From a virus: a DNA stretch of 30,578 bases. The position numbers were made by a program, and so were the translations under genes. Below the pieces are notes generated by a model, which was given only the letters and a program-made list of their open reading frames with translations, was not told the DNA's origin and searched no databases. The stretch is taken from positions 1-30,578 of IMG/VR virus record IMGVR_UViG_3300006749_000008; one strand, written 5' to 3'. Every line of letters begins with the position of its first letter. Position 1 is the first letter of the stretch. Positions 1 through 30,578 of the stretch are shown piece after piece.

Positions 1-123
1 GGACCTATTGGCAGTTCCATAATGATACCTGTGCGTGAGGTCACGTTGGTTCCATCTTTGGCAAACTCTGTAGTCTTCCAAGTTACACTATCACTAAGCT
101 GAGATATAGGACTTTCACTACCA
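1..123. repeat. Left copy of 123-bp terminal direct repeat (contig overlap)
   Basis: This stretch is identical, base for base, to the last 123 bases of the window. It lies inside the coding sequence of the tail nozzle gene, and that reading frame continues across the join. A packaged terminal repeat would cut this gene at both genome ends. The simplest reading is an assembly overlap of a circular or circularly permuted molecule of about 30,455 bp. Confidence 0.95.
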
Positions 124-800
124 TTTTCATTAACAAATGTGCATTTGTAAAAATATTTGTTTTCAAAGTCTTTCTCATTACTACCTACACCTGGGTAATT
201 TTTACTTGTTACACTTACCAGACCTGAGGATTTAGCTTTTTTGTAGTCTTCTGTTGAAAACAAAAAGTAACCACCTGCTCTATTACTTGGGTCTGCTGCT
301 GGTCCTCTTACAATTGGTGGTGCTGTTTGTTCTTTCCAACCAACATTACTAATTGTGTCACCACCCCTGTATTTTATAATGTCATTGTTTGCGTTGGCTA
401 TAATAACATAGTTACCAACTGTTTCGTAACAAGTTAATGGGTCACTACTTTGTGGTGCTTCTCTGTTGCCTACTATTTGTTCAGCTTGTTCAGAACTACC
501 ATTGATTTCATACAACTCGTTTTCTTGTTCGAACAGTAGAAACTGCCTTGCACCATTGTGTGATGGCCAACAAAAGATAGAATGCACTGGACCATTCTTT
601 TTAAAAGGTCCTACACCACCTTGCAAAAACATATTTGTTTGACCGGTAAAATACTTTTCATATCCAAAATTTGTAGTCCAACCTTTTGTTTTGTCGTCAT
701 ACATCATATTAGATATAATTTGACCAGAAGTTGTAGGTTCTGGTCGTCCTTGAAACATACCTGTAATTTGTGCGAGCTCTGTTCTCTGCTTACTTCTCAT
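1..800 (-). CDS. Tail nozzle / tail tubular protein B-like, N-terminal part (continues at the right edge of the window)
   Basis: This is the first 266 codons of a 720-aa protein whose remainder lies at 29093-30455. The ATG at 800 follows a good Shine-Dalgarno (AGGAGA, 4 nt spacing) and lies 8 nt after the adaptor stop. No stop codon interrupts the frame down to base 1, and it joins the right-edge frame exactly once the 123-bp overlap is removed. The protein starts MRSKQRTELAQITGMF and soon shows beta-rich segments such as FLLFEQENELYEING and NYVIIANANNDIIKY, as expected of propeller-like nozzle proteins (T7 gp12, P22 gp10 type). Its position directly after the adaptor gene supports the role. 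The homology is my judgement from pattern and order, not from a search. Confidence 0.8.
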   Translation of the reverse strand, partial: MRSKQRTELAQITGMFQGRPEPTTSGQIISNMMYDDKTKGWTTNFGYEKYFTGQTNMFLQGGVGPFKKNGPVHSIFCWPSHNGARQFLLFEQENELYEINGSSEQAEQIVGNREAPQSSDPLTCYETVGNYVIIANANNDIIKYRGGDTISNVGWKEQTAPPIVRGPAADPSNRAGGYFLFSTEDYKKAKSSGLVSVTSKNYPGVGSNEKDFENKYFYKCTFVNENGSESPISQLSDSVTWKTTEFAKDGTNVTSRTGIIMELPIG

Positions 801-808
801 CCTGTCTC

Positions 809-2263
809 CTATGGCAAATGCGTCAAATTCACTCTAACTCTGTTGCGTGTAACAGGGCCAGCGCGAAAACTTGACTTTATCCAAGGACCAGCAGGTGTTG
901 TAAGGTGTTTCGCTTCAATACGTTGCAGCTCTTTGTCTGCCTTCTTTTGATAATATAATGCTTGTGTTGCATTATTAAATTTATTAAATATATCTTCACA
1001 GGTTCTATACACCAGATACCGGTGTGTGTCACTTGGCATTTTTGGTGTATCAAAATTTGCTGTAAGTGCTGGAGCCTGTTGATTATATCTAACACGTATT
1101 GGAACGCCTTTATCACCTTCGTTTGTTCTGTCGCCTGATGGGTGCGGATAAAGTCTGATTTGCCAGCATCTACCTTCATTATCTTGATAACGTTTGAGTG
1201 ACCGTAGGTTTTCTATTGATGGCACAATGTTTGAGTTTGGCCAGTCAAAACTTACGTCGTCATCTGCTATTTCAAGAAACTTTTCACCGGTAGATGATGT
1301 GTTTGTTAAGCCTGTGTATTTACTTGCACAGTCTCTAAAAATGTCTTCTTTATATTGGCGACCACTTACGGTCACGTCTTTTATTCTTACAAAAAGTCTT
1401 TTACTTACACCATTGAAACCATAAAGCGTTGTATCTGGTGTGCCGAAGCGTAAGTTGGCATTGGCCAGAGAAACAGTAAATTCTACTGCATCACTCATTG
1501 GTCCATTTATGCCACGATAATTGTAACAATATTTAAATTCATATGTTCCTACTGGCCAGTTGTTTGAACCAACACCAAACTCTGTAATGCTTAGGTCACC
1601 TGGGTCCAATGGAATATCACTCACACCTTGCACTCTTTCTGGTAGTTCATCATATGCTACCCAATCTGTAGGTGTGCCTTCTAAGTCTAATTTTAAATTT
1701 AACTCATCATCTCTTCTACGTGTAAGTTGATACAAGCTTCGATATCCTGTGTCACCAAACTCTACTGGATTTCTAATATTAATACTAATAGGATAATTAC
1801 AGTCCTGAGGTAGCGGTAAATATCTTTGCATTATCTTAGCAGTTATAGTGCTTGTGTTTGCACTATGCCAACCAGGCCATAGAAAAGGTGTTGTTGTGGT
1901 TTTCTCCACTTTTGATAATGCACAATCAGAACCAAATACATCATCAATAATAAATTCACCATTATCTCTTTCATCAGCAGCACCGCTGATTTGCACAATA
2001 GAACCTCGCATTCTTCTTGATGCACCTGTAATGGCAATTATTTTGTTTCCAGCTGTTGAACTGGTAGTAGAAAGTCCCGTAACTGTTAAGTCCGGAACGG
2101 TATATACATCAACTTCTGTGTCAGCCCAAGGCCAAGTTCGAAGCATCATAAATTCTAAGTATGTTTCATTCACCATACGATTTAGTTCGTTGATGTAAGA
2201 GGTAACGTTAGGGTCATAATCAACTATGCTTCCTATCATATCTCTCATTTGTTTTAAATTCAT
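809..2263 (-). CDS. Head-to-tail adaptor (tail tubular protein A-like), 484 aa
   Basis: This is probably the ring protein that joins the portal to the tail nozzle (T7 gp11 / P22 gp4 role). The N-terminus, about residues 1-45 (MRDMIGSIVDYDPNVTSYIN... ending TWPWAD), is helical and typical of adaptor families. The middle, about residues 50-340, is beta-rich and probably an inserted Ig-like or sandwich domain, which makes the protein much longer than the roughly 200-aa T7 adaptor. The C-terminus returns to helices (YRTCEDIFNKFNNATQALYY). The start follows GAGGG with suitable spacing. The gene lies just downstream of a terminator and just upstream of the nozzle gene, the usual order in podoviruses. 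Assignment rests on order and the N-terminal pattern. Confidence 0.75.
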   Translation of the reverse strand: MNLKQMRDMIGSIVDYDPNVTSYINELNRMVNETYLEFMMLRTWPWADTEVDVYTVPDLTVTGLSTTSSTAGNKIIAITGASRRMRGSIVQISGAADERDNGEFIIDDVFGSDCALSKVEKTTTTPFLWPGWHSANTSTITAKIMQRYLPLPQDCNYPISINIRNPVEFGDTGYRSLYQLTRRRDDELNLKLDLEGTPTDWVAYDELPERVQGVSDIPLDPGDLSITEFGVGSNNWPVGTYEFKYCYNYRGINGPMSDAVEFTVSLANANLRFGTPDTTLYGFNGVSKRLFVRIKDVTVSGRQYKEDIFRDCASKYTGLTNTSSTGEKFLEIADDDVSFDWPNSNIVPSIENLRSLKRYQDNEGRCWQIRLYPHPSGDRTNEGDKGVPIRVRYNQQAPALTANFDTPKMPSDTHRYLVYRTCEDIFNKFNNATQALYYQKKADKELQRIEAKHLTTPAGPWIKSSFRAGPVTRNRVRVNLTHLP

Positions 2264-2274
2264 ACATCCCTCAC

Positions 2275-2306
2275 TAAAAAAGTGGCATATTTTAACCCAT
2301 ATGCCA
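2275..2306 (-). terminator. Rho-independent terminator between capsid and tail genes
   Basis: Read on the minus strand, TGGCATAT and ATATGCCA (2306-2299 and 2290-2283) form a perfect 8-bp stem around an 8-nt loop. A C and a run of six T follow (2282-2276). The T run ends just before the Shine-Dalgarno of the adaptor gene, whose ATG is at 2263. It would end, or partly end, transcripts coming from the terminase-capsid genes. On the plus strand there is no T run, so it acts in one direction only. Confidence 0.85.
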
Positions 2307-2393
2307 GGGGCTCTGCGATTTTATCAGGAGAGGGGTTAGCCTATACACCCCAAGGTAGCAGAACAGAACACAAGGCTCCGAAAAATTGTTAAA

Positions 2394-2930
2394 TTACGCC
2401 CAGTTAGGTAGGACATAAACTCTTGAAGTAGCGTCAGCAGAAGTTGCCTCAAGTGCAATAGCAACCACCAAGTCAGGTTGTGCAACTGCACCAGCCCCAC
2501 CACCACCAGAACCTTCTTTTTGGTCTGAGCGGAATGTTTGGACTTGAACCAACTTACCAGCAGTTCCAAACGTAAGTCTGTCACCAGCTGAAATGTTTGT
2601 TACATCACCTTTTGTAAGTGCTTCTTCTACGATACCACGAGTAACAACATTAATAAAAACGTCTCCAGCAGAAGAAGGGTCCTCACTATCGGTAGAACTG
2701 TCAAATACTCCTACAGGAATATAGTCACTTGCGTCTGCTTCAGCAACAATAAAAGCCTTTTGGCCATTGCTTGCTTGAGAGACATCGAGTGATACAGTAG
2801 CACCAGCTGTGATTTGCTCACTTACACGGAAGCGTTCAATACGTCGTCTGTTACTTTGAGTAACGCCATCTTCACCAACGCCAGTTTCGTCTGAAGCGTA
2901 TAGTTTTTGAATTAAATCAGATGTAGCCAT
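2394..2930 (-). CDS. Capsid decoration-like protein, 178 aa
   Basis: This is probably a small capsid surface or cement protein. It follows the major capsid gene by 11 nt and has a strong Shine-Dalgarno (AGGGGG). The sequence is beta-rich, with alternating hydrophobic runs (GQKAFIVAEADASDYIPVGV, DVFINVVTRGIVEEAL) and a glycine-rich linker near residue 140 (GSGGGGAGAV). It resembles the DUF2190-type barrel proteins that often follow capsid genes, but I cannot confirm that family by eye. A terminator lies beyond its 3' end, so it is the last gene of the capsid transcript. The 87 nt between its stop and the terminator hairpin show no further coding. Confidence 0.6.
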   Translation of the reverse strand: MATSDLIQKLYASDETGVGEDGVTQSNRRRIERFRVSEQITAGATVSLDVSQASNGQKAFIVAEADASDYIPVGVFDSSTDSEDPSSAGDVFINVVTRGIVEEALTKGDVTNISAGDRLTFGTAGKLVQVQTFRSDQKEGSGGGGAGAVAQPDLVVAIALEATSADATSRVYVLPNWA

Positions 2931-2941
2931 TTTAAACCCCC

Positions 2942-3943
2942 TTAAATGTTGTGCAACACACCTTGCGATGCAAGATGTTCAGCGTAAAGTTGAACTCGAG
3001 TATAGATTTTAGCACTTCTTGCGCAGTAACCAGAAATCATTTCGAAGTCTGACATACGGAAGTTAGCGTCACTATCCATAGCGAGCTTGATATAGTCAGT
3101 GTTAAGAGCGTAAGCAAAAACAGAGTTTGCATTAGCGCTTAGCGGCAAGAATGGGTCAGCCATCATTTGAGCTCCGTGGAACGCAAGTGATAATCTACCA
3201 CCATCAAGCTGTGCTTCGTCAATGAAACGTTCATTAGCGAACAAAGCTTTCTTATATGCAGCATAACCAGCAGGTGAGATAAGAATTAAGTCTGGAGACC
3301 TTCCACCTGGGGTTCTTAATTGACAATCAATATAAAGATTAGTCAAGTTTTCAATAGCAGTTGAAGTTGCAGCATCAAAACTACCACCACAATCCACTTG
3401 TTGATTTTGGTAATCATTAGGGAAAGATGACTTAGCAATTCCACCAACAGTATTGGTTTGAGCACCAAATGCATTTTCTTCTAAGAAACCTGCTTGAGTT
3501 TGTCCATTCAAAGTGTTTAATTCTGAAAGGATTGTAGAAGTTCCTTGAACTACCTGCTTTTCAAATTCACGTTGAAGCATACCCATAACAGATTTCATAC
3601 GCGCTTCGGCGATTGAAACAATAGCGCGCTCACCTTTATTAGAAAGTTCTTCTTTCTCAGTGATTACGATTGGAGCGACAAAGTCACACCAGTTATAAGA
3701 TGCGTTACGTAGAACGTCTTGCACAGCAAGATTTACAGGTTCATATCCGGAACTAAGTTGAGTGATTGAGCTATGCTCAGCCAAAATTAAGGGGACGTCT
3801 AATTTTTGTCCGCCATCATAAAAATCAATCTGGCCCTTTTTCTTCATCTGGTCGAGAAGTGGGGTAGCCTTAAAAAGGTTATCTACTTCTTCTTCCAGGA
3901 GGATACGAAGGGTCGATGATAATACGTCATTCGATATAGCCAT
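2942..3943 (-). CDS. Major capsid protein, 333 aa
   Basis: This is the probable HK97-fold coat protein. Evidence is its length (333 aa), its place directly after the scaffold gene and before the decoration-like gene, and a composition typical of capsid proteins. A helical N-terminus (MAISNDVLSSTLRILLEEEV) is followed by KATPLLDQMKKKG, an extended-arm region (DVPLILAEHSSITQLSSGYE), a long spine-helix candidate near residues 105-135 (ERAIVSIAEARMKSVMGMLQ) and a motif seen in many phage coats near residue 220 (PDLILISPAGYAAYKKAL). Start selection is secure (TTGGAGGAAAC before ATG). It has an unusually long structured 5' leader of 143 nt, described separately, suggesting its own expression control. 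Confidence 0.85.
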   Translation of the reverse strand: MAISNDVLSSTLRILLEEEVDNLFKATPLLDQMKKKGQIDFYDGGQKLDVPLILAEHSSITQLSSGYEPVNLAVQDVLRNASYNWCDFVAPIVITEKEELSNKGERAIVSIAEARMKSVMGMLQREFEKQVVQGTSTILSELNTLNGQTQAGFLEENAFGAQTNTVGGIAKSSFPNDYQNQQVDCGGSFDAATSTAIENLTNLYIDCQLRTPGGRSPDLILISPAGYAAYKKALFANERFIDEAQLDGGRLSLAFHGAQMMADPFLPLSANANSVFAYALNTDYIKLAMDSDANFRMSDFEMISGYCARSAKIYTRVQLYAEHLASQGVLHNI

Positions 3944-3960
3944 AATTTGTTTCCTCCAAT

Positions 3961-4041
3961 TAACAGCTTAAGTTATTTATTGCGATTTGCTCTAAGGTTA
4001 TCCGTTGCCGGGTCCAAAGGTTATCCTGAGGTGAGCTGTTA
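3961..4041 (-). promoter_or_regulatory. Structured 5' leader of the major capsid gene
   Basis: In the 143-nt gap between scaffold and capsid genes, TAACAGCT (3961-3968) and AGCTGTTA (4034-4041) form a perfect 8-bp inverted repeat. The enclosed loop holds two direct copies of AAGGTTATCC (3994-4003 and 4017-4026), 23 bp apart. On the minus-strand transcript these read GGATAACCTT twice. The element ends shortly before the capsid Shine-Dalgarno. It could be an mRNA stabiliser, a processing site or a translational control structure. AT-rich sequence at 4045-4080 could hold a promoter, but I see no clear -35/-10 pair. Confidence 0.45.
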
Positions 4042-4086
4042 TTCAGGGCCTGTTGTATATAAATATATATCGTCTTTATCATTTAT

Positions 4087-4947
4087 TTACCTTTTTGTGT
4101 TATTATCTTTAACCCATTTGTAAAGGTCATAACTTTTCATACCTTTTGGCGGGCGTTTTGATGTAACGTTGTTGCCTGCACTTACCTTCAAACCATATTG
4201 ACGTGCTGCGTCTTTGTATTGTTTCAGTTCCGCTTGTTGAGCTTTTAAACTCTCGGTCTGACTTTTACCTTTCACAATGTAATAGGCTGATTGTAGGTCC
4301 AGAGCTCGGTTGTTTTTTAACAAATCAACGATATCTGTTTTATAGTCTTTAAAATCTGGATGCTCAGCAGTCCAAGCGTCAAGCTTTTGCTTGCGTTGTT
4401 GTAGCTGATATTCTTCTTGCATAGGCTTCATCATCTGTTGCATACGTCTTGCCACTTCTTCTTCAATACGTGAATTAAAAGTTTCTGTATCATATGGGTC
4501 CAGTTGTGTGTCACGTTGTGCAACCTCGCTTATGTTTTCATATACCTTACTATCTTGTAAGGCTTTCATTTGCATTTGTAATTCTTTTCTTTGTGTAGCC
4601 AGTTCTTGTGTCTTTTTTGTATATGAACTGCGCATATTAGCCAAAAGTTTTTGTGCATCTTCAGGTAGTGCTTCAACTACATTATTATAATTGATACCTT
4701 TATGTGTGCCTTCTGGTAAATTAACCTCTTCAAGACTATCAATGGTTGCTTCTTCTACAAGCTGCGCTTTTTGCTTAGCCACTGCTGGCTGAGCATCAAC
4801 TGCTTTTTGTAGCGCACTTCCAATGCGGTCCTTTATTCCATTACTGGATAGGTCATAATTCTTTTCTTCTCCTGATACATTTTCCGCTGTTGCTTCGACT
4901 GTATCAGCAGTGGCTCCTGTTGCCGTGTTGCTGATTTCATCACTCAT
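4087..4947 (-). CDS. Capsid scaffolding protein, 286 aa
   Basis: This is the likely assembly scaffold for the procapsid. It is highly charged and almost wholly helical. An acidic low-complexity N-terminus (about residues 1-35) leads to long coiled-coil-like segments (about 105-200: KKTQELATQRKELQMQMKAL, EEEVARRMQQMMKPMQEEY) and a basic C-terminus (KRPPKGMKSYDLYKWVKDNN) of the kind that binds coat protein in other phages. It sits directly before the major capsid gene, the standard position. The start has a strong Shine-Dalgarno (AGGAGGCAATA before ATG). The stop leads into the capsid leader. It lacks any protease-like motif, so head maturation cleavage is not indicated. Confidence 0.75.
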   Translation of the reverse strand: MSDEISNTATGATADTVEATAENVSGEEKNYDLSSNGIKDRIGSALQKAVDAQPAVAKQKAQLVEEATIDSLEEVNLPEGTHKGINYNNVVEALPEDAQKLLANMRSSYTKKTQELATQRKELQMQMKALQDSKVYENISEVAQRDTQLDPYDTETFNSRIEEEVARRMQQMMKPMQEEYQLQQRKQKLDAWTAEHPDFKDYKTDIVDLLKNNRALDLQSAYYIVKGKSQTESLKAQQAELKQYKDAARQYGLKVSAGNNVTSKRPPKGMKSYDLYKWVKDNNTKR

Positions 4948-4956
4948 TATTGCCTC

Positions 4957-5502
4957 CTATGACATACGTGACATTAATAAATCGTCTTCTTCACCTTCTG
5001 GTGCTTGACGAGTTGGTGCTTCTGTTTCGACTTCTACCTTTATGGCATCAATTCTCATATCATCTTCACCCATTGGTTTTGCAAGAAAGGCTCGAAAAGC
5101 CTTGTCTTTTGCATATGCAAGTAGCTTACCTGCCATTTCTTTTAAATCTCTATCACTACTTATTTCACTCATTGCCATTTGTTCGTCACCTGAGTAGTCA
5201 CTATAAGCAGCCAGAACCATACCAAGCTTACGACTAATAGCTTCTGGCATAGCACCATCTATTTTTTCAGTAACTTGTTCTTCTGGTTCGGCACCTGGAA
5301 ATAATTTAAGTGCTTCGTTTAGTCCTTTGATAAATGTATTTGTTGCACTTGCACTAAATTCACCTTCTGGTGCAATTGCTTGAAACATCATTCCTTCTAA
5401 TTTGTCGGCTTGTTGTGCCATTTCGTCCATATTTTCTGGTTTTTCTAATGGTTGCTCACGTTCCATAAGCTCCATTGTCATTCCATCTCTTTCTTCGGCC
5501 AT
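4957..5502 (-). CDS. Acidic virion-assembly protein, unknown family, 181 aa
   Basis: I do not recognise the family. The protein is acidic and rich in methionine and glutamate, with predicted helices (KLGMVLAAYSDYSG, KEMAGKLLAYAKDKAFRAFL) and an acidic, probably disordered C-terminus (PEGEEDDLLMSRMS). I placed the start at the ATG at 5502, six nt after GGAG, rather than at an in-frame TTG four codons earlier. It ends 9 nt before the scaffold ATG. Its place between the portal-linked genes and the scaffold suggests a head-assembly or minor virion role, which is inference from position only. Confidence 0.65.
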   Translation of the reverse strand: MAEERDGMTMELMEREQPLEKPENMDEMAQQADKLEGMMFQAIAPEGEFSASATNTFIKGLNEALKLFPGAEPEEQVTEKIDGAMPEAISRKLGMVLAAYSDYSGDEQMAMSEISSDRDLKEMAGKLLAYAKDKAFRAFLAKPMGEDDMRIDAIKVEVETEAPTRQAPEGEEDDLLMSRMS

Positions 5503-5536
5503 TGTGTTCTCCAATATTAATATATATTATGAAAAA

Positions 5537-5668
5537 TTATTTAGTTAATTTTTTTATTTTATCTGACTTACCACAAAGGTGGCAAACCGGTTTATCTGCT
5601 TGAAACTTAAAGTTGCATCTGAGACAATGATATATAGGTATGTATAAATCACTCTGCAGCTTTATCAT
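5537..5668 (-). CDS. 43-aa zinc-ribbon microprotein
   Basis: This is a short gene with a clear start: AGGAG lies six nt before the ATG, which sits 20 nt inside the end of the preceding gene in another frame. The product carries two CxxC knuckles, HCLRCNF (residues 14-20) and VCHLCGK (28-34), eleven residues apart, followed by a lysine-rich tail (SDKIKKLTK). This is the layout of a minimal treble-clef or zinc-ribbon domain. The 34 nt after its stop are AT-rich and carry the Shine-Dalgarno of the next gene. Function is unknown. It might bind nucleic acid or help the neighbouring zinc-ribbon protein. Confidence 0.75.
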   Translation of the reverse strand: MIKLQSDLYIPIYHCLRCNFKFQADKPVCHLCGKSDKIKKLTK

Positions 5669-6257
5669 CTAACGCTCCTGTTTCTTTCATATGTTCTACA
5701 GAAAATGCTTCTGCAATTGCACGTCCATCATCACCGTGCTTGTCAATACTATCCTTCATTCTTTTCATAGCATCTTCGTGTAAGGTTGCTTGCTTGACTT
5801 GCTGATTGAAACTATCATCAATCATATTTGACCAAGCTGCACTACCACCAGCTACTTCATCTGCTGGCACCAGTCCTTTTGCTTTTGCCTTTTTTCTCAT
5901 ATCGGCATCCGAATACACCACACAACCAAGTCCCTTGTTGTATGTGCCATTTACACCATATTTTCCTGTGCTTTCCCAACTGCTGTGTCTTGCTGGCACA
6001 CTTACTTTGCCTACAACCTTGCATTTTTTACCACATCCTGGACAACCGTTGTCCCACCATTCTTCTATACTACTTTGAAAGTAATCATCTGAAGTGTAAT
6101 AATCACTTCTAAGTTTTAAATTATCTATTACGTCTGGGTCGTCCCAGGCTAATTCTTTGTTAAATAACTTCATTCGCATATGAACATCATAACTTACGCG
6201 TGTTATGACATCCTCTATGTAACCACAGTTACTACAACTAAATGAGTATGCTGCCAT
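5649..6257 (-). CDS. FmdB-like zinc-ribbon protein, 202 aa
   Basis: The N-terminus begins AAYSFSCSNCGYIEDV, followed about 60 residues later by GCPGCGKKCKVVGKV. Together these form a CxxC...CxxC zinc ribbon like that of FmdB-type proteins, here with a long insertion between the knuckles. A later segment, VVYSDADMRKKAKAKGLVPA (about residues 114-133), matches my memory of phage relatives found beside portal or terminase genes. The C-terminal third is helical and charged. It starts inside a TAATG overlap with the portal gene and has AGGAGAAACG upstream. The role in assembly is unknown. Confidence 0.65.
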   Translation of the reverse strand: MAAYSFSCSNCGYIEDVITRVSYDVHMRMKLFNKELAWDDPDVIDNLKLRSDYYTSDDYFQSSIEEWWDNGCPGCGKKCKVVGKVSVPARHSSWESTGKYGVNGTYNKGLGCVVYSDADMRKKAKAKGLVPADEVAGGSAAWSNMIDDSFNQQVKQATLHEDAMKRMKDSIDKHGDDGRAIAEAFSVEHMKETGALDDKAAE

Positions 6258-7975
6258 TATACGTTTCTCCTGCCTCGTAATCCGAGATTAGCTGGCCCAA
6301 TAGGTGCCACTTGTTGCGCAGTTTGCTGAATTGCTTCACGAGCATCTTGCCCGACTTCGACGGCTCCTGCATCCGCCGCTGTTACGTTAGCCATTTGAGC
6401 TGCTTGAGCCTGTTCCATTTGAGCCTGCTGCATTGCTTGCTGTTGTTCGATAGCAGTCATTGTTTCTTCCACTATATAATCCGGTAGGCCAAGTGTGTTG
6501 ATTAACTCCTTGACCAACGTCGTTTGCGGAACGCCTAATCCTTGTAATAAGGGGATAGACTGTATAAATTCACGCTTACGAACTGTTTCTGAAATAGGTG
6601 TAGAAGCAGCATCAACTGCAAATACGTAAAAGTTTTCGTTTAAATCATCAGGTGTAATAACAACTGGCTTGGCATCAACAAACACCAAGTCTCTTATGTT
6701 GTCTTCATCAAGATATAAAGCAATCATTGCTAAATAACACTTAGCTATTTTCTCAATTGTTTGGTCTCTTTCTCTCGCAAGGCGACCAATTTCTGTGCTT
6801 GTGTATGCAGCCAAAGCAGCGATTTCAGTTGCGCTGGCTCGAGTGCTTTCCCCACGGGTAAATGGGGCCAATATGCTTCCTTTATCTTTATCATCTTGCA
6901 CCTGCCTGTAATAAATTTCTAATTCTGGTGGGGTGGGATTTTGAGGTAGAGGACGAATAGCACCAGCAAGGTCATCATCGTCAATTTCAACAAATAAACC
7001 ATCAATGCCGCTTGTAATTTGTGCAATCTGTTCCTCATCTAATATCCCCTTCTTTACAATATATTGACGTGAAGCCTTACGAACTGCATTAGCCTGAAAG
7101 GTTCTTATCATATTTATTTCAAATAACTGGTCATATATTCTGGACATTGCTGCATAACCAATCATTGGTCTATCCGGCAGCCTGTTGAAGAAGAGCGGTA
7201 TAATTGGAACAACTGGATTGTTGTCTGCATCTCTGAAAGGTATGGGTGATTTGTCTAAGAACTTAGTTGCACTCCATTGTTCAGACCAAAAATACAACAT
7301 ATCATTTTGTAGGTCATAAAATTCTACAACTTCAATGTATTTAAACATCTTAGCATCACTATCAATATCTGATTGTTCGTATGCACCTTCATCTTCATTC
7401 ATATAATTGTCGAAGTATTGGTCATAACTTACACCTGTATATTGCTTGGCACCAAAACGTGCTTCTGCTGCAGGAAGTGACATATAATATACGTGACCTA
7501 CATAACGACTATCTTCCCAACGTAGTGCATCTCTATCTGCAATAACATTCCAAGGTGCTACAGGTGTTAAATCAACACGATTGTAGAGGTTTGGGTCATC
7601 CTTTGGAAACATCTTGATGTAAGCATTAGGATAAATTAATGCCAAACGTGACGCATCTTCTACTGGTTGCCGCTGTTTGGTAAGAAAATCATTGGCTAAT
7701 GCTTGTGCTTTCTTTGTATCACCTGTGCCTTTCAAGCCGTTCTTAACAACAACCCCAGGGTTCTTGGTGAATAACGAGCTTATGAAGCTTTCTATGTAGC
7801 CATATCCGTCTGATGTTTGAACTGTAATACCTGCATTAGTATCTAAGTCATCCCAAAAACGGCATTCATAGGCACGTTTGTATTTATACATATCACGTTT
7901 TTGGTCGTCCCAATATCTCTTGTGTGCTTGCACTACCTGAGATAAGACACCTGGTGTAACGTTATATCTTGCCAT
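6257..7975 (-). CDS. Portal (head-tail connector) protein, 572 aa
   Basis: This is the dodecameric portal through which DNA enters and leaves the head. Supporting features are its length, its place directly after the large terminase, and typical portal patterns. These include an N-terminal helical region with RFWDDLDTNAGITVQ, a clip/stem-type stretch DRPMIGYAAMSRIYDQLFEI, and the conserved helix FTRGESTRASATEIAALAAY (about residues 368-387) followed by a long helix with ARERDQTIEKIAKCYLAM. The C-terminus is glutamine/alanine-rich (about residues 508-530), probably the barrel or a flexible tail. The Shine-Dalgarno AGGAGG lies in the last codons of the terminase gene, so translation is probably coupled. 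Confidence 0.9.
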   Translation of the reverse strand: MARYNVTPGVLSQVVQAHKRYWDDQKRDMYKYKRAYECRFWDDLDTNAGITVQTSDGYGYIESFISSLFTKNPGVVVKNGLKGTGDTKKAQALANDFLTKQRQPVEDASRLALIYPNAYIKMFPKDDPNLYNRVDLTPVAPWNVIADRDALRWEDSRYVGHVYYMSLPAAEARFGAKQYTGVSYDQYFDNYMNEDEGAYEQSDIDSDAKMFKYIEVVEFYDLQNDMLYFWSEQWSATKFLDKSPIPFRDADNNPVVPIIPLFFNRLPDRPMIGYAAMSRIYDQLFEINMIRTFQANAVRKASRQYIVKKGILDEEQIAQITSGIDGLFVEIDDDDLAGAIRPLPQNPTPPELEIYYRQVQDDKDKGSILAPFTRGESTRASATEIAALAAYTSTEIGRLARERDQTIEKIAKCYLAMIALYLDEDNIRDLVFVDAKPVVITPDDLNENFYVFAVDAASTPISETVRKREFIQSIPLLQGLGVPQTTLVKELINTLGLPDYIVEETMTAIEQQQAMQQAQMEQAQAAQMANVTAADAGAVEVGQDAREAIQQTAQQVAPIGPANLGLRGRRNV

Positions 7976-7976
7976 A

Positions 7977-9521
7977 TCAATATCCTCCTGCTGGTGACCA
8001 CGGCAATGGACCCTTTGCTTTTATTCGTTTTGCTCTTGTTTTCGCTTTAAATTCTTCTATCATATCACGCCTTACAGCAAAAAAACTGGGTGCTGGCTTA
8101 AGCTTACATAGCCATAATGCCAGTGCAGTGCTAATAATTATATCATCGTGTGTGCCTTTTGCCATAGCATTTGGCACACCATTGTCTGAAATTTCAACAG
8201 TGCGTAACTCACTCCATAATAATTTACTAATACAACCTATCTGCTCATTACAAAGCATATCCCTTAGGTGGTCATATATAGCTATCTTGTTATGTTTGTT
8301 TGTTCTCCAATACTTACCATTCTTATCTTTGTAGATGTTACGTAGTTTCCATTCTCGTAATCGTGCGATAATAACCTCACCTACACCATTTTGTTCCACA
8401 ACTGTAAGCGGTTCATTAAACTCCCAATACTTTTCCCATACTACATCTGCAAAATTGTGTGGTAAAATAGTATTGCTGCGATAATGATAGACCGGCTGCA
8501 TTGTGGTGCGAGAAACAACAGTAATTGTGCTGTAGTCTCCACCTGCACCTGAGGAAACATCTACACCCATAGCATATTGGTCGTCACCACGCGCTTCTGT
8601 GTAGTAATGGTCTGGTCCTCTACCGGTGTCAATTAAGTCTAAGTTGTCAATAACATCGGTAGGAAAGAAAAGATTGGAAGAACTGAGAAAGGCTTCATCT
8701 ATATTAGATGGAAACTCACGCCTAAATTTCTCTACACCTAAAGAATTAATCTTTGTTCGTCGCCAATACATTTGTGCTTTGGTAAGACCATATGCTTCTT
8801 GTATCTTTAATTCATCCTCAGACATATCAGGCACGCTCTCTAAATGAAACCGTGACTTCTTGGCGTAGTTCTTGTGTTTATACCAAGGGAAGAAACAAAG
8901 ATGCCACCCGTTGGTTCCTGCGTTTAAGATTAAGTCGTGATACTTGTCACCTGGCACGTTAGGTGTAGTTTCTATTACGACTTGTCCTTCGCCAACTGAG
9001 GCGATGACATTAGCAAGGAGGTCTTCTTGGTCATCGAAAAAGGCGAACTCGCTAATGTGTGCGCTGTTGAAGGTGAAACTTCTGGTTGCGCCACCTTTTC
9101 CTCCGGCTGTGAAGCTTCTAAGGACTGACTTTGTATCAGCAAACTGGAGGGTTCTATTTGAGCTTCGTGAAAGCTTTCGTTGTAATGCTTTAGGGAGCTT
9201 GAAGTAGAATTCTCTGTCCATTGAATGAAGGTGGTCGGCACTATCACGTGTGTAGCTAATGATGGCGTGGGTTGTCGGGTCGTTGCTGCAGTATTGCTTC
9301 CAAAGGTAAAACGCTCGGAGCAGCGTGCTGCATCCGATTTGTCTGGCTTTGAGGACAATAACTCTTTTTTCTTTGAGTAAGACATCTAATAATTCCTCTT
9401 GTTCGTCATTAAGGACAAAGGGCACGAGTTTGCCTGATGCCTTGTCCATTACTTTTAAAAACTTAAAGAAGGCTCTGGGGTCCTTCTTAAACATTGTTAA
9501 TATTGTTTTATTTACTTTCAC
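7977..9521 (-). CDS. Terminase large subunit, 514 aa
   Basis: This is the packaging motor ATPase with a nuclease domain. ATPase motifs: a Walker A variant LKARQIGCST (residues 57-66), Walker B-like AHISEFAFF (154-162, catalytic E158) and coupling motif IETTPN (183-188). The RNase H-like nuclease shows acidic residues at MGVDVSSGAGGDY (D321), VVEQNG (E376) and GTHDDIIIS (D459/D460). The start is a GTG overlapping the stop of the upstream gene (GTGA). The length is usual for the family. It may be packaging by headful, which would fit the circularly permuted look of the contig, but this cannot be read from the protein alone. Confidence 0.95.
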   Translation of the reverse strand: MKVNKTILTMFKKDPRAFFKFLKVMDKASGKLVPFVLNDEQEELLDVLLKEKRVIVLKARQIGCSTLLRAFYLWKQYCSNDPTTHAIISYTRDSADHLHSMDREFYFKLPKALQRKLSRSSNRTLQFADTKSVLRSFTAGGKGGATRSFTFNSAHISEFAFFDDQEDLLANVIASVGEGQVVIETTPNVPGDKYHDLILNAGTNGWHLCFFPWYKHKNYAKKSRFHLESVPDMSEDELKIQEAYGLTKAQMYWRRTKINSLGVEKFRREFPSNIDEAFLSSSNLFFPTDVIDNLDLIDTGRGPDHYYTEARGDDQYAMGVDVSSGAGGDYSTITVVSRTTMQPVYHYRSNTILPHNFADVVWEKYWEFNEPLTVVEQNGVGEVIIARLREWKLRNIYKDKNGKYWRTNKHNKIAIYDHLRDMLCNEQIGCISKLLWSELRTVEISDNGVPNAMAKGTHDDIIISTALALWLCKLKPAPSFFAVRRDMIEEFKAKTRAKRIKAKGPLPWSPAGGY

Positions 9522-9790
9522 TCATCGCCACCGCTTATGACACGAAGGATATCAGTCATATCTTCTTCACCGCCAAATTCTTGTCTATACTTTAACAAGA
9601 CCTGTGTCAGTTCCATAAACGTGCGTGGTGATGCTTTCCAATCATCAGCATCATTATTCTTTACAGCCAATAACATAACACTACGTAGGATACCTTCCAT
9701 ATCACCTTTGTATATAGCGTCTTTTAATTGTGCCTGATATGATTTACTGCGTTTCTTATGTTCTGCTTTGTTTAACTTGCCAGTGCTCAT
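9518..9790 (-). CDS. Terminase small subunit candidate, 90 aa
   Basis: This small helical protein immediately precedes and overlaps the large terminase gene by 4 nt. The N-terminus is basic (GKLNKAEHKKRSKSYQAQ), suited to DNA binding. The remainder is helical (DMEGILRSVMLLAVKNNDAD, RTFMELTQVLLKYRQEFGG) with an acidic C-terminus ending SGGDE. I see no certain helix-turn-helix, so the assignment rests on position, size and charge pattern. The Shine-Dalgarno is weak (GGGTAAAAAAATG). It is the first gene after two candidate promoters and so probably opens the late operon. Confidence 0.6.
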   Translation of the reverse strand: MSTGKLNKAEHKKRSKSYQAQLKDAIYKGDMEGILRSVMLLAVKNNDADDWKASPRTFMELTQVLLKYRQEFGGEEDMTDILRVISGGDE

Positions 9791-9874
9791 TTTTTTACCC
9801 GGGTATTTTTTTGTCGTTTTCTGAGTGGTGCATTTTTCTGTGCTACTACTACATACTATAAATTTACAATATTG

Positions 9875-9886
9875 GGACCCTATTGT
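9875..9886. promoter_or_regulatory. Operator-like repeat, copy 1
   Basis: GGACCCTATTGT on the plus strand, nearly identical to 9944-9955 (one mismatch). It lies just downstream of the -10 of the proximal promoter, in the initially transcribed region. Flanking bases make a near-palindrome, CAATATTGGG / CCCTATTG. It may be a repressor or activator site; no binding protein is identified. Confidence 0.4.
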
Positions 9887-9894
9887 TACAATAT

Positions 9895-9924
9895 ATTATA
9901 CCACATTACGACAACAATACACAA
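9895..9924 (-). promoter_or_regulatory. Candidate sigma70 promoter, proximal, for the terminase operon
   Basis: On the minus strand, -35 TTGTGT (9924-9919), an 18-bp spacer ending TGTGG, and a perfect -10 TATAAT (9900-9895). Transcription would start near 9888, about 98 nt before the small-terminase ATG. The -35 is a moderate match; the -10 is consensus. Confidence 0.5.
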
Positions 9925-9943
9925 CACGGTATAACATATAACA

Positions 9944-9955
9944 GGACCTTATTGT
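9944..9955. promoter_or_regulatory. Operator-like repeat, copy 2
   Basis: GGACCTTATTGT on the plus strand, 69 bp from copy 1. Like copy 1 it lies a few bases downstream of a candidate -10, here that of the distal promoter. The paired placement is the reason for calling it regulatory. Confidence 0.4.
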
Positions 9956-9966
9956 ATATATATCCT

Positions 9967-9995
9967 ATTATACATCATACCACCACTTTTTACAA
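9967..9995 (-). promoter_or_regulatory. Candidate sigma70 promoter, distal, for the terminase operon
   Basis: On the minus strand, -35 TTGTAA (9995-9990), a 17-bp spacer and a perfect -10 TATAAT (9972-9967). Transcription would start near 9960. The 245-bp gap 9791-10035 that contains both promoters holds no convincing gene. Confidence 0.5.
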
Positions 9996-10035
9996 AATAA
10001 AATTATATTAATTAATTTATTTATTATTGTAAATA

Positions 10036-10314
10036 TCAAACATACCAATCCATACCTAACTGGAAATGATATAAGGTGAAAAGGTTGTTTTGATAAAGAA
10101 TATCAAATTGTAAAACCTTATACTTATCATCCTTACAATCAAAGGCAAAATCACCTATATCTAAATCATAAAGGAATTCACCTTCACCTGTAAAATTATC
10201 TATTGTATCTTCATCCACCCATATATATTCCTTCCTTGTTATAAGGCCAAACCCACCTCCTTCATAAACACTTTCAATCAAATCACCTTTATTAATCTTT
10301 GCCGTAAAATTCAT
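10036..10314 (-). CDS. Hypothetical protein, 92 aa
   Basis: I do not recognise the family. The gene has an excellent Shine-Dalgarno (AAGGAGG, 6 nt before ATG) and is separated from genes on both sides by AT-rich gaps, so it probably has its own promoter upstream at 10330-10400. The protein is acidic and mostly beta (AKINKGDLIESVYEGGGFGL, EFLYDLDIGDFAFDCKDDKY, NLFTLYHFQLGMDWYV), which suggests a small barrel. Position between the early cluster and the terminase promoters fits an early regulatory or host-interaction gene, but that is a guess. Confidence 0.7.
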   Translation of the reverse strand: MNFTAKINKGDLIESVYEGGGFGLITRKEYIWVDEDTIDNFTGEGEFLYDLDIGDFAFDCKDDKYKVLQFDILYQNNLFTLYHFQLGMDWYV

Positions 10315-10411
10315 TTCATACCTCCTTTGGTTATGATTAATAATAACCTGTTTTATTTAAATTTATAATAAAAAATTAATTATTTTTATTTTATCTTTTA
10401 ATTGTAAATAG

Positions 10412-10417
10412 TATAAT
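10412..10417 (+). promoter_or_regulatory. Possible -10 box (TATAAT), plus strand
   Basis: A consensus TATAAT, 22 bp before a small plus-strand ORF and pointing into the 10440-10794 region. No good -35 is visible at 16-18 bp, and AT-rich sequence makes such boxes common by chance. Confidence 0.2.
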
Positions 10418-10439
10418 TAACTGTATATTGGAATTTACA

Positions 10440-10538
10440 ATGAAAAAATTATTATTTTCTACCCCAACTTTTGGCTATCAGTTTGACCGACTTACTGACG
10501 CAGTCTGGCCTGCACCCTTGCCGCTGGTAGAACTTTAA
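10440..10538 (+). CDS. Possible 32-aa ORF, plus strand
   Basis: ATG to TAA with GGA nine to eleven nt upstream. The product starts MKKLLFSTPTFGYQF and ends in a proline/leucine-rich tail (WPAPLPLVEL). It is opposite in direction to its neighbours and overlaps an open minus-strand frame. There is no family match in memory. It could be chance. Confidence 0.2.
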   Translation: MKKLLFSTPTFGYQFDRLTDAVWPAPLPLVEL

Positions 10539-10646
10539 TAAACTCTTGTAAATCTATGGCTGGTGGTGTATGATATAAACATACGCTAAATGGACAAGGA
10601 TGGATGTGGTGATACTGTGTAATACGTGATGATAAAACCGGTGACC

Positions 10647-10680
10647 TCGTGTAAATCGTGTTTTCTCGTGTATCCTCGTT
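10647..10680. repeat. Phased TCGTGT repeats (iteron-like)
   Basis: TCGTGT occurs at 10647, 10656 and 10666, followed by TCGTTG at 10676, so the spacing is 9, 10 and 10 bp, close to one helical turn. Repeats in such phase are typical of binding sites for an initiator or regulator. They lie inside the open frame described above, so a coding repeat is also possible. Confidence 0.4.
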
Positions 10681-10752
10681 GGCTCTGTATAAAGATAAGT
10701 AGATGACCCTTCCAAAAGAAAAACAGACTACAACTGGGGTAGCCTGAAGATA

Positions 10753-10778
10753 AGCGTAAAAGCCGGAGGCTATGCGCT
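10753..10778. other. Hairpin-forming sequence near the end of the early cluster
   Basis: AGCG/CGCT and AGCC/GGCT stack into a two-part stem around a GGA loop with a small internal loop. On the minus strand it lies just after the last early gene and is followed by only a short, interrupted T stretch. It could be a weak terminator or an RNA 3'-end structure. Confidence 0.3.
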
Positions 10779-10794
10779 GAAAAAGGCGTGACTG

Positions 10795-10950
10795 CTAAGC
10801 ACGACCTCTTGCTCTTTTATTTGCACGTATCATCGTGAGTATGTCATACAGGTCGGCTTCGGCTTTACTGTTGCGTATCTGTAGTAAATCAATAACCTGT
10901 AGTAATTCTTGTTTGTTCAACCCTTGTAGTTCATCCATTATCTTTGTCAT
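10795..10950 (-). CDS. 51-aa helical basic protein
   Basis: The ATG lies 20 nt inside the end of the YkgJ-like gene in another frame, with TAGGTGA just upstream as Shine-Dalgarno. The product is helical and leucine-rich at first (MDELQGLNKQELLQVIDLLQ) and very basic at the end (RANKRARGRA). This looks like a short DNA- or RNA-binding protein or a dimerising peptide. It ends in TAG, and the frame stays open for 100 more codons. Function is unknown. It is the last well-supported gene of the early cluster. Confidence 0.6.
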   Translation of the reverse strand: MTKIMDELQGLNKQELLQVIDLLQIRNSKAEADLYDILTMIRANKRARGRA

Positions 10951-11254
10951 ATTCACCTATGTCTATCTTATACTTCGCGTCCATTCCTTCGTGGTCTATC
11001 ATTGTGTGACACGCTAATGTGTTGAGTTTGTAATATTCTTTTCTTGTAAATTTTATATTATCTATGCTGCCCGAGTTTATCTCATACATCCTATTGACTT
11101 TGCATATGTCAGGTCTGGTGTCGTATATGGCGCATTCTTTTGTTGTTACATCTAAGTGTATGCAGGCACCTGTGTCTGGGTTCATAGGCATTTGTTTTAG
11201 TCTTGCTGCCCAATAGCAACAGGCACCGCAACCACTACATTTAAATTTTATCAA
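10931..11254 (-). CDS. YkgJ-family cysteine-cluster protein, about 107 aa
   Basis: The sequence has the hallmark of the YkgJ / UPF0153 family, proposed to chelate zinc or iron. Near the start it reads KFKCSGCGACC (the CxxCxxCC core), then GACIHLD, then ECAIYDTRPDIC, and a later LACHTM cysteine. There is no ATG near the motif. I chose the TTG at 11254 because it places the cluster at residues 6-13, as usual in the family, and has a purine-rich AAGAGA upstream. A TTG at 11281 is the alternative. It overlaps the upstream AP2-like gene by 14 nt. The biochemical role in a phage is unknown. A host-modifying or maturation function is possible. Confidence 0.8.
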   Translation of the reverse strand: MIKFKCSGCGACCYWAARLKQMPMNPDTGACIHLDVTTKECAIYDTRPDICKVNRMYEINSGSIDNIKFTRKEYYKLNTLACHTMIDHEGMDAKYKIDIGEYDKDNG

Positions 11255-11498
11255 TGTCTTTTTTCTCTTTGCTTGCCGCAATTACGTCTGCAATATCTTG
11301 TTTGAGGCGTGCGTTGTGTGCATCCAGCCAGCGCTTTCTTGCAGCTGCGTGTTCGGTTGCTACAGCGTGTGCTATCTTCGCTTCTTCATAGGTCTTGTAT
11401 TCACCTACAAATATCTTCATTGTGCTGCCTTCCATTCTTGACACCCACCACCTGTCACCGTGTCTTGTTATTAATTTCTCTTTGTTTATGTAGCTCAT
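11241..11498 (-). CDS. AP2-like DNA-binding protein candidate, 85 aa
   Basis: The N-terminal half (residues 9-50) follows the AP2 pattern: three short beta strands then a helix (HGDRWWVSRMEG, MKIFVGEYKTYEEAKIAHAV). The aromatic-rich strand and the YxTxEEAxxAH helix resemble AP2 domains of phage homing or regulatory proteins. The rest is a charged helix rich in alanine, arginine and lysine. I placed the start at the ATG at 11498 (AGGA eight nt upstream) and not at an earlier in-frame ATG that overlaps the upstream zinc-ribbon gene. The family call is by eye and moderate. A regulator of the early or late promoters is one possibility. Confidence 0.55.
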   Translation of the reverse strand: MSYINKEKLITRHGDRWWVSRMEGSTMKIFVGEYKTYEEAKIAHAVATEHAAARKRWLDAHNARLKQDIADVIAASKEKKDIDKI

Positions 11499-11506
11499 CT
11501 TCTTTC

Positions 11507-11662
11507 CTAATGTCTGCAGTCGTAGCAATATGACTGAGGGTAATAATATGTGCGTATTGTGCCGCACTTCTTTAATGTCTTCTTCATCTTACGCATCCCA
11601 AATAAATAGATTGGTTTGTTTATGCCGCATTTGGGACATACCTTTAGCCACCTTCTACTCAT
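11507..11662 (-). CDS. 51-aa basic zinc-ribbon protein
   Basis: The start overlaps the stop of the upstream 76-aa gene (ATGAGTAG). The product begins MSRRWLKVCPKCGINKPIYL and ends SYCYDCRH, so CPxCG and CYDC knuckles flank a lysine-rich middle (MRKMKKTLKKCG). This is a compact zinc ribbon, probably for nucleic-acid binding. The stop lies 8 nt before the next ATG. No function is known. It is one of three separate very small zinc-binding proteins in this genome. Confidence 0.7.
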   Translation of the reverse strand: MSRRWLKVCPKCGINKPIYLFGMRKMKKTLKKCGTIRTYYYPQSYCYDCRH

Positions 11663-11885
11663 ATGCATCCACTAATGTATTGATATCTACCTGTGCGTCT
11701 TTACCTAATTTGTTCAGCCAAAATATGATGTCATTTAGTTTTCTACCTGCGTCTCTTTGTCTCTCACAAAACCTGATGATGTTGATTATGTCACGTCTCT
11801 GGTATAGTTCTGTATATTCATCCAGTATATCTTCCAGTGTGTCTATCAACTCTTGTATGTTGTTAATGTTCTTATCTTCTGCCAT
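11655..11885 (-). CDS. Hypothetical helical protein, 76 aa
   Basis: I do not recognise the family. The protein is acidic at its start (MAEDKNINNIQELIDTLEDI) and looks fully helical, with regularly spaced leucines and isoleucines and a segment RRDIINIIRFCERQRDAGRK. It may form a small helical bundle or coiled-coil dimer. A Shine-Dalgarno (AGAGGA) lies upstream with rather long spacing. The gene follows the nuclease gene after 79 nt in which I see no other coding, and its stop overlaps the start of the zinc-ribbon gene. Confidence 0.65.
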   Translation of the reverse strand: MAEDKNINNIQELIDTLEDILDEYTELYQRRDIINIIRFCERQRDAGRKLNDIIFWLNKLGKDAQVDINTLVDAYE

Positions 11886-11964
11886 TTTATTATGTCCTCT
11901 CCTGTTTTTTTATGAAATGAACGACGTTGTTTGTGGTGTTATTGTATCACGTTTCCTATATGTT

Positions 11965-12591
11965 TTAACCTTTGCCAATTTGTAGTTCATTGAAGACACT
12001 TCTAAGCAGCTTTAAGTTAATGGTTTTAGGTAGGGGTGCAATACGTTTTTGCATAGGGATTGATGTGATATATGGGTTGTCATTTGCTCTCCCTTCAAAT
12101 TCAACTGCCATATTCCAACGCTTGGGGTCGTCATCCCAATTGCAAAAGTGTTGAGGTAGTGATGAGCAATCTTTGATGGAGAAGAATTGCATCTCTTTCT
12201 TTCTACCACCTGCTTCTTGTTCTACCCATTTTGTATATGCGTGTTTTTCAAATGTCCCCTTCTTCCATTCATCACGCATTTTATTGGCGTTATACATATG
12301 AAGCCAGCCAAAGTGATTAAGACATATTACTGTAATTCTATCATCTTTCTTCCACATCGTGTCACCTACACCTGATACACACGCTACTTCAATTAGAGGA
12401 TTTCTATACCAGTCATCATATGTTTTTATTTCCCATCCACCAATAACTGAAGTAGCATCAAGCTTATTTGCACCTGCCTGATGTGTTACCTTCCATTCTG
12501 GTTTGATTTTGTTCATATGATTTACCACTTCTTCTTCACCTTTTGTGCCAGTTTCCAAACTGTCTTGCCAATTGTTGTCTTGTTTTTTCAT
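11965..12591 (-). CDS. PD-(D/E)XK-type nuclease, 208 aa
   Basis: This is probably a metal-dependent DNA endonuclease. The N-terminal helix TGTKGEEEVVNHMNKI (G18, E20/E21) is typical of the fold. Next come an Asp at D45 in NKLDATSV, then WEIKTY with E54 and K56, giving the D...ExK core. Aromatic and lysine-rich segments follow, and the C-terminus is of unknown type. Possible roles are branch resolution during packaging (as T7 endonuclease I), host DNA degradation, or nicking to start replication. The start has AAAAGGAG upstream. It sits in the early cluster and is the only recognisable DNA-modifying enzyme outside the terminase. Confidence 0.75.
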   Translation of the reverse strand: MKKQDNNWQDSLETGTKGEEEVVNHMNKIKPEWKVTHQAGANKLDATSVIGGWEIKTYDDWYRNPLIEVACVSGVGDTMWKKDDRITVICLNHFGWLHMYNANKMRDEWKKGTFEKHAYTKWVEQEAGGRKKEMQFFSIKDCSSLPQHFCNWDDDPKRWNMAVEFEGRANDNPYITSIPMQKRIAPLPKTINLKLLRSVFNELQIGKG

Positions 12592-12716
12592 ACCTACTCC
12601 TTTTCAGAAAAACCTTGTGCATAGAATGCCAGATTTTTTTCCTATTCAGGATATAAGTATGTGTTATTTTTCCTTTTTACTTGTAAATATTAAAAAAAAT
12701 TATTATAATTTTAGAT

Positions 12717-12974
12717 TTATTCTTCTTCTTCCTCTACATAAACTCCAAAATAATTTCTTAATTTTTGTATCGACACCTTCGGGTCACTGAGGAGACGTGT
12801 TATATTTTTCTTAGAGTATTTTGAAGTAAAGTTATTTTGATAATTCTTTACACAGCTCTTACAATATCTTTGTTTCCCATCAACTGAAGTCTTATCAGCG
12901 TAAAACGCACTGAGGGGAAGTGTTGTTTCACACTTATTACAGAATTTCTGTTCTTGTTTTAGTTTAGTATTCAT
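12717..12974 (-). CDS. Zinc-finger protein of the endonuclease VII-associated type, 85 aa
   Basis: The N-terminal half carries KFCNKCETTLPLSAFYADK then DGKQRYCKSCVKNYQ. The CxxC...LPLSAFYxDKxxxDGxQxxCKxC pattern is known from the zinc-binding part of phage recombination endonuclease VII and HNH proteins. The catalytic HNH part is missing. The rest is short and helical and ends in a run of five glutamates. This may be a truncated relative or a stand-alone DNA-binding adaptor. It starts in an ATGA overlap with the 22-aa membrane peptide and has GGGAAGA as Shine-Dalgarno. The 125-nt gap before the nuclease gene is AT-rich, without other coding. Confidence 0.7.
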   Translation of the reverse strand: MNTKLKQEQKFCNKCETTLPLSAFYADKTSVDGKQRYCKSCVKNYQNNFTSKYSKKNITRLLSDPKVSIQKLRNYFGVYVEEEEE

Positions 12975-13039
12975 CTTCTTCCCATAATGTAGAATGTAGT
13001 TATTGTTCCAGTTAAGAAACCAAATAAAAATATTATCAT
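12971..13039 (-). CDS. 22-aa membrane peptide
   Basis: This is a very short ORF at the head of the early cluster. Residues 1-19 (MIIFLFGFLTGTITTFYIM) form one hydrophobic segment, followed by GRR, as in a single-pass peptide with positive-inside topology. Its stop overlaps the next ATG (ATGA) and a GAGAGG sequence lies about ten nt before its start. These features favour real translation. It could be a toxin-like or inhibitory membrane peptide, or merely a leader coupling translation of the zinc-finger gene. Confidence 0.45.
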   Translation of the reverse strand: MIIFLFGFLTGTITTFYIMGRR

Positions 13040-13075
13040 ATACTCTATACCTCTCTCTTAATATATATATATATA

Positions 13076-13103
13076 ATTATATTATTAATATCTATAATAC
13101 TAA
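13076..13103 (-). promoter_or_regulatory. Candidate promoter of the early cluster
   Basis: On the minus strand, TTAGTA (13103-13098), a 16-bp spacer and TATAAT (13081-13076), about 37 bp before the first ORF of the cluster. The extreme A+T content makes chance matches likely, so this is one of several options. Confidence 0.3.
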
Positions 13104-13157
13104 GTAATTTTTAATTGTATAATAAATAATTTATTTTATTTTTTTTTGGATAATTGA

Positions 13158-13185
13158 TTTACAGTAGAATAGTTATTAGTATAAT
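13158..13185 (+). promoter_or_regulatory. Candidate promoter of the plus-strand gene
   Basis: TTTACA (13158-13163), a 16-bp spacer and TATAAT (13180-13185). A transcript from here would have a leader of about 240 nt that includes the whole 13309-13410 hairpin before the start codon at 13433. Confidence 0.35.
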
Positions 13186-13308
13186 ATATATAATAATAAA
13201 TAATAATAATAATATATCTATATAATAATACTCTCTCTAATAGTTATTAATTATATATTAATATTAAATATATTTATAAATTTAATTATATCTAATTATA
13301 ATTACTAT

Positions 13309-13410
13309 ATCTACTAAAGAATATAATACTGAAATAACTAATAATTTAATACCCAGACTTCTTTATTCTATTCAAAAATTAAATTCTAAATTTCAGTTTC
13401 TTTAGTAGAT
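13309..13410. repeat. Long bulged inverted repeat upstream of the plus-strand gene
   Basis: Three nested stems: ATCTACTAAAGAA (13309-13321) with TTCTTTAGTAGAT (13398-13410), 13 bp perfect; ACTGAAAT (13328-13335) with ATTTCAGT (13390-13397), 8 bp; AATTTAAT (13343-13350) with ATTAAATT (13378-13385), 8 bp. The right arms of the first two stems are contiguous, so the left arm bulges by exactly TATAAT (13322-13327). It ends 12 bp before the Shine-Dalgarno of the next gene. It may be an mRNA leader structure or a DNA cruciform. Confidence 0.8.
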
Positions 13411-13432
13411 TTTTATTTTATCAGGAAACATT

Positions 13433-13711
13433 ATGGCTATCTACATTACTAAATCTAAAGAGGAAACTAATGCACCTAATTTCCCCTCAGACGAAGAAGT
13501 TGCAGCAATAATTGAAAAAACTAATAGAGAACTACTGAGCAAACAATACCTCAAAGCTCTCAGGTCCGCAATCCGGACACTTGAGCGACACGGTATCTCA
13601 GCTCATACAGTTTCTAAGAGTTATGGTAAAGTAGAAATTAAAATAAACCTTCAGTTAGGTAGAGATGGTTTATATTTTACACCTATTCCAGATACAAATG
13701 GAGACACTTAA
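13433..13711 (+). CDS. Lone plus-strand protein, unknown family, 92 aa
   Basis: This is the only well-supported gene on the plus strand. The ATG follows AGGAA with 5 nt spacing. The protein has a disordered N-terminus, a long helical middle (SDEEVAAIIEKTNRELLSKQ, LKALRSAIRTLERHG) and a two-strand C-terminal part (GKVEIKINLQLGRDGLYF). I see no certain helix-turn-helix. It runs towards the late genes and ends inside the left arm of a 13-bp inverted repeat. With a candidate promoter, structured leader and flanking inverted repeats, it looks like an independent moron-type unit, possibly a regulator or exclusion factor. Function is unknown. Confidence 0.7.
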   Translation: MAIYITKSKEETNAPNFPSDEEVAAIIEKTNRELLSKQYLKALRSAIRTLERHGISAHTVSKSYGKVEIKINLQLGRDGLYFTPIPDTNGDT

Positions 13712-13758
13712 GATGCTACCCAATATGTTTTATCAAGTAACACCATTAAGTGTCTCCA
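13699..13758. repeat. Perfect 13-bp inverted repeat at a convergent gene junction
   Basis: TGGAGACACTTAA (13699-13711) and TTAAGTGTCTCCA (13746-13758) are exact inverted copies, 34 nt apart. The left arm contains the stop codon of the plus-strand gene; the right arm lies 17 bp beyond the end of the convergent minus-strand operon. Neither side has a T run, so it is not a standard intrinsic terminator. It could block or process both convergent transcripts, or be a recombination site. Confidence 0.85.
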
Positions 13759-13775
13759 GAAGCAACGTCGTAAAT

Positions 13776-14018
13776 CTAACGTTTATTTCTGATATCACTC
13801 TTGATTTCTTTCATCTGCTCTTCCAGAAAATACAAACGTTGGTCAAGTTTCGTAATAGCTTCTTTAAACAATTCCCTATCTTTTTCAGCATCCAAAAGAA
13901 TACGGTCAATAGAAGAATTTTGAAACAATACGAATTGCCTGTTCATATACAGCGCGACAATAACCGCAGCTGCAGGTCCAGTCAGGAAAGGTATGAGTTC
14001 CATCATCAACGTTTCCAT
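13776..14018 (-). CDS. Holin-like single-pass membrane coiled-coil protein, 80 aa
   Basis: The N-terminus has one hydrophobic segment (about residues 7-24, LIPFLTGPAAAVIVALYM), then a helical, heptad-like charged tail (AEKDRELFKEAITKLDQRLY, EEQMKEIKSDIRNKR). It is the last gene of the late operon, starting two nt after the fibre gene, where many podoviruses keep lysis genes. Length and topology suit a pinholin or XhlA-like holin with reversed order, or a spanin-like part. The Shine-Dalgarno before the first ATG is weak; a second ATG four codons on has a better one (GGAAACG). No endolysin accompanies it. Confidence 0.5.
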   Translation of the reverse strand: METLMMELIPFLTGPAAAVIVALYMNRQFVLFQNSSIDRILLDAEKDRELFKEAITKLDQRLYFLEEQMKEIKSDIRNKR

Positions 14019-14020
14019 TA

Positions 14021-15100
14021 CTACGCCAAAGAACGGATTTCTAAAGCATCACCATTTGTAAGGTTTGCACCAAACGTAACGGTTGTAGTTGAGCCAGCAG
14101 TTGAAACAGTGTATTCGGATTGGCCAGATGGCGATGAAGCAACCAATGATTGCATCAAACCATTAACAAATACCATTACAAATTTCTCAAATTCTGGAGC
14201 AACCTGGTTGGCCAAAGCAAAAGCTAAGGTCGAACCATTTGCAGTAAAAACATCTTGTCGTGCTTGGAAAGCTAACTTAGCAATACTAACCGCACCATTT
14301 GCAATACGCGCATTATCAACTGCATTATCAGCAATTTGTGCGCTACCTACTGCATCATCGGCAATAGCGGCACTTGTAACTGCATCATCTGCAATAAGAG
14401 CTGAAGTAATTGCGTCATCGGCAATAGCTGCACTACCAACGGCATCATCAGCTATTTTTGCTGCTGTAATTGCATCATTAGCGATTTGGGTTGAACCAAT
14501 ACCACCATCAGCAACTTTAACACCTGAACCACCTTTTGCAAGGGTTGAACCATCAAGGTTTAAATCCATTGTTTGAGCTGCAGAACCATTATATGCCGAG
14601 CCAAGAGCAAGACCGTTTCCAGCAGAAAGGTTATCTAAGTTTGTTCCTAATGCTTTACCAGAAATGGTAGAATTTGCTAACTTAGCATTGGCAATAGAAC
14701 CAGCAAGTTTAGCACTTCCAATAGCACTATCAGCAATGTAAATACCATCACCATCAAGTGTAATAGTTCCACCTGTTTCAGACTTTGCTTTAAGAACGAG
14801 TTTGTTTGAAGCAAACTGTAATCCTGGATTGGTTCCTAAATCTACTGCAATAGTATCAGGTGAAGTGCCAGTATCAATCGCGATACCATTACCACCTTGC
14901 ACACCATCTTGTGTAGAACCAGAAACAATCGTATGAACGAATTGTGTGGTAGCAGGAAACGTTGTTTTATCCGCTTCAGGTTTTGTAAGAAACTGCAAAC
15001 CACTTGCAGCTCTAAAGTCGAATGAGCCTGATAAATTAATATTGCTCGCTTCAACGGCAGCCGATTTAATCTGACCACCTCTAATTTGTATATTTGGCAT
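14021..15100 (-). CDS. Tail fibre-like protein with decapeptide repeats, 359 aa
   Basis: This is probably a trimeric fibre. The N-terminus (residues 1-60, MPNIQIRGGQIKSAAVEASN onward) resembles the start of many marine phage fibre proteins. A beta-rich segment with glycine turns (61-122) follows. About residues 200-279 hold eight contiguous 10-residue repeats of the type AVGSAAIADD, probably a beta-helix or triple-stranded rod. Residues 282-359 form a compact beta domain (FVMVFVNGLMQ, TVTFGANLTNGDALEIRSL) shared with the neighbouring 86-aa protein. The Shine-Dalgarno is strong (GGAGGTCAAA). It may be a receptor-binding or accessory fibre. Confidence 0.8.
   Translation of the reverse strand: MPNIQIRGGQIKSAAVEASNINLSGSFDFRAASGLQFLTKPEADKTTFPATTQFVHTIVSGSTQDGVQGGNGIAIDTGTSPDTIAVDLGTNPGLQFASNKLVLKAKSETGGTITLDGDGIYIADSAIGSAKLAGSIANAKLANSTISGKALGTNLDNLSAGNGLALGSAYNGSAAQTMDLNLDGSTLAKGGSGVKVADGGIGSTQIANDAITAAKIADDAVGSAAIADDAITSALIADDAVTSAAIADDAVGSAQIADNAVDNARIANGAVSIAKLAFQARQDVFTANGSTLAFALANQVAPEFEKFVMVFVNGLMQSLVASSPSGQSEYTVSTAGSTTTVTFGANLTNGDALEIRSLA
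14264..14503 (-). repeat. Tandem decapeptide-coding repeats in the fibre gene
   Basis: Eight 30-bp units encode ten-residue repeats with the core (A/V)xSAxIADDA. At DNA level the recurring word is GCATCATC(A/G)GC on the plus strand. The units are diverged in synonymous positions but stay in strict 30-bp register, so copy number could change by slippage or recombination. Confidence 0.85.
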
Positions 15101-15146
15101 TTTGACCTCCGGAGTTTTATACCTTAATTAACTATACTTCACTACA

Positions 15147-15407
15147 CTAAATTGGTGAATAATCTACAAAGAGAGTATCACCTGTTAATGGGGTTTGTTC
15201 CAATGTAAATGTCCTGTCACCTGTTACAGTAACGTTATAATTTAATTGTTGCCTCACCCCATTCAAATATACATATATCCTGTCACTAAAAAAGTTTTGA
15301 GTTGTTGTAAAAGAATTTGTGCTTCCATCGATTTGTGCTGTCAGGTTATCTGTAATGATATTAACGCGTTGGTCCTGAAAGGCTTGGGCATATTGAATTC
15401 TTGGCAT
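15147..15407 (-). CDS. Stand-alone fibre tip-domain protein, 86 aa
   Basis: The protein reads NSFTTTQNFFSDRIYVYLNG, then VTVTGDRTFTLEQTPL, then TGDTLFVDYSPI. This matches the C-terminal domain of the next gene's fibre (STLAFALANQ, VMVFVNGLMQ, TTVTFGANLTNGDALEI) strand for strand, so the two appear to be paralogous domains, here without shaft or anchor. It begins 2 nt before the end of GGAG-bearing upstream coding (ATG at 15407, stop of the previous gene at 15410). It is probably a virion surface or fibre-tip component. Confidence 0.65.
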   Translation of the reverse strand: MPRIQYAQAFQDQRVNIITDNLTAQIDGSTNSFTTTQNFFSDRIYVYLNGVRQQLNYNVTVTGDRTFTLEQTPLTGDTLFVDYSPI

Positions 15408-15409
15408 AA

Positions 15410-15853
15410 CTACTCCACCCAGCTAACGTATATTTTATCAACACGTAGTGTGTTTGCCCCAACTTTTACAAACAAGTATAGCTCGTCGTTGGGTAAATTT
15501 ATGTAAGCATCTACTAAAAAGACAGAGCATATTCGATTGCTTGAGCTATGGTCCATAGTTTCTATTGCAACTGCTTGAGTTGGTTCAATAAGAAGTTCTG
15601 TTCCTGCTGCATCTGCATAACCTGATAAAGTCACTGTTCCGACTGCTCCACTTATTTCTGTTCCGCTTACTCTTATTATTTGTAATGAACCACCCCAAGC
15701 GCGGGTTGTGGGTAAGTTCTTATATTTTGATGTTGTATATGTTCCTGATGCTGTAAGATTTATAAGTATTTTTTTGGCTGCATCGAATGATGTGCCAAAA
15801 TCCACTAACGGTTCCTTCAACACCCGGTGAATAAAACTTCCTGTTTTTGCCAT
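15410..15853 (-). CDS. Beta-rich virion protein, probable fibre accessory, 147 aa
   Basis: I do not recognise the family. The sequence is strand-rich with small residues (KKILINLTASGTYTTSKYKN, GGSLQIIRVSGTEISGAVGT, DELYLFVKVGANTLRVDKIY), as in small capsid or tail surface domains. There is no signal peptide or membrane segment. The start has a very strong Shine-Dalgarno (GGAGGAGAAGAAG). It lies between the basic-protein block and two fibre-type genes, so it is probably part of the tail tip or fibre. The 58-nt gap upstream holds no gene. Confidence 0.6.
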   Translation of the reverse strand: MAKTGSFIHRVLKEPLVDFGTSFDAAKKILINLTASGTYTTSKYKNLPTTRAWGGSLQIIRVSGTEISGAVGTVTLSGYADAAGTELLIEPTQAVAIETMDHSSSNRICSVFLVDAYINLPNDELYLFVKVGANTLRVDKIYVSWVE

Positions 15854-15911
15854 CTTCTTCTCCTCCAGGCGAAAGTATATTTATTGGGTGCAAACTACAC
15901 TAATGATTAGT

Positions 15912-16028
15912 TCAATAGCGTGGTTTAATTTTTGTTTTCTTCTTTTTTATTTTCTTCTTAGTCGGTCTTTTAACCGGCTTCTTCTTCATTGGTTTCTTTT
16001 TCTTGGGCATTGATTTATATCCAGGCAT
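15912..16028 (-). CDS. Lysine-rich protein, 38 aa
   Basis: It begins MPGYKSMPKKKKPMKKKPVK and is more than half lysine and arginine, ending KIKPRY. Its ATG overlaps the stop of the upstream basic gene by one nt (TAATG). From memory, short proteins starting MPGYKxMPKK are common in marine phages. Such a charge suits binding of packaged DNA or capsid interior. It is the last member of the basic block. Confidence 0.65.
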   Translation of the reverse strand: MPGYKSMPKKKKPMKKKPVKRPTKKKIKKKKTKIKPRY

Positions 16029-16162
16029 TATTTCTTCCTCTTTGTTTTTGTTGTTTTCTTTTTCTTCTTAAGTTTTTTAAAATCCGCTTTTGTAATCTTC
16101 TTACGAGGCGGAGCTATTCGAGCCAGCTTCTTCTGCTTCTTGCTGTATTTCTTCTGCGGCAT
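16028..16162 (-). CDS. Lysine-rich protein, 44 aa
   Basis: It begins MPQKKYSKKQKKLARIAPPR and ends KTTKTKRKK. The start has GGAGGA six nt upstream, among the best Shine-Dalgarno sites in the window, although it lies inside the end of the 59-aa gene. The first 21 codons overlap that gene's acidic tail in another frame. Its stop overlaps the next start. It is probably a virion-packaged DNA-binding peptide; this is inference from charge and location. Confidence 0.65.
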   Translation of the reverse strand: MPQKKYSKKQKKLARIAPPRKKITKADFKKLKKKKKTTKTKRKK

Positions 16163-16280
16163 CGCTTCCTCCAGGTTCTACTGTGCAAGTAGCATATTGA
16201 GTTGATATAACAAGCGCACCTGCTATAATTGCTACCTTAATTTTATGTTTTGTTAAAAAGTCTTGTATGGTGGTAATCAT
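16101..16280 (-). CDS. Small membrane-anchored protein with acidic tail, 59 aa
   Basis: A hydrophobic segment (about residues 16-29, VAIIAGALVISTQY) follows a basic stretch (KHKIK), and the C-terminus is acidic and serine-rich (DAAEEIQQEAEEAGSNSSAS). A cysteine directly after the hydrophobic part (YATCTVE) makes a lipoprotein conceivable, though the lipobox is poor. I set the start at the ATG at 16280 because the upstream 16-aa peptide ends there in an ATGA overlap; a GTG two codons earlier is the alternative. The protein might be a holin- or spanin-like factor or an inner-membrane protein of unknown role. Confidence 0.5.
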   Translation of the reverse strand: MITTIQDFLTKHKIKVAIIAGALVISTQYATCTVEPGGSDAAEEIQQEAEEAGSNSSAS

Positions 16281-16327
16281 TTGCACCTTTCCTTACAACA
16301 CTCACATTGACATTTACATTCACTCAT
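16277..16327 (-). CDS. 16-aa cysteine-rich micropeptide
   Basis: The peptide is MSECKCQCECCKERCK, with 6 cysteines in 16 residues in the pattern CxCxCxCCxxxC, like a metallothionein fragment. Its ATG overlaps the stop of the upstream gene (ATGA), and its own stop overlaps the next ATG (ATGA). GGAGG lies nine nt before its start. The two overlaps and the Shine-Dalgarno argue that it is translated. It could bind zinc, copper or an iron-sulfur cluster, or it might only couple translation of the neighbouring genes. Confidence 0.5.
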   Translation of the reverse strand: MSECKCQCECCKERCK

Positions 16328-16620
16328 TTCTTTTTCCTCCGAGTTGTTGTCTTTTTCTTTGCTGTTTTCTTCTTGGCTTTCGATGGAAAGTCAATACTTC
16401 TGGCTTTACCACCTCTTAAAACAGAATTGACACGAGCCATAGCCCATTGGTGTGATGACATACCCTTTCTACTTCCACTGCTCGCGTATGCTGCCAAACC
16501 TTTGTCATAACTTTTCTTAAGTTGTGATGCGGTAAATTTCTTACTTTTTGCGGCTTTTTTTCTTAGCGTATCCATTACGCTTCGTTTTTTTGCCGGCTTT
16601 CTTTTTGCTTTTTTTGGCAC
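16324..16620 (-). CDS. Basic protein with GLAAYASSGSR...HQWAMARVNS motif, 98 aa
   Basis: Very basic ends (KKAKRKPAKKR; KAKKKTAKKKTTTRRKKK) flank a conserved-looking core, about residues 38-72 (SYDKGLAAYASSGSRKGMS, HQWAMARVNSVLRGGKAR). I recall this core from small proteins of marine phages and large DNA viruses, listed as a domain of unknown function (possibly DUF5824; not checked). The start is GTG with GGAGGA upstream. It overlaps the upstream gene by 80 nt and the downstream micropeptide by 4 nt. It is probably a virion or nucleoid protein; function is not known. Confidence 0.65.
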   Translation of the reverse strand: MPKKAKRKPAKKRSVMDTLRKKAAKSKKFTASQLKKSYDKGLAAYASSGSRKGMSSHQWAMARVNSVLRGGKARSIDFPSKAKKKTAKKKTTTRRKKK

Positions 16621-16786
16621 GTTCCCGTTCCTCCATTTTTTCTCTTAATTTAAATGCTGCTTGCTTGTTACCAGACTTATACAATTTTGCTGCCTTCTTC
16701 AACAGAGCTGCCCTTCGGCTGCCTTTAGGCGCTTTATATTGTTTTGGTAATGCCTTCTTACTTTTTCTTTTTACTTTTCTTGGCAC
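16541..16786 (-). CDS. Basic helical protein, 81 aa
   Basis: It is highly basic with a helical middle (SRRAALLKKAAKLYKSGNKQ, AAFKLREKMEERERAKK) and lysine-rich ends. The helix-turn LYKSGNK resembles short domains seen in other marine phage basic proteins. The start is GTG with AAGGGAAG upstream. It overlaps the upstream gene by 29 nt and the downstream gene by 80 nt. Two overlapping frames are both open because AAG-rich DNA rarely makes stops, so the 3' part deserves caution, but the start signal is good. Confidence 0.6.
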   Translation of the reverse strand: MPRKVKRKSKKALPKQYKAPKGSRRAALLKKAAKLYKSGNKQAAFKLREKMEERERAKKSKKKAGKKTKRNGYAKKKSRKK

Positions 16787-16904
16787 GTTTCTTCCCTTGC
16801 TTCAATGCTTTATCAATTCTGGCTGCTTGTGCGGCGTGCATTTTACTGGCACCCCTCAGCTGCTTTGCAACTTTCTTAAGCATTTTATTTTTTCTTTTTG
16901 CCAT
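16758..16904 (-). CDS. Basic protein with LRGASKMHAAQA motif, 48 aa
   Basis: It begins MAKRKNKMLKKVAKQLRGAS, continues KMHAAQAARIDKALKQ and ends in lysines. The LxGASKMHAxQAxxI core is one I associate with small marine phage proteins of unknown function. GAGGAGAGGTT precedes the ATG. The start overlaps the end of the upstream 112-aa gene by 20 nt. It is helical with positive charge on both ends, suitable for nucleic-acid or capsid-interior binding. Confidence 0.65.
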   Translation of the reverse strand: MAKRKNKMLKKVAKQLRGASKMHAAQAARIDKALKQGKKRAKKSKKKK

Positions 16905-17223
16905 AACCTCTCCTCTTCTTTTTGGCTACACGTCCTTTGGTGCCTGTAGTTTTCTTTGGCGAACCAGCTGACCAAAGGTCCTTGCAAGCCCAATAACGTG
17001 CTGATAATTTATTTTTCTTTGTTGCCGGTTTATCACAACCGTGTCTGGCTCTAAATGATTTACGTGCTGTTTTACTAATGTTATGGCCAAAACCTTTTGC
17101 ACCATAGTGTATTAATTTTTCTTTGCCACCTTGACAAGCCTTCACCATCTTCTTCTTCTTCGGGTTTGTGCTTCGTCTTGGTTTGTTGCACGGTAACATT
17201 TTCTTTTTAACTCTTGCTGCCAT
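16885..17223 (-). CDS. Basic cysteine-containing protein (DUF6321-like), 112 aa
   Basis: The pattern is CNKPRRSTNPKKKKMVKACQ, then GGKEKLIHYGAKGFGHN, RKSFRARHGCDKPATKKNK and SARYWACKDLW. I recall this arrangement from a widespread marine phage family of unknown function (DUF6321, from memory). The four cysteines (positions about 12, 30, 63 and 79) could bind a metal. The C-terminus is a lysine/glycine tail. The start lies in a TAATG overlap with the 2127-aa gene. Gene order after the ejection-type proteins suggests a packaged or late DNA-binding function. Confidence 0.7.
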   Translation of the reverse strand: MAARVKKKMLPCNKPRRSTNPKKKKMVKACQGGKEKLIHYGAKGFGHNISKTARKSFRARHGCDKPATKKNKLSARYWACKDLWSAGSPKKTTGTKGRVAKKKRRGYGKKKK

Positions 17224-20200
17224 TATCTACCTCGTTTGCCTTTCATTTCAAGTTTGGCTTTGTTTGCTCTCATAACTCTATCATATGCTTCCCATTCCTT
17301 TGGAACACGAACAGGCCTATTTCTAATTATCATATAAGCAGCACCATCTAACAAACTATTGCCATCACTATCTCTTTCTTGCACACCTTCAGGTAGTGGT
17401 GCATCTGCTGAATATCTAAAGAAGTAGCTGCCATCAGGCAAGGCATCCATTGCCATTAAAGCACCAGTAATGTCTTGGCCAATTCTTTGCGAGCCTGTAA
17501 TTTGCATCATATAACTAAGTTGTATAAAGTTTTGGACACCTTCTTGTGTTCTGAATTTATATTGCACACCTCTTGTTCCTGGTTCTGCAAATATTGGCTC
17601 ACCAGGTCGCATCTTTTCTGGGTCTCTAATTACTTCAATGTCACAATATTGTTGTATGCTACCCCAAGTTCCTGGCATTGCTGTATCCATAAACCTAAAC
17701 ATTTGCACAAACTTAGCTGGCACACGTCGGCCACTTCTTGCTTCTTTCATTGACATTAATAAGTCAAGTGTTGGTGAATATAATGTGTCTAATAAACCAT
17801 CTAATGTTCGTTGTCCAAATGGTTTATCTTGATACGCATCAGTCAAACCTAAAACACCTGTGCCTTGATAAATGTAGTCCATAAAGTTACCAAACATTAT
17901 AACCTGAGAAATTATCGGGTCACGCATACCTTGCATATATGCATCTGTCATATCGTATTCACCTAAATAATCAGACCACATTGTTGATTTAGTGCTATCA
18001 TTTACTAAGAACCATTGACCATTATTATTATGCACATACTTCTTCCATACTGCAGCTCTTACAAGGTTTTGCTGTGGTGTGCCATTAAATAAGCCTCTAA
18101 CAATACCATCAATTTTCTGGTTGTATGTTGAACCCATACGTAATGGTGTTTGTGAAACCTGTTGTGCCTGTTTTGCACCTCTAAACATTGAATTTAAAAC
18201 TTCAGCAGACATTCGATACATAAACGAAGTGTAAAGGAACATACCACCAAGTTGCCTTCTCATCCAAACTGGCACCTTACCATAGTCCAATACAACATTT
18301 CTTGCCAGTGCTGCTGCTTCATTTATCTGCACACCATCTTTAATTGCATTAAAGAATACTGCTTCACGCATTGCTTGGTCTGCACCATTTGCCCAATGTG
18401 CATACGATGGCGTTCTACCGGTCGTGACAGCATCTAACATTTGCACATATAGGTTACGGCCTGTTTTTGGCATACCTTGTGGGATGTTTAAGCTGTAAGT
18501 TCTGGCAGCTGCTTTAATATCATTAACCAAAGTCTCACCTAATTGTAATGCACTTTGTGAGCGACCTGTATTGTTTTCTAACAACAAGTCTTGTGCTCTT
18601 CTGTATGTTATTGCTTCACCAGTTCTGGTTGTAAAGAATACATCATCAGCTTTACCAGTTCTTATTGCTTGTCTAATCAATTGGTCAGGTGTCATCTTAA
18701 CAGTTCCAAGCGACATAACACCAACACCAATTCTACCTTGTTGCCTCATAACTGTGTTGAGATAATCAGGTGCTGTTACACTTGATATTAAAGGTGCAGT
18801 TATAATGTTTTCTGCCTGATATGGCACGTTTGGTAAAAATTTACCAGCCAGCTGACCAGATACAATGTTACGTCTTAAACCACGAGTTATCATTCCTAAG
18901 TCACTAAGCAATTTACCCATAAATGTCGGGTCACGTCTTCTTACATCATAAAAGCTTGCACTAAAACCTGAGTAGTTATCCTTCAATGCCAAAGCACCAT
19001 AGTCTGCTTGCAATCTCATTAACAAGTTTCTTGTATATCTGTCTGTAACTGCAAATTCTTTTTCACCAACACGTAACAATACTGCTTGTATTTGTTGCAA
19101 GAATTCTGCATCATTCATATAACCTGCTGCAATACCACTTGTTTGCAAGCCGGCCGTATATGAAAATGGTGATGAGCCAACTATTTCACGTAACGCATCA
19201 TCAAACAAGTAAGGTGTCATTGCTTCACCACCATCACCCAATACACCTCTAAACATTTCTGATGGTGATTGTGGTATGTCTAATTCTACAACTGCTTCGC
19301 CGGCACCTGCTCTACTTCTTCTTATATTTTGTGTTCGGCCTGCATTATCACGTATTTCGTCCATTAACTTACGACCAGGTCCTGCTTTTACACTATTCAT
19401 AAATTTGTCAAAGGCATTATATAATGCTTCATCAGGTGTAATGTCACCATACTTCATTATGTTTTGTGTTGTTGCAGCTATAAGTTCTGCACGTGCTTGT
19501 TGTCCTGCTGATGTTGCAATGTAAGTATTAACTTGTCTATTGATTATAACAGCAGGATTTCTTATACGTTCAAAGCTTTCCAATGTGCGTGGTGCTACAT
19601 CACCTAATTCTTCAAATGCTGCAGCGTTTTCAAGAGGATGTCCTTTCGGAACTCTTGCTATTTCTGTAAGTTGCACCTCTTGTGCTAAATCTGCTTTTGT
19701 AATAAAACCTACACCACCACGATTAATTTCATCAGCAATTACACGTTCTACAATTTTATCTCTTGACTTACCAAAAATATATTGTATGACTGCAGTTTCT
19801 ACATCTGCTGGTGCTGCACCTAAGAACCTTGCGCTTTCAAGAGAAGCCTGATTAATTACTTCGCTTTCTCTCATTGTAGGTGGCAAGCTATCGATAAATG
19901 CATTTATTCTTGCTGTGCTAAATGCGTCTTGTGGTCCTAACTGGCTTTGCATATTGATTGGGTTCATTTCAAGAGACCTGCTACGTTCTACACCTGTCAA
20001 TGTTCTCATACGTTCAGCTGATATTCTTGTTTGTATTTCAAATGCTTCTCTAAATTTTTCATTAAATACAATTAAGTCTGTATCTGTTTTAATGCCTGGT
20101 CCAATATAGTATTTAAGCATTTCATACAAACCAATATTTAGCTTGCCACTTTCTGTGCCTAACTCATAAACTTCTCTTTCAACTCTTGCACCTTCTATAC

Positions 20201-23200
20201 CAGCTATTCTACCTGCAATATCTTCCATCTCTTCTGCTTGCTTTAATGCAATGTTTTCCAACGCTAATGTATCTGCTGCATCAGGAGCTGTAAGTTGTGC
20301 AGATTTTAATTCTAATTCAGATGCTTCAAAAGCTTCACGTAATTCTACCTGTCTATCTTTTAGTGCCCTTAATTCTGCTCTTGATGCTTCAGGTATTTCA
20401 CTTCTTATTGCTGGTTGTGCTAATTCATCCAGCTCATCAACCAAACGACCTGCATCTCTTGCAAAATCCATTGGGTCACCACCACGTGCTGCTTGCCTGA
20501 ACATATAACTAAATACTAATTCTGCACCTGCTTCGTCACTTCTACCTGTAAGATTTCTTGCAGCACCTCTTGATTTTAGTTCTGCACGTAAGCCACTAAC
20601 TGCATTGAAGAAACCATTATCTAAAGCAGCAATACCTTCTTCAATACCTCTTGCTGTGCTGTTTGCCCATATTTGTGTAGGTGGATTGGTAAAACCTTGA
20701 TACTTTCTTCTTGTTACTTTTTCTACAAAACCTTTTGCAATTGGCACCAATACATTTTCTTTGGCTGCTTTAACAACTGTTTTTGCACCAATCATTGTGC
20801 CTTCGAATATACCTTCACTAAATAGTCTTCTACCTTGTGGCTCAAATGCACGTGTTGTTACAACACCACTTGTAGCTGGTCTTATTATATCTGCACGTGG
20901 TATCATATCTGTTGCTATTGCTTCTGCTAATTTTTCTGCAACAATTATACCTTGTCTTTCTGTAAGTGCAAGGTCACCTACGTGGTTACGTAATAATTCA
21001 CCAACTGGACCACTGAAGTTTGCATTGCGTTGTCTAAGAAACTGCAAACCTTCTTCAGTAAGCATCATTGGTTTATTAATATCATCAGGATTTGGTAACA
21101 AGTATTGTTTTCTTGCATTTGCTATAGCTTCAGATAATTTAGGCCACATTTCTTTGAAAGCTTTCTTTGATACTATAAGTCTGCTTGTAAGTGGCACATA
21201 GTCTGCATAAAACGTATCGCCTAATTGTTCTTTAACTGCATTAACATATGGATTTGGTGCATCACCAAGTGCGCGTTCCATTCTAAATTGCATTAATTTT
21301 TCTGCTGTTGCTTCACCTTTTGCATAACCTTCGAATGCTTTTATTTCTTTTTGTGCAGTCTTGCCAAGACGTCCTGCGATACCTTTCTGTTGTGCTAAGG
21401 TATTTATAAGGCGACCAGCTTTGGATGCATCTATGCCATAATCTGCAAGGCGTGTCGCACCTCTTGTGCTTAGCCCTAAAGCTGTATCAATCAGGTCCTC
21501 ATAAAACTGGCCAACATTGTCTGCATAGCGCATTGCATATGAGTTTGCATCCAGCACTTCATCTGCATTTACACGTAAAAATACATCAACATCAATATCT
21601 TCTGCTAAACCTGCTGCTCGAATTGGTTTGTCTAAGTTTGCACGTCTCTTTGCAATGTAAATACTTTCTTTAATTGGACTGTCAATAAACTGACTTGCTC
21701 TTGTTTGCACATCATCTATCTTTTTACCACGTGCTTCAACAGCTGCCATTCGTTTTTCTAATGTTCTTTTTCTTGTAAATATTGCGTCAATTTCTGTATC
21801 AATGGCTTTATATTCAGGACTACCTACAGCTTTTGAATTACGTGCTCCAACCAAACTATCCATTCTGGTGGTTAGCTCATCAATCTGTGCTTGCCTTCCA
21901 ACAGCAGTTGATGGTGTTGTGCCTGTTGCAAGTGTTTTACCACGTTGCGCACGTCCTATATCAATAGCTTTATCACCTAATTTAAATGCGGCACCTGTTC
22001 CTTTTACTGCAAGTTTTGGAACTGCTGTTACAGCACGCACATATTTTGTTGGGTCAATTGGTATTAATAATTCTGTTACCAAACCACCAATACGAACTGT
22101 TGTTTCATAATCTTCTGGCACAGCTGACATAGAAGCAATGTCATCACCAAGCGTTCTCATTGTGGCTATTTCATATGCTGTTGTTTTAAAGTAATCTTCA
22201 AATACACCTGCATTTGGCAATACAACCGTCTTACCCCAAGCTGCATCTTCTTTTCTACCCATAGGTTCGACTGCAATAAAGCCAATATCACTATCATCTA
22301 ATGCTTCACCTGTGTAAGGATTGACGTCATATGTTACAGCTTCTTTTACAACATTAACTGGCACACGAACAATACCACCAATATCTCTTACCAGCGCACC
22401 TGCCATAGTTTCTGTAATTAAATCAGGGTCTTCCAATACACCAACATATTCTAATGCACCACGTATTCCAGTTACATCTACTTGATTTGTTAAAAAGCCA
22501 CGATGTAATGCATCACCCCAAACCTTGAAGAACATACCTTCTTGGTCTGCTTCAATACCAAATGCTGCTCTTTCTGCTGGTCGCTTTTCTTCTTCACGAT
22601 ATTCATCAGGAAAATTGTTTTGTAGGAACTGCATATAAATGGCTTTGGCCAACATATCAACTTCTTCAGCTGATGCTAATTCTATTGGCTTACCTGTAAA
22701 TTTACTGTAATTACTTCTTGCCTGTGCTTTTGCTTGTCCTTGTTTGTCATTAAAAAAGTCTGTATATACTTGACCACGTGCAATATCAACATCTTCATAC
22801 TTACCTGCATTTGTATCACGTATTGCAATATCTTCTAATGTTTTGAGGTAACCTTCTCTTACTTTTCTTTTCTGTCTTTGTTGTTCTGTTTCAAGAACCT
22901 GAGGTTTGGCAGCATCATACATTACTTCTAATGTGCCCATCTCTTCTATTTCAGCAGGTGTTTTACCTCTTAAGCCTGCACTTTGCATTGATGGTGCCGG
23001 TGTGCCATATTCTGCAGCTGCACGTGGTCTTCTGGGTGATTGATTTGGGTCATATATGGTTTCATAGGCCAGTTTCTCTGCCCATTCATATTCCTGCAGT
23101 GCGACCCTTCTTGCATCAAAATATTCTTGCTGTTCGTCCGGGTCAAAAGCAAACGGATTATATCCAGCTTCATTAAGTCTTGTATCTACTTCATTCAATA

Positions 23201-23606
23201 CTTCTTGTTCAGACATTTCACCAGCTGTAATAAAGTCTTGCACTAATTCATTATATTCTTTAATTTGTGCTTCATCAAGCTGTTCTTTACTTATACGTTT
23301 GTATATACCTGTGCCTTCACCAAACTGTGTCAAACCTGGCAACAGAACCTGAAAGCCTGGGTCACCAAACTGTGGTCCAATTGTAGGTAAAGTTTCTTCA
23401 AGTGTTTCTGGTTCTTTTGGCTCAGGTGGTGGCAAAACAACAGGTTCTGCAGGTGTAGTCTTTGGTGCATTTCTTAGCGTAAAGTCTGCTGCCTGTTGTT
23501 TCTTATTGAAGTAAGAGCTACCAAGACCACTATCAAAATTAAATTGTATAATATATTCTGCGTAGTCCTCGTCACTCATCCATTCTGGTTGAGGATTTGG
23601 GTCCAT
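17223..23606 (-). CDS. Giant internal virion / DNA-ejection protein, 2127 aa
   Basis: This is probably the large internal core protein that leaves the head first and helps DNA cross the envelope (role of T7 gp16). Evidence is size, location after two smaller ejection-type genes, and a long alanine/arginine/glutamate-rich helical sequence with scattered amphipathic segments. Near residues 1775-1800, WMRRQLGGMFLYTSFMYRMS resembles the aromatic amphipathic motif near the C-terminus of giant ejection proteins. The N-terminus has a proline-rich linker (about 50-65). I see no lysozyme or transglycosylase catalytic motif, unlike T7 gp16. Shine-Dalgarno AGGAGA precedes the start, which is adjacent to the previous stop. 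It covers about a fifth of the genome. Confidence 0.75.
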   Translation of the reverse strand: MDPNPQPEWMSDEDYAEYIIQFNFDSGLGSSYFNKKQQAADFTLRNAPKTTPAEPVVLPPPEPKEPETLEETLPTIGPQFGDPGFQVLLPGLTQFGEGTGIYKRISKEQLDEAQIKEYNELVQDFITAGEMSEQEVLNEVDTRLNEAGYNPFAFDPDEQQEYFDARRVALQEYEWAEKLAYETIYDPNQSPRRPRAAAEYGTPAPSMQSAGLRGKTPAEIEEMGTLEVMYDAAKPQVLETEQQRQKRKVREGYLKTLEDIAIRDTNAGKYEDVDIARGQVYTDFFNDKQGQAKAQARSNYSKFTGKPIELASAEEVDMLAKAIYMQFLQNNFPDEYREEEKRPAERAAFGIEADQEGMFFKVWGDALHRGFLTNQVDVTGIRGALEYVGVLEDPDLITETMAGALVRDIGGIVRVPVNVVKEAVTYDVNPYTGEALDDSDIGFIAVEPMGRKEDAAWGKTVVLPNAGVFEDYFKTTAYEIATMRTLGDDIASMSAVPEDYETTVRIGGLVTELLIPIDPTKYVRAVTAVPKLAVKGTGAAFKLGDKAIDIGRAQRGKTLATGTTPSTAVGRQAQIDELTTRMDSLVGARNSKAVGSPEYKAIDTEIDAIFTRKRTLEKRMAAVEARGKKIDDVQTRASQFIDSPIKESIYIAKRRANLDKPIRAAGLAEDIDVDVFLRVNADEVLDANSYAMRYADNVGQFYEDLIDTALGLSTRGATRLADYGIDASKAGRLINTLAQQKGIAGRLGKTAQKEIKAFEGYAKGEATAEKLMQFRMERALGDAPNPYVNAVKEQLGDTFYADYVPLTSRLIVSKKAFKEMWPKLSEAIANARKQYLLPNPDDINKPMMLTEEGLQFLRQRNANFSGPVGELLRNHVGDLALTERQGIIVAEKLAEAIATDMIPRADIIRPATSGVVTTRAFEPQGRRLFSEGIFEGTMIGAKTVVKAAKENVLVPIAKGFVEKVTRRKYQGFTNPPTQIWANSTARGIEEGIAALDNGFFNAVSGLRAELKSRGAARNLTGRSDEAGAELVFSYMFRQAARGGDPMDFARDAGRLVDELDELAQPAIRSEIPEASRAELRALKDRQVELREAFEASELELKSAQLTAPDAADTLALENIALKQAEEMEDIAGRIAGIEGARVEREVYELGTESGKLNIGLYEMLKYYIGPGIKTDTDLIVFNEKFREAFEIQTRISAERMRTLTGVERSRSLEMNPINMQSQLGPQDAFSTARINAFIDSLPPTMRESEVINQASLESARFLGAAPADVETAVIQYIFGKSRDKIVERVIADEINRGGVGFITKADLAQEVQLTEIARVPKGHPLENAAAFEELGDVAPRTLESFERIRNPAVIINRQVNTYIATSAGQQARAELIAATTQNIMKYGDITPDEALYNAFDKFMNSVKAGPGRKLMDEIRDNAGRTQNIRRSRAGAGEAVVELDIPQSPSEMFRGVLGDGGEAMTPYLFDDALREIVGSSPFSYTAGLQTSGIAAGYMNDAEFLQQIQAVLLRVGEKEFAVTDRYTRNLLMRLQADYGALALKDNYSGFSASFYDVRRRDPTFMGKLLSDLGMITRGLRRNIVSGQLAGKFLPNVPYQAENIITAPLISSVTAPDYLNTVMRQQGRIGVGVMSLGTVKMTPDQLIRQAIRTGKADDVFFTTRTGEAITYRRAQDLLLENNTGRSQSALQLGETLVNDIKAAARTYSLNIPQGMPKTGRNLYVQMLDAVTTGRTPSYAHWANGADQAMREAVFFNAIKDGVQINEAAALARNVVLDYGKVPVWMRRQLGGMFLYTSFMYRMSAEVLNSMFRGAKQAQQVSQTPLRMGSTYNQKIDGIVRGLFNGTPQQNLVRAAVWKKYVHNNNGQWFLVNDSTKSTMWSDYLGEYDMTDAYMQGMRDPIISQVIMFGNFMDYIYQGTGVLGLTDAYQDKPFGQRTLDGLLDTLYSPTLDLLMSMKEARSGRRVPAKFVQMFRFMDTAMPGTWGSIQQYCDIEVIRDPEKMRPGEPIFAEPGTRGVQYKFRTQEGVQNFIQLSYMMQITGSQRIGQDITGALMAMDALPDGSYFFRYSADAPLPEGVQERDSDGNSLLDGAAYMIIRNRPVRVPKEWEAYDRVMRANKAKLEMKGKRGR

Positions 23607-25928
23607 TTATTCTTTCTCCTGAGCGTTATATAATGCTTGCTGATTTGCTAATTCTGTAATTGTTGTTGCATTTTCCTTAGCCCAAGCTTGTGATGCTTTA
23701 TTACCTGCTGTGCCTTGTAATACACCAGTTGCATCATAAACTGTATCACCAAGTGTGCCATCTGCTTTGATATACGTAATTGTCATTGCTTGAGGATTAA
23801 ACTCCCAACTTTTCATTCCACCATCTGTAATTGGCCTAAACGGTTCAGGTGCTACTAATGCTGCTTTTGCTTCTGGCTTTTCACCTGCTGGTTGCACATC
23901 GGGAGCAGGTTGTTTTGGAACCACTGGTTCTATTTCAGGTTGAGCAAGTCGATATCTTTCAATAAGCAATGCGTCTTGTTTTAATTCATTTAATATATCT
24001 TGACGTTGTTGTTCAGCAGCACTTAGCTCACTTTTCTCTGTCAAGAATTTTTCTTGTGCTGCCTTTGCTTCTTCACTTCTAAAGATTGGTAGTCCTAAGA
24101 AACCACCACGTTCTGCTGCTTTTGCTGCATCAAACTCTGCTTGCGCGCCTTCAACATCAATTGCTGCTGCTCTTTTCCTTACAGCTTCTTTTTCAACTTC
24201 AATACCTTTTCTTTGTGCTTCTTCTAAGTTTCTCATTTGCTCTAAGAATTGGTTAGCAGCACCTGTTGTGTCTCTTGGTGGTGCTTCTGCTGCCATTGCT
24301 GCTTGCATATTGTATGCGTGGAAATTTGTAAGAATAGCATCTGTTTTAGTTTGGTCACCACCAAGTTGTGAAGCCAAAGAAGTTATTTCTGCTGGTGTAA
24401 ATACAGATGGATTTGCTTTGTATTGTTGATATATTTGGTAACCAAGATATTCAGCACCTGTTTGGTCTGCAGTTTTTGATGGTGGCTTAATGCGACCTGA
24501 TAGTTCTTGTGCTCTACCAATTACTGAAAAGTTTCTTTCAAAGTCTGGATTTTCATCCAATACTCTTTCAAAGTCTTGTTGCATTTTTATCATATCATCA
24601 GCAGTTGCTTGAAATTCTTTACCGCTTCTTGGGTCAGTTAGGGTAAATGTCTGTCCAGTTTCTGGTGAGCCTGACATTCTAATAGGATTATATAATTCTC
24701 TTGCACGTTGTGTTGCTTGTTCTACTGTAGGTCTTGCAAGTGGTGTGTCTATTTTCTTTTGCACCTTACCTTGTCTTGTAACAGAACTGTCAAGGTTTCC
24801 TAACTTACGTAAGAATTGGTCATCAAATATTAATTGTTCTTCAATAGATAAAGATTTTAAATCAATTGTAGGCTTAACTTCTTTACCATCAACTTGTATT
24901 CTTGAGCCATCTTTAATTGCATCATACGCTACAACAGCAGCAGGTGTTTGTTTGCTGTCGGTTAATCTTTCTGTAAATAATGCATACTCGTCTTCTGTTA
25001 CTTTGCCATCATCACTAAGTGACCTGATAAGCATACCATAGTCACCACTTGCACGAAGACTGCCAAGTGTGGATTGCAATAATGCTTGACCTTCTGCTGT
25101 TCCACGTATTTCATCCAACTTGCCTTTTACTTGGTTTGCTTGGTCTGTTAATCCACCTGTAGCAGCATATTGTTTTCCAACTTCTATATCTACTTCATAT
25201 TGTTCAATACGTCCAAGGTCGTAATCAAGAGGGTCAGCTAATACAGGAAAGTCTGGATGCTTTGTCTTGTCTTTCTTACCTGATTTTGGTGGTGTATAAG
25301 AACCTAAACCATAGTGACTTGATATAAAGCTTCTTATTTCTGCATCATTAAAGAAACCACCAACACCTTTTCTATCAGCTGTATCTTTTACTTTTGCGTA
25401 TGTTTCTTGTGCAGCTGCCAGTGCTGAAGGACTACCAGGATTGCTAACAACAATTTTACCAACCTCACCTTTAATTAAAGTGCTAAGTTGTGTTTCATTT
25501 GTTGCAACTGCTGCTCTTGTTCCAATCGCATCATCAGCACCCACAATGGCTCTTGACATAGTTGTTGGAACACCATACTTGCCTTGCACCATTCTTTGTG
25601 CATCTAATTTTCTTGCTTGCTTTTGTGCTGATTGTGTAGCTTTTGCCTTTTCAATATCAACATACATTCTCATCAAAGCAAGTTCTTTATCAGCATCTGC
25701 TTTACCAAGCTTACCTTTTTCTGATATGTAATCGGTCAAGTCTCTTTCAAGATTACCAATGTAGCCAAGTAATTTTTCATTTTCTTTCTGGAGCTGTTCT
25801 TTAATAGCAGCACGTTGTGTATAGTCTGCTTGTAATTCTTGCAAAGCCAGTTGATACATCATATTGTAACGTTGCGTATGTGTATCTTGATATTGAAAAA
25901 TATAGTATTGTGAAGTCGGTTCAGCCAT
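23607..25928 (-). CDS. Internal virion protein, coiled-coil rich, 773 aa
   Basis: This is probably the second ejection protein (role of T7 gp15). The N-terminus (residues 1-110) is a long coiled coil (QLALQELQADYTQRAAIKEQ, QKENEKLLGYIGNLERDLTD). A mixed middle follows, then another long helical region near 560-660 (RNLEEAQRKGIEVEKEAVRK) and a proline-rich linker near 675-700 (VVPKQPAPDVQPAGEKPEAK). The C-terminus is short and mixed. No enzymatic motif is visible. The start has GGAGGAGCAAGATA upstream and sits in a TAATG overlap with the 239-aa gene. Family assignment is by size, order and composition only. Confidence 0.7.
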   Translation of the reverse strand: MAEPTSQYYIFQYQDTHTQRYNMMYQLALQELQADYTQRAAIKEQLQKENEKLLGYIGNLERDLTDYISEKGKLGKADADKELALMRMYVDIEKAKATQSAQKQARKLDAQRMVQGKYGVPTTMSRAIVGADDAIGTRAAVATNETQLSTLIKGEVGKIVVSNPGSPSALAAAQETYAKVKDTADRKGVGGFFNDAEIRSFISSHYGLGSYTPPKSGKKDKTKHPDFPVLADPLDYDLGRIEQYEVDIEVGKQYAATGGLTDQANQVKGKLDEIRGTAEGQALLQSTLGSLRASGDYGMLIRSLSDDGKVTEDEYALFTERLTDSKQTPAAVVAYDAIKDGSRIQVDGKEVKPTIDLKSLSIEEQLIFDDQFLRKLGNLDSSVTRQGKVQKKIDTPLARPTVEQATQRARELYNPIRMSGSPETGQTFTLTDPRSGKEFQATADDMIKMQQDFERVLDENPDFERNFSVIGRAQELSGRIKPPSKTADQTGAEYLGYQIYQQYKANPSVFTPAEITSLASQLGGDQTKTDAILTNFHAYNMQAAMAAEAPPRDTTGAANQFLEQMRNLEEAQRKGIEVEKEAVRKRAAAIDVEGAQAEFDAAKAAERGGFLGLPIFRSEEAKAAQEKFLTEKSELSAAEQQRQDILNELKQDALLIERYRLAQPEIEPVVPKQPAPDVQPAGEKPEAKAALVAPEPFRPITDGGMKSWEFNPQAMTITYIKADGTLGDTVYDATGVLQGTAGNKASQAWAKENATTITELANQQALYNAQEKE

Positions 25929-26647
25929 TATCTTGCTCCTCCTGGTGGATATCCATAGCCTGGGAAGAACGGATTAATAGGAGTTCCTGATTGTGGGCCG
26001 TAATAAGATTGATAATAGCCAAAGAATGGGTCCATTTGTGCGCCGTAGAATTGTTGCATATATCTTTGCTGCTGCATTTGTTGTCTCATTTGTGCTTGTT
26101 GTGCAGCTGACATTTGTGATGCTTGACCGGTAAGCTCTTTCAATTCCTTTTGTTTTGCACCTGCAGTCAAACCAATTTGTGCAATCTCTGCAGAACCACC
26201 AACAACAGCAGCCAACATTTCTTTGTTTTCTATTTCTTTACGTTTCTTCAGGTCGCGTATCTCTTGTTCTTGTAGTTTTTGTTGTTGAAGATTAATTGCA
26301 GATATATTTTTGGCTACATCGCTTTCTTGCCTTGCAGCCATTTCTTCTTCTTGCATCATTTGCTTTGCAACTGCACCAGCACCTAAGTCTGCAGCAGAGG
26401 CTATTTCACGTCTTTGTAAGTTTCTTTGTGCTTGCATTGCAGCAACAGGGTCAAGCATTTGCTCGGTCAAAACCTTTGTTTCGTCTTCTGTTAAACCTAA
26501 TGCATTTAAATCTTGTAGTCTTTCTAACTCTCCAAGCCTTTCTTCATCATCTTCTGTAAATATTTGGCTGGCTCTAATACCTGCTGAAGCAGCTTTACCT
26601 AAAGCTCCTACGCCCATTCCGATAGCCAGCATTGTAATTGGTTCCAT
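25928..26647 (-). CDS. Internal virion protein, T7 gp14-like, 239 aa
   Basis: The N-terminus MEPITMLAIGMGVGALGKAA is hydrophobic and glycine-rich, able to enter a membrane, as in the gp14-type ejection proteins that form the outer-membrane channel. A long glutamine/glutamate-rich helical stretch follows (DLGAGAVAKQMMQEEEMAAR, INLQQQKLQEQEIRDLKKRK). The C-terminal tail is rich in Gln, Met, Tyr, Pro and Gly (QQQRYMQQFYGAQMDPFFGY), probably unstructured. It lies first in the ejection-protein triplet, with AGGAGATAA before the start. The assignment comes from pattern and order. Confidence 0.7.
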   Translation of the reverse strand: MEPITMLAIGMGVGALGKAASAGIRASQIFTEDDEERLGELERLQDLNALGLTEDETKVLTEQMLDPVAAMQAQRNLQRREIASAADLGAGAVAKQMMQEEEMAARQESDVAKNISAINLQQQKLQEQEIRDLKKRKEIENKEMLAAVVGGSAEIAQIGLTAGAKQKELKELTGQASQMSAAQQAQMRQQMQQQRYMQQFYGAQMDPFFGYYQSYYGPQSGTPINPFFPGYGYPPGGAR

Positions 26648-26671
26648 ATTTATCTCCTATTTATATATATA

Positions 26672-27361
26672 TTAGTAATAACATTCAAGTGATAATGAAT
26701 ATCTACTTATCCAAGTAATTTGTTCATTGCTACAAGCAGCCAGTCCAATTGTATGTTCGCCTTTGGCAAGGTCCAACGTAATTGTGCTGTGAAACTGTCT
26801 TTGTCCTTCATATACCGGTATAAAATCGCCTGTTCCTCCAGACGCACCAACATCCATCATTGCCTGAGCGATATGCTTAGTTGCAGTTTGAACTGTTCCA
26901 TCAACTGATAATGCTACCATTGTTGATTTACCTGCATCTGAATATGAACCGGTGTCATCATCAAGTGGAAACATTTCTGAAACAATTGATATGCGAACTT
27001 TTGCGTCTGCTTCTAATGTAAATGTGCAAGAAGTGCGTGGAACAAGTATAAACCCAGAAGTAGGAACTGTTAAATCTGCATTTGCATCACCTATTGCTAC
27101 ACTCATACCACCTGGATTAAATTTAGGAAACTCAGGATTACCTTGCACCAAACCAGTTGTAAATTCAAACTGATTAATTATGGCGTTGTAGTAACCATTC
27201 ATAATCATAGAAGCTTTTATCCATTTACTTGTTAGCATATCTGTAGGTGCAGCACGAAAGCCACCATTCAACCAAGTTTTTATTGCATCATTATTTGCTT
27301 GGACTTCTGGTCCTTCTATGTTTGTGTTTGCTGAAAATGTATTTGGTATAACTACTGGCAT
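26672..27361 (-). CDS. Tail / receptor-type structural protein, 229 aa
   Basis: A short N-terminal motif (FSANTNIEGPEVQANNDAIK then TWLNGG) resembles the anchor start of phage fibre proteins. The remainder is beta-rich (SGFILVPRTSCTFTLEADAK, VRISIVSEMFPLDDDTGSYS, TITLDLAKGEHTIGLAACSN), like a jelly-roll or carbohydrate-binding domain. It is third of three similar-looking genes between the nozzle and the ejection proteins, linked by TAATG overlaps. It is probably a virion surface protein involved in host binding. Specific ligand unknown. Confidence 0.6.
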   Translation of the reverse strand: MPVVIPNTFSANTNIEGPEVQANNDAIKTWLNGGFRAAPTDMLTSKWIKASMIMNGYYNAIINQFEFTTGLVQGNPEFPKFNPGGMSVAIGDANADLTVPTSGFILVPRTSCTFTLEADAKVRISIVSEMFPLDDDTGSYSDAGKSTMVALSVDGTVQTATKHIAQAMMDVGASGGTGDFIPVYEGQRQFHSTITLDLAKGEHTIGLAACSNEQITWISRYSLSLECYY

Positions 27362-28410
27362 TACGATGTCACTCCTCTCATTATCATTGCATCCAATTGT
27401 GCGCTGGCTAATGTAACTGTCATTGAAACACCAAACCTGTTATTTACCGGGTCGCATTCCACGTTTTCTAAGAATAATTTTGCATTACTACCTGCAACAT
27501 TCATACGCCAAACACCACTTGTATAGAGCTGAACACCAAATAATGTCATAGCTTGTGTTGCTTTTAAGGTAATTCCACCTGTAACTGTATATGGTCGTCT
27601 TACACCTGATGATGCATTGTTGTCACCAGTTGCTTGAAACACCATACCACTGGTTGTTGTGCTGTCACCTTGCGTCATTAGTGCCATATCAACAACAGAA
27701 CAATGGTCAAATGAAGAACCAGCCATTAACAAGCCGTTACCCATACCTACTGTTGCACCACCAGGGTCAGCAACTGTTGCATAATATAAGTTCTTTGCAG
27801 AAATTGTGCCAAAGTCGCTATCTGTTAATGCATTACTTGTTGTATTTACCTTTGGATAAATCAAATAACACCATTCACCAATACCACTACCATCTGTAGC
27901 AGTGTCGCTTCTTGCTGCAACTGTTACCAAGTCTGAAGCGTGCATATTAAGTGATGCAACATTACCTGTAGTATTTGTATTGCTTCGCACTTTCCATACT
28001 TGCACTTGCCAACTTAACCTTACGATATCACCAGCAGCCAAAGTAATGCCTGCAGTTCCATCACCAATTATTAATTTTGTGCCTTGTCCTGGAACTGTTG
28101 ATGTAAAACCACCACTATTGTGATTGATTTCGCTTTCTTTTGTTGCATCATCTGCAAAATTACCGTAGTTAGTTGCTGCAGGTATAGGTGAGGCGCCCAA
28201 GGAGCCTTCGTAACCATTATATTGCGTTCCCCTGAATACAACTAAAGGGTCTTCCATAATGTTTCTTGTATCAATACCCTCAGTCCTTACGTTACCATCT
28301 CCAATACCAGCACTAACTGTTGCTAATTCTGAATATATTGTATTGTAAGTTGCTGCTTCTACTATTGGATTTTCTGGCCAGTTATTGCTGACTTTACTTA
28401 TTTTTGGCAT
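27361..28410 (-). CDS. Tail / receptor-type structural protein, 349 aa
   Basis: The N-terminus (KVSNNWPENPIVEAATYNTI, YSELATVSAGIGDGNVRTEG) looks like an anchor module with an asparagine-marked helix, related in pattern to the two flanking genes. The rest is beta-rich (TAGITLAAGDIVRLSWQVQV, GGITLKATQAMTLFGVQLYT) with turns typical of virion surface domains. The C-terminus (MTVTLASAQLDAMIMRGVTS) has no membrane-like segment. It is joined to both neighbours by TAATG overlaps. Likely a tail accessory or receptor-binding protein, by context. Confidence 0.6.
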   Translation of the reverse strand: MPKISKVSNNWPENPIVEAATYNTIYSELATVSAGIGDGNVRTEGIDTRNIMEDPLVVFRGTQYNGYEGSLGASPIPAATNYGNFADDATKESEINHNSGGFTSTVPGQGTKLIIGDGTAGITLAAGDIVRLSWQVQVWKVRSNTNTTGNVASLNMHASDLVTVAARSDTATDGSGIGEWCYLIYPKVNTTSNALTDSDFGTISAKNLYYATVADPGGATVGMGNGLLMAGSSFDHCSVVDMALMTQGDSTTTSGMVFQATGDNNASSGVRRPYTVTGGITLKATQAMTLFGVQLYTSGVWRMNVAGSNAKLFLENVECDPVNNRFGVSMTVTLASAQLDAMIMRGVTS

Positions 28411-29093
28411 TATCGTTTCCTGTTCATCGCTGTTAGTTGGCCACCAAAGAAGTAAAATACAACTTGGTTTTGGTCGTCATCTATAAGTTCTGGTATGAGG
28501 TAGTATATATCAACTTGTCCTTGTCCTGTAGCTACTGGAAATGTTGTTGTGCAATGCACATTATTCCACTGCTCAAACATTGCACCACTTTCATATACAA
28601 CATTACCATTATATCTTATTTGCCATTGCACAAATTTTGGTGCAACAACTGTAGAACCGGTTTGTTTTCTAAATGTTCTGTATTTTGGAATATATGATTT
28701 GCAACGCCAATCAACTGTAAGCATACCTTCTTTAAATTGTCCGTTTAGTGACGCGTTCTTTGCTTGTATCCAGCTACCACCTTGTCGTAAATTTACAGAG
28801 TTTGTGTAACGTAAGCCAAATATTTCATTGCCTTTTGGATGTGTTGCAGTTGCTGAATTAAAATTAAGGTCCTTACCACAAAAGCCTTCATCAATGGCAA
28901 CAGACTTATCTTCATAATATTCTGCTATTTCTGTGTCCTGAACCATACTTCCTGACACATAGCCAAGAGGTATGTTTTCTCTATCAATGGCATTATTCAT
29001 TACATCGATAAAATCATTTATACTAATGTCCAGTTCTCGACCATTTACAATACTGTTTGCTTCTATGCTTCGCTTGTTCCACCTATATGCCAT
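28410..29093 (-). CDS. Tail / receptor-type structural protein, 227 aa
   Basis: The N-terminal segment ANSIVNGRELDISINDFIDV followed by MNNAIDRENIPLGYVSG is like the anchor or hub-contact start of phage fibre proteins. A beta-rich domain follows (GMLTVDWRCKSYIPKYRTFR, FVQWQIRYNGNVVYESGAMF, GQVDIYYLIPELIDDDQNQV). It directly follows the nozzle gene with a TAATG overlap, so it may be the first protein attached to the nozzle. I recognise no specific family. Confidence 0.6.
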   Translation of the reverse strand: MAYRWNKRSIEANSIVNGRELDISINDFIDVMNNAIDRENIPLGYVSGSMVQDTEIAEYYEDKSVAIDEGFCGKDLNFNSATATHPKGNEIFGLRYTNSVNLRQGGSWIQAKNASLNGQFKEGMLTVDWRCKSYIPKYRTFRKQTGSTVVAPKFVQWQIRYNGNVVYESGAMFEQWNNVHCTTTFPVATGQGQVDIYYLIPELIDDDQNQVVFYFFGGQLTAMNRKR

Positions 29094-30578
29094 TAGCTTT
29101 TCCCCTTAATAGTTTGTGTTGATACTGGAGTGTATTCAATACTATAACCAATAAAATGTAGCTTGGCTGATGTTGATAATTCAAAACCAAAACTACTTAC
29201 ATTCTTCATTGCAACAGGTATTCTTATTTCTGTAAGAATTGGTTCTTGTGCAAAATCTTGGTCCCACTTTGCAAGAAAGTCACCGGTAGATGTTGATGAT
29301 GCAGCATAGTTTGGTTGGTCTTTGTGGTCTGCTCTTTCCATTTTAACTGTTGCACTTTGTGTATTTATTTTACTATCTTCTACGTGCCAGTCACCATCGC
29401 GATAATATGTAATATTTACATCTTGTTGTCCAGTCGTGTAACAATACAAGTAAAGATAATGTATTTGTTTCTTTATTGCACCATAGCCAAAGTCGTGCCA
29501 TCTACTTCTAAACAAGCTTTCAAGTGGTAGGTTATCTTGTATAGCTCTATCTGCACCAATTGTTTGGTAACCTGCCTGACGTGTTGCACTTATTGCCATC
29601 AAACCATTACCAACTTCAGTGCCTTCTGGTAAAGAATTAAACTGACTTGCATTACCAAACTGGTGTCCAAAGATAAAGTTGCCATCATAATCAATAGTGC
29701 CACAAGACATTGGCCACCTATCTCTTACAGATATGCCACCATTTTCGTGTATAACTAAACCAATATTTATTTGGTTGTCACCATAGTCAGCAGCATTTAA
29801 CCAGTATTCTCTTTTCTCTGGCCAATATGTTGCAAAAGCTTTCTTTGTTCCACTACGACTGAAAGCTTCTACCATAAAATCAACACCTTTGCTCATCTTT
29901 ATAAGTTGTAATTCAGAACCTGCAAAGTTACCTTTGATACTATATACACCATCTTCCGCTAAGAAGACAAGACCGAAGTTTGGTGTCACCTGTATTGTCG
30001 CGTGCGACACACAACCAACACCCATTACAAATGGAGTTATAATAAAATTACCACTTTGGTCTTGTCTAATTACATCAACAGCGCGTTCTCTAAAAACAAA
30101 TAAATTGTTATAATAATTATAGAGACCGGTTATGTCACCACCGTCACGCCCGCCAACATCAAAAAACTGTGATGCACCGAAGCTGTCAATTTGTAAAGCG
30201 TTAGAAAAATATATTTTACTGCTCTCAGATTTACCACCATCAACAAAAAGTCTGTTGTGGAAACTACAAGCATATCTTGGATTTATTGCAGGAAATGTAA
30301 TACTATCACTTGGATTTGGAGCTGATGCACCAAGCTGGTCATCTTCCAAACTATCAATAATAATTTCTGTAGTATTGTCATACACAGTTAAACAGAAAAA
30401 TAGGTCTGAACCTTGGTTCCTGGTTCTATATAGTTTTCGTGCTACAGTGCCTCTGGGACCTATTGGCAGTTCCATAATGATACCTGTGCGTGAGGTCACG
30501 TTGGTTCCATCTTTGGCAAACTCTGTAGTCTTCCAAGTTACACTATCACTAAGCTGAGATATAGGACTTTCACTACCA
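29093..30578 (-). CDS. Tail nozzle / tail tubular protein B-like, main part (starts at base 800 of the window through the circular join)
   Basis: The frame is open to the right edge and is completed by bases 1-800; the last 123 bases duplicate that part. The full protein is 720 aa. Beta-propeller-like repeats include the motif YNNLFVFRERAVDVIRQ (about residues 383-399 of the full protein), a signature of nozzle proteins, and NRLFVDGGKSESSKIYFSN (about 334-352). A later stretch GTKKAFATYWPEKREYWLNA (about residues 468-487) is also typical. It follows the adaptor and precedes three tail or receptor-type genes. It may close the tail channel and hold the fibres. The GTG at 30499 is internal and not the start. 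Confidence 0.8.
   Translation of the reverse strand, partial: GSESPISQLSDSVTWKTTEFAKDGTNVTSRTGIIMELPIGPRGTVARKLYRTRNQGSDLFFCLTVYDNTTEIIIDSLEDDQLGASAPNPSDSITFPAINPRYACSFHNRLFVDGGKSESSKIYFSNALQIDSFGASQFFDVGGRDGGDITGLYNYYNNLFVFRERAVDVIRQDQSGNFIITPFVMGVGCVSHATIQVTPNFGLVFLAEDGVYSIKGNFAGSELQLIKMSKGVDFMVEAFSRSGTKKAFATYWPEKREYWLNAADYGDNQINIGLVIHENGGISVRDRWPMSCGTIDYDGNFIFGHQFGNASQFNSLPEGTEVGNGLMAISATRQAGYQTIGADRAIQDNLPLESLFRSRWHDFGYGAIKKQIHYLYLYCYTTGQQDVNITYYRDGDWHVEDSKINTQSATVKMERADHKDQPNYAASSTSTGDFLAKWDQDFAQEPILTEIRIPVAMKNVSSFGFELSTSAKLHFIGYSIEYTPVSTQTIKGKS
30456..30578. repeat. Right copy of 123-bp terminal direct repeat (contig overlap)
   Basis: Exact copy of bases 1-123 at the other end of the window. 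Removing one copy restores a continuous 720-codon tail gene, so the contig represents a closed or permuted molecule of about 30,455 bp. Confidence 0.95.

Follow-up and report, generated by a model that had tools for sequence, protein, structure and literature searches.

The window analyzed here is the whole of IMG/VR virus record IMGVR_UViG_3300006749_000008 (30,578 bases). Positions 1-123 and 30456-30578 are identical, forming an exact 123-bp end repeat, and contig L002 spans the junction of these ends at 99.8-99.9% identity. The record itself carries no completeness estimate; the identical ends and the contig across the junction indicate that it is a complete circular map of ~30,455 bp. The terminase, portal, capsid, and tail proteins place the window in a lineage known here from metagenome contigs only. 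The best isolate matches show ~29% identity for the terminase and at most 28% for the capsid, the portal has no match among isolates, and no near DNA relatives of the window were found in phage records. The source is an uncultivated, probably marine phage. The minus strand carries all supported genes but one, which is at 13433-13711 (+). No replication protein or initiator gene was recognized among the proteins scanned, many of which are of unknown function.

The single plus-strand gene is preceded by a 458-bp control region with 85% A+T, the lowest GC of the genome, at the junction of divergent transcription. It contains a 102-nt inverted repeat. The features of the locus are as follows.

12975-13432, no strand: noncoding, AT-rich control region (14.8% GC), flanked by the divergent early operon (minus strand) and the single plus-strand gene.
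13158-13185, plus strand: best upstream match to a sigma-70-like promoter, TTTACA-16-TATAAT (11/12); a putative promoter that would transcribe the whole hairpin.
13309-13321, plus strand: left arm of stem 1, ATCTACTAAAGAA, with the half-unit TACTAAA at 13312-13318; exact complement of 13398-13410.
13322-13327, plus strand: TATAAT bulge, unsupported as a promoter -10.
13328-13335, plus strand: left arm of stem 2, ACTGAAAT, with the half-unit ACTGAA.
13343-13350, plus strand: left arm of stem 3, AATTTAAT, A/T only; chance-level.
13378-13385, plus strand: right arm of stem 3, ATTAAATT, A/T only; chance-level.
13390-13397, plus strand: right arm of stem 2, ATTTCAGT, exact complement of the left arm.
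13398-13410, plus strand: right arm of stem 1, TTCTTTAGTAGAT; with stem 2 it forms an uninterrupted inverted unit, TACTAAAGAAACTGAA, on the minus strand at 13392-13407.
13410-13419, plus strand: T-rich tract 3' of the hairpin, TTTTTATTTT, read directly.
13423-13428, plus strand: Shine-Dalgarno-like AGGAAA outside the hairpin, read directly.
13433-13711, plus strand: 92-aa gene of unknown family, the only plus-strand gene; its in-frame codon score is like that of neighboring genes.
13699-13758, minus strand: second inverted repeat, forming a near-perfect hairpin of 60 nt at the late operon's 3' end; it is convergent with the plus-strand gene and overlaps the end of that gene.

The architecture that the earlier note had described, at these positions and upstream of the single plus-strand gene, is borne out. 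The repeat comprises 13 + 8 + 8 perfect pairs, its arms are exact reverse complements, and TATAAT is a one-sided bulge, with stems 1 and 2 directly adjoining on the right. Only one other perfect inverted repeat in the window, 13699-13758, has arms of at least 12 nt and a span of at most 160 nt.

Because the region has a GC content of only 14.8%, dinucleotide shuffles of the local 458-bp, 85% A+T region (n = 600) are an appropriate null. A 13-bp arm of any composition is fairly common in this background (67/600 shuffles), whereas a 13-bp arm with at least three G/C occurs in 0/600 and 21 bp in two stems in 1/600. Stem 3 lies in the inner 54 nt, whose fold energy is -0.1 kcal/mol (z +0.8), and does not exceed chance. 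The earlier claim that such a structure is unlikely by chance even in AT-rich DNA therefore holds for the outer two stems and fails for stem 3. RNA folding with shuffled controls, the check proposed at the outset, returns the 102-nt structure as the predicted minimum-energy fold, with z -4.1 on the plus strand and -3.3 on the minus strand. DNA folding predicts the same structure (z -3.45, 0/200 shuffles), and a wider RNA window gives a weaker value (z -2.7, 5/200). The two strands fold about equally, so action as RNA and action as DNA are indistinguishable by this measure.

The arms recur in a diverged relative, L102, which belongs to the same terminase lineage and whose homologue of the gene neighboring the control region (13776-14018) encodes a 94% identical product. 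Its AT-rich region carries two facing copies, TACTAAATAAAACTGAA at 5225(+) and TACTAAAGAACTGAA at 5376-5390(-), oriented like the two arms of the window. The inverted unit of 13392-13407 is thus conserved at both sites, as TACTAAA-N4-ACTGAA at 5225-5241(+) and as TACTAAA-N2-ACTGAA at 5376-5390(-). In 1.47 Mb of fetched related loci, the pattern TACTAAA-N(0-10)-ACTGAA occurs in the window and L102 only, twice in each, and 0/20,000 shuffles of the L102 region carried both copies. The L102 pair forms the base of a hairpin of 166 nt (z -4.0 on the plus strand, -5.0 on the minus strand), and the inner part of this hairpin is likewise more stable than expected by chance (z -3.3 and -3.6). Folding beyond shuffles is therefore seen in more than one genome, as expected of a pairing-based element. 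The half-unit linkers measure 2, 3, 4, and 9 nt, all at the junction of stems 1 and 2, and the span from TACTAAA to TACTAAA is 96 nt in the window versus 166 nt in L102. No compensatory two-sided changes are found within the unit in these two genomes, whose conserved pairs are identical; the pair adjoining the unit is C-G in the window and a broken A-A in L102.

The arms were found in one relative only, L102. No hairpin with the TACTAAA/ACTGAA unit was seen in more distant relatives, further contigs retrieved with a single arm contained no additional facing pair among the matches listed, and a search of IMG/VR for the exact stem pattern gave none. Rfam 15 at the gathering score places no structured RNA family in the window, and hits at a relaxed threshold are weak and spurious. 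A literature search returned no directly relevant paper. Inverted repeats of ~100-nt span in L023, L104, L109, and L029 were considered as homologues and rejected, as they share no arm sequence and lie in different contexts; those of L029 and L109 are non-random in their own right. A nested ACTGAA/TTCAGT pair in L106 folds no better than its shuffles.

AT-rich regions occupy the syntenic position in L102-L109. The layout common to relatives is a homologue of 13776-14018, which in the window lies beyond the plus-strand gene on the other strand, then an AT-rich region of 300-500 bp, and then the early genes. In several relatives, the homologue is separated from the AT-rich region by a 60-nt hairpin together with one or two genes on the opposite strand. 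AGAGAG tracts occur in 9/10 control regions of relatives (1.75 expected) and AAACTGA in 6/10 (0.73 expected). TGTAA iterons (TGTAATCAAATGTAA) spaced 10-12 bp apart are present at L103:4707-4759, L105:4678-4720, and L104:1592-1625; such helically phased direct repeats were looked for in the window and none were found, and DnaA boxes show no clear excess. The divergent junction, the lowest GC, the AGAGAG and AAACTGA motifs, and the phased repeats of L103-L105 suggest a region controlling transcription or replication. By its position and composition, 12975-13432 would be the likeliest site of replication initiation. The control regions of L103, L104, L105, and L106 also have in common a block, AACCAGTAGAACGG[CACCAG]CCGGTTCGTATCGGTTT, with a covarying hairpin (GGC/GCC versus GGT/ACC in L105), adjoined by a polypurine tract, TACTGAGGGGAA..GAGAGAG.

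Other hairpins were seen in the window and in these loci. The 60-nt hairpin, directly after the last late gene, has counterparts at L105:4275-4334, L104:1126-1184, and L103:4249-4322. The 13-bp arms of the window and L105 differ almost wholly, yet span and perfect pairing are kept; the apical loop is GATAAAACATA in the window, L103, and L105 and TTAAAACATA in L104. This pattern suggests that the late transcript has a structured RNA at its 3' end. A further recurrent element consists of AAGGAG, a covarying 5-9 bp stem, and a loop, AATGTCTAGAAA, that contains ATG; it matches no Rfam family. It occurs at L026:6885(+), L102:5091(+), L107:5373-5434(-), L029:3753(-), L129:8751(-), L130:9861(-), L177:12608(-), L121:7097-7154(-), and L109:5030-5093(+). 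In L102, L026, L107, and L109, it is followed by a word like TTTCAAAGAACTG (with greater divergence in L109) and by a small hairpin. L029, a 33-kb relative, holds in its AT-rich region (3706-3812) a hairpin of 107 nt (z about -7.7) whose outer stem is 17 bp long and perfect and which encloses the AATGTCTA element.

The structure of the 102-nt repeat is non-random, and L102, a diverged relative in which span and linkers differ, conserves both facing units. The repeat probably represents a genuine control element of the hairpin type and not a promoter. We tentatively read it, with somewhat less than even confidence, as a cis-acting hairpin or cruciform of the phage's transcription/replication control region, located where divergent transcription starts. 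The functional core would be the bipartite unit TACTAAA + ACTGAA in two facing inverted copies, whose pairing could give two short stems flanking an asymmetric bulge. The loop could vary freely, as could the bulge, which here reads TATAAT. The step served may be the initiation of transcription or of replication.

The facing copies could instead be a pair of inverted protein-binding sites, each a duplex operator or initiator site for a phage or host protein, perhaps with looping. The unit is kept in sequence and not only in pairing, without compensatory change and with the adjoining pair lost, which leaves room for two separate protein sites; words of the AAACTGA type are overrepresented in the relatives' control regions, and relatives also carry other phased sites in the form of the TGTAA iterons. 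However, a rigid contiguous site would not tolerate linkers of 2 to 9 nt, nor would a phased loop tolerate a shift of 70 bp, ~6.7 helical turns, in the distance between copies. Half-units that are kept while linkers, loop, and span vary fit a hairpin or cruciform, in which such changes are tolerated as bulges, better than a rigid operator for a single protein. We therefore consider paired binding sites unlikely and suggest that the arms act by pairing. It is very improbable that the repeat arose by chance in very AT-rich DNA. Long arms of any composition do appear in shuffles, and stem 3 is at chance level, but the G/C-containing arms and the two-stem 21 bp stand apart from the shuffles, and the recurrence of both arms, facing, in L102 disfavors this explanation.

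The remaining alternatives tie the repeat to the plus-strand gene. As an RNA 5' leader of the 92-aa gene, the hairpin might be an attenuator, an RNase III site, or an mRNA stabilizer, with the Shine-Dalgarno-like sequence left free. It ends 22 nt before the ATG, followed by TTTTTATTTT; its two stems and asymmetric bulge resemble phage RNase III sites; and transcription from the best plus-strand promoter-like match, which is located upstream, would cover the entire hairpin. The promoter scan yields 17 sigma-70-like matches versus 9.4 +/- 3.3 expected, making 13158-13185 a weak promoter candidate. Folding shows no clear strand preference, no Rfam family matches, and a scan for intrinsic terminators (a short G+C-rich stem-loop plus a U run) found 0 and makes no call at the hairpin. 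Searches for relatives of the 92-aa gene covered viral contigs, the contigs of the lineage, and phage records and found none. The earlier note had named, as refuting, genomes that keep the gene with unpaired changes in both arms; L102 presents the converse, as it keeps the arms but has no 92-aa-type gene downstream, which links the element's conserved role to the control region and not to the gene. The mRNA switch for this gene envisaged in the earlier note is thus not a conserved role, and a leader function, though possible, is rather unlikely. The same note had suggested that the bulge could be a promoter -10; in this reading it would serve the plus-strand gene, and the hairpin would compete with the promoter. 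The hexamer matches TATAAT exactly, lies on the coding strand, and precedes the ATG by 106 nt. However, no -35-like hexamer lies 16-18 nt upstream (the promoter scan lists no pair ending at 13327), and the region holds 8 copies of TATAAT on the plus strand (about 4.6 expected) and 4 on the minus strand within 458 bp. A transcript from the bulge would also start within the hairpin and lose the left arm. Conservation of TATAAT had been offered as support for a promoter, but L102 lacks it, its linkers being TAAA and GA. These observations make the bulge promoter the least credible explanation, and a most improbable one.

The repeat pinpoints the control region in a phage lineage that is uncultivated and has no close isolate relative, and it provides a concrete two-part cis-element that, with the neighboring conserved hairpins, is a candidate for a role in replication or early transcription. 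That the facing pair defines a new class of phage origin or control hairpin, with a fixed stem sequence and a drifting bulge, loop, and span, in a lineage without recognized replication genes, is a speculative idea that we regard as improbable.

Three kinds of known system bear comparison. Intrinsic terminators and attenuators likewise have a hairpin followed by a T-rich tract on the plus strand, whereas the present stem has an AT-rich base and a loop of tens of nucleotides, and the terminator scan finds none. T7-type RNase III hairpins upstream of phage genes resemble the repeat in lying shortly before a start codon and in having ~21 bp divided between two stems by an asymmetric internal bulge; the difference is that L102 keeps the element without the gene. 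Hairpins and cruciforms of AT-rich phage and plasmid origins or divergent promoters differ in that the window shows no iterons, no clear DnaA-box excess, and no recognized initiator gene; their phased iterons match relatives L103-L105 rather than the window. The window shares with these origin-region systems a noncoding setting, the lowest GC, a divergent junction, and inverted repeats.
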